Position numbers and translations under genes: made by a program. This document shows positions 1-64,000 of a stretch of DNA of 64,000 nucleotides, in pieces; the first letter of the stretch is position 1, and each line of letters begins with the position of its first letter. The stretch comes from Leptotrichia wadei (lineage in GTDB: Bacteria > Fusobacteriota > Fusobacteriia > Fusobacteriales > Leptotrichiaceae). A model generated the notes under the pieces. The model saw nothing but the letters and a program-made list of their open reading frames with translations. It was not told the origin of the DNA and did no database searches. The DNA lies in contig NZ_AP019841.1 of assembly GCF_007990445.1 (NCBI RefSeq), positions 248,001 through 312,000 of the forward strand, written 5' to 3'.

Positions 1-1011
1 CAATAAATATTGCAATAACAATAATCCTACTTGGTTTCCGTTTGGATAATACCATTCATTTTTGTCATCTCTTATCGCAATACCGATTCTATCAGCATCT
101 GGATCATTTGCCAAAATTAATTGTGCTCCAATTTCATTTCCTAATTTTGTTCCCAATTTAAATGCTGCCACTTCTTCTGGGTTTGCATAAACTACTGTTG
201 GGAAGTTTCCATCTGGTTCAATTTGTTCTTTTACAACTTCAAAATTGTATCCAAAATCAGATAAAATTCTCTTCATTGGTCTTCCACCAGTTCCATGAAG
301 CGGAGTATAAACAATCTTGAAATCTTCTTTTCCTGGAATATCTGTATGTATAGTTTGTTTTTTAATTGCTGCTATATAGTCATCATCAATTTTATGATCA
401 AGTTGAATAATTAATCCTTTTTCTCTTCCTTCTTCTTCAGAAATAACTTTTATTTCTTCCAATGTAGAAATTTTATTTACTTCATCAACAATTGCTGGTG
501 CATGTGGGTCAACAACTTGTGCTCCATCATCCCAATAAACTTTATATCCATTGTATTCTGCAGGATTATGAGAAGCTGTAACAACAATTCCTGACATACA
601 TCCTTTATATCTTACACCAAATGACAACTCAGGAGTTGAACGTAAACTTTCATAAATATATGCTTTAATTCCATTTGCAGCCATTACTCTTGCAGTATTT
701 AGTGCATATTCTCTCGAACCTATTCTACAGTCATGAGCAATTATGATTCCTTTTTCTTTTGCCGCTTTTTCATCAAAACTCAACATATAGTTTGCAAGTC
801 CTTGAGTTACTTTTCTAATTACATATTTATTCATTCTATTAGTTCCAATTCCACGAACTCCTCTAATTCCACCAGTTCCAAAACTCAAATCTTTGAAAAA
901 TCTATCTTCTATTTCTTTTTCATTCCCTGCAATGCTTTTCAATTCTTCTCTGTCTTTTTCGTCAATGGCATCTGAATTTAGCCAATATTCGTATTTTTTC
1001 ATGTAGTCCAT
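1..1011 (-). CDS. phospho-sugar mutase (phosphoglucomutase/phosphomannomutase family), C-terminus cut by window edge
   Basis: Interconverts hexose-1-phosphate and hexose-6-phosphate in the cytoplasm, feeding glycolipid and polysaccharide synthesis. The translation starts MDYMKKYEYW and contains the phosphoserine loop TASHNP near residue 145, an early FGTGGIRG motif and the metal-binding DPDADR motif near residue 310, all diagnostic of the alpha-D-phosphohexomutase superfamily. 337 codons are visible out of roughly 560-580 expected. The start is set by AGGAGG six bases upstream of the first ATG. Glucose versus mannose preference cannot be told from the sequence. It is transcribed divergently from ftsK. 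Confidence 0.93.
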   Translation of the reverse strand, partial: MDYMKKYEYWLNSDAIDEKDREELKSIAGNEKEIEDRFFKDLSFGTGGIRGVRGIGTNRMNKYVIRKVTQGLANYMLSFDEKAAKEKGIIIAHDCRIGSREYALNTARVMAANGIKAYIYESLRSTPELSFGVRYKGCMSGIVVTASHNPAEYNGYKVYWDDGAQVVDPHAPAIVDEVNKISTLEEIKVISEEEGREKGLIIQLDHKIDDDYIAAIKKQTIHTDIPGKEDFKIVYTPLHGTGGRPMKRILSDFGYNFEVVKEQIEPDGNFPTVVYANPEEVAAFKLGTKLGNEIGAQLILANDPDADRIGIAIRDDKNEWYYPNGNQVGLLLLQYLL

Positions 1012-1163
1012 GATATTCCTCCTAAAGTTTTATTTAAAAAATTTAATTTATTATTTTTTATCCAATTTGATAAAATTTTTTTGATCAAAAATGGATTTAA
1101 GCAGGATAACTATTGATTTAAAATTTAATTTATTGAATCAATAAATTTTTCTGCTCTATACTA

Positions 1164-1191
1164 ATTTTACCACATTTATTTCAATTAACAA
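1164..1191 (-). promoter_or_regulatory. candidate promoter of the mutase gene
   Basis: On the minus strand, TTGTTA (1186-1191), a 16-base spacer and TAAAAT (1164-1169) with an extended -10 TGG directly before it. It lies about 150 bases upstream of the start codon. Confidence 0.5.
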
Positions 1192-1271
1192 GTGCCTAAA
1201 TGAAAAAAATTATATTTTTTTTGCTAAATTTTGTTTTTGTATTCTAAGTTTATTTTTTAAGGAAATAGAAA

Positions 1272-1300
1272 ATGACAAAATTGAAAAAATATAGTATAAT
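1272..1300 (+). promoter_or_regulatory. candidate promoter of ftsK
   Basis: ATGACA (one mismatch to TTGACA, 1272-1277), 17-base spacer, perfect TATAAT (1295-1300). This leaves a leader of about 175 bases before ftsK. Confidence 0.6.
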
Positions 1301-1480
1301 GTAGAAAAGTCACTTTAAAACCGATGACTATTCTATTCCAATCTAAATTTTGAGTTTTATTTATTTTATATAATTTTTAGATAGCTTTGAGAATAGGTTT
1401 GTTATATGGTAAAATTGATTAGGAATTTTAGATTTGGAATTTATTAAATTTAGATAGAATTTTTAGAAAGGATAATTAAG

Positions 1481-4120
1481 ATGAGTAGAAGAAAAGTTGA
1501 AGGTATAATCTGGTTTGTTGCTGGGATTATATTGGTATTGCTGTTGGCAAATAAATCAAAAATGCTCAGTGATAATATTGGTGAAAATATATTTTCACTT
1601 ATATTAAGTGGAATTACGCTATTTTTTGGAAAAATGACGTGGTTTATTGCGATAATTGCTATGCTGTATGGAATAATTCTGTTTTTCTATGAAAAAATTG
1701 GGATTAATTTGACACAAGGAAAGGCTGCGGCATTAGCGGGGCTATTTTTAAGCTGGGGAATGATTTTGATAAGAAGTTCTGTTGTTCATGGAAAACCCTT
1801 GTCGGGAAACTTTACTGAAGCGGGCAGACAGCTTTTGGAAATAGGGTTTAACCGTGAAAGCGGAGGAATTTTAGGAGCATTGCTGTCAATGCCGTTTTTC
1901 AAGGTGCTGCATTTTCAATGGATGTTTTTTATTCTTTTAATATTGTCATTGTTTTTTGTGGTATGGTTAATTAGAGATCTTATTGAACTTGGATATGAAG
2001 TTTTGAGGGAAATAATAAAATATTACAAAAGCGATGAGTATAAGGAGAAAAAAAGAAAGCTGGCGGCAAAAAAATATGCTGAAAATTTGAAAAAAACAGA
2101 TTATAAACGTTATCAGAAGGAAATGTTAAAGGCAAAAATAATACAATCCAGAAATGAAAAATTAAGTTTTGAAATTGCGAAAAAGCCTAAGGAAAATTTT
2201 TTGCAGAAAACAGAAGTTTATTCTAAGGAAGAGCTTGCAGAAAAGGAAAAGGAATGGATTGAAATTTTTGAGGAGAAGGAAAAGGGAAATTTTGAAAAGG
2301 ATGAAAGCATAAGAAGAGAAAAATTAAAGGAAAAGGAAAAAAGAAAAAAAGAAGATGTACTGGATACAGTTGTAAAACCGCTAGAAAATAGAAAAGCAGA
2401 AACTGTAGAAAAAACTGAAAATAGTGGTGAAAACATTTTAAATGCTGAAAAGCAAAATGTTGCAGAAGAAAAGGAAGCCGGAAGCGAAAGAGAAATTGAG
2501 ATCGAAAGCGTAAATGAAAATAATAAGAATGAAAGCAAAAGAGATGAAGACAGCAAAAAGGAAACAAAACTGGAAATTGTAACACCTTTAAAAAGAGAAG
2601 AAATAAATTCTGTAAATGCGGATCCAAATTTTCAGCAGTTTCCAAAGCTTGATGCTTTTGAAAGCAACAACTCAAAGGGAAAAGAACTTGAAGAGGAATT
2701 GAGAAAAGTTAATGCGATGTTTGACAGCAATCAAGGATATGACGATATTGTGAAAAAATCCATTGCGGAAATTTTTAAATCAAAACCGATGGATCTTGAG
2801 AAAAAACAGGAAATTGAAAAAAGTATAAGAGAAAATGTGAATCATCTGGAAAACGTGCTAAAGGAATTTGGAGTTGATGCGAAAGTTGTAAATTATGAAT
2901 ATGGACCAACTATTACGAGATATGAAATTATAATTCCAAAGGGTGTAAAAGTAAGCAAGGTAACAGGACTTTCAGATGACATTGCAATGAATCTTGCGGC
3001 AGAAAGTATTCGTATAGAAGCTCCAATTCCTGGAAAAAATACAATTGGAATTGAAACTCCGAATAAAATAAAGGAGCCTGTGCATTTTTCAAATATCATA
3101 AAAAATAAGGAACTTGACAGCGGGGAATTAAAGGTAATATTAGGAAAAGATATTGTTGGGCGAGATAAGTTTATAGATATTGCTAAAATGCCGCATTTGC
3201 TTATTGCAGGGCAAACAGGTTCTGGGAAGTCGGTTTGTGTGAACACTTTAATTTCAACATTGATTTCAAAAAAATCCGACAAGGAAGTAAAATTTATAAT
3301 GGTTGATCCTAAAATGGTGGAACTTATGCCATATAACGATATTCCACATCTTTTAGTGCCAGTAATTATAGATCCAGAGCAGGCTGCAATAGCTTTAAAA
3401 TGGGCAGTTAATGAAATGGAAAACAGATATAAGAAACTTATGGAAAATGGAGTGAGAAATATAAAAAGCTACAATTCGTTGAGCTTTGTGGAAAAAATGC
3501 CTTATATCGTTATAATAATTGATGAGCTGGCGGATCTTATGATGGTTGCTTCTGGAAGCGTGGAAGAATCAATTGCAAGAATTGCGCAAAAGGCAAGGGC
3601 AGTTGGAATACATCTAGTTGTTGCGACACAGCGGCCATCTACAGATGTTATAACGGGAATGATAAAGGCTAACTTGCCAAGCAGAATTTCCTTTGCATTA
3701 AGATCACAGATTGATTCGAGAACAATACTTGATTCGGCTGGGGCAGAAAAACTTTTAGGACAGGGGGATATGCTGCTGCTTGCCAATGGATCTTCAAAAA
3801 TGGAAAGAATACAAGGGGCATATATTTCTGATGAAGAGGTTAAGAACTTGACTGATACGTTGAAATCTGCTAAAAAGGTAAAATATAAAAATGAAATTTT
3901 GAAGGAACCTGAAGAAGAAATTGAAGATGACACTGATCCTTATTTTGAAAATGCAGTAAATATTATAAGACAGGAAAATAAAGTTTCAATTTCGCTGCTT
4001 CAACGTAAGCTGAAAGTTGGATTTAATAGAGCTTCGAGAATTTATGATCAATTAAAGGATCATGGAATTATAAGTTATGATGATCAGATAATAACTGATA
4101 ATATTGATGAAAATGATTAA
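1481..4120 (+). CDS. ftsK: DNA translocase FtsK/SpoIIIE
   Basis: Hexameric ATP-driven pump that clears and orients chromosome termini at the division septum. The 879-residue protein has several membrane segments in the first ~170 residues, then a very charged Lys/Glu-rich linker (about 180-400), then the motor: Walker A GQTGSGKS near residue 577, Walker B IIIDELADL near 678, and a C-terminal winged helix (about 815-879) that in the family reads KOPS/SRS polar sequences. Architecture and length match FtsK fully. The start ATG follows AGAAAGGATAATTAAG. The linker is low complexity, so long reading frames on the opposite strand there are composition artefacts. Confidence 0.97.
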   Translation: MSRRKVEGIIWFVAGIILVLLLANKSKMLSDNIGENIFSLILSGITLFFGKMTWFIAIIAMLYGIILFFYEKIGINLTQGKAAALAGLFLSWGMILIRSSVVHGKPLSGNFTEAGRQLLEIGFNRESGGILGALLSMPFFKVLHFQWMFFILLILSLFFVVWLIRDLIELGYEVLREIIKYYKSDEYKEKKRKLAAKKYAENLKKTDYKRYQKEMLKAKIIQSRNEKLSFEIAKKPKENFLQKTEVYSKEELAEKEKEWIEIFEEKEKGNFEKDESIRREKLKEKEKRKKEDVLDTVVKPLENRKAETVEKTENSGENILNAEKQNVAEEKEAGSEREIEIESVNENNKNESKRDEDSKKETKLEIVTPLKREEINSVNADPNFQQFPKLDAFESNNSKGKELEEELRKVNAMFDSNQGYDDIVKKSIAEIFKSKPMDLEKKQEIEKSIRENVNHLENVLKEFGVDAKVVNYEYGPTITRYEIIIPKGVKVSKVTGLSDDIAMNLAAESIRIEAPIPGKNTIGIETPNKIKEPVHFSNIIKNKELDSGELKVILGKDIVGRDKFIDIAKMPHLLIAGQTGSGKSVCVNTLISTLISKKSDKEVKFIMVDPKMVELMPYNDIPHLLVPVIIDPEQAAIALKWAVNEMENRYKKLMENGVRNIKSYNSLSFVEKMPYIVIIIDELADLMMVASGSVEESIARIAQKARAVGIHLVVATQRPSTDVITGMIKANLPSRISFALRSQIDSRTILDSAGAEKLLGQGDMLLLANGSSKMERIQGAYISDEEVKNLTDTLKSAKKVKYKNEILKEPEEEIEDDTDPYFENAVNIIRQENKVSISLLQRKLKVGFNRASRIYDQLKDHGIISYDDQIITDNIDEND

Positions 4121-4178
4121 AAAAATATGTATTTTGCAATATTAATTAATATTATAGCAAATTACCCCTTAAAGTTGC

Positions 4179-4207
4179 TTGAGTATATTCAAAAAAAATG
4201 GTAAAAT
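4179..4207 (+). promoter_or_regulatory. candidate promoter of mreB
   Basis: TTGAGT (4179-4184), exactly 17 bases, then TAAAAT (4202-4207) preceded by TGG, an extended -10. About 67 bases upstream of mreB. Confidence 0.6.
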
Positions 4208-4274
4208 ACTTTAAAGCTATAATAATTTAATAAATGTTTTTTAAAAAAATAAAAAAATGAAGGAGATAGAATAG

Positions 4275-5321
4275 ATGAAATTTTTTGACTTGTTTAAGAC
4301 AAATATAGCGCCAAAGACTACACGTGATATAGCTATTGATTTAGGAACAGCAAATACTGTCATGTATGTAAAGGGTGAAGGAATTCAAGTGGATGAGCCA
4401 ACTTATGTGGCTATCAATAAAAAAACTGAAGAGTTGGAACACATTGGAGAAAAGGCAAAGGAAATTATTGGAAGAACAGCTAAGCATACTGAAATTATCC
4501 GTCCATTAAAAAATGGAGTAATTTCAAATTATGAAGTTACTGAAAGAATGCTTGAAGAATTTTTACATAGAATAAAGAAGGATAAATTCCAAAGTTCAAG
4601 AGTAATTATTTGTGTTCCGAGCGGAGTTACACAAGTGGAAAGAAGAGCAGTAATTGAAGTTGTAAAAGATGCTGGAGCAAAAGAAGTTTATCTAATTGAA
4701 GAACCAATAGCGGCTGCAATTGGTGTTGGAATTGATTTATTTGAGCCAAAAGGACATTTAATTGTTGATATAGGTGGAGGAACTACTGAAATTGCATTTA
4801 TTGTATCAGGTGGAGCAGCATTATCTAAGTCAGTTAAAATTGCTGGGGATCACTTAAATGAAGATATTATGGAATTTGTAAAAGATGAATACAATTTATT
4901 AATTGGTGAAAGAACAGCCGAAGAATTAAAAGTAAATACAATAAGTCAAGATGATCCTGAATTGGAATACGAAATAAGAGGACGTGAATTGGGAGTTGGA
5001 TTGCCAAAGAGCATGAAAATTAAGACTTCTGCCATAAATGGAGCGATTACAAGACATATTGATGCCATTATTGATGAAGTAAGACTTACAATAGAAGAAA
5101 TTGAGCCTGAAGTGGCAGCAGATATTTATGAAACAGGAATTTACTTATCTGGTGGTGGAGCAGGCATAAAAATCTTAAAAGAAAGAATCGAAAGGGAATT
5201 ATTGCTTAAGGTAACTGTTGGAGATGATGCGATCCATGCTGTAGTAACAGGAATTGCAGAAGTATTGACAGATTTCAAGAGATACAAAAATATTATTATT
5301 TCACCAACACACGAATATTAA
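4275..5321 (+). CDS. mreB: rod-shape determining protein MreB
   Basis: Bacterial actin that forms membrane-associated filaments guiding lateral wall synthesis; consistent with a rod or filamentous cell. 348 residues, the usual size. Seen are the phosphate-1 loop AIDLGTANT near residue 20, the phosphate-2 loop DIGGGTTEIA near 165 and the adenosine motif SGGGAGI near 295. SD AAGGAG lies about eight bases before ATG. mreC and mreD do not follow; scpB does. It stands between its own promoter and a downstream hairpin, so it is probably a single-gene unit. Confidence 0.97.
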   Translation: MKFFDLFKTNIAPKTTRDIAIDLGTANTVMYVKGEGIQVDEPTYVAINKKTEELEHIGEKAKEIIGRTAKHTEIIRPLKNGVISNYEVTERMLEEFLHRIKKDKFQSSRVIICVPSGVTQVERRAVIEVVKDAGAKEVYLIEEPIAAAIGVGIDLFEPKGHLIVDIGGGTTEIAFIVSGGAALSKSVKIAGDHLNEDIMEFVKDEYNLLIGERTAEELKVNTISQDDPELEYEIRGRELGVGLPKSMKIKTSAINGAITRHIDAIIDEVRLTIEEIEPEVAADIYETGIYLSGGGAGIKILKERIERELLLKVTVGDDAIHAVVTGIAEVLTDFKRYKNIIISPTHEY

Positions 5322-5339
5322 TTTGAATAATTAGAAATT

Positions 5340-5383
5340 AGGGGAATTTTCTGAAGGAAACGAAATAGGAGAATTCCCCTATT
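5340..5383 (+). terminator. hairpin after mreB, weak U-tract
   Basis: A 13-base-pair stem (TAGGGGAATTTTC pairing with GAGAATTCCCCTA, one G-U) with a ~19-base loop. It is the strongest hairpin around but is followed by ATTAATG rather than a T run, so it may be a Rho-independent stop of low efficiency or an RNA stabiliser. Confidence 0.4.
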
Positions 5384-5468
5384 AATGAAAATAGTAGTAG
5401 GAACAAAATTTTTTAGTATTAGATAAAAGTATTGTTATAGAAAAAATAAAAAATAAAAATGGTAGAAT

Positions 5469-6119
5469 ATGGAAAAATTTGAAAAAAAAGAAAATAAAAG
5501 AGAAGAGAAGCAAGGCCGTATAATTGGTGTTCAAAGAAAACTCGAAATTAGTGAAATCGAAGAGAAAGTGGAAGCGATTATTTTTTTGGCAAAGGAAATG
5601 GTGACAGTCCAGGAGCTTGCACAGTTTTATGCGATGGAAAACTTTGAGATGGAAGAAGTGCTGCATAGTTTAAGGGAAAAGAGAAAAAATACTGGAATAA
5701 ATTTAAAAATTGAAAATGGAGGAGTTTTTTTAGTGTCAAACCCGCTTTTTGGCTTTGATGTAAAAAGATTTTTTAATCCAGAAATGAAATTAAAGAAATT
5801 ATCACGTTCAGCGATGGAAACATTGGCAATTATTGCATATAAAGGGCCTGTAACTAAAGCTGAAATCGAACAGATCCGAGGTGCTGGGGCTGATAAGACA
5901 ATGGCTAATCTTTTGGAAAGAAAATTAATTTATATTTCTGGGAAGAAAAAATCTATTGGAACTCCAAATTTATATGAAGTGACGGAGGATTTCTACAGTT
6001 ACTTGAATATTCACGGAAGGGAAGAACTGCCAGGAAGTGAGCAGTTTCAAAAAATTGATCTGCTTTATAGGGAAGATGAAAAAATGAAAACTGAAAGTTC
6101 AGATAATGAAAATGTTTAA
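5469..6119 (+). CDS. scpB: segregation and condensation protein B (ScpB)
   Basis: Kleisin-associated subunit of the SMC-ScpAB condensin, acting as a dimer of winged helices on the kleisin ScpA. Typical ScpB sequence: EAIIFLAKEMVTVQELA near residue 37, then SAMETLAIIAYKGPVTKAEI and a VTEDFYSYLNI end. 216 residues is slightly longer than usual because of a charged N-terminal tail. scpA, normally its upstream partner, is not in the window. The start is uncertain: no strong SD precedes the ATG. Confidence 0.92.
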   Translation: MEKFEKKENKREEKQGRIIGVQRKLEISEIEEKVEAIIFLAKEMVTVQELAQFYAMENFEMEEVLHSLREKRKNTGINLKIENGGVFLVSNPLFGFDVKRFFNPEMKLKKLSRSAMETLAIIAYKGPVTKAEIEQIRGAGADKTMANLLERKLIYISGKKKSIGTPNLYEVTEDFYSYLNIHGREELPGSEQFQKIDLLYREDEKMKTESSDNENV

Positions 6120-6144
6120 AAAATTAAAAATAAAGAGGTAAAAA

Positions 6145-6831
6145 ATGAGATTAAATAAATTTATAGCCGAAACGGGATTTTGTTCTCGTAGGAAGGCTGA
6201 TGAACTGATAAACGAAGGAAGGGTTACAGTAAATAAGCAAGAAGCGATTATCGGAATGGATATAAAGCCTGAGGATGTTGTTAGAATTGATGGGGAAAGA
6301 GTAAAACTTAACACAAGATACGAATACTATATTTTAAATAAGCCAAAAAGGGTTATTTGTTCAAATGAAGATAAATTTGGCAGAAAATTGGCAATAGATT
6401 TGATAAAATCAAAAGCAAGACTTTTTACATATGGAAGACTGGATTTTATGACAGAAGGTCTGATTATAATCAGTAACGATGGCGATGTCTACAATCACGT
6501 AATGCACCCAAGAAAAAAATTATACAAGAGCTATATTGCCAAAGTTAGCCGTGAAATTGATGATAAAGACATCGAAGCATTGCAATATGGAGTTGTAATT
6601 GATGGAAGAAGAACAGCCCCTGCTAAAGTTAAAAAAATTGATAAAAAAGAACTTAGAATTGCAATCTTTGAAGGAAGAAACCGACAGATTAGAAAAATGC
6701 TGGAAACATTGGGATATAATGTTAATTCGCTGAAAAGAATTAAAGTGGGAGAACTTACGCTTGGACATTTGCAAGTGGGAGAATACCGTGCTTTGAATGA
6801 AGATGAAATTAAATATTTGAAAAGTTTATAA
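6145..6831 (+). CDS. 16S/23S rRNA pseudouridine synthase, RsuA/RluB family
   Basis: Isomerises a uridine in rRNA. N-terminal S4 RNA-binding domain (residues 1-60, MRLNKFIAETGFCSRRKAD) followed by the catalytic domain with GRLDFMTEGL near residue 95, whose Asp is the family nucleophile, and GRNRQIRKML near 175. 228 residues fits RluB/RsuA. SD AGAGG sits before ATG. It follows scpB by 25 bases; scpB-rluB adjacency is common in bacteria. The exact target base (RsuA or RluB type) is not decided by sequence alone. Confidence 0.92.
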   Translation: MRLNKFIAETGFCSRRKADELINEGRVTVNKQEAIIGMDIKPEDVVRIDGERVKLNTRYEYYILNKPKRVICSNEDKFGRKLAIDLIKSKARLFTYGRLDFMTEGLIIISNDGDVYNHVMHPRKKLYKSYIAKVSREIDDKDIEALQYGVVIDGRRTAPAKVKKIDKKELRIAIFEGRNRQIRKMLETLGYNVNSLKRIKVGELTLGHLQVGEYRALNEDEIKYLKSL

Positions 6832-6888
6832 AAATAAAGTCATTAAAAATTGAGAAATAATAGTATTTTGATAACTAAAGGAGAAAAT

Positions 6889-7536
6889 GTGAGCAAAAAA
6901 TTAATATTTTTAATAGATTTTGATATTACGATTAGTAAAAGAGATTCAACGGATACGTTGCTTTCGGTGTATCAGCCAGAATTAAAGGAGGATATTAGGA
7001 AAAAATATCGAAGTGGCGAAATTACGATGAAGGAATATTTGCAGACTGGGATTGAGAGTTTGAATATTACGAAAGAGGAATTTTTGGAAACATTGAAATT
7101 AGTTGGAATTGACGAAACATTTGTAGATTTTGTGAAAAGTGGTATTGAATTTAAGATTGTAAGTGCTGGGACAAAATTAAATATATCAGGTGTTCTTAGG
7201 AATTATGGAATTGACCTGAATGAAGATGAAATTATATCAAATGATATTAAATTTGATGAGAATAAAATTACTGTTTCATTTCCTTACTTAGATAAAGAGC
7301 AATATTACGGTGTTGACAAAAAAGAGGCTGTTCAGAAATATAAAGATGAAGGTTATACGGTTTATTTCGTTGGGGACGGACCTTCGGATTACAGGGCGAT
7401 TGAAGTGGCAGATTTTTCTTTTGTTAGAAAAGGGACTCGAGCGATTAAGTTTTGTCAAGAAAACGAGATTGATTTTTTTGAATTTGAGAATTTTGATGAG
7501 ATTTTGAACTATTTGAAAAAACAGGAGTCAAAATGA
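6889..7536 (+). CDS. HAD-superfamily phosphatase, MtnX/SerB-like subclass IB
   Basis: Small-molecule phosphatase. Motif I is DFDITIS near residue 9 (two Asp of the HAD DxDx(T/V) signature); motif II Ser is in VSAG near 88; a C-terminal GDGPSDYRA supplies motif IV. I set the start at GTG 6889 because AAAGGAG lies six bases upstream; a TTG at 6850 in the same frame has no SD. 215 residues. It resembles MtnX and phosphoserine phosphatases, but no methionine-salvage neighbour is present, so the substrate is unknown. Its stop overlaps the next start (ATGA). Confidence 0.75.
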   Translation: MSKKLIFLIDFDITISKRDSTDTLLSVYQPELKEDIRKKYRSGEITMKEYLQTGIESLNITKEEFLETLKLVGIDETFVDFVKSGIEFKIVSAGTKLNISGVLRNYGIDLNEDEIISNDIKFDENKITVSFPYLDKEQYYGVDKKEAVQKYKDEGYTVYFVGDGPSDYRAIEVADFSFVRKGTRAIKFCQENEIDFFEFENFDEILNYLKKQESK

Positions 7537-8153
7537 ATTATTTAGCTCATTCGGTTATATCACTTGAAATTGATAAAAAAATGAATGAAAATACGCTTTA
7601 CGGCAATTTTACCGGAGATTTTTATAAAGGAAAAGTTGAGAAAATCGAATTACAAGAAAATTTGAAAAGCGGGATAATCTTACATAGACTGATTGATAAA
7701 ATTTCTGATAGAGAAGAAAATTTTTTGAATGGACTTTTGCGAGAAAAATTTGGGATTTTTAAGGGGATTGTGTCGGATATGTATGTTGACCATTTTTTGT
7801 GCAAAAATTTTGAGGATATATTTTGTAAAAATTATGATTTTGAAAATATGGAAAAAGTTGAAAGAAAAATAATTAAAAATATTGAAGAGTATGATGAATT
7901 TTTTCCAAGTGATTTTAAAAGTTTTTTTGACTGGTTGAAGAGAGAAAAAGTTTTGGCTAGGTATAAAAATTTGGATTTTTTGGATAGAGTTTTTTGGGGA
8001 ATATCGAAAAGAGTGAGAAAAGGGGAAATTCTTAGAAATGCGGTTTGTGAACTGAGAAAAAATTATGGGGAATTTGAGGAGAAATCGTTGAAAGAATTTT
8101 TGTTTGTGAAAGGAAAAATTGTGGAAAATTTTGAGGGAAGTGAGAAACTATGA
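7533..8153 (+). CDS. AcpH-like (acyl carrier protein phosphodiesterase family) protein
   Basis: Resembles ACP phosphodiesterase, which removes 4'-phosphopantetheine from ACP: MNYLAHSV start, GNFTGDFYKG, IILHRLIDKISD and DMYVDHFL match the His/Asp pattern of the family. 206 residues is the normal size. Overlaps the HAD gene and the following small gene by four bases each (ATGA), showing translational coupling. Activity on ACP is an inference from family membership. Confidence 0.75.
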   Translation: MNYLAHSVISLEIDKKMNENTLYGNFTGDFYKGKVEKIELQENLKSGIILHRLIDKISDREENFLNGLLREKFGIFKGIVSDMYVDHFLCKNFEDIFCKNYDFENMEKVERKIIKNIEEYDEFFPSDFKSFFDWLKREKVLARYKNLDFLDRVFWGISKRVRKGEILRNAVCELRKNYGEFEEKSLKEFLFVKGKIVENFEGSEKL

Positions 8154-8350
8154 AATTAAAAGAATTATTTCCAAATCAAGATATTGAAAATATGGAATTG
8201 AAAAAATTGATAGAAATGATAAGTTATAAAGATTTTAATACATTGCTAGAAAAAACAGAAAATAAGAAAGATATTGATTTTTATATTGAATTGCAGGATT
8301 TGGTTATACGGAGTAAACAGAAAGAAGCGATTGAAAAAGGGATATATTAA
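8150..8350 (+). CDS. small hypothetical protein (66 aa)
   Basis: Starts within an ATGA overlap with the AcpH-like gene, which supports it being translated. Charged, mostly helical composition (NMELKKLIEMISYKDF), no signal or membrane segment. Not recognised. It ends 30 bases before the restriction-modification gene. Confidence 0.5.
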   Translation: MKLKELFPNQDIENMELKKLIEMISYKDFNTLLEKTENKKDIDFYIELQDLVIRSKQKEAIEKGIY

Positions 8351-8379
8351 TTATGGAAGATAGAAATTAATTTTAGGAG

Positions 8380-10161
8380 GTGACAATAATAAAAAAAGGA
8401 ACTGTAAAACCATTTCTTAAATGGGCAGGAGGAAAAGGACAGTTAATTGATGAAATTGAAAAAATTTATCCGTTTGATAAAAAGATTAATAAATATGCAG
8501 AGCCATTTATTGGTGGTGGTGCAGTTTTATTTGATATTTTGAATAAATTTGAATTAGAAAAAATATATATCAGTGATGTTAATAAAGAGTTAGTGAATTG
8601 TTACGTAGCTATAAAAGAAAATGTTCATGAATTAATAAAAAAGTTAAAAAAACTTGAAGATGAATTTCTAGTTAGAGTAAAAAAAGATAGAAAAATTTAT
8701 TATTATGAAAAAAGAGAAAAATTTAATAAATTAAAATTAGAAAATAATAATGAAAAAATCAATAGAGCAGCATTAATGATATTTTTAAATAGAACTTGCT
8801 TTAATGGACTTTATAGAGTGAATAAAAAAGGATTGTTCAATGTTCCAATGGGAGATTATAAAAATCCTAAAATATGTGATGAAGAAAATTTAATTAATGT
8901 ATCAAATAAGTTGAGAAATGTTGAAATTATTTATGGTGATTATAGAAAATCTTATGATTTTATTGATGAAAATACATTTGTTTATTTTGATCCACCATAT
9001 AGACCTCTTAATCAAACTTCATCTTTTACATCGTATACAGAGTATATTTTTGGAGATAAAGAGCAAATTGAACTTTCTGAATATTTTAGATTACTAAATA
9101 AAAAGGGAGCGAAATTGTTACTTAGTAATTCTGATCCTAAAAATGTGGACATCAATGATGAATTTTTTGATAATTTATATAAAGAATTTGATATAAAAAG
9201 GATTGAAGCGAGTAGAGCGATTAATAGTAAGGGGAGTAAAAGAGGGAAAGTGACAGAAATTTTAGTAAATAATGTGGAAGGAATTAAAAGATATACTATG
9301 GAAAAAAGAGATTTTAATAAGTGGTTAAAAAGTTTTCGTAAGAGTATTGCTACTTATGGATATTATACAGATTTTGATAAAGTTTTTGAAAATGTTAATA
9401 ATATAAGAATAGAGTTGAATATTTTAAATTCTTTGATTGGTTCGAAAAATATAAAGGAAGATTTTGAAAATATAATAGAAAAATATCCGGATACATTAAA
9501 ATGTATTCCTATTTTGTTAGCAGTAAGAAAAAAAGAGATTTATGTTATTGATATTGATGGAGAATATATTTATTCTTTTAAAAAGAGAAATTATCCTGTG
9601 GAACAATATTCTGAATTTATGGAAAAAACAGGATTATTTAGATTATTAAAAAATCATATTATTAATAATTTGTTTGATTATGTTACAGGTGTTGAAACAG
9701 GATTAGATTCTAATGGTAGAAAAAATCGTGGTGGACATATTATGGAAGATTTAGTTGAAAGTTTTATAAAAAGTTCAGGATTTAAGAGAGATAAAGATTA
9801 TTTTAAAGAGATGACAATTAGTGAAATTGAAAATAGATGGAATGTTGATTTATCTGTGATTTCAAATACAGGAAAGACTGAAAAAAGATTTGATTTTGTA
9901 ATAAAAACAGACAGCCAAATATATGTTATAGAAACAAATTTTTATGCTTCAAATGGTTCAAAATTAAATGAAACAGCAAGAAGTTATAAGACTATCACAA
10001 AAGAAGTTGAAACCATTGAAGGGGTTACATTTGTGTGGTTTACTGATGGTAAAGGATGGGAAAGTGCTAGAAATAATCTTGAAGAAACATTTGATATATT
10101 GGAGCATCTTTATAGCATTAATGATTTGGAAAATGGAATTATTGCTAAAATAATAAAATAA
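8380..10161 (+). CDS. fused DpnM-type adenine methylase and DpnII-type GATC endonuclease
   Basis: One reading frame carries both halves of a type II restriction-modification system. Residues 1-300 are a Dam/DpnM N6-adenine methylase: KPFLKWAGGKGQL (AdoMet site), FIGGGAV, and catalytic DPPY near 204 followed by SFTSYT. Residues ~305-593 match DpnII/MboI endonucleases: GRKNRGGHIMEDLVE, DFVIKTD, and VIETNFY with GSKLNETARSYK. Expected target is GATC. Upstream is a perfect AGGAGGTGA ribosome site at 8375-8383; the only in-frame GTG (8380) lies inside it, so translation more likely starts at ATA 8386 or 8389. Base composition is even richer in A/T than the neighbours, and the gene sits between core genes, suggesting transfer. 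Confidence 0.9.
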   Translation: MTIIKKGTVKPFLKWAGGKGQLIDEIEKIYPFDKKINKYAEPFIGGGAVLFDILNKFELEKIYISDVNKELVNCYVAIKENVHELIKKLKKLEDEFLVRVKKDRKIYYYEKREKFNKLKLENNNEKINRAALMIFLNRTCFNGLYRVNKKGLFNVPMGDYKNPKICDEENLINVSNKLRNVEIIYGDYRKSYDFIDENTFVYFDPPYRPLNQTSSFTSYTEYIFGDKEQIELSEYFRLLNKKGAKLLLSNSDPKNVDINDEFFDNLYKEFDIKRIEASRAINSKGSKRGKVTEILVNNVEGIKRYTMEKRDFNKWLKSFRKSIATYGYYTDFDKVFENVNNIRIELNILNSLIGSKNIKEDFENIIEKYPDTLKCIPILLAVRKKEIYVIDIDGEYIYSFKKRNYPVEQYSEFMEKTGLFRLLKNHIINNLFDYVTGVETGLDSNGRKNRGGHIMEDLVESFIKSSGFKRDKDYFKEMTISEIENRWNVDLSVISNTGKTEKRFDFVIKTDSQIYVIETNFYASNGSKLNETARSYKTITKEVETIEGVTFVWFTDGKGWESARNNLEETFDILEHLYSINDLENGIIAKIIK

Positions 10162-10179
10162 ATTGAGGTGTGGGGGAAA

Positions 10180-10923
10180 ATGGTAAAAAAAATAAAAAAA
10201 TGGGAACCTGAAGAATTTGAGCTTGAAATGAATACGGTGTGGAGCTTTCCAGATAGAGGGAAATGGGCAACTCATGATGCAAAATATCGTGGTAACTGGT
10301 CTCCTTATATTCCAAGAAATCTTTTGTTAAGATATTCGCATGAAGGTGATTTAGTTTTAGATCAATTTGTAGGTGGAGGTACTACATTGGTTGAAGCAAA
10401 ACTGCTAAATAGAAATATAATAGGGGTTGATGTTAATAATGAATCTCTTAATAGATGTAGAGAAAAGTGTAATTTTGAATATGAAAATTCTGGGGAAGTA
10501 TACTTTTATGAAGGTGATGCAAGAAACTTAAGTTTTATTCCTGATGAAAACATTGATTTTATATGTACTCATCCGCCTTATGCAAATATTATTAAATATA
10601 GTGAAAATATAGAAAATGATTTATCACAGTTAAAAGTAAAAGATTTTTTGATTGAGATGGAAAAAGTTGCTTTGGAAAGTTATAGAGTGTTGAAAAAAGA
10701 TAAGTTTTGTGCTATTTTGATGGGAGATACAAGACAAAAAGGTCATATAGTACCTATGAGTTTTGAAGTTATGAAAATTTTTGAAAAAGCAGGATTTAGG
10801 ACAAAAGAAATAATAATAAAAGAACAGCATAATTGTAGAGCAACAGGATTTTGGAAAACAAATAGTGTAAAATATAATTTTTTATTGATTGCACATGAAT
10901 ATTTATTTGTGTTCAAAAAATAA
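10180..10923 (+). CDS. second DNA methyltransferase of the RM island (N6-adenine or N4-cytosine class)
   Basis: AdoMet-dependent amino-methyltransferase: motif I QFVGGGTTLVEA near residue 65, GVDVN after it, and catalytic THPPY near 130. The catalytic motif is HPPY rather than DPPY, seen in a minority of such enzymes. I chose ATG 10180, which has GAGGTG/GGGGG upstream, over a GTG 12 bases earlier. 247 residues. DpnII and MboI systems normally carry two methylases; this one may protect the same or a related site, but it does not look like DpnA, so its target is open. Confidence 0.82.
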   Translation: MVKKIKKWEPEEFELEMNTVWSFPDRGKWATHDAKYRGNWSPYIPRNLLLRYSHEGDLVLDQFVGGGTTLVEAKLLNRNIIGVDVNNESLNRCREKCNFEYENSGEVYFYEGDARNLSFIPDENIDFICTHPPYANIIKYSENIENDLSQLKVKDFLIEMEKVALESYRVLKKDKFCAILMGDTRQKGHIVPMSFEVMKIFEKAGFRTKEIIIKEQHNCRATGFWKTNSVKYNFLLIAHEYLFVFKK

Positions 10924-10967
10924 ATGTTTAGCAATAGGTATAGAAAAATAAAGGAGGAAAATAGCAA

Positions 10968-11267
10968 ATGTTAAGCAAAGAAGATGTACTGAAAATAGCA
11001 GCGCTTTCAAAGCTAGAATTTTCAGAAAATGAAATTGAAAAATTTAGAGTGGATTTGAATAAAATTTTTGACCATATGGAAGAGTTGAATAGTGTGGATA
11101 CGAGTGAGGTTGAGCCACTTTTTAATGTGCTTGATTTGAAGGATGTATTGAGAAAAGATGTTGTTAAGGATAGTGGAATTAAGAAAGAGATCTTGGAAAA
11201 TGCACCAAATAGCGATGAGGAATTTATAATTGTTCCAAAAGTTGTGGGAGAAAATGCGGATAATTAG
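10968..11267 (+). CDS. gatC: Asp/Glu-tRNA amidotransferase subunit C
   Basis: Small stabilising subunit of GatCAB, which converts misacylated Glu-tRNA(Gln) or Asp-tRNA(Asn) to the amide form. 99 residues with the family start LSKEDVLKIAALSKLEFSE and the DVLRKDVV segment. SD AGGAGG seven bases before ATG. First gene of the order C-A-B, spaced 129 and 121 bases apart. Confidence 0.95.
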   Translation: MLSKEDVLKIAALSKLEFSENEIEKFRVDLNKIFDHMEELNSVDTSEVEPLFNVLDLKDVLRKDVVKDSGIKKEILENAPNSDEEFIIVPKVVGENADN

Positions 11268-11396
11268 GATGTATTGAAAAATGTCTGATTGGTAGAATTT
11301 TTGGAGAATAGAAGTTTGAAAATTGGAAGAGAAAAAATTTTTTGAAAAATTGAGATTTTTAGATACATTTTAGAAAAAATTTAGAAAGGTGGAAAA

Positions 11397-12860
11397 ATGA
11401 GTTTATACAAAAAAACGGCTAGTGAAATAGCTGAAATGATAAAAAATAAAGAGATTACTTCTGAAGAAGTGACAAAATCTTTTTTGGATAGAATTGAGAA
11501 AACTGAAGAAAAAATAGGAGCATTTTCTAATGTGTTTCCTGAAAAGGCTTTAGATGAGGCAAAAAAATATGATTCTGAAAATAATGAAGAAGCTAGAAAA
11601 AATTATGATAATGAGTTGTTGTTTGGAGTGCCTGTGGCTTTGAAGGATAATATTGTATCAAAAGGAGATTTGACTACGGCTGCATCAAAAATTCTTAAAA
11701 ATTATGTGGGAGTTTATGATGCGACAGTTGTGGAAAAATTGAAAAAGGCTGGGACACCGATAATTGGGAAGGCTAATATGGATGAGTTTGCGATGGGGTC
11801 TTCAAATGAGAATTCATCGATAAAATCGGTTTCTAATCCGTGGGATTTGACAAGAGTTCCTGGTGGAAGCAGTGGAGGTTCGGCAGCGATGGTTGCAGCG
11901 GGACAAGCACCGATTGCACTTGGTTCAGATACTGGTGGAAGTATTAGACAACCTGCTTGTTTGACTGGAACTGTTGGGATTAAGCCAACTTATGGAAGAG
12001 TTTCAAGATACGGACTTATGGCGTTTGGATCTTCGCTTGATCAAATTGGAGCTTTGGCAAAATCGACTGAGGATTTGGCTAGACTTTTGCAAATAATTGC
12101 GGGATATGATGAAAAAGATGCGACAAGTGTAAATGTGGAAGTTCCTAACTATTTGGAAAGTTTGAATAATGATTTGAAAGGCTTGAAAATTGGGATTCCA
12201 AAAGAATATTTTGCAGAAGGATTAGATGAAAATATTAAAAAAGTGATAATGGATTCGGTGGAAAAATTGAAGGAATTAGGTGCTGAAATTAAAGAAGTAT
12301 CACTTCCATATTCAAAATATGCGATTTCTACTTATTACATAATTTCATCGGCTGAAGCTGCTTCAAACTTGTCAAGATACGACGGAGTAAGATATGGTGT
12401 GAGAGAAAGCAATGAAGATGTGGAAAAAATGTATGTCAAATCAAGAACAAAAGGTTTTGGAGATGAAGTAAAAAGAAGAATTATGATTGGAAACTATGTG
12501 TTAAGTTCTGGATTCTACGATGCTTATTACAAAAAGGCTTCGCAAGTTAGAAGACTTATTAGAGACGATTTTTCAAAAGCATTAAAAGAAGTAGATGTTT
12601 TATTAACACCAGTTTCTCCAACAACAGCATTCAAAAAAGGAGAAAAAAACACAGATCCAGTACAAATGTATTTAGCAGACATTTACACAGTTTCAGTAAA
12701 CATGGCTGGACTTCCTGCAATTTCAGTACCTGCGGGATTTGTTGACGGATTGCCAGTTGGAATTCAATTAATTGGAAATTATTTTAGAGAGGATTTATTG
12801 TTTAATATTTCTCATAAATTTGAAGGTGTTCGTGGGGAAATTGAATATCCTGAGTTTTAA
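11397..12860 (+). CDS. gatA: Asp/Glu-tRNA amidotransferase subunit A
   Basis: Amidase subunit that hydrolyses glutamine and passes ammonia to GatB. 487 residues, full length. The amidase signature is intact: catalytic Lys in VALKDNI near residue 80, GGSSGGSAA near 155 and GSDTGGSIRQPA near 180 (Ser-cisSer-Lys triad). SD AAAGGTGG lies before ATG. Confidence 0.97.
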   Translation: MSLYKKTASEIAEMIKNKEITSEEVTKSFLDRIEKTEEKIGAFSNVFPEKALDEAKKYDSENNEEARKNYDNELLFGVPVALKDNIVSKGDLTTAASKILKNYVGVYDATVVEKLKKAGTPIIGKANMDEFAMGSSNENSSIKSVSNPWDLTRVPGGSSGGSAAMVAAGQAPIALGSDTGGSIRQPACLTGTVGIKPTYGRVSRYGLMAFGSSLDQIGALAKSTEDLARLLQIIAGYDEKDATSVNVEVPNYLESLNNDLKGLKIGIPKEYFAEGLDENIKKVIMDSVEKLKELGAEIKEVSLPYSKYAISTYYIISSAEAASNLSRYDGVRYGVRESNEDVEKMYVKSRTKGFGDEVKRRIMIGNYVLSSGFYDAYYKKASQVRRLIRDDFSKALKEVDVLLTPVSPTTAFKKGEKNTDPVQMYLADIYTVSVNMAGLPAISVPAGFVDGLPVGIQLIGNYFREDLLFNISHKFEGVRGEIEYPEF

Positions 12861-12981
12861 AAATAGAAGTAAAAAATTTTTTAAAATAATAAAAGATAAA
12901 AAAAACATTTAAGAATAGCGAGTTTTTTATTAAATAAAGTGGAAATGAAAGATTTGAAGAAGAAAGGAAAAATATTATAAA

Positions 12982-14418
12982 ATGAGTATGGAATATGAAA
13001 CAGTCATCGGACTGGAAGTGCATTGTCAATTAAAAACAAATACAAAAGTATGGTGTTCGTGTGATGCCGATTATGATAACAAACATCCAAATACATCGGC
13101 GTGTCCAGTGTGTACTGGTCAACCAGGAGCATTGCCAAAATTGAATGAAAAAGTGCTTGATTATGCGATAAAAGCGGCACTTGCTTTGGGATGTGAAATA
13201 AATGAGGAAAGTCAATTTGATAGAAAAAATTATTTTTATCCAGATTCGCCAAAAAATTATCAAATTACGCAATATTTTAAACCTTATGCGGAAAATGGAA
13301 CTTTGAAAATTACGACAAATTCTGGAAAAGAAGCAGTTGTTGGGATTGAGAGAATTCAAATTGAGGAAGATACGGCGAAAAGTATTCACACAACTTCTGA
13401 AACATTGTTGAATTACAACAGAGCGTCTGTACCATTAATCGAGATTATTTCTAAGCCAGAAATTAAAAATGCTGAAGAGGCTTATGCGTACTTGAATACA
13501 TTGAAGGATAGATTGAAATATACTAAAGTTAGTGATGTAAGTATGGAATTGGGGTCGCTTAGATGTGATGCGAATGTTTCTGTTAGAAAAAAAGGTGAAA
13601 AAGAATTGGGGACTAGAACGGAAACTAAAAACTTAAATTCGTTTAAAGCGGTTATGAGAGCCATTGAATATGAAACAAATAGACAAATTGAAGTGATTGA
13701 AAATGGTGGAAGAGTTGTTCAGGAAACTAGACTTTGGGATGAGGAAAATGCTGTAACCAAGCCAATGAGAAGCAAAGAGGAAGCTATGGATTACAGATAT
13801 TTCCCTGAGCCAGATTTGCCTACACTTGTAATTTCTGACGAGAGACTTGAAAAAGTAAAAGGGGAAATGCCAGAATTTGCTGATGAAAAAGCGAGAAGAT
13901 TTGTAAATGAGTATAAATTGCATGAAATGGAAGCTGCAACACTTTCTTCAGAACAAGAATTAGCTGAATATTACGAAGAAATTGTAAATGATACAAAAGA
14001 GCCAAGACTTGCGGCAAACTGGGTGTTGACAGAAGTTTTGAGAGTGTTGAAGGAAAAAAATATTTCGATTTCAGAATTTAATGTAACGCCAAAAAATTTA
14101 GGAAAATTAATTAAATTGATTCAAGCAAAAACAATTAGCTCGAAAATAGCGAAAGATGTATTTGAAATTTTATTGACAGAAGATAAAGATCCTGAAATTA
14201 TCGTAAAAGAAAAAGGATTGGTTCAAATTACTGATGACAGTGCGATTGAGAAAATTGTTGATCAAGTGTTGGCTGAAAATGCACAATCGGTGGAAGATTA
14301 CAAAAATGGTAAGAGCAATGCATTGAAATATCTTGTTGGACAAGCAATGAGATTGTCTAAAGGTAAGGCTAATCCTCAAATGATTAATGAAATAATTTTA
14401 GCTAGACTAGAAGGTTAA
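12982..14418 (+). CDS. gatB: Asp/Glu-tRNA amidotransferase subunit B
   Basis: Kinase/transamidase subunit that activates the tRNA-bound Glu or Asp and amidates it. 478 residues, normal length. Signature ETVIGLEVHCQL at the start, the zinc-site cysteines in CSCDADY and CPVCTGQPGALP, and a C-terminal YqeY-like tail ending INEIILARLEG. Together with gatA/gatC this indicates the indirect route to Gln-tRNA and/or Asn-tRNA. Confidence 0.97.
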   Translation: MSMEYETVIGLEVHCQLKTNTKVWCSCDADYDNKHPNTSACPVCTGQPGALPKLNEKVLDYAIKAALALGCEINEESQFDRKNYFYPDSPKNYQITQYFKPYAENGTLKITTNSGKEAVVGIERIQIEEDTAKSIHTTSETLLNYNRASVPLIEIISKPEIKNAEEAYAYLNTLKDRLKYTKVSDVSMELGSLRCDANVSVRKKGEKELGTRTETKNLNSFKAVMRAIEYETNRQIEVIENGGRVVQETRLWDEENAVTKPMRSKEEAMDYRYFPEPDLPTLVISDERLEKVKGEMPEFADEKARRFVNEYKLHEMEAATLSSEQELAEYYEEIVNDTKEPRLAANWVLTEVLRVLKEKNISISEFNVTPKNLGKLIKLIQAKTISSKIAKDVFEILLTEDKDPEIIVKEKGLVQITDDSAIEKIVDQVLAENAQSVEDYKNGKSNALKYLVGQAMRLSKGKANPQMINEIILARLEG

Positions 14419-14441
14419 TATTGGGTTAAATTAGGAGAAAA

Positions 14442-16568
14442 ATGAAAGAGGGCAAGAAAAAAAATAATATTATTGACAGAGCAAAGTCAAATATGGAAAA
14501 AAATAGAAAAGAACAAAAAGTTGAGAAATTTTTTGGAGTATTGTTAAAATATTTAAATACATTCAGAGGAAGATTTGGACTTTTAGTATTATTTACAACA
14601 ATAGGATTTGCAGTAATAATTGGAAGAGTGTACCAGCTTCAGACTAAAGGTGGAGAAAAGTATCGGAAACAAGGTGAAAAGCAGTATACTTCCTTAAGTT
14701 TTATAAAGGCTAAAAGAGGGAGAATAGCGACAAGTGATGGACAAGTATTGGCTTATGACAATGAAGAGTTTATTGTTAATCTGGATCCTAGCTTGATTGA
14801 GGAGAAAAATATTGATGAAGTGCTGAGAATGTTAAAAAAATATATTCCTGAACTGGAAGTTGAAAAATATAAAAGCGAATATTTACAAGATAAGCAGCTT
14901 CAGAAAAAATATTTGAAAATTGAACATATAATTCCCTATAACACAAAAATAGCCATTGAAGCGGAAGTTGAAACTGATATTAAATCTGCAAAGGATAAGG
15001 TGAAAAAAAAGGAAGGATATAAAAGGAAGTTTAAAGGGGTAACATTTGAAACTTTATTTACAAGAAATTATATTCAAGATAATATTTTTCAGGAAATTAT
15101 TGGATATGTGAGCAATGAAAATAAGGGGGTTTATGGAATTGAGAAATATTATGACAAGGAACTTTCAGGGAAAACAGGTATTACAACTGGACTTAGAAAA
15201 ATACCTAAGGCTTTGCAGGGGATTATGAAACTTGGGAATATAAAGAAATCCGAAGACAGAAAAGAAGAAGAAGGAGATAATCTTGTACTTACAATTGACA
15301 GTTTTTTACAAGATGCTCTTAATAATGAACTGGAAGCCGCTTATGTAAAATATAATGCATCTTCCACAATGGGAATTTTAATGGAAGTAGAAACTGGAAA
15401 AGTGCTTGCGATGTCATCGTATCCAAAGGCAGAAGATAAAGCCGATATAAAGAATAGGACAATTACAGATTATTTTGAGCCTGGTTCAATATTTAAGCCT
15501 ATAACGGTTGCAATAGGGCTTGAAACGAAGGTGATTAATGAAAATACGAGACTTGTTTCAGAAGGTTCGATCAAGGTTGCCGATAAGATTCTTAGGGAGC
15601 ATGATAATAAAGTAATGGGAATTTTAACCTTGGCAGATGCAATTGCAAAATCTTCAAATGTGGTAATGGTAAAAATTGAAAAAATGATAAATAAGGATCT
15701 TTTCCTTAAATATTTAATAAATCTTGGTCTTGGGACAAAAACAGGCATAGATACGTATTTTGAAATGGCAAAAGGTTTGGCTGAGGCAAAAAAAATAGGA
15801 ATTGTAGAAAGGGCGACCATGTCTTATGGTCAAGGAATTTCAATGACGCAAATTCAGATATTGACAGCCTTGAATACAGTTATTAATAATGGTAAAATGA
15901 TGAAACCCTACCTAGTTGACAGAATAGAAGACAGTAAAGGAAATGTAATTAAGCAAGTTAAGCCTGTCATGGTGAGAAAAGTCTTCAGTGATGAAGTTTC
16001 AAGATTGAACAGAAAATATATGGAAGCAAGTGTAAACCGTGGAACCAGTGGAGGAGCCTATATTCCTGGTTATCGTGTCGGTGGTAAGACAGGAACTGCC
16101 AAAAAGGCTAAAAATGGGATATATGTAGATAATTTATATGTAAGTTCATTTTTTGGCTTCTTTCCGGTAGATAAGCCTAAATATGCAGTATTAATAACAA
16201 TCAACGAACCTAAAGGAAAAAGTTATTATGGTGGTGAAGTTGCCTTGCCGTCAGCGAGAAATGTACTGCAAAAATTGATAGACTATAAAAGAATACAGCC
16301 AGATGGAAAAGTTAAAACTATAGATATTAAAGATGCTGGAGTTGTTCAAGAGGAAAAGAAAAAAGATCTAGGAAAGATAAAACAAGATTTTGATAAAAAT
16401 ATTATGCCAGACTTGACAGGAATAAGTTTAAGGGAATTTTTATCTATTTATCCTCAAGGAAAATTTTCAGATTATGGAGTTACTGGAAGCGGAGTAGTTA
16501 TTTCTCAGTTTCCTGAAAGAGGGACTAAACTGGATAAAAATTCCAAGATACAGATAATATTGGAGTAA
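14442..16568 (+). CDS. ftsI: penicillin-binding protein 2/FtsI-type transpeptidase with PASTA domain
   Basis: Septal peptidoglycan transpeptidase. Charged cytoplasmic start, one membrane anchor (about residues 45-65), a dimerisation domain, then the transpeptidase domain with SIFK near residue 349 (nucleophile Ser), SSN near 405 and KTGT near 549. A single PASTA domain closes the protein (PDLTGISLREF to the end). 708 residues, plausible for the class. Starts 23 bases after gatB behind a GGAG site. PASTA-bearing FtsI is typical of Firmicutes-like lineages. Confidence 0.92.
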   Translation: MKEGKKKNNIIDRAKSNMEKNRKEQKVEKFFGVLLKYLNTFRGRFGLLVLFTTIGFAVIIGRVYQLQTKGGEKYRKQGEKQYTSLSFIKAKRGRIATSDGQVLAYDNEEFIVNLDPSLIEEKNIDEVLRMLKKYIPELEVEKYKSEYLQDKQLQKKYLKIEHIIPYNTKIAIEAEVETDIKSAKDKVKKKEGYKRKFKGVTFETLFTRNYIQDNIFQEIIGYVSNENKGVYGIEKYYDKELSGKTGITTGLRKIPKALQGIMKLGNIKKSEDRKEEEGDNLVLTIDSFLQDALNNELEAAYVKYNASSTMGILMEVETGKVLAMSSYPKAEDKADIKNRTITDYFEPGSIFKPITVAIGLETKVINENTRLVSEGSIKVADKILREHDNKVMGILTLADAIAKSSNVVMVKIEKMINKDLFLKYLINLGLGTKTGIDTYFEMAKGLAEAKKIGIVERATMSYGQGISMTQIQILTALNTVINNGKMMKPYLVDRIEDSKGNVIKQVKPVMVRKVFSDEVSRLNRKYMEASVNRGTSGGAYIPGYRVGGKTGTAKKAKNGIYVDNLYVSSFFGFFPVDKPKYAVLITINEPKGKSYYGGEVALPSARNVLQKLIDYKRIQPDGKVKTIDIKDAGVVQEEKKKDLGKIKQDFDKNIMPDLTGISLREFLSIYPQGKFSDYGVTGSGVVISQFPERGTKLDKNSKIQIILE

Positions 16569-16600
16569 TCAAAAAAATAAGGGAGGTTTTTGAGGAATAA

Positions 16601-18913
16601 ATGTATTATTATGAAATTTATGTGGAAAATAACAGGGGAATATACACGTATAAATCTGAAGAAAAATATGAAATTGGGCAATGGTGCATTGTTAATTTTA
16701 TAAATAGGGATAAAATGGGACTTGTGATAGCAATAACTGAAGAAAGCAAAATTCAGTTTGATGTTTCTAAAATAAAAAGAATTAAGGCTGCAGCTCCTGT
16801 TTTATCCATTCCAAATGATATTATGCAACTTATAAAATGGATTAGAAGTTATTATATAAGTGATTATTACAATGTTATAAAGGCAGTTTATCCAGGGGCA
16901 TTGAAGTTAAATTATTCTAAAAGGGCTATTTATCAAAGGGATTTTTTAGAAAACGAATGTTTGATTGGAGAAGATAATTCAGAAAATAGTCTAGAAGAAG
17001 TAAAAAAGTTTAACGAATATATGAAAAAGCGGAAGGAAGTCACAGTTGCGACTTTGAAGAAGAATTTTTCTGGTGAAATTGTGGAAAAGGCGATAAGTGA
17101 AAAGGTTATTTCTGTTGAAAAGAAAGTGATTTTAAATTCTAAAATTTCAAAAGTGGAAAAGAAAAAAAGTGAAATTATAGAAAAGGAAATTATTTTAAAT
17201 GATGAGCAGCAGAAGGCTGTGGATACAATAAAAAATAGTGAAAATCAGATTTTTCTGCTAAAGGGAATAACTGGTTCAGGGAAAACTGAAATTTACATTA
17301 ACCTGATAAAGGAAGCCTTGAAGCAAGGGTTTGGAAGTATTTTTCTAGTTCCGGAAATTTCCCTTACAGTTCAGATGATACAGAGGCTGGAAGAGGAATT
17401 TTGCAATGAAGTGGCTATTCTCCACAGTAAACTTACGGATAAGGAAAAGCGGGAAGAGTGGACATTTATACGGAATGGGGAAAAGAAGATAGTAATTGGG
17501 GCAAGATCGGCGATTTTTGCTCCAGTTCAGAATTTAAAGTATATCATTGTGGATGAGGAGCACGAAAATACTTATAAGCAGGAGAATAATCCACGTTATC
17601 ATGTAAAAAATGTGGCAATAAAAAGGGCATTTTTGAAAAATGAAAACTTGAAAAAAGATGATGATCCAAAAAAAAATAAAGAATTAGGAAAAAATGAGGA
17701 ATTAAGAGAAAATGTAGGTTTAAAAAAGGAAGAAATTGCAAAAAATAAAAAAATAAAAGTGATTTTAGGTTCGGCAACTCCTTCATTTGAAACGTATTAT
17801 CAGGCACAGCAAGGAGATATTGAATTAGTCGAACTTACGAAAAGGTATAAAAATGCAAAATTGCCAAAGTTTGAAATTGTCGACTTGAATGAAACTGTGG
17901 AAAATTTTTCTGAAAAATTATTGGATAAAATTTCACAGACTTTGCAAAAAAATGAGCAGGTTATACTAATTTTAAATAGAAAAGCATTTTCAAATTTATT
18001 AAAATGTAAAGACTGCGGAAATATTCCAACTTGTCCAAATTGCAGTATTTCCCTGAATTACTATAAATATGACAATCGGCTAAAATGCCATTATTGCGGT
18101 TATGAAAAGCGGTTTAACAATACGTGTGATGAATGTGGCGGACATAAGATGAGGCAAATTGGGGCTGGAACGGAAAAAATCGAGGAAGAGCTGGCAGGAT
18201 TATTTCCATCAGCTAGAATTGTGAGAGTGGATTCGGAGAGTATAAAAACTAAGCAAAATTATGAAAAAGTCTATAATGACTTTAAAAATCACAAATACGA
18301 TATAATGCTTGGAACACAGATTATTGCAAAAGGCCTGCATTTTTCAAATGTAACATTAGTTGGAGTAATTAATGCTGATATAATCTTGAATTTTCCAGAT
18401 TTCAGGGCCTCAGAAAAGACTTTTCAGTTGCTGACACAGGCTTCTGGGCGTGCGGGACGTGGAGAAAAGGATGGGGAAGTGATTATTCAGACTTTTAATA
18501 AAGAAAATGACGTAATAAAAAAAACAATTGAAAGTGACTATGAAGGATATTATAAAAATGAGATGATTATGAGAAAAATGCTGAATTATCCACCTTTTGG
18601 AAGAATAGTGATATTAGTAATTTCAGCGGCAGAAGAAAATTTAGTAAAGGAAAAAGCTCAAATTTTGCGGGAAGAAATTATTAGAAATGTAAATACAGTT
18701 ATGGAATTGACTTCAAATGATTTTATATCAGATGCTTTTAAATCGCCAATTTACAAGATAAATGGAAAGTATAGATATCAGATATTTTTTAAATTTGAAA
18801 GGGGAAAAATTTTAAAAATAAAAAAAATCATAAAAAAATGTGTTGGTAAATTTCGGGAAACGGAAAAGAAAGTTAGGGTAACAATTGATGTGGATCCTGT
18901 AAATATGATGTAA
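16601..18913 (+). CDS. priA: primosomal protein N' (replication restart helicase PriA)
   Basis: 3'-5' helicase that reloads the replisome at stalled forks. Walker A GITGSGKTEIY near residue 225, DEEH near 315, GSATPS near 390, then eight zinc-binding cysteines (CKDCGNIPTCPNC, CHYCGY, CDECGG) and the GRAGRGEKDGEV helicase motif. 770 residues. A Lys/Asn/Glu-rich insertion of about 40 residues (345-388) splits the stretch between DEEH and GSATPS; it looks like low-complexity expansion and keeps frame. SD GGGAGG before ATG. Confidence 0.96.
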   Translation: MYYYEIYVENNRGIYTYKSEEKYEIGQWCIVNFINRDKMGLVIAITEESKIQFDVSKIKRIKAAAPVLSIPNDIMQLIKWIRSYYISDYYNVIKAVYPGALKLNYSKRAIYQRDFLENECLIGEDNSENSLEEVKKFNEYMKKRKEVTVATLKKNFSGEIVEKAISEKVISVEKKVILNSKISKVEKKKSEIIEKEIILNDEQQKAVDTIKNSENQIFLLKGITGSGKTEIYINLIKEALKQGFGSIFLVPEISLTVQMIQRLEEEFCNEVAILHSKLTDKEKREEWTFIRNGEKKIVIGARSAIFAPVQNLKYIIVDEEHENTYKQENNPRYHVKNVAIKRAFLKNENLKKDDDPKKNKELGKNEELRENVGLKKEEIAKNKKIKVILGSATPSFETYYQAQQGDIELVELTKRYKNAKLPKFEIVDLNETVENFSEKLLDKISQTLQKNEQVILILNRKAFSNLLKCKDCGNIPTCPNCSISLNYYKYDNRLKCHYCGYEKRFNNTCDECGGHKMRQIGAGTEKIEEELAGLFPSARIVRVDSESIKTKQNYEKVYNDFKNHKYDIMLGTQIIAKGLHFSNVTLVGVINADIILNFPDFRASEKTFQLLTQASGRAGRGEKDGEVIIQTFNKENDVIKKTIESDYEGYYKNEMIMRKMLNYPPFGRIVILVISAAEENLVKEKAQILREEIIRNVNTVMELTSNDFISDAFKSPIYKINGKYRYQIFFKFERGKILKIKKIIKKCVGKFRETEKKVRVTIDVDPVNMM

Positions 18914-19072
18914 TTTTTATATTTACTATTTTTTAAAATTGAACGAATATAGATTAAGAAAAATAAAGAATTGAACAGAATAGTTATAATTTGTGAGTTT
19001 AGTTAAAAAAATTTTTCTATATTTTTTGTTCTATATTTATTAGATAAACAATTTTTTACCATAGTTAATGTG

Positions 19073-19110
19073 GAGATTATTCTAGAAAATTAGTATAATC
19101 TCTTTTTTTA
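19073..19110 (+). terminator. Rho-independent terminator downstream of priA
   Basis: Perfect 8-base-pair stem GAGATTAT / ATAATCTC around a 14-base loop, followed at once by a run of T. Confidence 0.75.
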
Positions 19111-19178
19111 TTTGAATAATCTAAAATATAATTTTGATTACCTCTAAAATTTTTACTCTGTCAAAAAAGGGTGAAAAT

Positions 19179-19207
19179 TTGAAAAATAATTTAAAATATG
19201 GTAAAAT
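19179..19207 (+). promoter_or_regulatory. candidate promoter upstream of tlyA
   Basis: TTGAAA (19179-19184), 17 bases, TAAAAT (19202-19207) with TGG extended -10. It would give a leader of about 240 bases before tlyA. Confidence 0.55.
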
Positions 19208-19453
19208 AAATAAATTTATAAAAGATAAATGGATCTGAAATATAGTTGAAAAATAATGCAAATATTATTTTTTATTTAAAAAAAATTGAGATAAAATGAT
19301 AAATATGATTTTAGTAATCAAAAATAAATAGAAAAATAAGAGATATGTTTTATGATATAGTATCACTACTTAAAGGCTAACTTTAAAATTATGATTTTTT
19401 TGGAAAATTTAGATTTGTTCAGATTTTATTTTAAGATTTAGAAAGAGAAAATA

Positions 19454-20191
19454 ATGAAAAAAAGATTGGATTTAATTCTGGTGGAACGGGAGCTTTTTGA
19501 GACACGAGAAAAGGCAAAAAGGGAAATAATGGCAGGTAATGTCATTGTGAATGAGCAGGTTGTGACAAAGGCAGGAACGATGCTTAAGGACAATGATGAA
19601 TTAAATATTCGTATTAAGGATAAGTTAAAATATGTCAGTCGTGGTGGCTTGAAATTAGAGAAGGCTATAAAGACTTGGGATTTGGATTTTAAAGATAAAT
19701 CAGTGCTTGATATTGGAGCATCTACTGGAGGGTTTACAGATTGTGCCTTGCAAAATGGCGCAAAATGTGTGTATAGTGTTGATGTTGGAAAAAATCAGCT
19801 TGACTGGAAATTGAGAAATGATGAAAGAGTTCTTTCATTGGAGGAAATGCACATAAAGGATCTCAAGGAAGAAGACATCAATAATGAAAAGATAGATTTC
19901 ATAGTAATCGATGTTTCTTTTATTTCTTTGACAAAAGTTATTCCTTATTTTAAAAAGTTTCTTGCGAAAACTGGGAAAATTGTGATGTTAGTAAAACCGC
20001 AATTTGAAGTTGGAAGGGAAAAAATTGGAAGAAATGGCGTTGTGGAAAATGAAGAATATCACGATGAAGCCATAAAAAAAATAATTTCTTTTTCAAAAGA
20101 ATGTGGATATGAACTAATTGGCGTGGAGGATTCGCCAATACGGGGAGCAAAGGGGAATAAGGAATTTTTAACGCTATTAAAGTTTTCATAA
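19454..20191 (+). CDS. tlyA: TlyA-family rRNA 2'-O-methyltransferase
   Basis: Predicted rRNA (cytidine-2'-O)-methyltransferase. N-terminal S4 domain (KKRLDLILVERELFETREKA), VSRGGLKLEKAI near residue 62, then an FtsJ-like AdoMet site DIGASTGGFTDC near 84 and the catalytic-region VKPQFEVGR near 178. 245 residues, normal. In Mycobacterium TlyA also acts as a hemolysin-like protein; nothing here suggests that. SD AGAAAGAG before ATG. Confidence 0.93.
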   Translation: MKKRLDLILVERELFETREKAKREIMAGNVIVNEQVVTKAGTMLKDNDELNIRIKDKLKYVSRGGLKLEKAIKTWDLDFKDKSVLDIGASTGGFTDCALQNGAKCVYSVDVGKNQLDWKLRNDERVLSLEEMHIKDLKEEDINNEKIDFIVIDVSFISLTKVIPYFKKFLAKTGKIVMLVKPQFEVGREKIGRNGVVENEEYHDEAIKKIISFSKECGYELIGVEDSPIRGAKGNKEFLTLLKFS

Positions 20192-20217
20192 ATTCAAAAT
20201 GGCAATTTATATTAATT

Positions 20218-20282
20218 TTATTAAATAGTGCAAGAACACTCGCAACTTTAGTCGTGGGAGGTTCAGAGTTGACTATTTAAGT
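20218..20282 (+). repeat. GC-richer structured element between tlyA and ctpA, possible IS200/IS605 end remnant
   Basis: A 9-base inverted repeat (TTAAATAGT at 20221-20229, ACTATTTAA at 20272-20280) encloses about 42 bases much richer in G and C than the surroundings, including GTCGTGGGAGGTTCAG after a TTTAG loop. That wording resembles the hairpin at the right end of IS200/IS605 (TnpB guide RNA scaffold end). No transposase or tnpB is nearby. The assignment is inference; it may instead be a leader structure for ctpA. Confidence 0.35.
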
Positions 20283-20299
20283 ATATTTTAGGAGGAAAA

Positions 20300-21616
20300 A
20301 TGAAAAAAAACAAAATATTACAGGCAGCATTAGGACTTGTATTGGTAAGTGTGCCTTTATTTGCGGCAACTACTATAGTAAAAACATCGAGAAATGACAA
20401 AGATACAAGTGCTGGATATACAAAAGATGCAACAGAGTTGAACAGAATTGTAGATGTAATTAATATTATTGAAAATAATTTTGTTGGAAAGGAAGCGACT
20501 CCAAGTAAAAATGACCTTTATGAAGGTGCTGTTGCAGGAGTTGTAAACAAATTGAATGATCCTTACTCAGAATATTTGTCTAAGGCAGATCTTAATGACT
20601 TTTCTGAAGATATGGATGGAGAATATGTTGGGGTTGGAATGACTATTAGCAAGAAAAAAGGAGAACCTCTTGAAGTTGTTTCGCCATTTATCGGAAGTCC
20701 TGCTGAAAAAGTCGGAATTAAAATAAAAGATAAAATTACAAAAGTTGACGGAAAAGATATTTTGCCGCTTACAGCAAATGAAACTGTAAAACTTTTGAAG
20801 GGTAAAGAAGGTACAAAAGTTGATGTGGAAGTAGTTAGGGAAGGTAAAAAAGATCCGATGAAATTCACTTTGACAAGAGCCAAAATTAAATTGGAAATGG
20901 TAGAAAGCAAAATGCTTGAAAATAATATTGGTTATGTAAGTCTTTTGAAATTTGGAAATCATGTTGGAGCAGAAGTTGAAAAGGCTATAAAAGATTTACA
21001 GGCTAAGGGAATGAAAGGATTAATTTTGGATTTGCGTTCTAATCCAGGAGGATCACTTCAAGAAGCGCAAGATATAGCTTCGCTTTTTGTAAAGGAAGAC
21101 TTGATTGTTTACTTGAAATACAAAAATGGACAGCAAAAGAACTATAATAGAACTTTAAAAAATCTTGGTAATTTTCCGTTAATTGTATTGACAAATAAAG
21201 GAAGCGCAAGTGCTTCAGAAATTGTAACAGGTGCAATTAAAGATTACAAACGTGGAACAATTATCGGAGAAAAAACATTTGGAAAAGGAATTGTACAGCA
21301 AGTTATACCTTTGAGAACTAATGATGCCATAAAACTTACTATTGCTCAATATTTTACACCAAAAGGAAATTACATTCATGAAAAAGGTATTGAACCTGAT
21401 ATAGAAGTTAAAATGGAAGACTTGCTGGCATTAAAAGGTTATGCAAATGATAGCGAACAAGCTAGAAAAAATAGAGAAAAAGAAATTGAAGAAATAATAA
21501 CAAAGGATAAAGGTAAGGAAGAAGCCGCTAAAATCATTTCAGCAGGAGATGTTCAATTAAAGAGAGCAATCGAAGAAATGAATAAAAAAATAAATGAAAC
21601 AGGAAAAAGAAAGTAG
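20300..21616 (+). CDS. ctpA: carboxy-terminal processing protease CtpA (S41 family)
   Basis: Secreted, envelope-side serine protease that trims protein C-termini. Signal peptide (KKNKILQAALGLVLVSVPLFAA), PDZ domain around residues 105-190 (VGVGMTISKKKG), then the S41 core with Ser in NKGSASASEIVTGAI near 305 and Lys in GEKTFGKGIVQQ near 330. 438 residues, typical. SD AGGAGG seven bases before ATG. The charged C-terminus ends in KETGKRK-type sequence with no membrane anchor. Confidence 0.95.
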   Translation: MKKNKILQAALGLVLVSVPLFAATTIVKTSRNDKDTSAGYTKDATELNRIVDVINIIENNFVGKEATPSKNDLYEGAVAGVVNKLNDPYSEYLSKADLNDFSEDMDGEYVGVGMTISKKKGEPLEVVSPFIGSPAEKVGIKIKDKITKVDGKDILPLTANETVKLLKGKEGTKVDVEVVREGKKDPMKFTLTRAKIKLEMVESKMLENNIGYVSLLKFGNHVGAEVEKAIKDLQAKGMKGLILDLRSNPGGSLQEAQDIASLFVKEDLIVYLKYKNGQQKNYNRTLKNLGNFPLIVLTNKGSASASEIVTGAIKDYKRGTIIGEKTFGKGIVQQVIPLRTNDAIKLTIAQYFTPKGNYIHEKGIEPDIEVKMEDLLALKGYANDSEQARKNREKEIEEIITKDKGKEEAAKIISAGDVQLKRAIEEMNKKINETGKRK

Positions 21617-21654
21617 TAATAAAAATCAAAAAAATTAAAAATTAGGAGAAATAT

Positions 21655-22353
21655 ATGTTTTATGTTGTTGGTACACCAATTGGGAATTTGGAAGATATAA
21701 CTTTTAGGGCGATAAAAACTTTGAAGGAAGTTGATTATATTTTTGCAGAAGATACAAGAGTTACAAAAAAACTTCTTTCCCACTATGAGATTGAAAAAAC
21801 GGTGTATCAATACCATGAACATAATAAACTCCATCAAATCACAAACATTATCAATCTTTTAAAAGATCAAAAGGAAATTGCGCTTGTAACAGATGCTGGA
21901 ACGCCGTGCATTTCAGATCCTGGCTTTGAGCTGGTAAATGAAGTTTTAAAGGCTGGAATAAAAGTCATTGGAATACCAGGAGCTTCCTCAATTGTTACAG
22001 GAGCAAGCATTTCTGGGCTAGATATGCGAAGAATGGCTTATGAAGGCTTTTTACCAAAGAAAAAGGGAAGACAGACACTTTTCAATAAATTGAAGGAAGA
22101 AGAAAGAACTATCGTAATTTTAGAATCTCCCAACAGAATTTTAAAAACTTTAAAGGATGTAAGGGAATATCTGGGAGAACGATATGTTGTAATAACAAGG
22201 GAACTTACTAAAATTTATGAAGAAACAATTCGTGGAAATGTTTCAGAAATTATTGAAAGGCTGGAAAAAAAGCCGATTAAAGGGGAAATTGTCTTATTTA
22301 TAAGAGCAGTAAATGATGATGGCATTTATTTAAAAGATAAAAATACAGAGTAA
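21655..22353 (+). CDS. rsmI: 16S rRNA (cytidine-1402-2'-O)-methyltransferase RsmI
   Basis: Methylates the ribose of C1402 in the decoding centre. Starts FYVVGTPIGNLEDITFRAI, with AEDTR near residue 35, DAGTPCISDPG near 83 and PGASSIVTGASISGL near 107, the tetrapyrrole-methylase-fold signature of RsmI. 232 residues is slightly shorter than the ~280 of many homologues, lacking a C-terminal extension. SD TTAGGAGAAATAT before ATG. Confidence 0.94.
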   Translation: MFYVVGTPIGNLEDITFRAIKTLKEVDYIFAEDTRVTKKLLSHYEIEKTVYQYHEHNKLHQITNIINLLKDQKEIALVTDAGTPCISDPGFELVNEVLKAGIKVIGIPGASSIVTGASISGLDMRRMAYEGFLPKKKGRQTLFNKLKEEERTIVILESPNRILKTLKDVREYLGERYVVITRELTKIYEETIRGNVSEIIERLEKKPIKGEIVLFIRAVNDDGIYLKDKNTE

Positions 22354-22665
22354 TTAAAAATTAGTAAGAATAAGGGAGTATATAACTTTAATATTTTGAA
22401 AAAGATTAAACAGTAGTTTTCATTCTAAAAGAATCACGATATTTACGGATTTGAATTTTTATCTTTAATTTCAAAATTAAATTTACACTATTTTCCGTTA
22501 GAGCAGCAGATTTATTATAAATCCTGTTTAATAAGGATCTTAACTCTTTGTCAGAAAATAAATAAATTTTTTAAATGGGATTTAGTGTTAGTTTTGGAAT
22601 TAAAAACAAGAATTTAAATAATAAAAAGTAAATTTCAAAATAGAGAAAATGGAGAGAATAAAAGA
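22354..22665 (+). other. 312-base intergenic region between rsmI and rbgA
   Basis: No gene seen. Small hairpins occur around 22510-22545, and a stretch beginning 22482 resembles one at 29511 after tyrS. No clear T-tailed terminator. Confidence 0.5.
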
Positions 22666-23541
22666 ATGAATATAAACTGGTATCCAGGGCATATGAAGAA
22701 AACCAAGGATTTGATTGTGGAAAATCTCAAGATAATTGATGTCGTGATTGAGATTTTGGATGCAAGAATTCCGATTTCTAGTAAAAATCCAGATATTTCA
22801 AAATTGGCGAATAATAAGAAAAAAATTATTGTGCTTAATAAGGTGGATTTAATTGATAATAGGGAATTGAAAGTCTGGGAGAATTATTTTTTAGAAAATA
22901 ATTTTTCTGATTATTTTGTAGCTTTGAGTGTGGAAAAAGGGACTAATTTTAATGAACTTAGAAAAATTACGGATAAAATTTATGCAGAAAAATTGGAAAA
23001 GATGAAGAAGAAAGGGCTTCGTAAAACTGAAGTAAGGGCAATGATTGTTGGAATTCCTAATGTTGGAAAGTCTAAATTTATAAATAAATTTGTGAATAAA
23101 AATAAGGCAAGAGTAGGGAATACTCCAGGATTTACACGTGGGAAGCAATGGATAAAAATTGATGAGAAGCTGGAATTGCTAGATACGCCAGGAGTTTTGT
23201 GGCCTAAATTTGAAGATGACGATGTGGCTTATAATTTGGCGATTACTGGGTCAATAAAGGATGATGTGCTGCAGTTGGAGCATATTGCGATAAAATTTTT
23301 AGATAAATTAAAGGATTTGGGGAAAATTGGAAATCTTATAAAGGTTTATCATTTGGAAGAATATACTACAGATGAAGAAATTTTAGGAATGGAAAGTCAT
23401 AAAATATTGGAAATTTTGGAAAAAAGACTGGGAGTTTCTAAAAACGATGAACATAATTATGAAATTATTTCAAGAAGATTGATGAGAGATTATAGAATGG
23501 GGAAAATTGGAAAGTTCTTTTTGGAGTTTCCTAAGAATTAA
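22666..23541 (+). CDS. rbgA: ribosome biogenesis GTPase RbgA/YlqF
   Basis: Late 50S-assembly GTPase. The motif order is circularly permuted, as in this family: NKVDL (G4) near residue 64 comes before GIPNVGKSKFIN (G1) near 128 and LDTPGVLWP (G3) near 172. It opens with INWYPGHMKKTKD, the family start. 291 residues, normal. SD GGAGAG before ATG. Confidence 0.95.
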   Translation: MNINWYPGHMKKTKDLIVENLKIIDVVIEILDARIPISSKNPDISKLANNKKKIIVLNKVDLIDNRELKVWENYFLENNFSDYFVALSVEKGTNFNELRKITDKIYAEKLEKMKKKGLRKTEVRAMIVGIPNVGKSKFINKFVNKNKARVGNTPGFTRGKQWIKIDEKLELLDTPGVLWPKFEDDDVAYNLAITGSIKDDVLQLEHIAIKFLDKLKDLGKIGNLIKVYHLEEYTTDEEILGMESHKILEILEKRLGVSKNDEHNYEIISRRLMRDYRMGKIGKFFLEFPKN

Positions 23542-23555
23542 AGGAGAATTATAAA

Positions 23556-24812
23556 ATGAGAATTGGAATATTTACTGATACGTATAGACCTCAGGTAAAT
23601 GGGGTTGTCAGCTCAATTATGACACTTGAAAAGGAGCTTAGAAAGCAAGGGCATAAGGTGTATGTTATTACTACGACTGATCCTGATGCGCCACAGGTGG
23701 AGCCTAATGTCTTGAGGCTTCCAAGTATGGAATTTAAGCCATTGCCGCAGTATAGGCTAGGGATGATTTATTCGGCAAAAATAATAAAAAAAATAAAAAG
23801 ATTGGAATTGGATATCATTCATTCACAGACAGAATGGGGAGTTGGGACATTTGCGAGATTTGCTGCGATTAATTTGGAAATACCGCTTGTTCATACTTAT
23901 CATACGTTGTATGAATATTACACGCATTATATTTTTGGATCAAGATTTGTTAAAGCTGGAAAAAAAATTGCGGCTGCGATTAGTAAGTTTTATTGCGAAA
24001 AATGTAATGCCTTGATTGTTCCTACAAGAAAAGTTGAGGATATTTTATATTCTTATGGTGTGGATAAGACAATGAATATTATTCCAACTGGACTGGAACT
24101 GGATAAATTTTATCGTGGAAATTATTCTGAAGAAGATTTGAGATTTATGAGGGAAAGTTTTAGAATTGATGAAAATGAATTTCTTTGTGTGTATATTGGA
24201 CGGATTGCCGAAGAGAAAAGTATAGATTTGTTAATTGATATGTTTTCTAAAATTAAGGATGAAAAATTTAAGTTTATGATTGTTGGTCGTGGAAGAATTT
24301 TAGATGACTTGAAAAAACAGGCTGAAAAACTGGGAATATCTGATAGAGTTGTATTCACTGGGGAAGTGCCGCATGATAAAGTTGCTGCATATTATCAGAT
24401 GGGAGATGTTTTTTTGAATGCGAGCGTATCAGAAACGCAAGGGCTTACATTTGTTGAGGCAATGGCGGCTAAGACACCTGTTGTTGCGAGATATGACTTG
24501 AATTTGGAAGACTTGCTTGTAAAAAATGAAGCGGGGCTTGTTTATAGAAATGAAAAGGAATTTATTGATTCTATAATGCTTTTAAAGGAAAATAAGGAAT
24601 TTAGAGAAAAAATTATTGAAAATGCTTTTGTTGCTTCACAAGATTATACAGCCCAAAAATTTGGAGAAAGAGTGGAAGCAGTTTATAAAAAAACAATAGA
24701 GGAGTATGATAGTCGTGAAAGTTTTACTATATTCAGAGGGGAAAAGTTCCTTCAGCAAATCCGGCGTTGGACAAGCCTTAAATCATCAGGTAGAAGCCCT
24801 TGGAGCAAATAA
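23556..24812 (+). CDS. GT4 glycosyltransferase, diacylglycerol glucosyltransferase-like
   Basis: Likely adds the first glucose to diacylglycerol at the membrane face, as the streptococcal/Acholeplasma enzymes do. N-terminal GT4 start MRIGIFTDTYRPQVNGVVSSI-like pattern, HTYHTLYEYY near residue 112, IGRIAEEKSIDLLI near 215 and the donor-site SVSETQGLTFVEAMAAKTPVV near 300. 418 residues. Its last ~33 codons (from 24715) overlap the next gene in another frame; the tail (FTIFRGEKFLQQIRRW) looks unlike a glycosyltransferase end. Confidence 0.85.
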   Translation: MRIGIFTDTYRPQVNGVVSSIMTLEKELRKQGHKVYVITTTDPDAPQVEPNVLRLPSMEFKPLPQYRLGMIYSAKIIKKIKRLELDIIHSQTEWGVGTFARFAAINLEIPLVHTYHTLYEYYTHYIFGSRFVKAGKKIAAAISKFYCEKCNALIVPTRKVEDILYSYGVDKTMNIIPTGLELDKFYRGNYSEEDLRFMRESFRIDENEFLCVYIGRIAEEKSIDLLIDMFSKIKDEKFKFMIVGRGRILDDLKKQAEKLGISDRVVFTGEVPHDKVAAYYQMGDVFLNASVSETQGLTFVEAMAAKTPVVARYDLNLEDLLVKNEAGLVYRNEKEFIDSIMLLKENKEFREKIIENAFVASQDYTAQKFGERVEAVYKKTIEEYDSRESFTIFRGEKFLQQIRRWTSLKSSGRSPWSK

Positions 24813-25749
24813 TATTGAAATTACGCAGGATCCTGAAGATGATTATGATTTGGCACATATAAATACAGTTGCATTAAAATCTTATGAAGTATTAAAGCAG
24901 GCTAAGAAAAAAGGGAAGCCTGTAATTTATCATACACATACGACTTATGAGGATTTTCGTGGAAGTATAAAGGGAAGTTATGTTCTATCACCAATTATAA
25001 AGTTCTGGACGAAAAAATTATATAATGAAGCAGATTATTTAATTTCTCCATCAGAATATACAAAAAATCTTATAAAATCGAAATATTTAGAAAAAGAAAA
25101 GGAAATCAGAGTAATTTCAAATGGTGTAAATATAAATAAATTTAATAAAAATGAAGTTTTAAAGCAAAAATTTCTAAACGAATACAAATCAGTATATGAC
25201 ATAAATAAACCACTAATTATAACGGCTGGACTGCCTTTTGAAAGAAAAGGGATAAAAGACTTTGTAAAAGTGGCGCAAGAATGCAGTGACTACCAGTTTC
25301 TGTGGTTTGGCTCATCAAGTGTAAAATCAATGCTGCCTGACAAAATACAGAAAATCATTGAGAATCCACCAGAAAATCTGATTTTCCCAGGATATGTCGA
25401 CACGGATATTTTAATAGGCGCATTCAGTGCCGCAAAAGCCTTCTTATTTATGACTTATGAGGAAAATGAGGGAATTGTGGTGCTAGAAGCGCTTTCAGCG
25501 AAATTGCCGCTTGTGGTAAGGGATATTCCTGTGTATGAAGATTGGCTGGAAGATGGAAAAACATGTTTTAAGGCTAGAGATAATGAGGAATTTTGTGAAA
25601 AAATAAAAAATATTGTGGAAAACAATGTGGAAAACTTGGATGAAGTTACAGAACAGGCTTATAATATTGCAAAAGAACGTAATTTGATAAATATAGGGAA
25701 AAAATATAAAGAATATTATGAGTATATATTAAATAAAGAAAACAAATAA
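24715..25749 (+). CDS. GT4 glycosyltransferase, CpoA-like glycolipid synthase
   Basis: Likely second sugar transfer in glycolipid synthesis. It opens VKVLLYSEGKSSFSKSGVGQA, close to the start of pneumococcal CpoA, which works with the adjacent monoglucosyl-diacylglycerol synthase. Acceptor/donor motifs: YHTHTTYEDFRGS near 65, GLPFERKGIKDFV near 160 and EENEGIVVLEALSAKLPLV near 248. I chose GTG 24715 (AGGAG ten bases upstream); ATG 24706 is possible but sits one base after the SD. Either way it overlaps the previous gene by about 100 bases. 344 residues. Confidence 0.83.
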   Translation: MKVLLYSEGKSSFSKSGVGQALNHQVEALGANNIEITQDPEDDYDLAHINTVALKSYEVLKQAKKKGKPVIYHTHTTYEDFRGSIKGSYVLSPIIKFWTKKLYNEADYLISPSEYTKNLIKSKYLEKEKEIRVISNGVNINKFNKNEVLKQKFLNEYKSVYDINKPLIITAGLPFERKGIKDFVKVAQECSDYQFLWFGSSSVKSMLPDKIQKIIENPPENLIFPGYVDTDILIGAFSAAKAFLFMTYEENEGIVVLEALSAKLPLVVRDIPVYEDWLEDGKTCFKARDNEEFCEKIKNIVENNVENLDEVTEQAYNIAKERNLINIGKKYKEYYEYILNKENK

Positions 25750-26077
25750 TTTTTGCATTTGAAAATTTCAATAAAAAATTTTAATAATATATTAAGTAAT
25801 TTACTATACTTATAAGAGCTAATAGAGTGTGTGTATAATTTTATGTAAACTAATAGATAAATCCAGTAAATTCAATACTTTGCTGTTCTATTTATACAAA
25901 GATTTTTACACACTTTCTTTTTGATAAGACATTTCAGCTTTTATTATTATTTCAACTTGTCAAATATCAACAGAAATAAAAAAATATTTTTTATAATAAT
26001 TTTTCAAATACCTTGAAAAATAATGATTTGACTGTTATAATTATAGCAATAATATTTTTATTCTTGAAAGGAATAAT
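25750..26077 (+). other. 328-base intergenic region before uppS
   Basis: No gene. Contains a loose inverted pair (GAGTGTGTGTATAATTTT near 25826 and AAATTTTTACACACTTT-like near 25902) with a ~60-base loop, and a strong promoter at 26013-26041. Confidence 0.5.
26013..26041 (+). promoter_or_regulatory. strong promoter of uppS-cdsA
   Basis: TTGAAA (26013-26018), 17-base spacer, TATAAT (26036-26041) with TGT extended -10. Start of transcription expected near 26048, about 30 bases before uppS. Confidence 0.8.
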
Positions 26078-26794
26078 ATGGATAGAGATAAATTGGTAAT
26101 TCCTAGGCATATTGCGATTATTATGGACGGAAATGGCAGATGGGCTAAGGAACGTGGGAAAATTCGGCTAGAAGGGCATAGAGCTGGAGCAGCTAGTCTT
26201 GAGAGAATTTTAAGATATGCCGGAGAAATTGGAGTGAAATATTTGACTGTTTATGCTTTTTCAACTGAGAACTGGAAGCGTCCGCAAAAGGAAGTAAATG
26301 GTCTTATGGATTTATTTGGAAAATATTTGGACAAAGAGAAAAAAAATCTGAAAAAGCAAGGTGTGAAGTTAGTTGTGACAGGGGAAAAGGAGAATATTTC
26401 TCCAAAACTTCTAAAAAAAATTGAAGATACACAAAAATTTTTGGAAGATTGTGAAAAAATAACTTTTAATATTGCTTTTAATTATGGCGGAAGAAGGGAA
26501 ATTGTAAGTGCAGTAAATAAAGTTTTGAGTGAAAATGAGACAAAAAAAATCGAAAAAATTACAGAAGAAGAGTTTTCAAAATATATGTACCGACCAGAAA
26601 TCCCAGATCCAGAACTTGTAATCAGAACGAGTGGAGAATTTAGGATAAGCAATTTTTTGCTTTGGGAAATTGCCTATTCGGAGTTTTATATAACAGATGT
26701 TTTCTGGCCTGATTTTGATGAAAATGAATTAGATAAAGCGATTTTATCCTTTAATAAAAGGGATAGAAGATACGGAGGGCTGAATGTTAAGTAG
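26078..26794 (+). CDS. uppS: undecaprenyl diphosphate synthase (isoprenyl transferase)
   Basis: cis-Prenyltransferase making the C55 lipid carrier for cell-wall and LPS sugars. IAIIMDGNGRWAKERG near residue 13 with catalytic Asp, GHRAGA near 38, YAFSTENWKRP near 65 and RTSGEFRISNFLLW near 187. The usual RTSGE-R-SNF signature is intact. 238 residues. SD GAAAGGAATAAT before ATG. Overlaps cdsA by 11 bases. Confidence 0.96.
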   Translation: MDRDKLVIPRHIAIIMDGNGRWAKERGKIRLEGHRAGAASLERILRYAGEIGVKYLTVYAFSTENWKRPQKEVNGLMDLFGKYLDKEKKNLKKQGVKLVVTGEKENISPKLLKKIEDTQKFLEDCEKITFNIAFNYGGRREIVSAVNKVLSENETKKIEKITEEEFSKYMYRPEIPDPELVIRTSGEFRISNFLLWEIAYSEFYITDVFWPDFDENELDKAILSFNKRDRRYGGLNVK

Positions 26795-27710
26795 ATTATT
26801 TATTATTTTGTTGTTTGTACCTTTCCTTTTATGGATATTTTTAAAAGGAAATCTGATGTTTTTGGTGTTTACTCTTGTAATAATTGGAATATCGCTTTTT
26901 GAATTTTACAAAATGCTAAAGGACAAGGGATTTGAAGTGGCAAGCAGGATTGGAATGGGACTTGGGCTGTTTTTACCTGTTGCGATATATTTTCAGGAAA
27001 ATTCAAAAAATATTTTTTCATATTTTAAATTTGAACTTTTTAAGCAAATTAACTTTGATATGGGAGGATTTATCGTATTTGCAATAATTCTTCTGTCTTT
27101 AAGGCAAGTTTTTAAAGTAAAAATTCACAATGCAATGGCAGAAATTTCCTACACTTTATTTGGAATAATTTATGTTTCGTATTTATTTTCACATATTTTA
27201 TTATTAAAATACGAATTTCCAAATGGAAATATTCTAGTTGTAATGACATTTATGCTAATTTGGGCATGTGACATTTCCGCTTACCTTGTCGGAATGGCAA
27301 TCGGCGGGAAAATATTCAAGCACAGGCTTGCTCCAAAAATCAGTCCGAAAAAATCAATCGAAGGTGCAATAGCAGGAATTTTGGGAGTATTTTTAGTAAT
27401 TTTATCATTTGATAAAATATATTTATTTATTGCAAATTTTGTCTGCGGAATTTCATTTTTAACAAAAACTTGTTCCGTAAATTACGACTATGTCGCCATT
27501 GGTGGACTAAAAGCCTTTATTTTGGCACTTGCAATTGGAGTTTTTGCCGAATTGGGAGATTTGGTGGAATCTAAAATAAAAAGAGAATTGGAAGTTAAAG
27601 ATTCTGGGAATTTACTTTTGGGACATGGCGGATTTTTGGATAGATTTGACAGTGCATTATTTGTATTGCCGATTGTGTATTATTTTATGAAATATGTGGC
27701 GTATTTATAA
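26784..27710 (+). CDS. cdsA: phosphatidate cytidylyltransferase
   Basis: Membrane enzyme making CDP-diacylglycerol, the precursor of phospholipids. Highly hydrophobic with about seven to eight membrane spans; C-terminal signature KISPKKSIEGAIAG and LLGHGGFLDRFDSALF. 308 residues. The uppS-cdsA pairing is widespread. A ~25-residue Cys-bearing loop (FVCGISFLTKTCSVNY) sits between two late spans. Confidence 0.92.
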   Translation: MLSRLFIILLFVPFLLWIFLKGNLMFLVFTLVIIGISLFEFYKMLKDKGFEVASRIGMGLGLFLPVAIYFQENSKNIFSYFKFELFKQINFDMGGFIVFAIILLSLRQVFKVKIHNAMAEISYTLFGIIYVSYLFSHILLLKYEFPNGNILVVMTFMLIWACDISAYLVGMAIGGKIFKHRLAPKISPKKSIEGAIAGILGVFLVILSFDKIYLFIANFVCGISFLTKTCSVNYDYVAIGGLKAFILALAIGVFAELGDLVESKIKRELEVKDSGNLLLGHGGFLDRFDSALFVLPIVYYFMKYVAYL

Positions 27711-27748
27711 GAGTTAGTAAAATTATAAATTTTAAAGGAGTGATATAA

Positions 27749-28240
27749 ATGAAAAAAATATTATATTGTCTATTATTTATTTTTATTTCAGTTTTATCGT
27801 TTTCAGATAGTATAGATTGTTCAATTTCAAAAGGAACTGTAAGTAGAAATTATCGTGTAAATTATAGATATATTGATAATCCTATTTCAGGGGTAAATAG
27901 AATGGCAGGTTTTAATGCAGAATGTAGATTATATAAAAATGGTACAGTATATTATGGAAGTAAAATAATATTTTCAGGAACAGATCCTATTAATTCTTTT
28001 ATTCATTCTGTTAAAAATAATCAATTTTCAGAAAATGGGTATCTAAGATTTCAATATTATAATTATTTTACTGATAAACCTGTATTGATGACTTACGCCG
28101 ATGGTATTATATATGTAGCAGGACCTTCATGGGCAAATGAAATAAAAACATTGTGGAAATCAGATATGAGAGTTAGAGATCAATGGTACGTTAGAGATAT
28201 AATTAATGGATTAAATTACAATAATACTCCAAGAGTTTAA
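27749..28240 (+). CDS. hypothetical secreted protein (163 aa)
   Basis: Signal peptide MKKILYCLLFIFISVLSFSDS with a likely cleavage after Ser-Phe-Ser. The mature part is Tyr/Asn-rich, predicted beta, with two cysteines (DCS and AECRL) that could pair. Not recognised. SD AAAGGAGTG before ATG. It lies between cdsA and tyrS. Confidence 0.7.
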   Translation: MKKILYCLLFIFISVLSFSDSIDCSISKGTVSRNYRVNYRYIDNPISGVNRMAGFNAECRLYKNGTVYYGSKIIFSGTDPINSFIHSVKNNQFSENGYLRFQYYNYFTDKPVLMTYADGIIYVAGPSWANEIKTLWKSDMRVRDQWYVRDIINGLNYNNTPRV

Positions 28241-28242
28241 AA

Positions 28243-28281
28243 AATAAGGAGAAAAAATAAAATAAGGAGAAAAAATAAAAA
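28243..28281 (+). repeat. tandem duplication of the tyrS ribosome-site segment
   Basis: The unit AATAAGGAGAAAAAATAA occurs twice back to back, giving two GGAG sites before tyrS; only the second is placed well for ATG 28283. Confidence 0.7.
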
Positions 28282-28282
28282 A

Positions 28283-29506
28283 ATGACAGAATTAGAAATT
28301 AAACAAGAAGTAGAAAGACAATTTAATATTTTAAGTCGTGGGTGCGATGAAATAATTAATGAAAATGAATTTAAGAAAAAGTTGGAAAAATCAATTTCGA
28401 CAAATACTCCATTAAGAGTAAAATTGGGGATTGATCCGACTGGGTCTGATTTGCATTTGGGACATGCGGTACCTTTGAGAAAATTGAAACAGTTTCAAGA
28501 TTTGGGACACGATGTGTTTTTCTTGATTGGGACTTTCACTGGAAGAATTGGGGATCCAACTGGAAAATCTGAAACTAGAAAAATGTTGTCAGAAGAACAA
28601 GTTATGGAAAATATTAAAACATATTTGGATCAAGTAAAATTAATTTTGGATTTAGATAAAATTAATGTTGTTTACAATGCTGACTGGTTGGAAAAATTAT
28701 CGTTATCAGATGCATTGAATTTGTTGTCACAATTTACAGTTTCACAAATGATTTCGAGAGAAGATTTTTCAAAAAGATTATCTGAAAATAAACCAGTTTC
28801 ATTGATTGAGTTTATGTATCCAATTTTACAAGGTTATGATTCAGTAGAATTACACGCTGATGTGGAATTAGGTGCGACTGAACAAAAATTCAATTTGTTA
28901 AGAGGAAGAGATTTACAGAAAAACTTTGGTCAAGAGCAACAAATTTGTATGATAATGCCGATTTTGGTTGGACTCGATGGAGTGGAAAAAATGTCTAAAT
29001 CACTTGGAAACTACATTGGCGTAAAAGACACTCCAAATGATATGTTTGGAAAAGTTATGTCAATTTCAGATGAATTGATGGAAAATTATTACACAATGAT
29101 AACCGATGTTCCATTTGAGAAAATTGAAGAAATCAAGACTCAAATCGCAGATGGAAGTTTACATCCAATGGAAGCTAAAAAACAATTGGGAGCAGAAGTT
29201 GTAAAAATTTACTACGGTGAAGAAGCGGCTAAAGAAGCGAGAGATTGGTTTGAAAATGTATTCAGTAAGAGAAACTTAAATGTTGACTTGCCTGAAGTTG
29301 AATTGGAATATAAAGAAGTTGGAATCATTGATTTATTGGTAAAAGAAACAGGATTGATGAAAACAACAAGTGAAGCTAGAAGATTAATTCAACAAGGTGG
29401 ATTCAAAATAAACGATGAGCCAATAAAAGATGTGAAAGCTACAGTTGTTCTTGAAAGTGGAATGATTGTGCGAGCTGGGAAGAAAAAAATTGTTAAAGTG
29501 AAATAA
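28283..29506 (+). CDS. tyrS: tyrosyl-tRNA synthetase
   Basis: Charges tRNA(Tyr). Class I motifs HLGHAVPLRKL near residue 51 (HIGH) and KMSKSLGN near 236 (KMSKS), C-terminal S4 domain from about 340. GIDPTGSDLHLGHA marks the TyrZ-like bacterial subgroup. 407 residues, normal. I see no T-box leader upstream. Confidence 0.96.
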   Translation: MTELEIKQEVERQFNILSRGCDEIINENEFKKKLEKSISTNTPLRVKLGIDPTGSDLHLGHAVPLRKLKQFQDLGHDVFFLIGTFTGRIGDPTGKSETRKMLSEEQVMENIKTYLDQVKLILDLDKINVVYNADWLEKLSLSDALNLLSQFTVSQMISREDFSKRLSENKPVSLIEFMYPILQGYDSVELHADVELGATEQKFNLLRGRDLQKNFGQEQQICMIMPILVGLDGVEKMSKSLGNYIGVKDTPNDMFGKVMSISDELMENYYTMITDVPFEKIEEIKTQIADGSLHPMEAKKQLGAEVVKIYYGEEAAKEARDWFENVFSKRNLNVDLPEVELEYKEVGIIDLLVKETGLMKTTSEARRLIQQGGFKINDEPIKDVKATVVLESGMIVRAGKKKIVKVK

Positions 29507-29572
29507 TTAGATTTATACTATTTCCCATTTAAACAGCAAACTAGTTATAATTGTAATTATTCTCATATTTTT

Positions 29573-29609
29573 AAAAAACTATTTCAAAAACTTGGGATAG
29601 TTTTTTTAT
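29573..29609 (+). terminator. Rho-independent terminator after tyrS
   Basis: Stem AAAAAACTAT / ATAGTTTTTT with a 14-base loop, followed by TATTT. Weak in G/C but with a good U run. Confidence 0.65.
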
Positions 29610-29627
29610 TTCATAAAATATAAAATT

Positions 29628-29655
29628 TTGTATTTTTCCAAATTTGTAGTATAAT
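29628..29655 (+). promoter_or_regulatory. candidate promoter of acpS
   Basis: TTGTAT (29628-29633), 16 bases, perfect TATAAT (29650-29655), 33 bases before acpS. Confidence 0.6.
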
Positions 29656-29688
29656 CTAACAATAGTAAGTTTCAAAAAGGAGATAGAA

Positions 29689-30057
29689 ATGGAAATTTAT
29701 GGAATTGGGACAGACATTATTGAAATATCCCGAATTGAAAAGGCGATTAAGCAGACAAGCCTTTTTAAAAGAAAAGTTTATACAGAAAAGGAAATTGAGC
29801 ATATTGAGAAAAAGAAACATCCATATTCTAGTTATGCAGGGAGATTTGCGGCGAAAGAAGCAGTTTCTAAGGCATTTGGGACTGGAGTGCATGGATTTTC
29901 GCTAAGTGATATTGAGATTTTGAATGATGAGTTAGGAAAGCCTTATGTAGTGCTTTATAACAAGATAAAGGAAAAGGCTTTTGGGATGATGATTCAGATT
30001 AGCATTTCACATAGCAGGGAATATGCAGTTAGTACGGTTATTATTTATAAGGAATAG
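29689..30057 (+). CDS. acpS: holo-[acyl-carrier-protein] synthase
   Basis: Transfers 4'-phosphopantetheine from CoA to ACP. IYGIGTDIIEISRIEKAI at the start carries the Mg-binding Asp; RFAAKEAVSKAFGTG near residue 48 carries the Glu/Lys signature. 122 residues, normal. The pathway link to the AcpH-like gene at 7533, which would reverse this step, is notable but they are far apart. Confidence 0.95.
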   Translation: MEIYGIGTDIIEISRIEKAIKQTSLFKRKVYTEKEIEHIEKKKHPYSSYAGRFAAKEAVSKAFGTGVHGFSLSDIEILNDELGKPYVVLYNKIKEKAFGMMIQISISHSREYAVSTVIIYKE

Positions 30058-30112
30058 AAAAATTTTAAAATAAAAGGATAAAAATTGTAAAAAAGAAAGG
30101 TGTGAAAAAAGT

Positions 30113-31408
30113 ATGTTTTGGAGAAATGATTTTAAGGCAGGAGTAGGTAAAAGCAGGATTTTTACTTTGCTGGTTATGATTTTGGGAATATTTTTTATAA
30201 GTCAAATTAATTATTCTGCTGGAAATAGTCAGGTAAAAAAGGTGAAAATTGAGTATTTTGGGAGAAAAGATTGTAAAAATTGTGCTAATTTGGAAAAGTT
30301 TTTGAAGGAATTGGCGACTAAAAGGGATGATTTTGAGTATGTGGAGCATAAGATTGATGAGAGTAAGGAGGAAAAGGCTTTTTTTGATGAAACTGCGACA
30401 AAGTTGAAACTTGTTAAGGGGACTCCGATTATTTATGTTGACGGGCATATTATTCAAGGGTTTAATACGGCAGAAACTACTGGAAAGGAAATTGAAGGGC
30501 TGATAGATTCTGGAAAAACTAAAGGTAAGATTTTGACTTTGAAGGAATATGTGGAAAGCGGACAAGCTGGAAAGGGGAATGTAAGCAGTAATGGTGCAGT
30601 TTGTACTGGAGATAAAGTTTGTGAAATTCCAGGACTTACGAAAGGGGCTGAACATCAGGTGCTTGTGAATATTCCGATTATTAATAAAACGATTGATCTA
30701 ACAAATTATTCCTTGTTGACAATGTCAATAGTCTTAGGAACAATTGACGGATTTAATCCTTGCGCTATGTGGGTTCTAGTTTTATTTTTGACAGCCTTGA
30801 TTGCAGTTGGAAATAAAGTTAAGATGTTTAGGGTTGCTGGGCTATTTATTCTGGCTGAAGCTGTTATGTATTTCTTGATTTTAAATGCATGGATTTATAC
30901 TTGGGACTTTGTAGGATTGGATAAATGGGTAACTCCGATTGTCGGGATTGTCGGAATCGCTGGAGGAATTTTCTTTATTAAAAATTATTTGAAGAAAGGC
31001 GATACTTTAGAATGTGAAGTGACAGATTTGGAGCAAAGAGCAAAAATTTCAAGAAAGGTAAAGGATATAGCCAATAAGCCGTTTACGTTGCTTACGGCGC
31101 TTGCAATAATTGGCTTGGCACTTTCTGTAAATGTAATAGAATTTGCCTGTTCAATTGGAATACCGCAAACATATACAAAAATTCTTCAAATAAATGAAGT
31201 TCCCTTTTGGGCAAGACAGTTTTATACATTTATTTACATAATTGGATATATGATAGATGATATAATAGTTTTCTGGTTTGCACTGATGAGTATTAATAAA
31301 TTGCAGTTAACTACAAAATATTCAAAATGGGTAAATTTGTTTGGTGGAATTTTGATGATTATTCTGGGACTTATAATGCTGATTAAGCCTAGTTTGCTTA
31401 TAATGTAA
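30113..31408 (+). CDS. thioredoxin-like/CcdA-like membrane redox protein
   Basis: Residues 1-35 hold a membrane or signal segment; ~42-150 form a thioredoxin/glutaredoxin-like domain with CKNC near 57 and cis-Pro in GTPIIYV; from about 200 there are about six spans that resemble the CcdA/DsbD electron-transfer core, with GFNPCAMWVLVLFLT and VIEFACSIGIPQTY (one Cys each). It may carry electrons from cytoplasmic thioredoxin to the periplasmic domain. 431 residues. Partner unknown. SD AAAGGTG before ATG. Confidence 0.78.
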   Translation: MFWRNDFKAGVGKSRIFTLLVMILGIFFISQINYSAGNSQVKKVKIEYFGRKDCKNCANLEKFLKELATKRDDFEYVEHKIDESKEEKAFFDETATKLKLVKGTPIIYVDGHIIQGFNTAETTGKEIEGLIDSGKTKGKILTLKEYVESGQAGKGNVSSNGAVCTGDKVCEIPGLTKGAEHQVLVNIPIINKTIDLTNYSLLTMSIVLGTIDGFNPCAMWVLVLFLTALIAVGNKVKMFRVAGLFILAEAVMYFLILNAWIYTWDFVGLDKWVTPIVGIVGIAGGIFFIKNYLKKGDTLECEVTDLEQRAKISRKVKDIANKPFTLLTALAIIGLALSVNVIEFACSIGIPQTYTKILQINEVPFWARQFYTFIYIIGYMIDDIIVFWFALMSINKLQLTTKYSKWVNLFGGILMIILGLIMLIKPSLLIM

Positions 31409-31436
31409 TATATAGCAAGAAAAATCAATAATTTAG

Positions 31437-31465
31437 TTTAAAAAATGAGAAAAATTTGTTATAAT
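31437..31465 (+). promoter_or_regulatory. candidate promoter of the YwqK-type gene
   Basis: TTTAAA (31437-31442), 17 bases, TATAAT (31460-31465) with TGT extended -10. Confidence 0.55.
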
Positions 31466-31525
31466 GTAAAAAGGTAAATTGATAAATAAAAAAACAGATT
31501 TTATAAAATAATAGGAGATTGAAAA

Positions 31526-32341
31526 ATGAAAAAAAATAATAGCAAAAAAATATTGTTTATTGCTGGAATGATGATATTTTCAGCAGTTGCTTATGGAAAA
31601 GATGTATTTGCAAATTACGGGACAAATTTTGGAAAAGTTAGGTTGTCACAACTTAGTTCTCAAAATACGGAAGATGTAAAAAGAGTTGATGCAAGTACTT
31701 ATGAATTGACAGGAAGTGGAGAATACAGAATTATGGAAGAAGGCGGAAGAAGACTTGTTGTTAATTTAAATAATGGAATATTAAATGGGAAATATGATGA
31801 ATATTACGCAAATGGAAACAGATTTACATTGGGAAATTATGTAAATGGGAAAAAAGAAGGAGAATGGACTGTTTATACTGAAAATGGACAAGTCTGGAAA
31901 AAATATCAATACAAAAATGATCAGCTTGATGGACGTTATACTTCATATTATGCCAAAACAGGCGCTCAAGAAACAGTTGGAAATTATACAAATGGAAAAA
32001 TGTCAGGAACTTGGACTGAATATTATGAAAATGGTTCAAGAAAATCACAAGGAAATTACTCAGATGGACAAAAAAATGGATTGTTTACCGAATGGAATAC
32101 AAGCGGAGGTAAAAAATCTGAAATTAATTATGTAAATGATGAAGTAAATGGGAAAATGAATGTTTATTATGAAAATGGAAGACCTTTGTATGAAGCAAAT
32201 CTAAATGGGGAAACTGGGACTGTAAAGGGTTATTATACAAATGGAAGCCTTGGATTTGACGGAAGTTTCAAAGGCAGAAGAAGAACAGGAACTTGGACTT
32301 ACTATGATAAGGCAGGAAATCCTAGAAAAGTGAGTTATTAA
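31526..32341 (+). CDS. secreted MORN/YwqK-type repeat protein
   Basis: Signal peptide (KKILFIAGMMIFSAVAYG) then about eight copies of a ~22-residue repeat of the form YYxNGxxxxxGNYxNGKxxGxW, the pattern of MORN-like repeats annotated as YwqK-family antitoxin. Here there is a signal peptide and no neighbouring toxin, so a toxin-antitoxin role is not supported; an envelope-associated beta-sheet protein is more likely. 271 residues. SD AGGAG before ATG. Confidence 0.75.
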   Translation: MKKNNSKKILFIAGMMIFSAVAYGKDVFANYGTNFGKVRLSQLSSQNTEDVKRVDASTYELTGSGEYRIMEEGGRRLVVNLNNGILNGKYDEYYANGNRFTLGNYVNGKKEGEWTVYTENGQVWKKYQYKNDQLDGRYTSYYAKTGAQETVGNYTNGKMSGTWTEYYENGSRKSQGNYSDGQKNGLFTEWNTSGGKKSEINYVNDEVNGKMNVYYENGRPLYEANLNGETGTVKGYYTNGSLGFDGSFKGRRRTGTWTYYDKAGNPRKVSY

Positions 32342-32542
32342 TTTAGCAGATTTGTTTAAAGTCAAAGTTTTATGAAATGAATATTATGAATCAAGGAATT
32401 ATAACTTCTTGTAAAAATAAAAAAATTAGATTATTGAATAATAGTTAATATAAATAATTTATAGAATTGTAAAAGTAAAAATGATATTAATTAATCTTTA
32501 TAGATTTTTACAAATGACAAAGAATGTAAAGGAGGGGGAAAA

Positions 32543-33445
32543 TTGTCGTATTCAGCGAATTTAAAAAGGGAAATCTTTAATTTGGAAAATTCTGATAAGG
32601 AGAATGTTTATGCAGAACTTTTTGGGATTTTTATAGCAAAAAATGTGATTACAGAACATGGAGTTTATTTCAGCACAGAAAACGTGTCACTTGCTAAAAG
32701 AATTTATTCAAATTTACGTGCAGTAACAGATATTCCAATCCAGTTAAAATACGTTATTAGCAAACGGCTTGGAGCACACAAGCTCTATGAAGTCATACTT
32801 TTTCCAACTCAGCATGACCAGCAGGAGTACAAATCATTTTTAAAAAAAATATATTTTCACAAAAATTTTTCAGTTGTGGAGAATGAAAAACAGCTGGCTG
32901 GCATAATCAGGGGATTTTTCCTTAGCTGTGGATATATAAAGTCTCCAGAAAAAGCCTATGCGATGGATTTTTTTGTGGATAGTGAGGATTCTGCCACTTA
33001 TTTGTATTATTTGTTTAAGCAGATGGGGAAAAAGGTTTTTCAGACGGAGAAAAAGAATAAGAGCCTTGTTTATTTGAGAAATTCAGAGGATATTTTGGAT
33101 ATAATCTTTTTGATTGGCGGAATAAATTCATTTTTTGAATTTGAGGAAGTTACAATTAATAAGGAAATTCGGAATAAAATTAATAGAAACATGAATTGGG
33201 AAATTGCAAATGAAACGAAAAAATTGTCGGCTTCTGAAAAGCAGATTAATATGATAAAAGTAATTGACCAGAAATTAGGACTTTCAGAATTGACGGATGT
33301 GTTGAGTGAAACGGCGAAATTACGGCTGGAAAATCAGGAAATGTCATTACAGGAACTGGCAGATTTAATGGAAATTTCCAAATCAGGAATAAAGAACCGG
33401 TTTAGAAGGCTGGAAACAATTTACAAAGGTTTAGTGGAAAATTAA
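32543..33445 (+). CDS. whiA: DNA-binding protein WhiA
   Basis: Homing-endonuclease-like (degenerate LAGLIDADG) domain fused to a C-terminal HTH; in Firmicutes and actinomycetes it affects division and sporulation. Visible are LKREIFNLE near the start, AGIIRGFFLSCGYIKSPEKAY near 115 and the HTH LRLENQEMSLQELADLMEISK-like stretch near 260. 300 residues. Start is TTG, with AAGGAGGGGG nine bases upstream. Often sits with yvcJ/yvcK; here it is followed by lpxK. Confidence 0.93.
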   Translation: MSYSANLKREIFNLENSDKENVYAELFGIFIAKNVITEHGVYFSTENVSLAKRIYSNLRAVTDIPIQLKYVISKRLGAHKLYEVILFPTQHDQQEYKSFLKKIYFHKNFSVVENEKQLAGIIRGFFLSCGYIKSPEKAYAMDFFVDSEDSATYLYYLFKQMGKKVFQTEKKNKSLVYLRNSEDILDIIFLIGGINSFFEFEEVTINKEIRNKINRNMNWEIANETKKLSASEKQINMIKVIDQKLGLSELTDVLSETAKLRLENQEMSLQELADLMEISKSGIKNRFRRLETIYKGLVEN

Positions 33446-33473
33446 CTAGAAAAATTAGATTGAGGAAAAATTA

Positions 33474-34487
33474 ATGAAATTATTGTCGATTATATATGGA
33501 TTTATCGTATTTCTACGAAATAAACTTTATGATTTAAAAATTTTTAAGGAAAAAAAAGTCAATGGAGTGGAAATAATTTGTATCGGAAATATTGTGGCAG
33601 GCGGGACTGGAAAAACACCAGCTGTGCAGTATTTTGTGCAAAAGTATTTGAAAAAAAATAAAAAGGTTGGTATTTTGAGCCGAGGTTACAAAGGAAAGAG
33701 GGCAACAGACCTACTGCTTGTAAGAGATGAAAAAAAGATTTATGCGACTCCAAGAGAATCAGGAGATGAAGCCTATCTACATGCCTTAAATTTTCAAATT
33801 CCTGTTGTAGTTTGTAGAAATCGTTATGAAGGTGCGACTTTTCTGAAGGAAAAGTGTGGTGTTGAAACGATTATCATGGATGACGGTTTTCAGCACAGAA
33901 AATTGAGGAAAGATAAAAATATAATTTTGATTGATGCTACAAATCCTTTTGGAATGGATGACTATTTGCCGAAAGGGTGGTTGCGGGAGTCACTGGAGGC
34001 TTTGTGGCGGGCTGATGAGATTATTATTACGAAAAGTAATTATGTTTTGGAAGATGAAGTTGGGAAAATTAAGGAAAGATTGGTAAAATATGGAAAGCCG
34101 ATTTTTGCTGCGACTTTTGAGGAAAGTTATTTTTACAAATTAAATTTTGAAAATAATGAAAAATTTGGTAAAATGAATAGCGAAAATAAAATTGGAAATG
34201 AAAAATTGCCTTTGAAAGTTATTCAAAGTAAAAATGTGCTGATTTTTTCTTCAATTGCTAATCCAGCCGTATTTTATCAAACAATAAAAAAATTGAATCC
34301 AAATAATATTGAAGAAATAAAATTTTCAGATCATCACGTTTATACAAATGAGGAAATTTTGGAAATAAAGGAAAAGGCTAAAAGTTATGATTATGTCTTG
34401 ACAACAGAAAAGGATATTGTGAAAATTGATGAAAATATAGAAAATTTATTGATTTTGAAAATGGAATTTAAAATTATTGAGAAATAA
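33474..34487 (+). CDS. lpxK: tetraacyldisaccharide 4'-kinase LpxK
   Basis: Phosphorylates the lipid A disaccharide at the inner membrane. P-loop IVAGGTGKTPAV near residue 42, ILSRGYKG near 64, DEAYLHA near 96, MDDGFQHRKL near 137 and the C-terminal TTEKDIVK. 337 residues, normal. Its presence shows a lipopolysaccharide outer membrane, which together with the other genes points to Fusobacteriota. Confidence 0.95.
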   Translation: MKLLSIIYGFIVFLRNKLYDLKIFKEKKVNGVEIICIGNIVAGGTGKTPAVQYFVQKYLKKNKKVGILSRGYKGKRATDLLLVRDEKKIYATPRESGDEAYLHALNFQIPVVVCRNRYEGATFLKEKCGVETIIMDDGFQHRKLRKDKNIILIDATNPFGMDDYLPKGWLRESLEALWRADEIIITKSNYVLEDEVGKIKERLVKYGKPIFAATFEESYFYKLNFENNEKFGKMNSENKIGNEKLPLKVIQSKNVLIFSSIANPAVFYQTIKKLNPNNIEEIKFSDHHVYTNEEILEIKEKAKSYDYVLTTEKDIVKIDENIENLLILKMEFKIIEK

Positions 34488-34660
34488 AAGGTGAATAAAA
34501 ATTTTAGTAAATTGTAAAAATTATGTAATGTCTTCATGTGGCAAGTCAAAGTATCTTGTCAAAAAAATAAAAATTGAAAAATATGCAGATAAACAGTAGA
34601 ATTTTATAAATTTTTGCTGATAACTTAAAATAGAAATAATCAGGAGGGAGGAATCTGATT

Positions 34661-35452
34661 TTGGCCGAAAATCAAAATTTAGAAAGTGAAAATGTATTTT
34701 TAAATATAGAGAATTTTTCACAATTTATTTTAAAATATAAAAATCATTTTGAAAAACGAAAATATTATCAAATTGATGAAAATTTTAAAATTATTAAAAA
34801 AGAGCCGTCGTTTATATTGGAACTTGCATATATTTATTTTGCTGAAAATAAGGAAAATGAAAATATAAAAAAAATTGTAGGCGGGCAGTTCTTGGAAACA
34901 TTTAAGAAAAAAGAAAAAAAGATAGAGCGATTAAGTAAAATTGAAATGTCGAAACTGGTGGATGGATTTAGAAGGAGCATTTTTAATAAAGAGTCAGTTT
35001 TTGCGGTAAAATTGGGAAATGAATTGCTATATCGGGATAAAGGTAAATTTTTTGAGATATTGTATAACTATTCTTTGATTTCGATGGATGTGAATAAATT
35101 TGTGAAAACTTTTTTTGCGGAAAGAATGATAGAAAAAATTAAAATTGAAAATAACTCGAAATTTAATGAAATTCGTGATAAAATAGATGAGATAATAAAG
35201 AATATCTTAAATTATTTTACAAAATCTGATTTAACATTTTTAAATTTTGAAAATGTGGAAAACTTAAATTATTTTGTGGAAAATCACGTTGATGAACTTT
35301 ATAAAAAAATTTATGTGGAAAACTTTGATAAAATTGTGGAAAAGTATAATGTTAAAAATGTGGAAAAAATAAAATTTGATAAAAATTATAATTTTGAAGA
35401 TTTGAGTGAAAGTAAAAAAATATTGTATAAATATATTGAAAATTTTAATTAA
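34661..35452 (+). CDS. hypothetical protein (263 aa) between lpxK and serS
   Basis: Start TTG behind AGGAGGGAGG. Lys/Asn/Phe-rich, all-helical looking, no signal, no cysteines, several FENVENLNYFVENH-like repeats of ENVE/ENF near the C-terminus. Not recognised. Its position 24 bases before serS suggests cotranscription. Confidence 0.65.
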   Translation: MAENQNLESENVFLNIENFSQFILKYKNHFEKRKYYQIDENFKIIKKEPSFILELAYIYFAENKENENIKKIVGGQFLETFKKKEKKIERLSKIEMSKLVDGFRRSIFNKESVFAVKLGNELLYRDKGKFFEILYNYSLISMDVNKFVKTFFAERMIEKIKIENNSKFNEIRDKIDEIIKNILNYFTKSDLTFLNFENVENLNYFVENHVDELYKKIYVENFDKIVEKYNVKNVEKIKFDKNYNFEDLSESKKILYKYIENFN

Positions 35453-35476
35453 TTAAAGAAAGGAAATAAAAGAATT

Positions 35477-36748
35477 ATGTTAGAAATGAGATACATAAGG
35501 GAAAATGCTGATAAAATCAAGGAATATTTAAAAAATAGAAATAGTGACTTTGATTTGGATTCATTGTTAAAACTTGATGAAGATAGAAGAAACTTGCTTC
35601 AGGAAGTTGAAATGTTAAAAAAGGAAAGAAATGAATCAAGTTCGTTAATTGGAAAATATAAGCAAGAAGGAAAAGATCCCGCTGAATTGCTAGCCAGAAT
35701 GCAAACTGTAAGTGCAAAAATTAAGGAATTGGATCAAAAAGTGGCTGAAATTGATGAAAAACAAGTGCAGCTTGCCTATACAATTCCAAATAAATTAAGT
35801 GATACGACACCAATTGGAAAAGATGAAGATGAAAATGTGGAAGTAAGAAAATGGGGAACTCCAAAAGAATTTGATTTTGAAATAAAATCTCACGATGAAT
35901 TGGGAGTTAATCTTGGAATTTTAGATTTTGAAAGAGGAGCAAAACTTGGTGGTTCAAGATTTACAGTTTATAAAAATGCGGCTGCTAGATTAGAAAGAGC
36001 ATTAATTGCTTTTATGATTGATGTTCACACTCAAGAAGAGGATTTTGAAGAAATTTTTACACCACAGCTTGTAAAAAAAGAAATGATGGTTGGAACTGGA
36101 CAACTTCCTAAATTTGCTGAGGATGCTTACAAAATCGAAGGGGAAGAAATGTATTTAATCCCAACAGCAGAAGTAACACTTACAAATTTACACAATGGAG
36201 AAATTTTAGACGAAGAAGAATTGCCTAAACATTATTGCGGATATACGGCTTGTTTTAGAAAAGAAGCTGGTTCAGGTGGACGTGATTTAAAAGGACTAAT
36301 TCGTCAACATCAATTTAATAAAGTTGAAATGGTAAAAATTGTAAAACCTGAAACTTCTTATGATGAACTTGAATCAATGGTAAATAGTGCAGAAAAAATC
36401 TTACAAAAATTGAATTTACCATACAGAGTGATTTCACTTTGTAGTGGAGATATAGGATTTAGTGCGGCAAAAACTTATGATTTGGAAGTTTGGGTACCTA
36501 GCCAAAATAAATATAGAGAGATTTCATCTTGTTCAAATACAGAAGATTTTCAGGCTAGACGTGCGATGATTAAATATAGGGAAAAAGAAACTAAGAAGAG
36601 CCATTTTGTTCATACTTTAAATGGATCAGGGCTTGCTGTAGGAAGAACATTGCTTGCGATTATGGAAAATTATCAGCAGGAAGATGGAACTATAAAAATT
36701 CCAGAAGTATTAGTGCCATATATGGGCGGAATGACAGTTATAAAATAA
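35477..36748 (+). CDS. serS: seryl-tRNA synthetase
   Basis: Charges tRNA(Ser) and tRNA(Sec). N-terminal coiled-coil arm (residues ~25-100), class II motif 2 [22 protein letters not shown] near 265 and motif 3 [18 protein letters not shown] near 387. 423 residues, normal. SD AAAGGA before ATG. Confidence 0.97.
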
Positions 36749-37000
36749 CAAAGGCTATAAATTAATATCAAGCTAATCTGATTTTTTCCTAAACTGCCAA
36801 AACCGCTCAAAAATTAAGTTTAGCAGTATAAAATAAGTTAGAGTGAAATTGTTTTAAAATCGAACTCAAAAATTACGGCTGTATTACTGAAATTTGAAGT
36901 TTGCTTAATTTGAAGCTTTTTAAAAATATTTTAAAAACTTTGGGCAATTTTGAGCGACTTTGAAAAAAATTTTGTTATTAAATAACTGAATGGAGAAGAT

Positions 37001-37720
37001 ATGGGAAAATTTATAAAATTTTTAGTAATTATGATAATTGCTGGAGGTATAGCAGGTTTTTTGGAAATTAGCGGATATTTGTACCACAATGAAATTCTGG
37101 CACAAATGGCAGGCTATAAAACGCAAGGACTGGACATTTCGCACCATCAGGAAAAGGTAAACTGGACTCGTGTAGATCCAAAATACAAATTTATTATACT
37201 AAAGGCAACTGAAGGGCAGAATTTTCTTGATACGGATTTTTTGTATAACTGGAATAATGCTAGATTAAATGGCTTTGTAGTTGGAGCATATCATTTTTTT
37301 ACAATGACAAGCAGCGGAGCGGCACAAGCGGATTTTTACATAAGTAAAGTTTCTGACTCTGATAAGACATTACCGCCGATTATTGATTTGGAAATATCTA
37401 CAAAGAAATATAAAAAAAAGGATGTAATGAAAAATTTAGAGGAAATGGTTGATAAACTTGAAAAGCATTATAAAAAAAGAGTAATTTTTTATGTGAATTA
37501 CAATACTTACAATGCTTATATAAAAGGTGAATTTCCTAAAAATAAAATATGGATTACAGATTATAAATATTTTCCTAGAATAAAAGAAGATAATAGATGG
37601 GTAATCTGGCAAGTTTCAAGACGTGGAAGAATTGAAGGAATACCTGGATTTACTGATAAAAATGTACTTAGAAAGGGAATGACTGTAGAGGATTTGATAG
37701 AGCAAAATAAAATAAATTAA
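37001..37720 (+). CDS. GH25 lysozyme-like muramidase
   Basis: Glycoside hydrolase family 25 (Chalaropsis-type lysozyme) that cuts peptidoglycan. One N-terminal membrane/signal segment (KFLVIMIIAGGIAGFLEIS), then GLDISHHQEKVNWTRV with the conserved Asp near residue 45, FIILKATEG near 63, GAYHFFT near 98 and PIIDLEI near 126 carrying the catalytic acid region. 239 residues, a bare catalytic domain. Not part of a prophage; more likely wall remodelling. Confidence 0.9.
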   Translation: MGKFIKFLVIMIIAGGIAGFLEISGYLYHNEILAQMAGYKTQGLDISHHQEKVNWTRVDPKYKFIILKATEGQNFLDTDFLYNWNNARLNGFVVGAYHFFTMTSSGAAQADFYISKVSDSDKTLPPIIDLEISTKKYKKKDVMKNLEEMVDKLEKHYKKRVIFYVNYNTYNAYIKGEFPKNKIWITDYKYFPRIKEDNRWVIWQVSRRGRIEGIPGFTDKNVLRKGMTVEDLIEQNKIN

Positions 37721-37824
37721 TAATTTTACAATTATTTTTTGTTTTCTATTGATTTTTATAAAAAAATTTGGTAACATATAATTAAAGAAGTTAATCTAAT
37801 TAATAAATATTAGGAGGCGTAATA

Positions 37825-38808
37825 ATGAAATATCATTACAAAGATTTAGGATTAGTAAACACTAAAGAAATGTTTGCTAAAGCAAACAAAGAAGGGTATG
37901 CAGTACCTGCTTTTAACTTCAACAACATGGAACAATTACAAGGAATTATTGAAGCATGTGTTGAAGAAGGTTCACCAGTAATTCTTCAAGTATCAACAGG
38001 TGCAAGAAAATACATTGGTAAAGAAATGTTACCTTGGATTGCAAAAGCTGCAACAGCTTATGTAGAAGCAGCTGGATCAGATATTCCAGTAGCTTTGCAC
38101 TTGGATCATGGTCCAAATTTTGCTGAAGCAAAAGATTGTGTTGAATATGGATTCTCATCAGTAATGTATGATGGTTCTCACCACCCTTACGATGAAAACG
38201 TAGCAGAAGCAAAACAAGTTGCTGATTTTGCTCACCAACACGATGTTACAGTTGAAGCTGAATTAGGAGTTTTAGCTGGAATCGAAGATGACGTTAAAGC
38301 AGCTGAACACATTTACACTCAACCTGAAGAAGTTGAAGATTTCGTATCTAAAACTGGTGTTGATTCATTAGCAATTGCAATCGGAACTTCTCACGGAGCT
38401 CACAAATTTAAACCAGGTGAAGATCCTAAATTAAGATTAGATATCTTAGCTGAAATTGAAAAAAGAATCCCAGGATTCCCAATCGTATTACACGGTTCTT
38501 CAGCAGTACCTCATCAATTTGTTGAAATGATCAACCAATATGGTGGAGATATTGCAGACGCAATTGGTATCCCTGATTCAGAATTAAGAAAAGCCGCTAA
38601 ATCAGCAGTAGCTAAAATTAACGTAGATACTGATGGAAGATTAGCTTTCACAGCAGGAATCAGAGAAGTATTCGCTAAAAAACCAGGAGAATTTGACCCT
38701 AGAAAATATTTAGGACCTGCAAAAGACTATATTAAAGAATACTACAAAGATAAAATCAGAAACGTATTCGGATCAAATGGAGCTTACAAAGCTGGAGCTG
38801 CAAGATAG
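37825..38808 (+). CDS. fba: fructose-bisphosphate aldolase, class II
   Basis: Zn-dependent cleavage of fructose-1,6-bisphosphate in glycolysis. LHLDHGPNF near residue 93 (zinc His), VEAELGVLAG near 142, IGTSHGAHKF near 190 (zinc His) and VLHGSSAVP near 222. 327 residues. Codon use is richer in C-ending codons than neighbours, as expected of a highly expressed gene. SD AGGAGG eight bases before ATG. Confidence 0.97.
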   Translation: MKYHYKDLGLVNTKEMFAKANKEGYAVPAFNFNNMEQLQGIIEACVEEGSPVILQVSTGARKYIGKEMLPWIAKAATAYVEAAGSDIPVALHLDHGPNFAEAKDCVEYGFSSVMYDGSHHPYDENVAEAKQVADFAHQHDVTVEAELGVLAGIEDDVKAAEHIYTQPEEVEDFVSKTGVDSLAIAIGTSHGAHKFKPGEDPKLRLDILAEIEKRIPGFPIVLHGSSAVPHQFVEMINQYGGDIADAIGIPDSELRKAAKSAVAKINVDTDGRLAFTAGIREVFAKKPGEFDPRKYLGPAKDYIKEYYKDKIRNVFGSNGAYKAGAAR

Positions 38809-38905
38809 TAAAATATAAAACAAAAAATTAAATTTGGAATTATCTCAAGTTTATTTTAAAATTTGAGATATTTCCTTTGAAATAATTCAAAAGAATTTTT
38901 TTTTT

Positions 38906-38938
38906 AAAAGGTGAAAATTTTTTTTTTCATCTTTTTTT
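38906..38938 (+). terminator. Rho-independent terminator after fba
   Basis: Twelve-base-pair stem AAAAGGTGAAAA / TTTTCATCTTTT (one G-U) with a T loop and a T tail. Confidence 0.75.
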
Positions 38939-39011
38939 GTGAAAAAAAAATAATTATTAATCAACGATTTGCTAAACCCTATTTAAAAATAGAAACTATA
39001 TTTTATATTGT

Positions 39012-39039
39012 TTGCTAAATTTTGTTAAAAAAATAGAAT
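39012..39039 (+). promoter_or_regulatory. candidate promoter of pyrG
   Basis: TTGCTA (39012-39017), 16 bases, TAGAAT (39034-39039). Moderate match only. Confidence 0.4.
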
Positions 39040-39111
39040 AAAATGATATTTCAGTAAATTGCCAAAAGCAAATAAAATTAATAGATATATGAAAAAATGT
39101 AGGAGGAAAAA

Positions 39112-40725
39112 ATGGATAAACAAAGTAATACGACAAAATATATTTTTGTTACAGGTGGGGTTGTTTCATCGCTTGGAAAAGGGATTGTGGCTTCTTCATT
39201 GGGAAGATTGCTAAAGGAGCGGGGATATAAAGTTACAATTCAAAAATTTGATCCTTATATAAATGTGGATCCAGGAACTATGAGCCCTTATCAGCATGGA
39301 GAGGTTTTTGTTACAGAAGATGGAGCGGAAACTGACTTGGATTTGGGACATTATGAAAGATTTATCAATGAAAATCTGACAAAGTATAATAACTTGACGA
39401 CTGGAAAAATTATGTCAAAAATTATTGCAAAGGAACGTCGTGGAGAGTTTTTGGGAGGAACAGTGCAAACAGTACCACACGTGACTGATGAAATCAAGTA
39501 TAATGTTATAAAAGCAGCTGAAGAAAATAATTCTGATATTGTAATTACTGAAATCGGTGGAACTATTGGAGATATTGAAAGTGATCCTTTTATTGAAGCG
39601 ATCCGTCAATTGAAAAGAGAAGTTGGAAGAGAAAATATTGCCTATATTCACGTTACATTACTGCCATATTTGAAGGCTGCAGGGGAATTAAAGACAAAAC
39701 CTACGCAGCATAGCGTGAAGATGCTTCAAGGGCTTGGAATTTCACCTGATGTAATTGTAGTGAGAAGTGAGCATCCTGTTGATGAAAATATTAAGAAAAA
39801 AATCTCGCTTTTCTGTGACATTGATGAGGAAGCAGTTATTGAATCACTTGATGCGGAAAGTCTTTATGAAATACCATTAACTATGGAAAAATTAGGACTT
39901 GCCGATGTAATTTGTAAACATTTTAAAATAAAAAATGAAAAACCATTGCTAAAAGAATGGACTAGTATGGTTGAAAAATTCAAAAATCCTAAAAAACTTG
40001 TAAAAGTGGCAGTTGTCGGAAAATATGTTGAATTAAAGGATGCTTATATAAGTATTCACGAGTCAATAGAGCATGCTGGATTTAATCTTGATACAAAAGT
40101 TGAGATTGATTACTTTAAGGCTGGAGAATTTGATGTGAGAAAATTGGCAGATTATGATGGAATTCTAGTTCCAGGTGGATTTGGTGACAGAGGAATTGAT
40201 GGAAAAGTTGAAGCAATTAAGTTTGCAAGGGAAAATAATATTCCATTTTTCGGAATTTGCCTTGGAATGCAAATGGCCTGTGTGGAATTTGCAAGAAATG
40301 TTCTTGGGTACAAAGGCGCAACTTCAACAGAGTTTGAAAAGGACACAGCCTATCCAATTATCAGCCTTATGGAAGAGCAAAAAGGGCTTAAGGATATGGG
40401 AGGAACAATGCGTCTAGGAGCATATCCATGTGTATTAAAAGAAGACAGCTTAACTGCAAAAGTTTATGGAAAAACTGAAATTGCAGAAAGACATAGACAT
40501 AGATATGAATTTAACAATGCCTACAGAGAAGAATTTGAAAAGGCAGGAATGGACATTGTGGGATTATCTCCAGATGGAAATTACGTAGAAGTAATTGAAA
40601 TAAAAGATCATCCATATTTTATAGCTTCACAATATCATCCAGAATTTAAGAGCCGTCCAAACCGTCCTCATCCATTATTTACAGGATGGATAAAAGCGGC
40701 ATTGAAAAAACGAAACGAAAGATAA
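39112..40725 (+). CDS. pyrG: CTP synthase
   Basis: Makes CTP from UTP, ATP and glutamine. N-terminal synthetase domain starting [16 protein letters not shown] (P-loop) and C-terminal class I amidotransferase with [11 protein letters not shown] near residue 383 (Cys nucleophile) and [11 protein letters not shown] near 507 (His/Glu). 537 residues, full length. SD AGGAGG before ATG. Confidence 0.97.
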
Positions 40726-40755
40726 TAAAATTATAATGTATTAAATATTTTTTAG

Positions 40756-40784
40756 CAAGGGGTTAAAATCCCCTTGTTTATTTT
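40756..40784 (+). terminator. Rho-independent terminator after pyrG
   Basis: Perfect 7-base-pair GC-rich stem CAAGGGG / CCCCTTG with loop TTAAAAT and a TTTATTTT tail. Confidence 0.88.
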
Positions 40785-40816
40785 ATAAAAAAATGGCAAA
40801 TTAAAAAACTTGCCAT
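40784..40816 (-). terminator. terminator of the DUF333 gene
   Basis: On the minus strand, stem ATGGCAA / TTGCCAT followed by seven T. It faces the pyrG terminator, so the two convergent units each have their own stop. Confidence 0.8.
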
Positions 40817-40840
40817 CTTTTTGTTAAAAATTTAAATTAA

Positions 40841-41305
40841 TTAATTATTTTCTCTGTAATAATCCCATTCATCAACTTTTGTTCCGTTATTAAATCTGCA
40901 TACTCCTCTTTCATTTCCATTTTTATCTTTTTCAGTAACAGATTTTCCACCTTTATCAACACAGAATTTAGAAGCTGGATTAGGCATTCCAATTACTGCC
41001 GCTTCAGCATCTCTTGCAGTATGATTTTGTCTGTAGTATTCCCATTCTTCCATAGCTGTACCGTCTTTTAACATGCAAACTCCATAATCACCTTTACCGC
41101 TTTTTACAATAATAGATTTTCCACCTTTGTCAACGCAGAATTGTGAAGCTGGATTCGCTGCTGTTACCTTTGCAGGTGCTGGAACTGTTGCCGCTGGCTT
41201 ATTATTATCATTATTTTTCTTTTTAAAGAATCTAAAACTTGCTGACATTCCAGAAATAGACATAATAACCATCATTGCACTTACTGTTAATTTTAAATTT
41301 TTCAT
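40841..41305 (-). CDS. secreted protein with two DUF333 domains
   Basis: Signal peptide (KNLKLTVSAMMVIMSISGMSA), a basic/Pro-Ala linker, then two near-identical ~45-residue units of the form NPASxFCVDKGGKS...GVC...GTxxxEWxYYR, at about residues 50-92 and 109-151. This is the DUF333 (hemolysin-like, Cys-paired) pattern; each unit has two cysteines. Periplasmic or surface protein of unknown role. SD AAAGGAG. Last chromosomal gene before the prophage. Confidence 0.85.
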   Translation of the reverse strand: MKNLKLTVSAMMVIMSISGMSASFRFFKKKNNDNNKPAATVPAPAKVTAANPASQFCVDKGGKSIIVKSGKGDYGVCMLKDGTAMEEWEYYRQNHTARDAEAAVIGMPNPASKFCVDKGGKSVTEKDKNGNERGVCRFNNGTKVDEWDYYRENN

Positions 41306-41335
41306 TTTTCTATCTCCTTTTTATTGTTTATAATC

Positions 41336-41341
41336 ATTATA
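41336..41341 (-). promoter_or_regulatory. extended -10 element of the DUF333 gene
   Basis: TGATATAAT on the minus strand about 30 bases before the start codon; no good -35 box at 16-18 bases. Confidence 0.45.
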
Positions 41342-41410
41342 TCATATATGTTCTCATTTTTTATATAACAAAAAATAAAAATTAAATTAAAATTTTATTT
41401 GCATATAAAA

Positions 41411-41428
41411 TTATTCCCACTCTACAAC
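41411..41428 (-). other. putative prophage attachment site: 3' end of guaA
   Basis: On the minus strand GTTGTAGAGTGGGAATAA reads V-V-E-W-E-stop. GMP synthase (GuaA) ends in xxEWE, and the core GAGTGGGAATA is a known attachment site for islands and phages integrating into guaA. No other part of guaA is present. It lies 120 bases beyond the integrase stop. If right, an intact minus-strand guaA follows the right end of the prophage, outside the window. Confidence 0.65.
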
Positions 41429-41517
41429 TTTAATTCTTTTTCTAGTTTAAATACTTATTTTTATTTACTTTTATTTTACCAAAAAAAGTAAAAAATTTCA
41501 AATTTTAAATATTTTTA

Positions 41518-41545
41518 TAAAAAAACAGTACCTTTTTAGTACTGT
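41518..41545 (-). terminator. terminator of the integrase operon
   Basis: Minus-strand stem ACAGTAC / GTACTGT with 7-base loop and a T run after it, directly behind the integrase stop codon. Confidence 0.85.
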
Positions 41546-41548
41546 TCT

Positions 41549-42598
41549 TTATAAGTTATTTAGTATGTCTTTTATTAAATCATTGTCTTCTTTTAAGACA
41601 TGTGAATATATGTCTAAAGTAGTTGATACTTTTTCGTGTCCTAGTCTTCTTGAAAGTGATACTATATTAACACCTTTTGATAATAAGAAAGTTGCATGAG
41701 AATGTCGTAAATCGTGAACTCTAATTTTTTTTAAATTAGCTTTCCGTGCATAGAAATTTATATCATTTTCAAATTTATGCTTTGTAAATCCCTCAAATAA
41801 TCTAGTTTTTGGAGTAGGTTTATACAACATTTGGATAAAATTCTGTATCATATCAGTAACAAATTTAGGACAGTCAATAATTCTTTTAGATTTAGGAGTT
41901 TTCGGAGATGTTATAATATCCATTCTATTTATTCTCTGAAAACTTTTATTTATCCTTATCTTATGCTTTTCAAAATCTATATCTGATATTGTTAATGCTA
42001 AAAGTTCACCTATCCTGATACCAGTATAAAATAATATATTGAATCCAACTACAGACTCTTTTTTATGTTCAATTGCCTTTATAAATTGATTAAACTCCTC
42101 TATTGTCCATACATTCATTTCATCAGCATTCTTTTTCCCTATAGTTCCTGCGGCTAAACAAGGATTTTTTTTCAAATTATAAAATTTGACAGCATAATTC
42201 AATATAGCAACAAGTTGATTATTAATAGTTCTTAGATAAGTTTGAGCATAATTTTTTTCCATTAATTCATTTTGCCATTTTCTAACTAATAAAGGTGTTA
42301 TTTCTTTTATTTTATATTTTTGAAAAAATGGTAATATCTTTTTATTGATAAGATATTTTTTTGTTTCAATTGTATGTAATTTTAGCCTATTTTTTAAATC
42401 ATTCATATAAGATTTACACAAATTTTCAAATATTATTTCAGTATCAGATACAAAAGAGTTTATGTAATTTCTTTCATACTCCATTGCTTCTTGCTTTTTA
42501 TTAAATCCCATTTTTTTAACTTTTTTAGAAATTCCGTTTTCTTTTACATAAAAAGAAACATACCATTTTTTGCTTTTTTCATCCTTATATGCTGGCAT
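41549..42598 (-). CDS. int: tyrosine-type site-specific integrase
   Basis: Integrates and excises the prophage. N-terminal arm-binding region (MPAYKDEKSKKWYVSFYV), SAM-like core-binding domain (about 60-140), catalytic domain with Arg in TGIRIGELLAL near 200, HDLRHSHATFLL near 305 and Tyr in TTLDIYSHV near 335. 349 residues. I start at ATG 42598 (AGGA 11 bases upstream); GTG 42607 is closer to that SD but only 2 bases away. It overlaps nothing but lies 5 bases after the Xis-like gene. Confidence 0.95.
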   Translation of the reverse strand: MPAYKDEKSKKWYVSFYVKENGISKKVKKMGFNKKQEAMEYERNYINSFVSDTEIIFENLCKSYMNDLKNRLKLHTIETKKYLINKKILPFFQKYKIKEITPLLVRKWQNELMEKNYAQTYLRTINNQLVAILNYAVKFYNLKKNPCLAAGTIGKKNADEMNVWTIEEFNQFIKAIEHKKESVVGFNILFYTGIRIGELLALTISDIDFEKHKIRINKSFQRINRMDIITSPKTPKSKRIIDCPKFVTDMIQNFIQMLYKPTPKTRLFEGFTKHKFENDINFYARKANLKKIRVHDLRHSHATFLLSKGVNIVSLSRRLGHEKVSTTLDIYSHVLKEDNDLIKDILNNL

Positions 42599-42603
42599 AA
42601 AAA

Positions 42604-42780
42604 TCACTGTCCTATATTGTAACGTTCATTGAAGTATTTAGCATTTACTTTACCTTGCTGCGTTAAAAATCCTTTTTCTCTCAATTCTTCATTCAATTTT
42701 CTTATAATCTTATATGCCTTACCTTCTTTAACACCAATTATTTTCATAATATCATCACATTCATAAAACCATTTTTTCAT
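42604..42780 (-). CDS. small Xis/ICEBs1-excisionase-like HTH protein (58 aa)
   Basis: MKKWFYECDDIMKIIGVKEG then KAYKIIRKLNEELREKGFLT and an end YFNERYNIGQ; this follows the layout of small excisionase/HTH proteins found beside Gram-positive integrases (helix, GxxxGKAYKIIRxLN, wing). Starts at the second of two ATGs, four bases after GGAGG. Its place before int supports a role in excision. Too short for routine gene finding, so easily missed. Confidence 0.72.
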   Translation of the reverse strand: MKKWFYECDDIMKIIGVKEGKAYKIIRKLNEELREKGFLTQQGKVNAKYFNERYNIGQ

Positions 42781-42819
42781 CATTCCTCCATTTCTCTCAA
42801 TTAACCCTCTTTGTTTATA

Positions 42820-43542
42820 TTAAAATGGATTTCCATCATCTTCATTTTCTGATATAACTTCAACAGCATCTTCTATATTATCGTTAGAGTAAGATTCAGT
42901 TACTTGAACAGGCGTATTGTCTAGTTCGCTTTCATTTACACCCATTTCTTCTGCTTCATACATTCCGCTTAATTCTTCAATAAACGCTTCACGTAATGCT
43001 TGCACAATAGCTACTTTTGTTATCATTGTAACTGGGCGATTTTCCCAGTTTGTGTTAGGTGTTCCATCCTTTTTCTTTTGTATGTATTCGTCAAAATTAA
43101 CTTCTTTTGTAATTGGATATTTCCAATCTTTTCTGTAAACTGTACACCAAGCCCCAACTAACTCTTCTTTATTTTTTCTAAGTATAGAGCCTTCACGTTT
43201 TATCAATTCCCCAGTTTCTTTATTTTCTACATATATCCCTACTTCTTTACCGTCATATTTTGGGTTTTGTATTGCCCTTTTTTCAACAGCATCTTTTGCC
43301 ACTATAATTGCAGCTGGTTGGTTTCCATATTTTATTAAATAGGCATCCCTTATATAAGGATTAAGTCCTCTTGCTTTACAAAGTTTCATAAAGTACATTA
43401 TTTCAGATTCTGTAACATTTGGATTATCTCCTGACAAATATCTTTTAACAAGATTTATGCTTAATTGCACATTGTCATTTCCTACTTTAAAATTCATTAC
43501 CTTATCATCATTTTTGTGTTTTTCATTTCCTAGTCTTCCCAT
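42820..43542 (-). CDS. bet: phage recombination protein Bet (RecT family)
   Basis: Single-strand annealing protein. NVTESEIMYFMKLCKARGLNP near residue 40, then AIIVAKDAVEKRA and AWCTVYRKDW, the RecT/Bet core, and an acidic C-tail. 240 residues. Works with the YqaJ-type exonuclease two genes upstream, as Beta and Exo do in lambda. SD AGGAGG before ATG. Confidence 0.9.
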   Translation of the reverse strand: MGRLGNEKHKNDDKVMNFKVGNDNVQLSINLVKRYLSGDNPNVTESEIMYFMKLCKARGLNPYIRDAYLIKYGNQPAAIIVAKDAVEKRAIQNPKYDGKEVGIYVENKETGELIKREGSILRKNKEELVGAWCTVYRKDWKYPITKEVNFDEYIQKKKDGTPNTNWENRPVTMITKVAIVQALREAFIEELSGMYEAEEMGVNESELDNTPVQVTESYSNDNIEDAVEVISENEDDGNPF

Positions 43543-43554
43543 TTTTATATCCTC

Positions 43555-44481
43555 CTAAATTTGTTTGCTTTCTATTTTTATATATTCCAATCCGTAACTA
43601 TTCACCAATTTTTTAAAGTCTTTCAGAAATTGGCTTGGAGCTTTTGGAAATCTTAATGTAATATCATAATATTTACCGTTTACGGCTGTTTTTTGAGTTT
43701 TCTTTACTTCATCGTTTTGTTGTTGTGTAGCCTTGATTGCTTCCTCTTTTTCACGTTCTTTTTTTACTTTAAGTTCAGCCAGTTCTCTTTGTTTTTCTTC
43801 TTCGGCTTTCTGTCTCAAATTTTCTTCTGTCTGCTTGATTTCGTTCTTCTTGCTTTCAATTTTTTCAGTAATAAGGTTATAATCCTCAGTCATTAAAAAT
43901 TTCATTGATTCAAAAGTTATCATAAATTCAATTTCTGAATTTGCCTTTGCAATTTGTGAATTTATGAAGTCTTGTTTTTTCTCAAGCTCATCATATTGTT
44001 TTTGTACTTCGTTCTCAATTTTCTTGAAAGTAAATGATTTATCTAGCCATTTGTCATTCCATTCCAGGAAAATTTTTAATCCTGGGTTTCTTGTGAAGAT
44101 GTTATTTATTTTCTTCTGTACTTCAACTTTCTTTTTTTCTCTTATTTTTTCATCATATCCTTTAAGTTGTTCGCCAATAAAGTTTGATATCCCCTTTACT
44201 TCTTTTTCATAAGTTTTAAGAGTATCAATGAGTATTTCGATATCAGCATTTGCCTTTTTCTGTATTTTCTTTCTCTCATCACTTATTTTCTTCTCAAGTT
44301 TATTTAATTTAGTTCTTTCTGATTTAGCTATATCAATATCATCTTCAGTAACGATCCAGCCTTCGTATTTCTGCTTAACAATTTTCATAAAGTTTTTCAA
44401 GTCATTAATATTACTTGAAACTTTAGCTGGCACTAGTTCTGTCACTTCAAACTCAATTACCTGTAATTCCTGTGTTCCCAT
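43555..44481 (-). CDS. DUF1351 phage protein
   Basis: ELQVIEFEVTELVPAKVSSN followed by a long Lys/Glu-rich coiled coil (about 50-250), the pattern of DUF1351 proteins placed between recombinase genes in Firmicute phages. 308 residues. Probably structural or regulatory in the recombination cassette; no catalytic motif. Confidence 0.8.
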   Translation of the reverse strand: MGTQELQVIEFEVTELVPAKVSSNINDLKNFMKIVKQKYEGWIVTEDDIDIAKSERTKLNKLEKKISDERKKIQKKANADIEILIDTLKTYEKEVKGISNFIGEQLKGYDEKIREKKKVEVQKKINNIFTRNPGLKIFLEWNDKWLDKSFTFKKIENEVQKQYDELEKKQDFINSQIAKANSEIEFMITFESMKFLMTEDYNLITEKIESKKNEIKQTEENLRQKAEEEKQRELAELKVKKEREKEEAIKATQQQNDEVKKTQKTAVNGKYYDITLRFPKAPSQFLKDFKKLVNSYGLEYIKIESKQI

Positions 44482-44489
44482 TTTTCCTC

Positions 44490-45149
44490 CTATATTACTA
44501 ATCTTCTTTTTGATGGTGGCTCGATATCATTAAGTATAAATGAATTGAACCATATCTCTTTTTTTATAATTTCTTTTATATCTTCCTCATCACGTTCAAT
44601 AAAATATTGTTTGATTTCATGTTTATTATTTGCAAAAGCTAATTTTATATCAGCATATAATATTGCATATTTCCAACCAGTTACGTATAGATAATGTTGA
44701 ATTTGTAAATAATATTCAATTGGAATATCATTTTGCCATTTCTCCTTGTAAATTTGATACGAATGGCATGTTGCCGTCTTAATTTCTAGAACTCCCATTT
44801 CTCCTTGTTCATTTTTCAATGTTCCGTCAAGATTGGCACTCATAAAACCAAATTTAAGGCTCTCAAGCGTTTTTTCGAGTTTATCCACAGTATAATTAGG
44901 GTTGTTGATTTTAAAGTGTTCTATAAGTAGATTTTCACTTAATTTTCCACGTTGTATTGCCTTGTTATCGCTCAGATCTTCCTGTTCACGCCTGCCTGTT
45001 TTTTCTTCCCATAAAGTTACAAGATTTTTATATTCATTGTAGCCCATTATAACACTTACATCGCTTCCACCAATGTGCTTTTGCCTTATATTGTGCCATT
45101 CTTCTTCGTTTTTATAATTTATTGCTTTATAGTTCACTTTCTTCTCCAT
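44490..45149 (-). CDS. YqaJ-type viral exonuclease
   Basis: Lambda-Exo-like 5'-3' nuclease of the PD-(D/E)xK fold. IGGSDVSVIMGYNEYKN near 27, MSANLDGTL near 103, the LEIKTATCHSY catalytic Glu-x-Lys near 122 and QIQHYLYVTGW near 150. 219 residues. Supplies 3' single strands for the Bet protein. Confidence 0.9.
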   Translation of the reverse strand: MEKKVNYKAINYKNEEEWHNIRQKHIGGSDVSVIMGYNEYKNLVTLWEEKTGRREQEDLSDNKAIQRGKLSENLLIEHFKINNPNYTVDKLEKTLESLKFGFMSANLDGTLKNEQGEMGVLEIKTATCHSYQIYKEKWQNDIPIEYYLQIQHYLYVTGWKYAILYADIKLAFANNKHEIKQYFIERDEEDIKEIIKKEIWFNSFILNDIEPPSKRRLVI

Positions 45150-45158
45150 TTCTTTTAT

Positions 45159-45905
45159 CTATGCCCTGCTCCTAAGTTTCAATGCCTGTTTCCTGCTATA
45201 ACCAGTCCATTTTATCTTGAATCCCGCTTCCTCAAACTTTAGAAGTTCCAGCATATCTTTTTCAAAATTTTCTTTTTCGCCTTCTTTAATCACTTCTTCA
45301 ATTTCAGAGAATTTTTTATTTGTTTTTGTGATTAATGTTTTTAAGTACATTCCAGTTTTCTTGCTAAACTTTCTTTGTTCGGCTTCTCTTTTAAAGATCT
45401 TGTAATAAGCAAAGATTATAAACATTTGATGTAAAGCAGTTTCAGTAGTATTGTATCTAGTTTTTGAATATATCTTAAACTTAGATTTTATTTTCTCAAG
45501 TTCTTGCTCGTACATCTTTCTGAAATGTACAATGATAAATTCGTTCTTAAAATCTTTGATAACAGTCTGCTCAGGATTATGTAAATCTTCAAATTCAAAT
45601 TCATTAATCAGTCTTGTCAAAGCTCTGAAGCTCCTTTGGACAATATCTTCAAGTTCAAAAGTACACCAAAGTGTTTGATCCTCTGTTATTTTTTCTATTT
45701 TAGTATCGCCGTTCTCAAGATTTTCGTCAGTTATTTTTGGAATCTTGAAATAATTTCTGTAACTTTTGCATAAGTTCGACAGAGACATCATAATCATTAT
45801 TTTTGATTTCCTGTTTTCATCTTTAAAAATTTCCTTTGTAGTGACAGCTTTCTCTATAATTTCCTTTCTAATTTTTTTCTTTTTTGCTTTTTTTAGTACT
45901 CCCAA
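45159..45905 (-). CDS. hypothetical phage protein (248 aa)
   Basis: Very basic N-terminus (GVLKKAKKKKIRKEI), then helical Lys/Glu-rich sequence with FELEDIVQRSFRALTRL and a basic C-terminus (GYSRKQALKLRSRA). No recognised domain. Cotranscribed with the exonuclease (9 bases apart), so a DNA-related early role is likely. SD AGGAGG before ATG. Confidence 0.7.
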   Translation of the reverse strand: MGVLKKAKKKKIRKEIIEKAVTTKEIFKDENRKSKIMIMMSLSNLCKSYRNYFKIPKITDENLENGDTKIEKITEDQTLWCTFELEDIVQRSFRALTRLINEFEFEDLHNPEQTVIKDFKNEFIIVHFRKMYEQELEKIKSKFKIYSKTRYNTTETALHQMFIIFAYYKIFKREAEQRKFSKKTGMYLKTLITKTNKKFSEIEEVIKEGEKENFEKDMLELLKFEEAGFKIKWTGYSRKQALKLRSRA

Positions 45906-45935
45906 AACACATCCTCCTGTTCTCTTAAATTGCCC

Positions 45936-46115
45936 CTATTTACAAGACCCCATAAATTCTTTTGCTCTTTTTGGCATATACCATAACAGTATTGCTATTA
46001 AAAACGGAAATGCCACATTACCACCAAATATCCAATGCCCTTTAACTCTGAGCACTCCAATCTGAATTAGGGCAGTTGCTATAATTAGAATTATCCATTT
46101 CATTGTATTTGTCAT
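45936..46115 (-). CDS. small membrane protein (59 aa)
   Basis: MTNTMKWIILIIATALIQIG then VAFPFLIAILLWYMPKRAKEF: two membrane segments separated by a short loop. SD AAAGGAG seven bases before ATG. Function unknown. Confidence 0.6.
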   Translation of the reverse strand: MTNTMKWIILIIATALIQIGVLRVKGHWIFGGNVAFPFLIAILLWYMPKRAKEFMGSCK

Positions 46116-46158
46116 CCGATCACTCCTTTTTCTTTATCTAAAATAATATATATTAATC

Positions 46159-46290
46159 CTAGCGAAGTGTGCAAATCCTACACTTCAGTTTTAATAATCT
46201 CTTGATTCTGTTTTTCAATTTCTTAGCTTCTTTTTCTTTTTTTACTTTCTCATTGTTGCTATTTACAATTTCCAATACTTCAAATTTCAT
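46159..46290 (-). CDS. small basic protein (43 aa)
   Basis: MKFEVLEIVNSNNEKVKKEK then a Lys/Arg-rich helix ending CRICTLR. SD AAAGGAG nine bases before ATG; start overlaps the end of the next gene upstream by 11 bases. Unknown. Confidence 0.5.
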   Translation of the reverse strand: MKFEVLEIVNSNNEKVKKEKEAKKLKNRIKRLLKLKCRICTLR

Positions 46291-46495
46291 TGTTGTTATC
46301 TCCTTTATTTTTTAAAAATTTTAAATTTGTGTTTTTTTCCAAAAGATGATCTATAAGTTTACAAGTTTCATTTACTGTTGTCTTACATCTTTTAGAAATT
46401 GTTAAAACCTCAAACCCACTTAGCCCTTTTCTTACATCCTGCCTTGTGAGTTTTAAGTCACTTAGGGCTTTTGCAAGTTCACACATCTTGTCCAT
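46280..46495 (-). CDS. hypothetical phage protein (71 aa)
   Basis: MDKMCELAKALSDLKLTRQD and KTTVNETCKLIDHLLEKN; could fold as a small helical bundle with an HTH-like first half. Three cysteines. Unknown function. SD AGGAG (TAGGAGAAATG). Confidence 0.6.
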   Translation of the reverse strand: MDKMCELAKALSDLKLTRQDVRKGLSGFEVLTISKRCKTTVNETCKLIDHLLEKNTNLKFLKNKGDNNNEI

Positions 46496-46505
46496 TACAT
46501 TTCTC

Positions 46506-46916
46506 CTAAATCAAATTATTTTTATACAAAATAGCAGCCATTTCATCACGTATCATATCGCATTCCTTATCAAACTCTTTTTCTTGATTATCTGTGTAAT
46601 TAGGATTTTTCTTTTCCCAGTCTTCCCAAGCCTTTGCGTCTTCGATATAGTCTAATACAAGGCTTTCGAACGGTTCAAAATTAAAATCTTTTTCCTCATA
46701 TCTGCAAACTATGAAATCGTGCAGTTCTTCTAACGAAATATATCGCAATTGATTTTCATATTTTGATTTAAATTCTTTAAATTCATTTTCTAAATGATTG
46801 CAGAAATCGTTGTATTCTTCTATCGCTTTGTCTTCTTCTTCACATAAACGATTCCAAGCCAAGTCTCTTGCTCTTTCTGCTTGTTCTGCAAATTTTAATG
46901 CTTCACTGTAGCTCAT
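46506..46916 (-). CDS. hypothetical acidic phage protein (136 aa), first gene of the leftward operon
   Basis: MSYSEALKFAEQAERARDLA then long acidic helices. I start at ATG 46916 (AGGAG nine bases upstream) rather than a TTG at 46925. First gene behind the PL promoter, about 80 bases from the expected transcript start. Unknown. Confidence 0.65.
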   Translation of the reverse strand: MSYSEALKFAEQAERARDLAWNRLCEEEDKAIEEYNDFCNHLENEFKEFKSKYENQLRYISLEELHDFIVCRYEEKDFNFEPFESLVLDYIEDAKAWEDWEKKNPNYTDNQEKEFDKECDMIRDEMAAILYKNNLI

Positions 46917-46938
46917 TTTTATCAACTCCTATTATTTC

Positions 46939-46959
46939 TCGTTTACATTTGACAACGAA
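46939..46959. promoter_or_regulatory. repressor operator site 1
   Basis: TCGTTTACATTTGACAACGAA, an imperfect dyad with half-sites TCGTT(G/T)(T/A). It lies downstream of the PL start in the leader of the leftward operon. Confidence 0.75.
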
Positions 46960-46998
46960 ATAAGTAAAAATTTTTTGTAAAATTTCATTTACATAGAT

Positions 46999-47027
46999 AT
47001 TATATATCATTTGTTGTTAAATGTCAA
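46999..47027 (-). promoter_or_regulatory. leftward early promoter PL
   Basis: Minus strand: perfect TTGACA (47022-47027), 17-base spacer, perfect TATAAT (46999-47004). The -35 box lies inside operator 2, which explains how the repressor would shut off integration and recombination genes. Confidence 0.88.
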
Positions 47028-47031
47028 CACT
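47011..47031. promoter_or_regulatory. repressor operator site 2 (over PL -35)
   Basis: TTGTTGTTAAATGTCAACACT; its reverse complement contains GTTGACATTTAACAAC, matching site 4 exactly over those 16 bases. Confidence 0.8.
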
Positions 47032-47040
47032 TTTTTGAAA

Positions 47041-47061
47041 AAATTATCAAATGACAACAAA
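47041..47061. promoter_or_regulatory. repressor operator site 3 (upstream of the repressor gene)
   Basis: AAATTATCAAATGACAACAAA aligns with sites 1 and 2 through ATGACAACAAA, weaker in the other half. It overlaps the -35 region of the repressor promoter and could serve autorepression. Confidence 0.6.
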
Positions 47062-47068
47062 AATATTG

Positions 47069-47074
47069 TATAAT
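47069..47074 (+). promoter_or_regulatory. -10 box of the repressor promoter
   Basis: TATAAT 24 bases before the repressor start; no -35 close to consensus at 16-18 bases, which fits a promoter needing activation by its own repressor. Confidence 0.55.
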
Positions 47075-47097
47075 TATAGAAAAAAGGGATGATACTT

Positions 47098-47547
47098 ATG
47101 TCAGATTTTAGAATAAAAGATGAACAATTAAAAGAATTAGGAGATTATTTAAAAAAAGTTAGAGAGAGTAAAGATTATTCGTATGGACAAGTAGCAGCAT
47201 ATACAAATTTGAATAAGAAGGAAATATTTATGCTTGAAAATGGACAAAAGAAAAAGCCTAATCCTTTTTATTTGAAGGCATTATCAGCCTTTTATAAAAT
47301 AGATTTGAGTAAGTTATATAAAATAATTGGATATATGGATAACGAAGGCGAAATGTCCGATGAAATAGAAGATTATAAAATTGATGACGAGATGTTAAAT
47401 TTGTTAAAATTATTAGATGTTAAAAGTCAAAAGAATATTTTAAATGAAATGGTAGAAAAAATTGAATATATAAAATTAAAAAATGGCGACTACAAGGAAG
47501 CGGAAGCATTGATACAAAAAACAAAAGAAAAAATAGATGAATTATAA
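47098..47547 (+). CDS. CI-like prophage repressor (HTH_3/XRE)
   Basis: MSDFRIKDEQLKELGDYLKK then an XRE-type helix-turn-helix, SYGQVAAYTNLNKKEIFMLE (about 26-45), and a C-terminal half that is helical and Lys-rich rather than a peptidase. No Ser-Lys LexA-like cleavage motif is seen, so release from lysogeny is more likely through the antirepressor at 54285 than through RecA. 149 residues. ATG 47098 has AAGGG nine bases upstream; ATG 47089 directly abuts it. Confidence 0.85.
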   Translation: MSDFRIKDEQLKELGDYLKKVRESKDYSYGQVAAYTNLNKKEIFMLENGQKKKPNPFYLKALSAFYKIDLSKLYKIIGYMDNEGEMSDEIEDYKIDDEMLNLLKLLDVKSQKNILNEMVEKIEYIKLKNGDYKEAEALIQKTKEKIDEL

Positions 47548-47565
47548 AGAAAGAGGTGGCTTAAA

Positions 47566-48543
47566 ATAACAGGAGATATAAGTTTAAGAATAGAAAATAT
47601 TGATTTAGAATTAGAAAAATCTAATAGATTATATACATTTAATAATAAAGAGTATAAGTTTATCGAAGAGATAGCATTAGAACATTATAGGGAAAAAGGA
47701 TATAACGGGATATTTACTCAGAATTTTTATTGGGCTCACATTTTTTCTTTTTTATTTTGGCAGGAAATATGGGATATTATTGATTTGAAATATCAATCTG
47801 ATAAATTTCCAAAATATATAAAAAAATCATTTGAATTAGAAAAAATACGGATAAAACAAGATATGCCATTTGATTTATTTACAGATGTTTTCTTAAAAAA
47901 TAGAGAAGAAATAATAGCTTACAAAATGCAACAAATTTTAGAAAATGATGCTGAAAAAATTCTAGAAGAAAATTATAATTTAGCAAAAAAACAAAGTTTC
48001 AAAAATAATAATAGAATTTTCAGAATGTTGGAGCGAGATATAGACAGATTTAAAATAGAAGATTTAAAACTTATATTTAAGTATTACAATATCGAAGATA
48101 TAGTAAGAGTGCTTTTATTTTATATGAATAATATTGCTCAAAATCGTTCTGGGTTTCCTGATTTGATGATTTTTAATGAAAACGAATTGAAATTTATTGA
48201 AGTAAAAGGACCAAATGATACAATAAAAGAACATCAAATTGAGAAGATTATGTTATTGAATCAAAATAATATAAAATCAGAAATTTTAACTATAAATCAT
48301 ACTGAACGAAAATTGAATAATCTTACTAAAAAAATAAAAGAAAATTCAGAAAGTATTATTATAAAATATCCTGAATCATTACCGACTTTTTTGGAAAAAT
48401 CAGAAAAACATAATTTAAATAGCTATTTGGAATATGGAGAAAACAACGGAATTAATATTTTTGCTTTTATAATTATAATTACTTTTATAATTGCATTTTT
48501 TCCATTTTATATATTATATTTAATATTCAAAAAAAAGAGATAG
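47566..48543 (+). CDS. VRR-NUC/FAN1-like nuclease with C-terminal membrane segment
   Basis: Virus-type replication-repair nuclease fold. The N-terminal part (LEHYREKGYNGIFTQNFYWA) resembles the region before the nuclease in FAN1-like proteins; the VRR-NUC core has GFPDLMIFNE near residue 195 and KFIEVKGPND near 210 (Asp...Glu-x-Lys). A strongly hydrophobic stretch near 295-318 followed by KKKR predicts a membrane anchor with the nuclease inside. The frame is open from 18 bases after the repressor stop; there is no ATG, GTG or TTG until 47785, which would cut off ~73 residues of evident coding sequence. AGGTGG lies six bases before ATA 47566, so I take that as start. 325 residues. Confidence 0.8.
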   Translation: MTGDISLRIENIDLELEKSNRLYTFNNKEYKFIEEIALEHYREKGYNGIFTQNFYWAHIFSFLFWQEIWDIIDLKYQSDKFPKYIKKSFELEKIRIKQDMPFDLFTDVFLKNREEIIAYKMQQILENDAEKILEENYNLAKKQSFKNNNRIFRMLERDIDRFKIEDLKLIFKYYNIEDIVRVLLFYMNNIAQNRSGFPDLMIFNENELKFIEVKGPNDTIKEHQIEKIMLLNQNNIKSEILTINHTERKLNNLTKKIKENSESIIIKYPESLPTFLEKSEKHNLNSYLEYGENNGINIFAFIIIITFIIAFFPFYILYLIFKKKR

Positions 48544-48553
48544 TAAATTTTTT

Positions 48554-48582
48554 AAGAGCTTTTAAAAAAGGCTCTTTTTTTT
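48554..48582 (+). terminator. terminator of the repressor-nuclease operon
   Basis: Stem AAGAGC / GCTCTT with 11-base loop and eight T. It closes a two-gene unit, repressor plus VRR-NUC. Confidence 0.85.
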
Positions 48583-48602
48583 GTTAAAATAAATTTTTTA
48601 TA

Positions 48603-48624
48603 TTCGTTGACATTTAACAACAGA
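48603..48624. promoter_or_regulatory. repressor operator site 4 (over the Cro-like promoter)
   Basis: TTCGTTGACATTTAACAACAGA; shares GTTGACATTTAACAAC with site 2 and covers the -35 box of the promoter below. Confidence 0.8.
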
Positions 48625-48635
48625 TGTGATATAGT
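48607..48635 (+). promoter_or_regulatory. rightward early promoter before the Cro-like gene
   Basis: Perfect TTGACA (48607-48612), 17 bases, TATAGT (48630-48635) with TGA extended -10. The operator covers its -35 box as at PL. Confidence 0.85.
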
Positions 48636-48652
48636 TTTAACGAGGTGATAAT

Positions 48653-48850
48653 ATGGCTAGAAAATATAAAAAATCAAATGAACACCCTGAATTTGCTAGA
48701 TTTAAATATTTGATAGAAAAGAATAAATTGACAATAGATGAATTTTCTAAAAAAATTGGGTGTTCAAGAAATGCAATTTATAATTTTTTTAAATGGGATA
48801 GGAAAAAACAAATCCAGCAAATTTTTAGAAAATTAAATTTTTTTGATTAA
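48653..48850 (+). CDS. small Cro-like HTH protein (65 aa)
   Basis: MARKYKKSNEHPEFARFKYL then an XRE helix-turn-helix LTIDEFSKKIGCSRNAIYNF and a basic tail. SD GAGGTG before ATG. Under an operator-controlled promoter and followed at once by operator site 5, it takes the Cro position, although a gene and terminator separate it from the repressor. Confidence 0.75.
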   Translation: MARKYKKSNEHPEFARFKYLIEKNKLTIDEFSKKIGCSRNAIYNFFKWDRKKQIQQIFRKLNFFD

Positions 48851-48872
48851 TTCGTTGTTAAAAGTAAACGAT
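48851..48872. promoter_or_regulatory. repressor operator site 5
   Basis: TTCGTTGTTAAAAGTAAACGAA-like; the best dyad of the five (TCGTTGT and TAAACGA as half-sites). It directly follows the Cro-like stop codon and precedes no rightward promoter I can identify. Confidence 0.7.
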
Positions 48873-48953
48873 TTAATTACTTGATTTTTTTAAAATAATA
48901 ATCAAGTTAATCAATTCAGCGATTTCTTTTAATTTTTTATCATTATTTTCCAT
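48873..48953 (-). CDS. 26-residue peptide gene, minus strand
   Basis: MENNDKKLKEIAELINLIII then LKKSSN: charged start, short hydrophobic middle. AAAGGAG eight bases before ATG and a promoter (TTGAAT, 17 bases, TAAAAT at 48986-49014) support expression. It runs against the Cro-like gene. No paired antisense RNA seen. Could be a small membrane peptide. Confidence 0.4.
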   Translation of the reverse strand: MENNDKKLKEIAELINLIIILKKSSN

Positions 48954-48985
48954 AATAATTACTCCTTTCGTTTAAAGATGTAATT

Positions 48986-49014
48986 ATTTTAATAATGATT
49001 AAATTACAATTCAA
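48986..49014 (-). promoter_or_regulatory. candidate promoter of the 26-residue peptide gene
   Basis: Minus strand TTGAAT (49009-49014), 17 bases, TAAAAT (48986-48991). Confidence 0.5.
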
Positions 49015-49031
49015 AAGAAAGGAGGTGTGAG

Positions 49032-49220
49032 ATGAAAATAAAAAAACTATGGATAAAGATTATATCCATAGTGGCTGAATTTTGGATTAATATACTGCTG
49101 TTTCATATACCTGTAAGATTTAAGAGGTTTTTCTTTGTAAATATTTACAAAATAGTGATAGCGAGTATATTAATCATTTTAGGAATTATATTGTATTTTA
49201 TTTTAAAATTCTTAATATAA
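49032..49220 (+). CDS. small membrane protein (62 aa)
   Basis: MKIKKLWIKIISIVAEFWIN, a basic middle (IPVRFKRFFF) and a second hydrophobic stretch IVIASILIILGIILYFILKF. Two membrane segments. Perfect AAAGGAGGTG before ATG. Unknown. Confidence 0.6.
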   Translation: MKIKKLWIKIISIVAEFWINILLFHIPVRFKRFFFVNIYKIVIASILIILGIILYFILKFLI

Positions 49221-49290
49221 ATTTATAAATCTAAGAAGTAAAGGAGGTTTAGCGGATTGAGAAGAAAATAAGAGTTAAGAAGGGAGAGAA

Positions 49291-49431
49291 ATGAAAGATA
49301 TAATAGCATTGATAATTTCTATGATAATTTACCATTTTTTTCAGGAAAAAATTAAAAAGATAGTGATGTATTCACTACCTTTTGCAATATTATATTTATT
49401 GATTAAATCAATTTTGTACGTTACTTTTTAG
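49291..49431 (+). CDS. small membrane protein (46 aa)
   Basis: MKDIIALIISMIIYHFFQEK then IVMYSLPFAILYLLIKSILY: two membrane segments with a basic loop. GGGAG before ATG. Overlaps the end of the convergent gene by 11 bases. Unknown. Confidence 0.5.
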   Translation: MKDIIALIISMIIYHFFQEKIKKIVMYSLPFAILYLLIKSILYVTF

Positions 49432-50110
49432 AAAGTTTTTTAAAAATAAAAGAAATAAAAGCAGGAGTTCCAATAGCAAAAGTAAGTTCAGCAAATTTCT
49501 TTGGAGTTTTATATTCCAAAACTATAACACCAAAAGATTTTAAAACTTCAACAATCCATTTGAGAACTTCTAATAAAACAGGCTCCAAAGCAGTAACAAA
49601 TGTCGTATATGGTGCAAGCCAAAGAAAAATATAACTTGCAAATCCTAAATAAACAGAAATATTTTCAGGAATTTCCAAGTTTTGAAATATCCTGATATAT
49701 TCATTTAATCGAGGTTTCAAAAAAATAACCGGAAAATTTTCGATAACAACTTCAAATTCCTCTTCTTGAGTAGAATTGTAAGCGTCAATAGCGGAATTTA
49801 TAACATTATTCCAGTAATTATGATTTTTTAGATAAACTTCAGATAAAATTTTAAGATTTGAACTTATGGATTCAAATTGTCTGTGAATATCAGGAAAATT
49901 AATTTGTTTTGCCAAGATGTCTAGATTAGTCAAATTAGCAAAACTCATTTGTTGATTGATTAAATTAACACTTTGGAATGCTGAATTATTAATAGCTTCT
50001 TGTAATTTTTGAACATTATTCATTGCTAATTGGATTCTTTGAATATTAGGATTATTCATCAATCTTTGAGCAGCTTCCATAGAAGCAAACAAATTTTTAG
50101 GAATAAGCAT
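49421..50110 (-). CDS. hypothetical lysogenic-conversion candidate (229 aa)
   Basis: N-terminal 130 residues are polar and helical with IQLAMNNVQKLQEAINNSAF; the C-terminal third holds two or three hydrophobic segments (SVYLGFASYIFLWLAPYTTF, LLEVLKWIVEVLKSFGVIVL, FAIGTPAFISFIF). Start ATG 50110 behind AAAGGAGGTG. It lies alone on the minus strand amid plus-strand early genes, as moron genes do. Not recognised. Confidence 0.65.
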   Translation of the reverse strand: MLIPKNLFASMEAAQRLMNNPNIQRIQLAMNNVQKLQEAINNSAFQSVNLINQQMSFANLTNLDILAKQINFPDIHRQFESISSNLKILSEVYLKNHNYWNNVINSAIDAYNSTQEEEFEVVIENFPVIFLKPRLNEYIRIFQNLEIPENISVYLGFASYIFLWLAPYTTFVTALEPVLLEVLKWIVEVLKSFGVIVLEYKTPKKFAELTFAIGTPAFISFIFKKLSKK

Positions 50111-50202
50111 AATAACACCTCCTTTCATGAGAATTTGATTTTATTTGGCGATATTATTATAACTCAAAAGGGGGCAAAAAAGAAATAAGGGAGGTGGGAG
50201 AA

Positions 50203-50382
50203 ATGGATAAACTAAGTAAATGTCTAAAAGTGAAAGATAAAATAGAAAATGACAAAACATCAAAAGGAGTTTGTGTCTTTGTAGTTGATCCACGAGGAAA
50301 CAACATAGGTTATATTATGGTCAATGAAAAATTAGAAGTTATGGACAGATTAGAAAAAGGATACAAGGTAAACGGGGAATAA
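50203..50382 (+). CDS. hypothetical protein (59 aa)
   Basis: MDKLSKCLKVKDKIENDKTS then GVCVFVVDPRGNNIGYIMV, a small alpha/beta protein. ATG 50203 follows GGGAGGTG. Unknown. Confidence 0.55.
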   Translation: MDKLSKCLKVKDKIENDKTSKGVCVFVVDPRGNNIGYIMVNEKLEVMDRLEKGYKVNGE

Positions 50383-50391
50383 TTTCCCCGT
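50372..50391. terminator. hairpin between convergent genes
   Basis: Perfect 8-base-pair stem ACGGGGAA / TTCCCCGT with a 4-base loop, overlapping the plus-strand stop and facing the DUF1883 gene end. No U run on either side, so efficiency is doubtful. Confidence 0.45.
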
Positions 50392-50397
50392 AAATTA

Positions 50398-50655
50398 TCA
50401 AAATTTTATTACAGAAACACTAGCTTTTACATTGCCGTTTGCTACTATTACATACCAATGATCATAATGTGGAATAGGAATTTTAACTGGAGACTGTTTA
50501 TAATGTCCACCATAATATTTTACTCTTCTTCCATTTTTATAATTTGACAGATTGGTGTAATTGACAAGCATAACATCGCATTCCGTTCCGGTTAGTCTGA
50601 CTTCTACAATATTACCTTGAGATAAGTGTTTTAAATCAAAAAGTAAATATTTCAA
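50398..50655 (-). CDS. DUF1883 protein (85 aa)
   Basis: YLLFDLKHLSQGNIVEVRLT, the NYKNGRRVKYYGGHYKQSPV middle and IPHYDHWYVIVANG match DUF1883, a small beta domain seen alone and fused to TIR domains in other bacteria. Start TTG behind GGAGGAGG. Alone on the minus strand. In this prophage a TIR protein is encoded 8 kb further right. Function of DUF1883 is unknown. Confidence 0.78.
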   Translation of the reverse strand: MKYLLFDLKHLSQGNIVEVRLTGTECDVMLVNYTNLSNYKNGRRVKYYGGHYKQSPVKIPIPHYDHWYVIVANGNVKASVSVIKF

Positions 50656-50737
50656 AATAACCTCCTCCTTTCTGAATTATATATTTTAGAAGATACCGGC
50701 AAGTAAAACTGAAAATATATAATTTCAAATTTAATTT

Positions 50738-50777
50738 ATTATACTTTGTTAGCACTCTTTTCTAATTAATGCTAACA
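50738..50777. promoter_or_regulatory. inverted repeat at a divergent promoter region
   Basis: Perfect 8-base inverted repeat TGTTAGCA (50747-50754) / TGCTAACA (50770-50777) directly upstream of a minus-strand TATAAT (50738-50743) for the DUF1883 gene. It lies between that gene and the divergent 79-residue gene, so it is a candidate operator for a local regulator; it differs from the five repressor sites. Confidence 0.5.
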
Positions 50778-50822
50778 TAGTTAGAATATCACAATATTTT
50801 GTGTTTTTCAAGGAGGAAAAAA

Positions 50823-51062
50823 ATGTTTAAAGAATTTTTAGAAAAGTGCCTAAGATATGAAAATTTGTATATCTTAGAGGAGACAGGGAATAGGGAAAAA
50901 ATTAAGAGGATTAGCAAAAGGCACGGCAAAGTAACTGAAGCAAGTGTATTACTGTTTGATTCAGGAACAAAAAGGACTACGATAAACGAAATATATCTTA
51001 ACAGTCAAGGATATTTCATAATTCGAGATCAGAAAAGATTGAAATTGGAAAAATTTAAGTAA
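50823..51062 (+). CDS. hypothetical protein (79 aa)
   Basis: MFKEFLEKCLRYENLYILEE, basic middle, end FIIRDQKRLKLEKFK. ATG 50823 follows AAGGAGG. Not recognised. Confidence 0.6.
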   Translation: MFKEFLEKCLRYENLYILEETGNREKIKRISKRHGKVTEASVLLFDSGTKRTTINEIYLNSQGYFIIRDQKRLKLEKFK

Positions 51063-51088
51063 CAAAAAAAGCACTTCAAATGAAGTGC
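51062..51088 (-). terminator. terminator of the minus-strand 20-residue peptide transcript
   Basis: Stem GCACTTC / GAAGTGC with a 4-base loop, followed on the minus strand by seven T. On the plus strand it has no U run, so it serves the leftward transcript. Confidence 0.85.
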
Positions 51089-51130
51089 AAAAACCCCTAA
51101 GGGTAGAGGAGTAGAGGTGAAATTCATGTC

Positions 51131-51193
51131 CTATCTATTCAAGCAGTAATAAATAATTACAAAAAGAATAAATATCGCAATGAAATCTACCAT
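51131..51193 (-). CDS. 20-residue hydrophobic peptide, candidate type I toxin
   Basis: MVDFIAIFILFVIIYYCLNR: one membrane-spanning stretch with a charged end, the usual form of type I toxins. AAGGAGG lies seven bases before ATG. It is the only sizeable frame in its transcript. Not similar in sequence to a toxin I know; the call rests on size, hydrophobicity and RNA layout. Confidence 0.6.
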   Translation of the reverse strand: MVDFIAIFILFVIIYYCLNR

Positions 51194-51217
51194 CTCACTA
51201 CCTCCTTATTCAAAATA

Positions 51218-51245
51218 TTGCGAGCCGATGAAACTCGCATAGAAT
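51218..51245 (+). promoter_or_regulatory. candidate promoter of an antisense (antitoxin) RNA
   Basis: Plus strand TTGCGA (51218-51223), 16 bases, TAGAAT (51240-51245). Transcription from about 51252 would copy the 5' leader of the toxin mRNA in antisense, with a CTGG/CCAG hairpin and TTTTATTT close downstream. Confidence 0.45.
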
Positions 51246-51344
51246 AATTATAACAAAAAAGACTGGAAAAATCCAGCCCAATTTGCCATCGTTTTATTTA
51301 ATATCTTGAATAAGTTCCCTTAGGGGTTACCCCAGAGTGATTGT

Positions 51345-51372
51345 ATTATATCACAAATTATAGAAAAATCAA
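51345..51372 (-). promoter_or_regulatory. candidate promoter of the toxin-like mRNA
   Basis: Minus strand TTGATT (51367-51372), 16 bases, TATAAT (51345-51350) with TGA extended -10. Confidence 0.65.
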
Positions 51373-51393
51373 AATAAAAAATAAAGGAACGTG

Positions 51394-52161
51394 ATGAAAA
51401 TGGAAAAACCTAACTATTTTGGTATATTGCCAGCTAACGTAAGGTATGATAAGAATTTAAAACCTATGGAAAAGATTTTATATACAGAAATTTCTTCTTT
51501 GACAAATAAAGACGGATATTGTTATGCAACAAATTCTTATTTTTCTAGATTATACGAAGTACATAAAAATACTGTTGGAACTTGGATTAATAATTTAGAA
51601 AAACAAGGTTATATAAAGACGGTTTTGATTTACAAAAAAGGTACTAAAGAGATTATTGAAAGACGTATTTATATAAATCAAAAAATTGATATTCCTATCA
51701 ATGAAAAAGTTGATACCTATCAACAAAAAGATTTAGAGCCTATCAATGAAAAGGTTGATACCCCTATCAATGAAAACATTGAGGAGAATAATACAAGTAT
51801 TAATAATAAAATTAATAATATATATTTATATAAGGGCAGTGAATTTGAAAAAGCATTTTCAGATTTTAAAATTATGAGAGTTGATAAAAAAGAACCTTTA
51901 TCAAAACCAGCAGAGGATTTAATTCTTATGAAATTATATAAATTGGCAGGGGATAATGAGCAGTTGGCAATAGAAATATTAAATAAATCAACTATAAACA
52001 GCTGGAAAGATATTTTTCCGATAGATAAAAAGCAAGGAGGAAATAAAAATGGAAACACAGGAAATAAGAGAAGCTATACAAGAAATACTGAGAAAAAGGG
52101 GTTTGACAAGCACAATGATTATAAGCCAGACTACTCAAAGGGATTCGATGACTGGAATTAG
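51394..52161 (+). CDS. phage replication protein with N-terminal HTH
   Basis: ILPANVRYDKNLKPMEKILY then a winged helix for DNA binding (YFSRLYEVHKNTVGTWINNL, about 45-65), the pattern of phage replication initiators (RepO/replisome organiser type). A direct repeat PINEKVDT / PINEKVDT / PINENIE lies at about 95-130 as a linker. Followed by the DnaC-like loader with an overlap of 113 bases. ATG 51394 has AAAGGA five bases upstream. 255 residues. Confidence 0.8.
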   Translation: MKMEKPNYFGILPANVRYDKNLKPMEKILYTEISSLTNKDGYCYATNSYFSRLYEVHKNTVGTWINNLEKQGYIKTVLIYKKGTKEIIERRIYINQKIDIPINEKVDTYQQKDLEPINEKVDTPINENIEENNTSINNKINNIYLYKGSEFEKAFSDFKIMRVDKKEPLSKPAEDLILMKLYKLAGDNEQLAIEILNKSTINSWKDIFPIDKKQGGNKNGNTGNKRSYTRNTEKKGFDKHNDYKPDYSKGFDDWN

Positions 52162-52813
52162 TGCTCCAAGTGTATCAGCTAGTATTTTTAAAGAGCAAGA
52201 AATTGAAAAATATATGGGTTTATCAAAATTAACGGAACAGGATTGGCATAAAAGATTTGAAAATGCAGAAGTTAAAACATCTGAGGAAACTGAATATAAA
52301 AAGTCGTTTGAGAAATATTGCAAAAACTTTGAAATAATCAAACAAAAAGGGCTTGGAATATTAATGAGCGGTAATCCTGGAACTGGCAAAACTTATTATA
52401 CAACTTGCATAATGAATGTTTTGAATCAAAAATATCTTGTTTACAAGACAACTTTATCCGATTTGCTAGAAGAAATCAGAAAAAGCTATAAAAGTTTTGA
52501 AAATGAGAATGATGATTTTTTATTCAGCAGATTGTCAAAAGCAGAATTAATAATTTTTGATGACCTGGGAAATGAATTTTTAAGTGACTGGGGAAAAGAA
52601 AAAATGTTTATGATCCTGAATTTTATTTATGAGAACAATAAGCCGCTAATAATAAACACAAATTTAGATGCTAAGCAATTATCAAGCTTTTTCAACATAA
52701 ACGGCAGCGATAAATTATTGGACAGAATCCGAAGCAAATGCAAAACTTATATTTTTAACTGGGAAAGCCGAAGAAAAGATTTATATAAAAAAGATTTTGA
52801 GGAATTGTATTAG
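52049..52813 (+). CDS. DnaC-like replicative helicase loader
   Basis: AAA+ ATPase: Walker A LMSGNPGTGKTYYTT near residue 110, Walker B LIIFDDLGNEFLSDW near 170 and sensor INTNLDAKQL near 208. 254 residues. SD AAGGAGG eight bases before ATG lies inside the previous gene, so both frames are read over 113 bases. Loads host DnaB onto the origin set by the upstream protein. Confidence 0.9.
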   Translation: METQEIREAIQEILRKRGLTSTMIISQTTQRDSMTGISAPSVSASIFKEQEIEKYMGLSKLTEQDWHKRFENAEVKTSEETEYKKSFEKYCKNFEIIKQKGLGILMSGNPGTGKTYYTTCIMNVLNQKYLVYKTTLSDLLEEIRKSYKSFENENDDFLFSRLSKAELIIFDDLGNEFLSDWGKEKMFMILNFIYENNKPLIINTNLDAKQLSSFFNINGSDKLLDRIRSKCKTYIFNWESRRKDLYKKDFEELY

Positions 52814-52821
52814 GAGGATAA

Positions 52822-53028
52822 ATGCAAAATTTAAAAAGAGAAAAAGACAGGCTAAGCGTCGAGAACGACAGTTTAAGAGAAGTGAATAAGATACTAAACA
52901 GGAAAATGACAGAAATAGCAGAAGAAATAAAAGTAAATGGAACACAGATTGATGAAAACAGGAAAGAGATTGAACGGATTGATAAGATTTTGAAAATTAA
53001 GATGAAAAAAAATAAACAAAGTATATAA
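52822..53028 (+). CDS. small coiled-coil protein (68 aa)
   Basis: MQNLKREKDRLSVENDSLRE then heptad-rich sequence to the end. SD AGGAGG before ATG, 8 bases after the loader gene. Unknown role. Confidence 0.55.
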   Translation: MQNLKREKDRLSVENDSLREVNKILNRKMTEIAEEIKVNGTQIDENRKEIERIDKILKIKMKKNKQSI

Positions 53029-53049
53029 AATCAGGAGGAAATAAAAAAA

Positions 53050-53427
53050 ATGATAAACGAAAAAATATTTAAAATAGTAAAACAATCAATGTTAAGTGAC
53101 AGAAATATCACAACAGGAATAATAAAGGAGCAAAAGATAACAGAAAAATTTATTCAGATTATTGTTTCCGAACACGGAGATACAATTACGATAAAAAGGG
53201 AAACTAAAGAAAATCTGAGAACTTTTTGGAATATATCGGTAGTATCGGATTACAATTTTAAAGAATATATTGAAAAATATAGCATAACTTTTACAGAGTT
53301 CAGAAGAAAAATGGAAGAAATTATCGAAAAGAATGATGTCGAAGATAAAGATGTGTACGATATTGTTGGGGAAGCACTAAAAAATATTTCTGAAAGAAAA
53401 TTAGTATCAAACGGCAAAAAGGAGTAA
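53050..53427 (+). CDS. hypothetical phage protein (125 aa)
   Basis: MINEKIFKIVKQSMLSDRNI, alpha/beta in look, no recognised motif. SD AGGAGG before ATG. Cotranscribed with the RusA gene four bases downstream. Confidence 0.6.
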   Translation: MINEKIFKIVKQSMLSDRNITTGIIKEQKITEKFIQIIVSEHGDTITIKRETKENLRTFWNISVVSDYNFKEYIEKYSITFTEFRRKMEEIIEKNDVEDKDVYDIVGEALKNISERKLVSNGKKE

Positions 53428-53430
53428 ACG

Positions 53431-53787
53431 ATGTATAAATTTACAATACCATTAAAGGCTTTGAGTTGGAACTCTGCCTACAAAATCGCTAGAAACAAAA
53501 TGATATTAAGTGACAACGGAAGAAAATTTAAAGAGTACTGTTCTGAATTTTTAAAGGAACAGCACACAGAAGATAAGTTGCTGGAAAAAGATTTGAAAGT
53601 AAAAATAATTTTCCAGTATAAAGAAAATCGTAAAAAAATAGATGTTGATAACGGATTCAAGCTATTAATTGACAGCATGAAAGGGATAATTTTTAAAGAT
53701 GACTGCCAAATCTATGATTTACGAGGGATAAAAGAAATTGGGATGTTAAGAGATGAAATACAGATTTTTATTGAGGAGTTGAAATAG
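53431..53787 (+). CDS. rusA: RusA-family Holliday junction resolvase
   Basis: YKFTIPLKALSWNSAYKIAR then KKIDVDNGFKLLIDSMKGII near residue 70 and FKDDCQIYDL near 90; the Asp set D-x-D-N and D-D is the RusA metal site. 118 residues, normal. Resolves recombination intermediates made by Bet/Exo-type recombination. Confidence 0.87.
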   Translation: MYKFTIPLKALSWNSAYKIARNKMILSDNGRKFKEYCSEFLKEQHTEDKLLEKDLKVKIIFQYKENRKKIDVDNGFKLLIDSMKGIIFKDDCQIYDLRGIKEIGMLRDEIQIFIEELK

Positions 53788-54285
53788 ATGGAAGCATTGA
53801 AAAAGTTTGATATGGATGAACTACTAAAAAGACAAGCGATGTTGGATAAGAAATTTGATGAAAAGAAAACTTTAAGGGAAAGAACACAAATAAGAACGTT
53901 TGTCGCTTTTATTGCTGAATTAGGAGAACTAACTCAAGAACTCAAAAGTGAATGGAATTATTGGAAAAATAACACAGAAAAAATAAATAAAAGAAAAGTT
54001 TTGGAAGAGCTATCGGATTGTCTTCATTTTTACTTGAGTTTTATCAATCAAAGTATATTTAGGAATCCAGGAAACGAAAGTGTCAAGTATCACAAAAGGT
54101 ATATCGAAAATCTAGAAGTAGCTTTAATATTTTTGTCAAAATTTTCAGGGGAAAAAGAAAATAAAATAATAGCAGCAATGCTAATCATAGCTGAATATGT
54201 AGGAGCAACAGAAGATGAGTTTTTACAAGTTCATCACGAGAAATGGCTTAAAAATATGAGGGAGAGAACTAAGGAGGAATATTAA
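53788..54285 (+). CDS. dimeric dUTPase (dUTPase_2/MazG fold)
   Basis: Hydrolyses dUTP to keep uracil out of phage DNA. FVAFIAELGELTQELKSEWN near residue 40 and VLEELSDCLHFYLSFINQ near 75 give the ExxE...ExxD metal sites. 165 residues. One base overlap with the next gene's ATG. Confidence 0.87.
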   Translation: MEALKKFDMDELLKRQAMLDKKFDEKKTLRERTQIRTFVAFIAELGELTQELKSEWNYWKNNTEKINKRKVLEELSDCLHFYLSFINQSIFRNPGNESVKYHKRYIENLEVALIFLSKFSGEKENKIIAAMLIIAEYVGATEDEFLQVHHEKWLKNMRERTKEEY

Positions 54286-55052
54286 TGAATGAATTGATAA
54301 CAATAGAAAAAGTAAGAGGGTATGTTGGAGAAAATGGAACAATATTTTTAAATTTAGAAGATGTTGCAAGAGGATTAGGATTTGTTGAAAATTCTAAAAG
54401 TGGAAATATAACAGTTAGATGGAGAACTGTTAGAGATTATTTGAAAGAATTTAAAGTCATCGCAGAAAGTTGCGATGGAAAAGGAAGTGAAAAATTACCT
54501 GAATTTATACCTGAAAATATCTTTTATAAATTATGTATGAAAGCAAATAATCAACTTGCTAGAGATTTTCAGGATAAAGTTGCTGATGAAATTTTACCAG
54601 CAATAAGAAAAACAAAAATGTATGCAACAGAAGAACTTTTGAATAATCCTGATTTAGCTATTCAGGCTTTTATGAAACTTAAAAAAGAAATGGAAAAAAG
54701 AAAAGAGTTGGAAAATACAATTGCAAAGCAACAACCAAAAATAGAGTTTTACGATGCAGTGGCAGGAAGTGATACAACAGCAGATATGAAAACAGTAGCA
54801 AATGTATTAAATTTTAAAGGTGTAGGCAGAAACAACTTATTTGAAATTTTGAGAAATGAAAGTATTTTACAAAACGATAACAGACCGTATCAAAAATATA
54901 TAGACGCTGGCTGGTTCAAAATGATAGAAAGCAAATGGAACAACCAAAAGACAGGAGATGTTGAAATTAATTTTAAAACAGTTGTATATCAAAAAGGGAT
55001 TGAGAAAATATCAAATATACTGAAAAAATTAGGATATACAAAAGTAAGTTAG
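54285..55052 (+). CDS. phage antirepressor (BRO-like N-terminus, ANT/KilA-C C-terminus)
   Basis: N-terminal BRO-N-like domain (LNLEDVARGLGFVENSK, IPENIFYKLCMKANNQLARDFQ) and C-terminal antirepressor domain from about 140 (KIEFYDAVAGSDTTADMKTV, NNLFEILRNESIL). 255 residues. It is the best candidate to oppose the CI-like repressor, which lacks a cleavable domain. Confidence 0.87.
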   Translation: MNELITIEKVRGYVGENGTIFLNLEDVARGLGFVENSKSGNITVRWRTVRDYLKEFKVIAESCDGKGSEKLPEFIPENIFYKLCMKANNQLARDFQDKVADEILPAIRKTKMYATEELLNNPDLAIQAFMKLKKEMEKRKELENTIAKQQPKIEFYDAVAGSDTTADMKTVANVLNFKGVGRNNLFEILRNESILQNDNRPYQKYIDAGWFKMIESKWNNQKTGDVEINFKTVVYQKGIEKISNILKKLGYTKVS

Positions 55053-55061
55053 AAAAATGAA

Positions 55062-55080
55062 GGACAATGACAATTAAATA
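55062..55080 (+). repeat. 19-base motif upstream of the Fic gene
   Basis: GGACAATGACAATTAAATA. Recurs with two changes at 58441-58459 before the TIR gene. In each case it follows an intergenic break and precedes an accessory gene. Confidence 0.6.
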
Positions 55081-55160
55081 ATGACTGTGAAAAATATGAT
55101 AAAAAAAACTTTACTTTATAATATAAAAATGATACTATTTATACAATAGGAGTGAGAAAA

Positions 55161-56402
55161 ATGAATAAGAAGTATGAAAATTTAGAAAAAATATATTATA
55201 AAGGGAAAAATATTGATAAAGAATATGAAAAAAGAACAAAAAGCAGTTCAACTATTGTTACAGATTTAATGATTTATTCTGAATACAAAAAACAGCAAGT
55301 GCCATTATTTTTTAAAGTTTTACCAAAACACTTTAAATTACAGGAAGAAATAGGTAAAAAAAGTAAAAAGATAGAATTAAAATTTCAGAAATTGACGACT
55401 TTAATGGCGGATTATACGGTAAATAAGTTGTTTGTAAATGAAATTCTTTATACAAATAAAGTTGAGGGGATTCATTCTAGCAAGAAAGCTATTTATTCAG
55501 AATTGCAAAATAAAAAGAATGAAAAAAAATATAATAAAAAAGAAAAATTGGTAGGAATTGTTAAAAAATATGAAAATATCTTAAAAAATAAAGAAGAAAA
55601 AATTGAAAATAAGGAAGACTTCAGAAAAATATACGATAAGTTATTTATCGACTTTTTAGATAACGATAACTATAAATTAGATGGAGAAATTTTTAGAAAA
55701 GACGGTGTTGATGTAAAAAATGACACAATGGAAGTTATTCATCGTGGAATTTTGGGAGAAGAAAATATACAAAAAGAAGTCGAAAAAGTAATAAAGTTTT
55801 TAAATAATGAAGAAATTCCATCATTAATAAAAATTTCAATAATACATTTTTTTGTTGAATATATTCATCCGTTCTATGATGGGAATGGCCGTTTTGGAAG
55901 ATACTTATTATCAATGAATTTAGCTAAATACGTAGGAAAGTACACAGCTTTATCAATTTCATATATAATTGCACAAAACAAAATGAAGTATTATAAATCA
56001 TTTAAAGAAGTCGAAAGTAAATATAATTTAGGAGAGATAACTTTTTTTGTTGAAAATATTTTGGAAAATATAATCGAAGGGCAAAATTCAATTTTGGAGT
56101 TAGTAGAAAAAACAATTGAAAAAGCAGAGTACATGAATAAAATTTGTAAAGAGATAGAAGAAGAAAGAAAAGATTTGAAAGAAATAGAAATACAAATACT
56201 GTATATCTATATTCAAGATTATCTATTCAACGGATTCGAAAAAATAAAAAATAAAGATATAGCAAAAATACCAAACTTGAACAAAACCCAACAAACGATA
56301 AACAAATATACAAAAAAATTAGAAGAAAAAGGATTTGTAAAAAAAGTTTCTGAACGACCTTTAAGATATGAAATAGAAAATCGGTTAGCAGAAAAATTTT
56401 AA
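55161..56402 (+). CDS. Fic-domain protein
   Basis: Fic motif HPFYDGNGRFGR near residue 236 is complete with catalytic His. An inhibitory helix TNKVEG near 97 fits the (S/T)xxxE(G/N) rule with the inhibitory Glu in the N-terminal part (class II), so activity is likely self-restrained. A C-terminal winged helix (KIPNLNKTQQTINKYTKKLE, ~375-400) suggests DNA binding. 413 residues. Fic enzymes transfer AMP or related groups to proteins; the target is unknown. Isolated between antirepressor and HNH genes with its own terminator, so probably a moron. ATG 55161 follows AGGAG. Confidence 0.88.
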   Translation: MNKKYENLEKIYYKGKNIDKEYEKRTKSSSTIVTDLMIYSEYKKQQVPLFFKVLPKHFKLQEEIGKKSKKIELKFQKLTTLMADYTVNKLFVNEILYTNKVEGIHSSKKAIYSELQNKKNEKKYNKKEKLVGIVKKYENILKNKEEKIENKEDFRKIYDKLFIDFLDNDNYKLDGEIFRKDGVDVKNDTMEVIHRGILGEENIQKEVEKVIKFLNNEEIPSLIKISIIHFFVEYIHPFYDGNGRFGRYLLSMNLAKYVGKYTALSISYIIAQNKMKYYKSFKEVESKYNLGEITFFVENILENIIEGQNSILELVEKTIEKAEYMNKICKEIEEERKDLKEIEIQILYIYIQDYLFNGFEKIKNKDIAKIPNLNKTQQTINKYTKKLEEKGFVKKVSERPLRYEIENRLAEKF

Positions 56403-56415
56403 AAATAAAAAATAA

Positions 56416-56448
56416 ATTCACAGTTATTAATTTAGCTGTGATTTTTTT
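56416..56448 (+). terminator. terminator after the Fic gene
   Basis: Stem TCACAG / CTGTGA with 12-base loop and seven T. Confidence 0.8.
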
Positions 56449-56459
56449 ATGGAGGGAAA

Positions 56460-56636
56460 ATGGATGAGAATGCATTGGAAAGAATAAAAATCAGATTATT
56501 AAGTGGAATTGAAATAAACGATAGCGATTTCAACTTTATGAAGTTGAACGCTAATCTGTTTAAGAATATTAAATTTAAAAAGAAAAGAAAGGCTAAAAAG
56601 AAATGGCAAATGCTGAAATCTCGAATCAGGAAATAA
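56460..56636 (+). CDS. small basic protein (58 aa)
   Basis: MDENALERIKIRLLSGIEIN then a Lys/Arg-rich C-terminus (KKKRKAKKKWQMLKSRIRK). GGAGGG before ATG. It overlaps the HNH gene start by 34 bases. Unknown. Confidence 0.55.
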   Translation: MDENALERIKIRLLSGIEINDSDFNFMKLNANLFKNIKFKKKRKAKKKWQMLKSRIRK

Positions 56637-57319
56637 TAATAACATTGCCTGTGGAAAAAGTTTATCCAGAAATAAAAGAGAAATTAGAGGAACGCTTAAA
56701 TCATTATCCAATCAAGGTTATTCCTGTGAAGAAATTATCACAAGCACAAAATGGACTTATACACGTGTTATTAAAGCAGTTTGGAGACGAGATTGGATAT
56801 ACTTTAATAGAGATTAAGGAACTGATGAAAGAGCAGTTTGCAATAGCGACAGATAGACTGGACTTTTCCACAGCAAAATGTGATATGGAAACGGCAAACG
56901 AATTCATTTCTTTCATCATAGAGCAGGCATTGGAACTTGGAATAAATTTATATATTCTAGGCAGGCACGATAAAAGATATAAACATATATTGGAAATTGA
57001 CAATATAACACAAAGATATGTGATTGCTTGCTTGAGAAAAAGAGTTTGCTGTATCTGCGGAAAAGGGCATAATGAGTGCAGCACAATAGAACTGCATCAT
57101 TGGAACTCGGTAGCAAACATAGGCGGATACGAAAATTGCGATGGGTTAAAAACACCATTTATGAGTTTGTGTGCTAAACATCATCAGGAATTTCACGCAA
57201 CAGGCAAGGAAACATTTAAGAACAAATATTATATTGAAGGGGTGTGGTTAAATGTGGAACTTGTGAAAGAGTTGAAAAAGATTTACAAAAATCATTTTAA
57301 GGCGTTTAAGGAGAAATAA
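56603..57319 (+). CDS. HNH-type nuclease (phage HNHc_6 group)
   Basis: C-terminal HNH with zinc-binding CCICGKGHNECS, ELHHWNSVANIGG (His-Asn region) and LCAKHHQEFHATG. The N-terminal ~130 residues are a phage-specific helical domain (EIKELMKEQFAIATDRLDFS). 238 residues. Such proteins occur at this site in lactobacillus phages; possibly a junction or packaging-related nuclease. Confidence 0.85.
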   Translation: MANAEISNQEIIITLPVEKVYPEIKEKLEERLNHYPIKVIPVKKLSQAQNGLIHVLLKQFGDEIGYTLIEIKELMKEQFAIATDRLDFSTAKCDMETANEFISFIIEQALELGINLYILGRHDKRYKHILEIDNITQRYVIACLRKRVCCICGKGHNECSTIELHHWNSVANIGGYENCDGLKTPFMSLCAKHHQEFHATGKETFKNKYYIEGVWLNVELVKELKKIYKNHFKAFKEK

Positions 57320-57320
57320 A

Positions 57321-57524
57321 ATGGCAGAATTAAAAGAAGGTATTTTGAAACTTTTAAAGAACTATGGAATGACCGACAACAAAGCAGAAGAATACTACAA
57401 AAAGCAGGTTAAAGAAATAAAGAAAGTTGTTGTAAAGGAACACGTGGAACAGTTAAAGCAGGAGTGTGTAGATGTGCTGGACGAAATAAATAGGACTGGG
57501 GAAATTCCTGGACTTGTATTTTAA
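57321..57524 (+). CDS. small hypothetical protein (67 aa)
   Basis: MAELKEGILKLLKNYGMTDN, helical, ends EINRTGEIPGLVF. Starts one base after the HNH gene stop region, SD GGAG. Unknown. Confidence 0.6.
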   Translation: MAELKEGILKLLKNYGMTDNKAEEYYKKQVKEIKKVVVKEHVEQLKQECVDVLDEINRTGEIPGLVF

Positions 57525-57528
57525 AGTT

Positions 57529-57613
57529 CAGTCGCAGAAAGTCGTTTTGGCTGTAATAACAGCTCGAAATGTAGTATTTATAAGGAAAAATGACAGTCGT
57601 GAAAAGTCGTTTT
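57529..57613 (+). repeat. 20-base direct repeat pair
   Basis: CAGTCGCAGAAAGTCGTTTT (57529-57548) and CAGTCGTGAAAAGTCGTTTT (57594-57613), three mismatches at most, 65 bases apart. Between them is a GCTGT / ACAGC hairpin. Might be protein-binding sites. Confidence 0.55.
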
Positions 57614-57637
57614 ATTAGAGAAAGGTTAGGAGGAGAA

Positions 57638-57832
57638 ATGAAAATAGCAATATTGTTATTATTATTAGTACCAATTTTATTTTGGATTACATTTATTTGG
57701 TCAATATTTGAAAATGCAGTAGAAAGAATGAAGAATTATAATCTGCTCGGAATGTTAGCAAGTTTAGGTTTTGGGATACTTATGGCTTACGGATTGTATG
57801 AGTTTTTATTGAAAATAATAGATCCAGGATAA
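57638..57832 (+). CDS. small membrane protein (64 aa)
   Basis: MKIAILLLLLVPILFWITFI and a second hydrophobic part LGMLASLGFGILMAYGLYEF. ATG 57638 follows AGGAGG. Unknown; position before late genes would allow a holin-like or superinfection role, which is speculation. Confidence 0.55.
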   Translation: MKIAILLLLLVPILFWITFIWSIFENAVERMKNYNLLGMLASLGFGILMAYGLYEFLLKIIDPG

Positions 57833-57872
57833 ATTTATTGGTGTTAGAAAAAAAACGGAAACAGGAGAAAGT

Positions 57873-58007
57873 ATGAAAAATAAGGATAGAATGCAGTTTA
57901 ATTTAAAAAACTGGAGAAAATTAAATTGGAGTTTATGGAACAGGGAAGATGAAAATAAAGCAAGTTTTGAAAAAATATTGAATAAAGACAAGTATAAAAA
58001 GAAATAG
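57873..58007 (+). CDS. small basic protein (44 aa)
   Basis: MKNKDRMQFNLKNWRKLNWS then acidic middle and Lys-rich end. SD CAGGAG before ATG. Unknown. Confidence 0.45.
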   Translation: MKNKDRMQFNLKNWRKLNWSLWNREDENKASFEKILNKDKYKKK

Positions 58008-58019
58008 GAGGATTTGAAA

Positions 58020-58166
58020 ATGTCAAAAAAAATAATGAGGATAGTGTTTTGCTTTATAATTACATTTATAGGTGTTGTGCAAATTGAACAAACTAAAGAT
58101 TTTTTAGATCTAGCTAAATTAGTTGTGAGTTTTGCATTTGGTATGTGGGTATCGAAATGGATTTAA
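58020..58166 (+). CDS. small membrane protein (48 aa)
   Basis: MSKKIMRIVFCFIITFIGVV then a second hydrophobic stretch LAKLVVSFAFGMWVSKWI. AGGAGG at 58007-58012 is the SD. Unknown. Confidence 0.5.
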   Translation: MSKKIMRIVFCFIITFIGVVQIEQTKDFLDLAKLVVSFAFGMWVSKWI

Positions 58167-58190
58167 AATAATTTGAGAAAGGGGATTAAA

Positions 58191-58421
58191 ATGAAAAAAT
58201 TATTATTAGCAGGACTTTTAACAACAACTATAAGTTGCAGTACATATTATGAAAAGTTTCAACAAGAGTGCAGGCAATATAAAGTTATAAAAAAGTTAAA
58301 ATCTAAAACAAGTAAAAAGATATATCTGAAATTTGAAAATGGCATTATATATGAGGTATCGCCAATAATGAAGTATGAGGACATAGAAGAGAATCACAAG
58401 TTGAAGAAATGTGAATTTTAG
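58191..58421 (+). CDS. small prophage lipoprotein (76 aa)
   Basis: MKKLLLAGLLTTTISCSTYY has a lipobox-like TISC, predicting lipid attachment at Cys16. Mature part is basic and short, ending KLKKCEF. ATG 58191 follows AAAGGGGA. Could be a surface-exclusion lipoprotein, by analogy only. Confidence 0.65.
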   Translation: MKKLLLAGLLTTTISCSTYYEKFQQECRQYKVIKKLKSKTSKKIYLKFENGIIYEVSPIMKYEDIEENHKLKKCEF

Positions 58422-58440
58422 AAAATAAATTTAAAAATTA

Positions 58441-58459
58441 GGACAATGACAGTTGAATA
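58441..58459 (+). repeat. 19-base motif upstream of the TIR gene
   Basis: GGACAATGACAGTTGAATA, 17 of 19 identical to 55062-55080. It overlaps the -35 region of the promoter at 58453-58480. Confidence 0.6.
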
Positions 58460-58480
58460 TTTTTGGTTTTGAGGTATAAT
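58453..58480 (+). promoter_or_regulatory. candidate promoter of the TIR gene
   Basis: TTGAAT (58453-58458), 16 bases, TATAAT (58475-58480). Confidence 0.65.
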
Positions 58481-58508
58481 ATTATTATAAAAATCTTAGG
58501 AGGAATTT

Positions 58509-58562
58509 ATGGATAGTAGAATTTTAATTGAAAATCTAAATTTTTATGAGGTGATAATATGA
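58509..58562 (+). CDS. 17-codon leader peptide upstream of the TIR gene
   Basis: ATG at 58509 behind TAGGAGG; reads MDSRILIENLNFYEVII and stops in an ATGA overlap with the TIR start. Translation of the leader would pass across the TIR ribosome site GAGGTG, giving translational coupling. Its peptide may not matter in itself. Confidence 0.55.
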   Translation: MDSRILIENLNFYEVII

Positions 58563-59341
58563 TATTTATAAGTCATAATCATAAAGATAAGAAAATTATT
58601 GAACCTTTTGCAAACCGTCTTTCTGATGTATATGGAAAAGATAATGTGTTTTATGATAGCTGGTCTATCCAACCTGGAGACGGTATAATTGATAAAATGA
58701 ATAAAGGATTATCATCAATTAATTATTTTTTCTTTTTTGTGTCTGATAATAGTTTGAAAAGTGATATGGTTAAACTTGAATGGCAAAATGCTTTAATTAC
58801 TTCATTAAGTGATGACATAAAATTTATTCCAGTCAGATTGGATCAAAGCGAAATGCCAGCAATATTAAAACAGATATTATATTTAGATGTTTTTTCAAAT
58901 GGATTTGAAACTGTATTGAGACAGATGATTGATGTGATTGACGGGAATAATACTTATCATGGGGAAAAACGAACATACGAAAATGTAAATTCAAAAATCA
59001 AGGTATTAAATAAGAATGAAATTGAAATTGAAATTTTTGCAACTACATATATGGAACCAATTGGTAAATATATTATTTTGACATTAAATGAAGAAGAAGA
59101 ATTAAAAGTAGAATGTCCTAAGGAAGCAATGTTTGGAAATGGTTTTTTAAAAGGGCTAGAAATAGAAAGAAATCTTGCGAAAGAAACAGTAAACGGCGTA
59201 ATTATATCATTACATAGACCATTAACTCCTGGATTTCCGTTGAGAATAATAATTAAATCTGACACAGAAATAATTTTTAGAGGAATTATGAAAGCAATAT
59301 CTGAAGAAAAAATTGTAGGTATTCCAACAGAAGTAATTTAA
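58559..59341 (+). CDS. TIR-domain protein
   Basis: N-terminal TIR fold (residues 1-130): MIFISHNHKDKKIIEPFA, DNVFYDSWSIQPGD, and SDMVKLEWQNAL with Glu74 in the place of the catalytic NAD-cleaving Glu. Residues ~135-260 form an unrecognised beta-rich domain (EIEIEIFATTYMEPIGKYII, GFPLRIIIKSDTEIIFRG). 260 residues. TIR proteins of this kind act as NADases in anti-phage defence or signalling. It has its own promoter, leader and terminator, so it is a self-contained moron unit. Confidence 0.87.
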   Translation: MIFISHNHKDKKIIEPFANRLSDVYGKDNVFYDSWSIQPGDGIIDKMNKGLSSINYFFFFVSDNSLKSDMVKLEWQNALITSLSDDIKFIPVRLDQSEMPAILKQILYLDVFSNGFETVLRQMIDVIDGNNTYHGEKRTYENVNSKIKVLNKNEIEIEIFATTYMEPIGKYIILTLNEEEELKVECPKEAMFGNGFLKGLEIERNLAKETVNGVIISLHRPLTPGFPLRIIIKSDTEIIFRGIMKAISEEKIVGIPTEVI

Positions 59342-59360
59342 AAAGAATAAATATATAACG

Positions 59361-59385
59361 AAAGACCATTTTTGGTCTTTTTATT
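59361..59385 (+). terminator. terminator of the TIR gene
   Basis: Stem AAAGACCA / TGGTCTTT with 4-base loop and T tail, directly after the stop codon. Confidence 0.85.
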
Positions 59386-59418
59386 ATTAACTTAAAATGG
59401 AAAGGAAAACAAAACTAA

Positions 59419-59946
59419 ATGAACGAAAAAGATATAGACAGAATAGCAGATAAAATAATAGAAAGAATGAAAACTGACAAGGAAATAAAAACAGAAAAAC
59501 AACTAACACCATTTCAAAAGACCGAAAAATTATTATCCGAATTATCGTTACTGAAAGGTGCTATTGATTCTAAAAATATGCTTATAGAGGATTTGAAGAA
59601 AGAGGGAATATCAATTCAGAAAAAGAAAACAGAAGTTAATGTGCAGGCTAGTAAAGTATATTTATCCGAACTGGAAAAGGTTGAAAACAAAATAGAGAAA
59701 TTAGAGGAAGAGATTGCAAGAATAGAAAATGTGGTTAATATGGTTGAAAGAGCATTAGATACAATCAGGAATAATAAGTATTACGATATAATAGAAATGA
59801 AGTATTTCGATGAATTAACATTTGAGCATATATCTGAGAAATTAAATATAAGCGTTATAACTGCGAAAAGATATAAAAATAAAATGATTAGACAGTTGCA
59901 ATTAGTTATATTTTCAGATGATGTAATAAAAAATATATTAAATTGA
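59419..59946 (+). CDS. sigma-like phage late transcription regulator (ArpU/RinA-type)
   Basis: Helical N-terminal coiled coil (about 25-115), then region-4-like HTH: YFDELTFEHISEKLNISVIT and AKRYKNKMIRQL near 130-160. 175 residues. Its position just before the late promoter and terS matches late-gene activators. Confidence 0.75.
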   Translation: MNEKDIDRIADKIIERMKTDKEIKTEKQLTPFQKTEKLLSELSLLKGAIDSKNMLIEDLKKEGISIQKKKTEVNVQASKVYLSELEKVENKIEKLEEEIARIENVVNMVERALDTIRNNKYYDIIEMKYFDELTFEHISEKLNISVITAKRYKNKMIRQLQLVIFSDDVIKNILN

Positions 59947-59966
59947 AAAATGATACTTTTTTGATA

Positions 59967-59994
59967 TTGTATATAATTTTTAATATGTTATAAT
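59967..59994 (+). promoter_or_regulatory. late promoter upstream of terS
   Basis: TTGTAT (59967-59972), 16 bases, TATAAT (59989-59994) with TGT extended -10. Confidence 0.7.
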
Positions 59995-60057
59995 ATGTGA
60001 AGATGTAAGAGTATGAGTTGAGTACTTGTTATTGAATCCTTGATTTTATATAAGCAT

Positions 60058-60086
60058 AAGGCAGTTTAAAGGCTGTCTTTTTTTTT
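60058..60086 (+). terminator. leader terminator between late promoter and terS
   Basis: Stem AAGGCAG / CTGTCTT (one G-U) with 8-base loop and nine T, inside the late leader. Placed to stop or attenuate late transcription unless antitermination occurs. Confidence 0.7.
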
Positions 60087-60105
60087 ACAGAAGGAGGTGG
60101 TAGCA

Positions 60106-60507
60106 TTGAAATTAAATGCAAGGCAGAAGTCTTTTTGCGAGTTTTATGTAGCTAGTGGAAATGCTACTGAATCCGCAATAAAGGCTGGGTATAAAGAAAA
60201 GTATGCAAGACAAAATGCACCAAAATTACTACAAAATACTACGTTATCAAAATACATAAAAGAATTACAGGAAAAAACAAAAACAAGCAGAATAATGACA
60301 GCGATTGAGAGACGAGAGTTTTTAACAGAAGTTATTAAAAATGGAAATGAAAAGGTACAGGATAGATTAAAGGCATTAGATATTTTAAATAAAATGGATG
60401 GTGAATATATTGAAAAAATGCAATTGTCTGGGCAAGTGAATACCAATCCGCTTTCAGGGCTTACTACTGAGGAGTTAAGAACATTAGCTGGTGGTAAGAA
60501 TGGATAA
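60106..60507 (+). CDS. terS: phage terminase small subunit
   Basis: LNARQKSFCEFYVASGNATESAIKAGY-type HTH near the N-terminus, then a coiled region; the C-terminal end has LSGLTTEELRTLAGG. Start is TTG 60106 with AAGGAGG eight bases upstream; the GTG at 60097 lies inside that site. 133 residues. Recognises the pac or cos site, then hands DNA to TerL. Confidence 0.88.
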   Translation: MKLNARQKSFCEFYVASGNATESAIKAGYKEKYARQNAPKLLQNTTLSKYIKELQEKTKTSRIMTAIERREFLTEVIKNGNEKVQDRLKALDILNKMDGEYIEKMQLSGQVNTNPLSGLTTEELRTLAGGKNG

Positions 60508-61951
60508 AATGGAAATGATAAGGCTGGAAGCTGTTAAGGAATTATCTCGTAGAAATTTATTGGATTTTCTTATTTTCGACGGAAACGGAAGATATAAGAA
60601 TGCAAGGCACATACAATTTTTGACGGATAAAGCACAGCAATTTGTAGAAGATGTCAAGGATGGCAAAAGTCCACGATTATTTGTTAGTATGCCGCCACGA
60701 CATTCAAAATCTGAAACTATGACAAAGAAATATCCAGCTTGGGTAATTGGAAATAATCCTGATTTTGAAATTATAATCGCAAGTTACTCAATGGATTTAG
60801 CAAGGGACTTTGGGAAAATAGCTAGAGATACTTATAGAGAACACAGTAAAAGCGGGACAGGGATTTTTAACTCTATTATAGATAGAGATAAAAGTGCTGG
60901 GGATAACTGGGGAATTTTGGAACATAGAGGAGCAGTTGTAAGTACAGGAGTGGGTGGAAGTGCAACAGGTAAAGGAGCACATATTGCAATAATAGATGAT
61001 CCGTTTAAAAACAGGGAAGACGCAAATAGCAGATTACAGCGTGATAAAGTTTGGGCTTGGTATCAATCAACTATTCGTACAAGGTTAGCACCTGGAGGTG
61101 GAATAATAATAATTCAGACTAGATGGCATGAAGATGATTTGGTTGGCAGAATAGTCAAGGAAATGGAAAATGGTACTGGGGAAACTTTTGAAAGTATTGT
61201 GTTGCCAGCCATAGCAGAAGAAAATGATATTCTCGGAAGAAAAGTAGGTGAGCCATTGTGGGAAGAACGATATGGAATTGATGAACTGGAAAATATAAAA
61301 AAGGCAATAGGAAGTCGTGAATTTTCAGCATTGTATCAGCAAAAGCCACAAGTTGAGGATGGTGGATTATTTAAGCGTCAATATTTCAAATATTTTGATG
61401 TAAAAAATGATTTTATTATAGCTGATAATAAAAATGTTAATATCAAAGACTGTTTTTATTTTCAAACGATAGATACAGCAATGAGTACACATAAAAACAA
61501 TGATTTTACGGCAATAGCAACCTTTATTTGTGATAGGGAATGGAATTTATATTTAGTTGATTTAATGCTTGAAAGATTAGAAGTACCAGACCAATGGAAT
61601 GTAATTAAGCAGTATAGGCATAAATATAATTTACGATTCCAATCAATAGAGAGTAAGAGCAGCGGTATAGGAATAATGCAACAGGCAAAACGTGAAGGTA
61701 TGCCATTAAAAGAATTAAAGGCAGATACAGACAAAATGACTAGAGCATTAAACATTTCAGTTATGTTTGAAAATGGCAAAGTATTTTTTAACAAAAAGTT
61801 GGAAAAATTATTAGAACTTGAAGAACAGTTGTTAAAATTTCCGAATGCTGTACACGATGACGCTGTTGATGTATGCAGTTATGCTGGAATTGTTATAAAT
61901 GATTTAATACAAAATTCAAAAAGGTATATTAGAAAATTTATAAGCGTGTAG
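60500..61951 (+). CDS. terL: phage terminase large subunit
   Basis: ATPase and nuclease that fills the head. Walker A-like MPPRHSKSETM near residue 64, Walker B IAIIDDPFKN near 160, and a C-terminal RNase H-like nuclease starting FQTIDTAMSTHKNNDFTAI near 320 and ending with HDDAVDVCSY. 483 residues. Start ATG 60500 overlaps terS by eight bases. Confidence 0.93.
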   Translation: MDKMEMIRLEAVKELSRRNLLDFLIFDGNGRYKNARHIQFLTDKAQQFVEDVKDGKSPRLFVSMPPRHSKSETMTKKYPAWVIGNNPDFEIIIASYSMDLARDFGKIARDTYREHSKSGTGIFNSIIDRDKSAGDNWGILEHRGAVVSTGVGGSATGKGAHIAIIDDPFKNREDANSRLQRDKVWAWYQSTIRTRLAPGGGIIIIQTRWHEDDLVGRIVKEMENGTGETFESIVLPAIAEENDILGRKVGEPLWEERYGIDELENIKKAIGSREFSALYQQKPQVEDGGLFKRQYFKYFDVKNDFIIADNKNVNIKDCFYFQTIDTAMSTHKNNDFTAIATFICDREWNLYLVDLMLERLEVPDQWNVIKQYRHKYNLRFQSIESKSSGIGIMQQAKREGMPLKELKADTDKMTRALNISVMFENGKVFFNKKLEKLLELEEQLLKFPNAVHDDAVDVCSYAGIVINDLIQNSKRYIRKFISV

Positions 61952-61963
61952 AAAGGAGGAAAC

Positions 61964-64000
61964 GTGAGTATCAGGGAAAATGTAGTAAGTGCATTAGTAA
62001 AAGAAATAATATCATTAGGTTCAATATCAAGTGGAGAACAGAACATTGATGATAAATTATTGGAACAGATGTTAAAGGATATGGATATTGCTCAGGCATT
62101 ACAGCTTATGACACAGACAGTTACATCTAAAGAATGGAAAATTGAAACAGATGTACCAGAATATGTGGAAGTTGCTGAGAACATTCAACGACGTTTGAAT
62201 AATCTTAATATATCAAAGTTATTGGAAAATATTTTGAGAGCCGAAATATATAAGAAGTCAATATTTGAAATAATATACGATAAGGATAGTTCAGGTAATA
62301 CGATAATTAAAGATTTAATATTGTTGCCAAACAAATACATAAAGTATGATAAAGATAGTGGTTGGGTTGTTAAAACTCGTGATAGCGAAATTGCAATTGC
62401 GAGTGAACCTAGCCGTTTTTTAGTTTGCGTTAATGAAGAGCGGTTAGATAATTTGCAAGGGAGCACGGATTTGTTGCCACTTGTTCCTGTATTTACAGCT
62501 AAAGAAAGGCTGGAATCGAAATTAAATGCAATTATTGAAAAATATGGAGATATAATTACAGTATTTGCTTATGAGCCATCCGCGGAAACAGATCCACCAG
62601 AAGTTGTTAAGGCAAGACAAAAAGATGTGGAAGCACAGGCTAAGGATTTAAAGGCTGCAAAAGGTAAGGATGTGCTGGCTGTTCCAAGTGCTGGAGAAAA
62701 ATCATTGGACGATTTTATAAAATTCATAAAACTGGACGATTTGAAGCCTGAAATTTACCAGGAACTGTTAAACGAAAAAGCGAAATCGGTGCAAAGATAT
62801 TTACTTGGAAGTACGCTTGTTGTTGGAGTGGATGGAAATAGTGGAAACAGAGCATTGGGTGAAGTTCATAAGGAGCAACAGAATTATAAGATAGAATCCA
62901 AAGTTAAAAAAATTAGGGACTGGATTCAAAAGTTAATAGAGATAGATGCACGGCTTTATGGATATGATTCAGGGAACTTTTACTTTAAATTTGTGGAGGA
63001 AATAAATGAAACAGAAACTCTTGAACTGGAAGATAAAAGAACGAAAACTATATCAGAAAAAGTAAATTATATAGTGAAAATATCTGAAAGTGGTTATGCC
63101 TTTACAAAAACCAAAATAGCTGAGATATTAGGTGTCAAGGAAGCTGATTTAATAGAAGTTGAAAAAGAAAGTGGCAATTTAGAATTTTCCAAGCCTAAAA
63201 AAAAACTAAATATCAATAAAATAAATAAAAAGCGTGAACTGATAGAAAAGAATCAAGCACGATTTGATAAATTTATTGATAACAATTTTAAGAAATGGCA
63301 AAAAAATGTATTAAAAGCTATTCGTGAAAAGATAGAAAAGGCAAATGATATTTCTGATTTATATGATTTGGAGTTTGATTATGATAATACACTAGAAGAT
63401 ATGTTGTTAATATCAATGCTGCAAGGATTTGATAACGCTGTTATGATTGATAATAAAATTGTGGAATTTTCAAATACTAGAACTACAACAAGAAATGCAG
63501 CACTTGATAATTTCTTGAAAAAACATCCTGCTTTGTATAATGATATCGAGAACGAAATGGAGTATGCACGACAAAAATACTTTTGGATTAAAAAAGTCAC
63601 AGATGTAAATGTTACTGAAAAGATTTTTAAACAAATGTCAAATACTCTTGAAAATGGTGGAACGTTTAAAGAGTGGAAAAAAGACGTGGATAACATTTTA
63701 TCTCAGAGTGGGTTAACATTAAATGAGGGATATTTGAAAACAGTATTCAGAACTAACATGAATCACGCTTACAATGTGGGAATATATATGAAAATGGATA
63801 AATACAAGGAACGTTATCCATATTATCAATATTGTGGAACATTGGACGGCAGAGAACAGGAACATACAAGGGAGCTGAATGGAAAAATATTTAAGATAGG
63901 AACACCTGAAGCTGATAAATATTTTCCACCAAACGGATTTAACTGTAGGTGCTACACAGTATCTTTGACAGCGGATGAGGTAAATCCTGATGAAGTTGTA
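61964..64000 (+). CDS. portal (DUF935) / Mu F-like head morphogenesis fusion, runs off the right edge
   Basis: One open frame from GTG 61964 (AAAGGAGG four bases upstream) to the window end, 679 codons with no stop. Residues 1-~400 match the Mu gp29-like portal (QALQLMTQTVTSKEWKIE, RAEIYKKSIFEIIY, YLLGSTLVVGVDGNSGNRAL). Residues ~560-679 match the Mu F minor head domain (RTNMNHAYNVGIYMKM, DGREQEHTRELNGKI, FPPNGFNCRCYT). In Mu these are separate genes (29 and 30). The 3' end is outside the window. Confidence 0.88.
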   Translation, partial: MSIRENVVSALVKEIISLGSISSGEQNIDDKLLEQMLKDMDIAQALQLMTQTVTSKEWKIETDVPEYVEVAENIQRRLNNLNISKLLENILRAEIYKKSIFEIIYDKDSSGNTIIKDLILLPNKYIKYDKDSGWVVKTRDSEIAIASEPSRFLVCVNEERLDNLQGSTDLLPLVPVFTAKERLESKLNAIIEKYGDIITVFAYEPSAETDPPEVVKARQKDVEAQAKDLKAAKGKDVLAVPSAGEKSLDDFIKFIKLDDLKPEIYQELLNEKAKSVQRYLLGSTLVVGVDGNSGNRALGEVHKEQQNYKIESKVKKIRDWIQKLIEIDARLYGYDSGNFYFKFVEEINETETLELEDKRTKTISEKVNYIVKISESGYAFTKTKIAEILGVKEADLIEVEKESGNLEFSKPKKKLNINKINKKRELIEKNQARFDKFIDNNFKKWQKNVLKAIREKIEKANDISDLYDLEFDYDNTLEDMLLISMLQGFDNAVMIDNKIVEFSNTRTTTRNAALDNFLKKHPALYNDIENEMEYARQKYFWIKKVTDVNVTEKIFKQMSNTLENGGTFKEWKKDVDNILSQSGLTLNEGYLKTVFRTNMNHAYNVGIYMKMDKYKERYPYYQYCGTLDGREQEHTRELNGKIFKIGTPEADKYFPPNGFNCRCYTVSLTADEVNPDEVV

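Follow-up and report, generated by a model that had tools for sequence, protein, structure and literature searches.

A prophage in the window (the whole 64-kb stretch of DNA analysed here) encodes, just 3' of its repressor, a FAN1-type VRR-NUC nuclease that ends in a predicted membrane helix. We read this as a gene for lysogenic conversion that occupies the rex-like slot of the prophage immunity cassette; its product would be tethered to the inner membrane and would exclude phages. The chances of this reading are about even. The parts of it that are read from the sequence are the nuclease domain, the membrane segment, the unit with the repressor, the flanking operators, the recurrence of the slot and the exchange of the block. 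The features are as follows.

46892..49037, no strand: immunity block common to the prophage of another species, 99.67% identical with 7 differences (blastn of the window against L015)
46939..46959, no strand: operator-like site TCGTTTACATTTGACAACGAA
46999..47027, minus strand: leftward promoter-like TTGACA-17-TATAAT (PL equivalent), 12/12 consensus, overlapped by the operator at 47010..47030
47010..47030, no strand: operator-like site TTTGTTGTTAAATGTCAACAC, 19/20 match to the right-hand site (0/500 shuffles)
47089..47547, plus strand: HTH_3 (CI-type) repressor, 152 aa, without S24 domain (Pfam 2.7e-8)
47553..47559, plus strand: Shine-Dalgarno-like GAGGTGG, 6 bases 5' of ATA 47566, read from the sequence
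47566..48543, plus strand: open frame of 325 codons counted from ATA, for a VRR-NUC nuclease of FAN1 type with a membrane helix at its C-terminus
47719..47721, plus strand: Gln codon (residue 52) aligned with the metal ligand E834 of FAN1 / E386 of PaFAN1 (alignment; PMC4348246)
48160..48207, plus strand: catalytic D199, E212 and K214 (PD...EVK; translation, alignment)
48457..48525, plus strand: hydrophobic membrane segment, residues 298-320, then KKKR (hydropathy, relatives)
48554..48576, plus strand: intrinsic terminator (hairpin plus T) 3' of the nuclease
48604..48624, no strand: operator-like site TCGTTGACATTTAACAACAGA
48607..48635, plus strand: rightward promoter-like TTGACA-17-TATAGT (PR equivalent), 11/12 matches
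48653..48850, plus strand: small HTH protein, 65 aa, Cro-like by position (weak HTH matches, 0.0007-0.001)
48851..48871, no strand: operator-like site TTCGTTGTTAAAAGTAAACGA

The VRR_NUC domain (PF08774) is found over residues 168-241 (Pfam E 9.4e-13; 48.7 bits against a curated cut-off of 23.8), and the catalytic residues of the PD...(D/E)XK motif are present as D199 in GFPD and E212 and K214 in EVK. Human FAN1 is matched over residues 33-228 (phmmer against solved structures, E 1e-6) and Vibrio FAN1 over residues 33-245 (tblastn against plasmid records, 8e-12), implying that the similarity covers the nuclease half of FAN1, more than the VRR-NUC core; both the region before the helical insertion and the core are present. 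In a Foldseek search the two-sequence AlphaFold model of the window protein, a model of modest confidence (pTM 0.53), matches FAN1 at 3.4e-6 over ~262 aligned columns, and FAN1 structures are the only ones found at E<=1e-3 for this model and for that of a relative (pTM 0.63). An earlier note on this DNA had called the protein a FAN1/VRR-NUC-type nuclease with GFPD...EVK, and the Pfam match, the FAN1 alignments and the fold match all bear this out. SAP and TPR domains have no Pfam match in the window protein, in which only 32 residues precede the FAN1 match.

The metal-site residues of FAN1 are E834, D960, E975 and K977 in the human enzyme and E386, D507, E522 and K524 in PaFAN1 (PMC4348246). 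D199, E212 and K214 correspond to the last three of these. The position of E834 is occupied by Gln52 (FTQN), compared with YTEN in the relative in viral contig L018 and FSEN or FTEN in bacterial FAN1-type proteins. Three of the four residues (D, E and K) are kept, and full catalytic competence is not supported.

The nuclease frame opens 18 bases 3' of the repressor TAA, in the same frame as the repressor. The spacing given in the earlier note for a start at 47566 is correct, but the codon there is ATA, and ATG, GTG and TTG are absent from the frame until TTG 47785 (codon 74). Residues 7-68 are conserved in the relative (39% identity, L003/L018); therefore these codons are coding and translation must begin upstream of codon 74. 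A start at TTG 47785, as in the mechanical ORF, was rejected since it would remove these residues, which are also aligned with FAN1. Translation most likely begins at ATA 47566. This ATA is not a sequencing error, because it is identical in a second genome (G013). A chance open frame is excluded, as none of 2000 composition-matched sequences is open for 325 codons, and homology to FAN1 along most of the frame also speaks against it; all 325 codons stay open at 21% G+C in both genomes. A readthrough fusion of repressor and nuclease (same frame, TAA between them) may occur in the window but is not a family feature, as in G021 a terminator-like hairpin precedes the copy, which is read in a different frame. 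ATA and similar codons serve as rare starts, and expression from an ATA start is expected to be weak. With its ATA start and with Gln in place of the fourth metal ligand, the window allele probably yields little product, a product of low activity, or both, and the G020 relative (ATG, Glu) is the better representative of the family.

No terminator was found between the repressor and nuclease genes. The single hairpin-plus-T at 48554-48576 agrees with the earlier claim that the nuclease shares its terminator with the repressor. The four operator-like sites are the only places in the 64 kb with a match of at least 16/21 to the site at 46939. The PR-like promoter overlaps the operator at 48604-48624 and faces the small HTH gene at 48653-48850. 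Judged by these predicted signals, repressor and nuclease are enclosed by PL-like and PR-like operator-promoters, like lambda cI-rexAB. Operator pairs also bracket repressor and cargo in L012, L036 and L037 (19-20/20 bases, 0/500 shuffles each); the pair in L014 is weak (26/500 shuffles). The operon layout, the terminator and the flanking operators fit a Rex-type cargo predicted to be co-transcribed with the repressor. Since the nuclease lies in an operator-bracketed repressor operon, its gene would most naturally be transcribed in the lysogen. To this extent the layout supports the claim that the nuclease is made in the lysogen; efficient expression is unsupported given the ATA start.

Besides the window's own genome, four of 98 genomes of the phylum gave matches (G013, G020, G021 and G008). 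Relatives with recognisable nuclease sequence all lie in lysogeny modules 3' of a repressor. The nuclease-repressor link recurs in three modules. In G013, another species of the genus, the block common with the window is 2.1 kb long, whereas the rest of the G013 prophage is ~74-95% alike or unmatched, indicating that the immunity block and the nuclease moved as a unit. The nuclease genes of the two genomes have three differences, S6N and two silent changes. G020, which belongs to another genus, has an intact homologue of 270 residues (L012:12559-13371; 36% identical) with an ATG start, the Glu ligand and a membrane helix. It is found in a cargo run 3' of an S24-type repressor, just 5' of a small HTH gene, and the same protein is encoded in L018. 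In G021 an S24 repressor is followed by the terminator-like hairpin and then by a broken copy with frame changes, which lacks the catalytic core and keeps the membrane tail. Because this relic lies behind the hairpin, strict co-transcription is not universal. In other prophages the cargo of the slot is varied and often membrane-bound, including M78 (IrrE-like) peptidases and membrane proteins.

The cargo gene just 5' of the nuclease exists as two ORFs in L018 (3540-3994) and as a single ORF in G020 (L012:12100-12555). In different genera, cargo proteins of ~270-290 residues without a Pfam family, apparently related to each other, are encoded at L012:11159-12034 and L037:7479-8294, in each case after an HTH gene that lies 3' of an S24-type repressor. 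A Rep_3 initiator and a ParA-like gene (L013:2296-3883) are present on the contig of the broken nuclease copy, so this contig may be a plasmid or phage-plasmid.

The C-terminal segment has a best 19-residue Kyte-Doolittle mean of 2.78, against 0.95 as the best elsewhere in the protein, and residues ~298-320 are modelled as a single helix. The strongly hydrophobic segment followed by KKKR that the earlier note described is confirmed, and a predicted membrane segment is also present in relatives. With a single crossing and the nuclease on the cytoplasmic side, KKKR would end up in the periplasm, where the positive-inside rule does not favour it; its position behind the helix is hard to square with a cytoplasmic nuclease. 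A re-entrant segment would reconcile the two. The membrane tail is common to the nuclease and to cargo proteins of other lysogeny modules. In G008 a 119-residue cargo protein, 3' of an S24-type repressor and a bPH_1 gene, matches the nuclease only in this tail (54% over 35 residues), and a relative of it is found in a repressor module of G014. For this reason the anchor looks like an exchangeable module. L014:9985-10344 and L038:8123-8515 encode small basic proteins with a nuclease-like C-terminal membrane tail, as repressor-linked cargo of two other prophages; these products are candidates for exclusion proteins.

Homologues of the window protein or of its relative were not matched in 50,697 phage records, and searches of phages, genome_contigs and viral_contigs gave no direct homologue of the window protein. 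In an alignment-based scan of IMG/VR the FAN1-type form was found only in L018; otherwise there were standalone VRR-NUC cores without a membrane segment. The phage and contig scans used a peptide prefilter and the IMG/VR scan was pattern-limited, so that absence from them is not proof. The viral structure library gave standalone VRR-NUC cores only, none at E<=1e-3. Outside this family no FAN1-type protein with a membrane segment was found in the phage records, the IMG/VR scan or the viral structure library, and no PADLOC defence family matches the nuclease. Other VRR_NUC matches in the genus differ in layout: the one in G012 is part of a protein of 680 residues that resembles a restriction-modification methylase and is followed by an HsdS-like gene, and that at G013:C4 (L017) is a standalone phage VRR-NUC. 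A match in G014 is weak and below the cut-off.

FAN1 (human and PaFAN1; the KIAA1018 clade of VRR-NUC) is the closest known protein by sequence and fold, with a common core, the preceding strand and the long helical insertion. The window protein differs from it in lacking SAP and TPR, in its C-terminal membrane helix, in Gln at the E834/E386 position and in being encoded in a prophage immunity cassette. The FAN1 helical insertion sets FAN1 apart from the dimeric phage VRR-NUC resolvases (PMC4103454). Standalone phage VRR-NUC proteins (psNUC, stNUC and L017 in G013) have the same catalytic core, but they are dimeric junction resolvases of ~100 residues that lack the helical insertion and the membrane segment and are encoded among replication genes. 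The window protein, with 325 residues, a long insertion and a membrane helix, is not of this core-only kind. Lambda RexAB and its relatives (RexABpp, Sbash and CarolAnn) are lysogen-expressed exclusion cargo 3' of CI and include a membrane protein. A RexA/RexB pair is absent from the window operon, which has no second cargo gene for a RexA-like sensor and a RexB-like effector; nuclease and anchor are joined in one protein. Ltp of Streptococcus thermophilus phage TP-J34 is a membrane-tethered superinfection exclusion protein of the lysogeny module, made in the prophage state (PMC3952083). Unlike the window protein it is an extracellular lipoprotein that blocks injection, not a nuclease.

SNIPE (PD-lambda-1; Nature 2026) is a GIY-YIG/DUF4041 nuclease bound to the membrane; it cleaves phage DNA while this is being injected, and its membrane segment keeps the nuclease off the chromosome (PMC13190303). 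It resembles the window protein in joining a nuclease and one membrane segment in a single protein, and the proposed job is the same. The N-terminal membrane segment, DUF4041 and GIY-YIG nuclease of SNIPE are all absent from the window protein, which has no Pfam or PADLOC match to GIY-YIG or DUF4041. The two show no visible common ancestry in sequence, and their likeness would be convergence at most.

In the proposed mechanism the repressor promoter would drive production of the nuclease in the lysogen, and the protein would sit on the inner membrane with its catalytic part in the cytoplasm. There it would cleave incoming DNA at ends, flaps or branches as this passes the membrane, and phages that escape the repressor would be excluded. 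As with SNIPE, the tether would protect the chromosome. By analogy, attack of a membrane-held nuclease on entering DNA is plausible, because SNIPE does exactly so (PMC13190303). A membrane-anchored VRR-NUC protein was not found in literature searches, in line with the earlier claim of novelty for this form; the SNIPE precedent makes the mechanism less new than claimed. The VRR_NUC/FAN1 fold, the repressor-linked relatives, the exchange of the cassette, the operator pairs, the common tail and the varied cargo of the slot argue for exclusion, as do the SNIPE (PMC13190303) and Ltp (PMC3952083) precedents. Against it are the lack of a canonical start, Gln at the E834 position, the absence of SAP and TPR, the placement of KKKR, the lack of a PADLOC match, the G021 hairpin before the relic and the small number of relatives.

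Alternatively, the window copy may be decaying, having lost its start codon and an active-site acid and giving little or no protein. This is the main rival, with a real but minor chance of being correct, and it is compatible with exclusion at the level of the family, which may have been functional. Neither genome has ATG, GTG or TTG before codon 74, Gln is at the E834 position, and the G021 relative is already broken (frameshifts, core missing), implying that the family is dispensable. Decay is harder to reconcile with a frame whose 325 codons have stayed open at 21% G+C in both genomes, which differ there by one amino-acid and two silent changes, with the kept D, E and K of the core and with a well-spaced Shine-Dalgarno sequence 5' of ATA, a codon known with similar ones as a rare start.

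Two other functions are less probable. The nuclease may be an abortive-infection effector, inactive at the membrane until phage attack, when it would cut host and phage DNA and the infected cell would die. The rex-like position is that of the abortive RexAB and RexABpp (PMC12894663), and VRR-NUC has been recruited as an antibacterial effector, the bactericidal TseV (PMC9635880). We consider this unlikely, as the window operon has no sensor partner and the tethered nuclease SNIPE gives direct defence (PMC13190303). Less likely again is a role in phage housekeeping or recombination, in which the enzyme would process flaps or junctions as the standalone enzymes do. VRR-NUC proteins resolve Holliday junctions or cut flaps (PMC4103454), and RecT- and YqaJ/RecE-type recombination genes are found among the leftward genes of the prophage. 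The nuclease gene, however, lies in the lysogenic unit away from the lytic replication genes, RusA is already encoded in the same prophage, and the membrane segment and FAN1-type helical insertion are unlike the ~100-residue standalone enzymes such as L017.

Beyond phage exclusion as such, we tentatively suggest, with less confidence than the exclusion reading itself, that the family is a further class of membrane-tethered entry nuclease, the second to have evolved and independent of the first. In this class a FAN1-type nuclease with an exchangeable C-terminal anchor would occupy the rex slot, be swapped together with immunity specificity and cut superinfecting DNA at the inner membrane. If this is true, membrane tethering as a way to tell entering from chromosomal DNA arose at least twice, in bacterial defence (SNIPE) and in prophage exclusion, from nucleases of unrelated fold, and exclusion drew on a family of DNA-repair nucleases. 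The rex-like slot between operators with interchangeable cargo is a simple route to further exclusion genes in these AT-rich prophages.

The prophage has its left end near the integrase (41549-42607, minus strand) and its right end beyond the 64-kb window. Other genes in it are also of interest. At 49421-50128 (minus strand), between the lysogeny and early regions, is a 235-residue protein with a hydrophobic C-terminal region and no significant family match. A Fic/DOC protein with a winged-helix C-terminus (55152-56402, plus strand; PADLOC SoFic 3.7e-37) adjoins the KilAC/BRO antirepressor at 54285-55052. A TIR-domain protein just 5' of the packaging genes (58559-59341, plus strand; Pfam TIR_2 7.4e-23; PADLOC TIR-type best 2.2e-9) is a possible second defence gene of the prophage.

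Follow-up and report, generated by a model that had tools for sequence, protein, structure and literature searches.

Does the TIR gene in this part of the Leptotrichia wadei genome bring its control elements along with it, or do these belong to the site in which the gene resides, and what would its product do there? The gene lies in a stretch of 64,000 nucleotides (contig NZ_AP019841.1, positions 248,001 to 312,000; hereafter the window), within which a sequence-only reading had marked 58441-59385 as a self-contained TIR unit with a promoter, a coupled leader and a terminator of its own. Our analysis confirms the anatomy of the unit, that is, the promoter, the 17-codon open reading frame, the ATGA overlap, the TIR gene, the beta C-terminal domain and the terminator. 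The description as self-contained is inexact, however, since promoter, ribosome site and terminator are elements of a prophage slot rather than of the TIR gene. Instead of a TIR operon, we see a cargo slot that recurs within one prophage family. Its features and their neighbours in the window are:

41549-42607, minus strand: tyrosine integrase in the left part of the prophage, read from the open reading frame
58191-58421, plus strand: gene for a small lipoprotein (lipobox TISC) that flanks the slot on the left; 87% DNA identity with three other slots and 88% amino acid identity in L047
58441-58464, plus strand: 24-base box GGACAATGAC(A/G)GTTGAATATTTTT holding the -35 element, with a single variable position across six prophages
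58453-58480, plus strand: predicted slot promoter of the sigma-70 type, TTGAAT-16-TATAAT, from pattern search and conservation in six prophages
58498-58503, plus strand: slot Shine-Dalgarno sequence AGGAGG, which drives the cargo in L020, L021, L022 and L024 (AAGGAG in L047)
58509-58562, plus strand: 17-codon leader reading frame, its ATG at the position of the cargo ATG in L020
58540-58588, plus strand: predicted RNA hairpin over the ribosome site and ATG of the TIR gene
58559-59341, plus strand: TIR protein of 260 amino acids, the slot cargo (Pfam TIR_2; family alignments)
58559-58951, plus strand: TIR domain, residues 1-131, with invariant Phe3 and Glu74 (VIA-align Z 11-13 to the SPARTA TIR, AbTir and the Cat1 TIR)
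58973-59338, plus strand: C-terminal beta-sandwich of the AlphaFold2 model, residues about 139-260, putative trigger-sensing domain
59360-59389, plus strand: slot intrinsic terminator (stem 59360-59381 plus T tail), from pattern search, fold and a position kept in other slots
59419-59946, plus strand: ArpU/RinA/sigma-like late regulator that flanks the slot on the right (phrog_36; weak match to TIGR01636 RinA); 87-97% amino acid identity in three other slots
60097-61951, plus strand: terminase small and large subunits (phrog_51, phrog_38)

The slot became apparent when the DNA of window 57300-60500 was compared with 13 congeneric genomes: it aligns on either side of the TIR gene, with no match spanning the gene, and in L020 the match ends at window position 58511 and restarts at 59341. 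Four such slots in congeneric genomes (L020, L021, L022 and L024) and one on a viral contig to which the lipoprotein led (L047) form with the window a set of six prophages. They have a common left frame in which the 24-base box is followed by a -10 box (TATAAT, in one case TATAAC) and by AGGAGG (in one case AAGGAG). The 24-base box occurs once in each slot-bearing genome (5 of the 13 congeners) and in none of the other eight, and no copy is expected in shuffles of the window. After the ribosome site the same frame carries six different cargo genes:

Cargo 1: the 260-residue TIR protein of the window
Cargo 2: a 313-residue membrane protein
Cargo 3: a 227-residue protein with a weak match near its C-terminus to the PADLOC candidate PDC-S05 (L021, 4039-4722)
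Cargo 4: a 206-residue protein with one N-terminal hydrophobic stretch
Cargo 5: a 64-residue probable coiled coil
Cargo 6: a 285-residue protein whose RNTIHNN motif resembles, by eye, a HEPN RNase active site (L047, 6275-7132)

The slot ribosome site drives the cargo directly in all five slots other than that of the window. All five slots inspected (window, L020, L021, L022 and L024) have a terminator after the cargo, with stem sequences that differ and pairing that is kept, and the same ArpU/RinA-like regulator stands to the right of the slot in four of the six prophages, the other two having another type of terminase. As the flanks are constant and the cargo differs, promoter, ribosome site and terminator are parts of the site and the gene is its variable part. 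The terminator (fold z -3.3) is one of four terminator-type sites in the whole stretch, where 0.4 are expected. The promoter pattern is the joint best among 20 promoter-like sites, a number to be read against the 17.1 expected by shuffling. Because such sites are common in AT-rich DNA we judged the predicted promoter by its conservation; weak when taken alone, it is convincing through its recurrence in six prophages. Thus, the earlier attribution of an own promoter and terminator holds in so far as both are present and the TIR gene is predicted to form a separate transcription unit, but both are slot parts common to unrelated cargo genes. A search of viral contigs with a shorter promoter pattern gave two matches, both by chance and inside coding sequence, and L050 was discarded as a slot, since its terminase is related but its regulator differs and the slot is lacking.

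Related prophages that have the same flanks but different cargo are what one expects of a prophage defence hotspot, and this is what the six prophages and their six cargoes display. The label 'defence slot' rests on the TIR protein, the weak PDC-S05 match and the one HEPN-like motif; matches of the other slot cargoes are weak and give no confident defence annotation, and the 285-residue cargo of L047 has no match in the libraries.

Pfam TIR_2 (PF13676) covers residues 2-122 of the TIR protein (E 7.4e-23, 81.8 bits against a gathering cut-off of 28), and the best PDB sequence matches include NADase TIRs. The catalytic Glu74, which had been noted as kept, is indeed present and is invariant in both the 10-row and the 8-row family alignment. 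A PADLOC match to TIR-NLR spans only positions 3-95 of an 824-position profile, and the 260-residue protein has no NTPase and TPR region after its TIR domain. The cargo of the window is a probable NAD-destroying TIR protein, likely to protect the host cell from other viruses.

The C-terminal part was said to be a beta domain of unknown kind, and this is borne out: residues 135-260 have no Pfam match, and structure prediction yields an all-beta fold. The AlphaFold2 model was built from 10 homologues, a poor two-sequence model having been set aside, and has a mean pLDDT of 79. Residues 141-260 form strands only, with pLDDT mostly about 76-94; the relative placement of the two domains is unreliable because the pTM is 0.50. 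When the whole model was compared with known structures, VIA-align returned TIR matches only and Foldseek weak matches to cohesin, CBM and integrin-type beta folds.

TIR domain and beta-sandwich together define a family of about a dozen distinct homologues that are about 40-53% identical and for which Pfam, PHROGs, PADLOC and NCBIfam hold no full-length entry. A single-sequence scan of viral contigs (query P0001) found nothing, whereas alignment-based scans found the family: a seed of the window protein and an Acinetobacter MAG protein of 41% identity to it gave ten full-length relatives, and a broader alignment brought in another five, with 53% identity in one case. Phe3, a FYDSWSIxPGxGII stretch and Glu74 within ExWQN are common to all aligned members. 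Searches of the phage collection gave no match, and matches on plasmids were rejected as members, as they cover the TIR part only and have other C-termini. On a Pseudomonas savastanoi plasmid (L072, 2998-4761) a related, apparently truncated TIR gene overlaps with a transposase gene of the IS3 family.

The homologues reside in prophages of several lineages. Those in L080 and L089 lie among replication and nin-type genes, that in L085 directly before terminase and that in L114 between an ArpU-like regulator and terminase. Nine E. coli genomes have a relative (the P2 homologue is WP_000576798.1), and in the three that were opened it lies between the replication endonuclease and portal genes of a P2-like prophage, a location that corresponds to the gpA-gpQ hotspot described in PMC9122126. 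In a tenth E. coli genome a lambdoid prophage carries the relative, with ren on one side and nin genes on the other. These sites point to a single-gene defence cargo. A DUF4145 gene adjoins the TIR gene in two of the three opened P2 sites; the one that was tested (L111, 4893-5633) matches PD-T7-4 of PADLOC and could be a defence gene of the hotspot in its own right. The family is rare: within the phylum (about 98 genomes) only the window genome carries it, and a survey of 398 Pseudomonadota genomes gave no further copy at E 1e-25.

How does such a slot compare with known systems? Phage morons are accessory genes that have their own promoter and terminator and are inserted between phage genes; here, in contrast, it is the gene that is exchanged, and promoter and terminator remain at the site. 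The P2 gpA-gpQ hotspot (Rousset et al. 2022, PMC9122126) is a prophage site with exchangeable cargo, much of it anti-phage, and houses E. coli members of the TIR family. It differs, however, in phage family and position, and the window slot frames a single cargo with one conserved promoter, ribosome site and terminator. Among TIR proteins, SpbK of ICEBs1 (PMC11984713) is likewise a single-gene TIR NADase of about 260 amino acids on a mobile element, activated by a phage portal protein. Yet its sensor is N-terminal and its TIR domain C-terminal, the reverse of the order in the window protein, whose extra domain is beta, and SpbK matches are confined to the TIR part. The CRISPR-associated Cat1 (PDB 9mud; 263 amino acids) shares the N-terminal TIR domain (Z 12.4) and an extra C-terminal domain, but the structural alignment ends at residue 132, the sequence match covers the TIR part only, the C-terminal part of the window protein is modelled all-beta, and no CRISPR context is seen at the slot. 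The mark of Cat1 is a Rossmann-like CARF ligand-binding domain. Finally, Tha/Ith of Staphylococcus prophages (PMC11087260) is also a single prophage-carried effector against incoming phages; there, however, the effector is the HEPN RNase Tha, and an antisense inhibitor gene solves the autoimmunity problem, whereas no such gene was identified at the window slot.

We consider it fairly probable that the locus is a one-gene cargo slot with fixed promoter, ribosome site and terminator, which at present holds a TIR plus beta-sandwich protein for defence by NAD cleavage and abortive infection. The slot between the small lipoprotein gene and the late regulator supplies promoter, AGGAGG and terminator, and cargo genes are swapped in, probably by recombination in the shared flanks. 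The TIR protein would be made constitutively in the lysogen, its beta domain would recognise a product of a superinfecting phage, and the TIR domains would then cleave NAD+ by means of Glu74, so that infection is stopped by abortive infection, a mode of action comparable to that of SpbK. The terminator would keep slot transcripts out of the late regulator and terminase genes, and translation of the leader may melt the hairpin over the TIR start and thereby couple translation of the two reading frames. Computation establishes the slot, the exchange of cargo, the family, the fold, the catalytic residues and the hairpin, and from there expression, trigger, NAD cleavage, protection and coupling are inferred.

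But is the leader more than a by-product of the exchange of cargo? The reading frame at 58509-58562 (MDSRILIENLNFYEVII*) has a strong ribosome site, AGGAGG with a 5-nt spacer to its ATG, and overlaps the TIR ATG at 58559. Both ribosome site and ATG are those of the slot, and the cargo of L020 begins at this very ATG; the TIR gene has a ribosome site of its own (GAGGTGAT; GAGGTG at 58548-58553). None of the other family members inspected has a short reading frame that is backed by a Shine-Dalgarno sequence and ends at the TIR start, and no comparable leader precedes any of the five other slot cargoes. Since no other member has such a leader and the slot supplies its ATG, the most fitting reading of the leader is a junction that places the slot ribosome site and ATG before a TIR gene with its own ribosome site. 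Nor is the ATGA overlap independent evidence, as codon 2 of the TIR gene encodes Ile (ATN) and ATG-ATN always contains ATGA, which forces the stop. One might still argue that the leader is a selected device, in which the hairpin silences the TIR gene and only ribosomes translating the leader open it and so set the dose of NADase. Besides the leader's strong start, the hairpin fits this idea: its predicted stability of -12.0 kcal/mol was equalled by 3 of 500 shuffles, with borders that were set after the fold had been seen. At 13.1 kcal/mol, opening of the TIR start is predicted to be costlier than that of any other start in a comparison of 21, with a z of 3.4 relative to shuffled flanks; the same cost is reached by 4 of 208 host and window genes, one of which is apparently the TIR gene itself (hence about 3 of 207 others, in a scan that drew on 20 genome stretches). 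The 3' arm of the hairpin, however, lies within the codons of the conserved SHNxKDK motif, and the hairpin is known from one copy. Of the features of a coupling leader, an upstream reading frame with ribosome site, an overlapping stop and a predicted hidden downstream ribosome site are thus present and conservation in relatives is absent. Coupling through the predicted hairpin is therefore plausible whereas selection for it is not supported, and the earlier claim stands as regards the overlap, to which the analysis adds a strong ribosome site and a hairpin predicted to hide the TIR start, but not as regards the control device for a toxic NADase, an explanation that we regard as possible but doubtful. 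Attenuation by the leader was dismissed, there being no terminator-like site between leader and TIR gene. Among the slots, the cargo start of L022 (3700-4320), which has no leader, ranks second in occlusion (opening cost z 2.5). We deem it rather unlikely that the 24-base box is at the same time an operator read by the prophage switch, so that slot genes are expressed in the lysogen and shut off upon induction, with leader and hairpin as an extra brake on the toxic TIR; the invariant box would, though, be a natural place for control against self-activation on induction.

Other explanations concern the action of the protein. As in Thoeris, the TIR domain could produce cyclic ADP-ribose as a signal to a separate effector whose gene lies elsewhere, and weak PADLOC matches to ThsB and a Phe and Glu pair as in ThsB2, invariant in the family, are in line with this. 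The gene is flanked by those for a lipoprotein and a late regulator and not by one for a ThsA-type effector, however, and the homologues in unrelated prophages have no partner gene in common, so that we think such signalling improbable. We also attach a low probability to a role in the late phase of the prophage instead of the lysogen, for instance in draining host NAD or in hindering other phages during the burst. This would suit the position of the gene in the window and in L114, close to late regulator and terminase, and in L085, directly before terminase, but the slot promoter and terminator insulate the TIR gene from late transcription, and its position varies elsewhere, as in P2 gpA-gpQ. 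Many TIR domains serve as scaffolds, and the window protein might accordingly be a catalytically idle scaffold or decoy; the invariance of Glu74 and its surrounding motif across distant members, and the NADase TIRs among the best PDB matches, make this very unlikely.

Our preferred reading of a compact slot with fixed control elements and a changing gene has practical use, as the 24-base box may serve to find further candidate defence genes in related prophages. Moreover, the prophage TIR proteins, including the E. coli P2-hotspot copies, form one testable family, whose E. coli members can be tested in laboratory strains. The operator function of the box, if true, would offer prophage-borne defence a general way around the problem of autoimmunity.

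Two further observations concern the same genome. A Fic protein with a HPFYDGNGRFGR motif is encoded at 55152-56402 on the plus strand; it matches PADLOC SoFic (E 3.7e-37) but lies far below the NCBIfam SoFic equivalog cut-off (59.6 versus 550 bits), and its gene is possibly a second defence or regulatory cargo of the prophage. In addition, contig C3 of the genome (G000; 29,647 bases, L031) carries early-region genes that also occur in the prophage and in a third region, near C1:1405501, and is possibly a phage or plasmid-like element.
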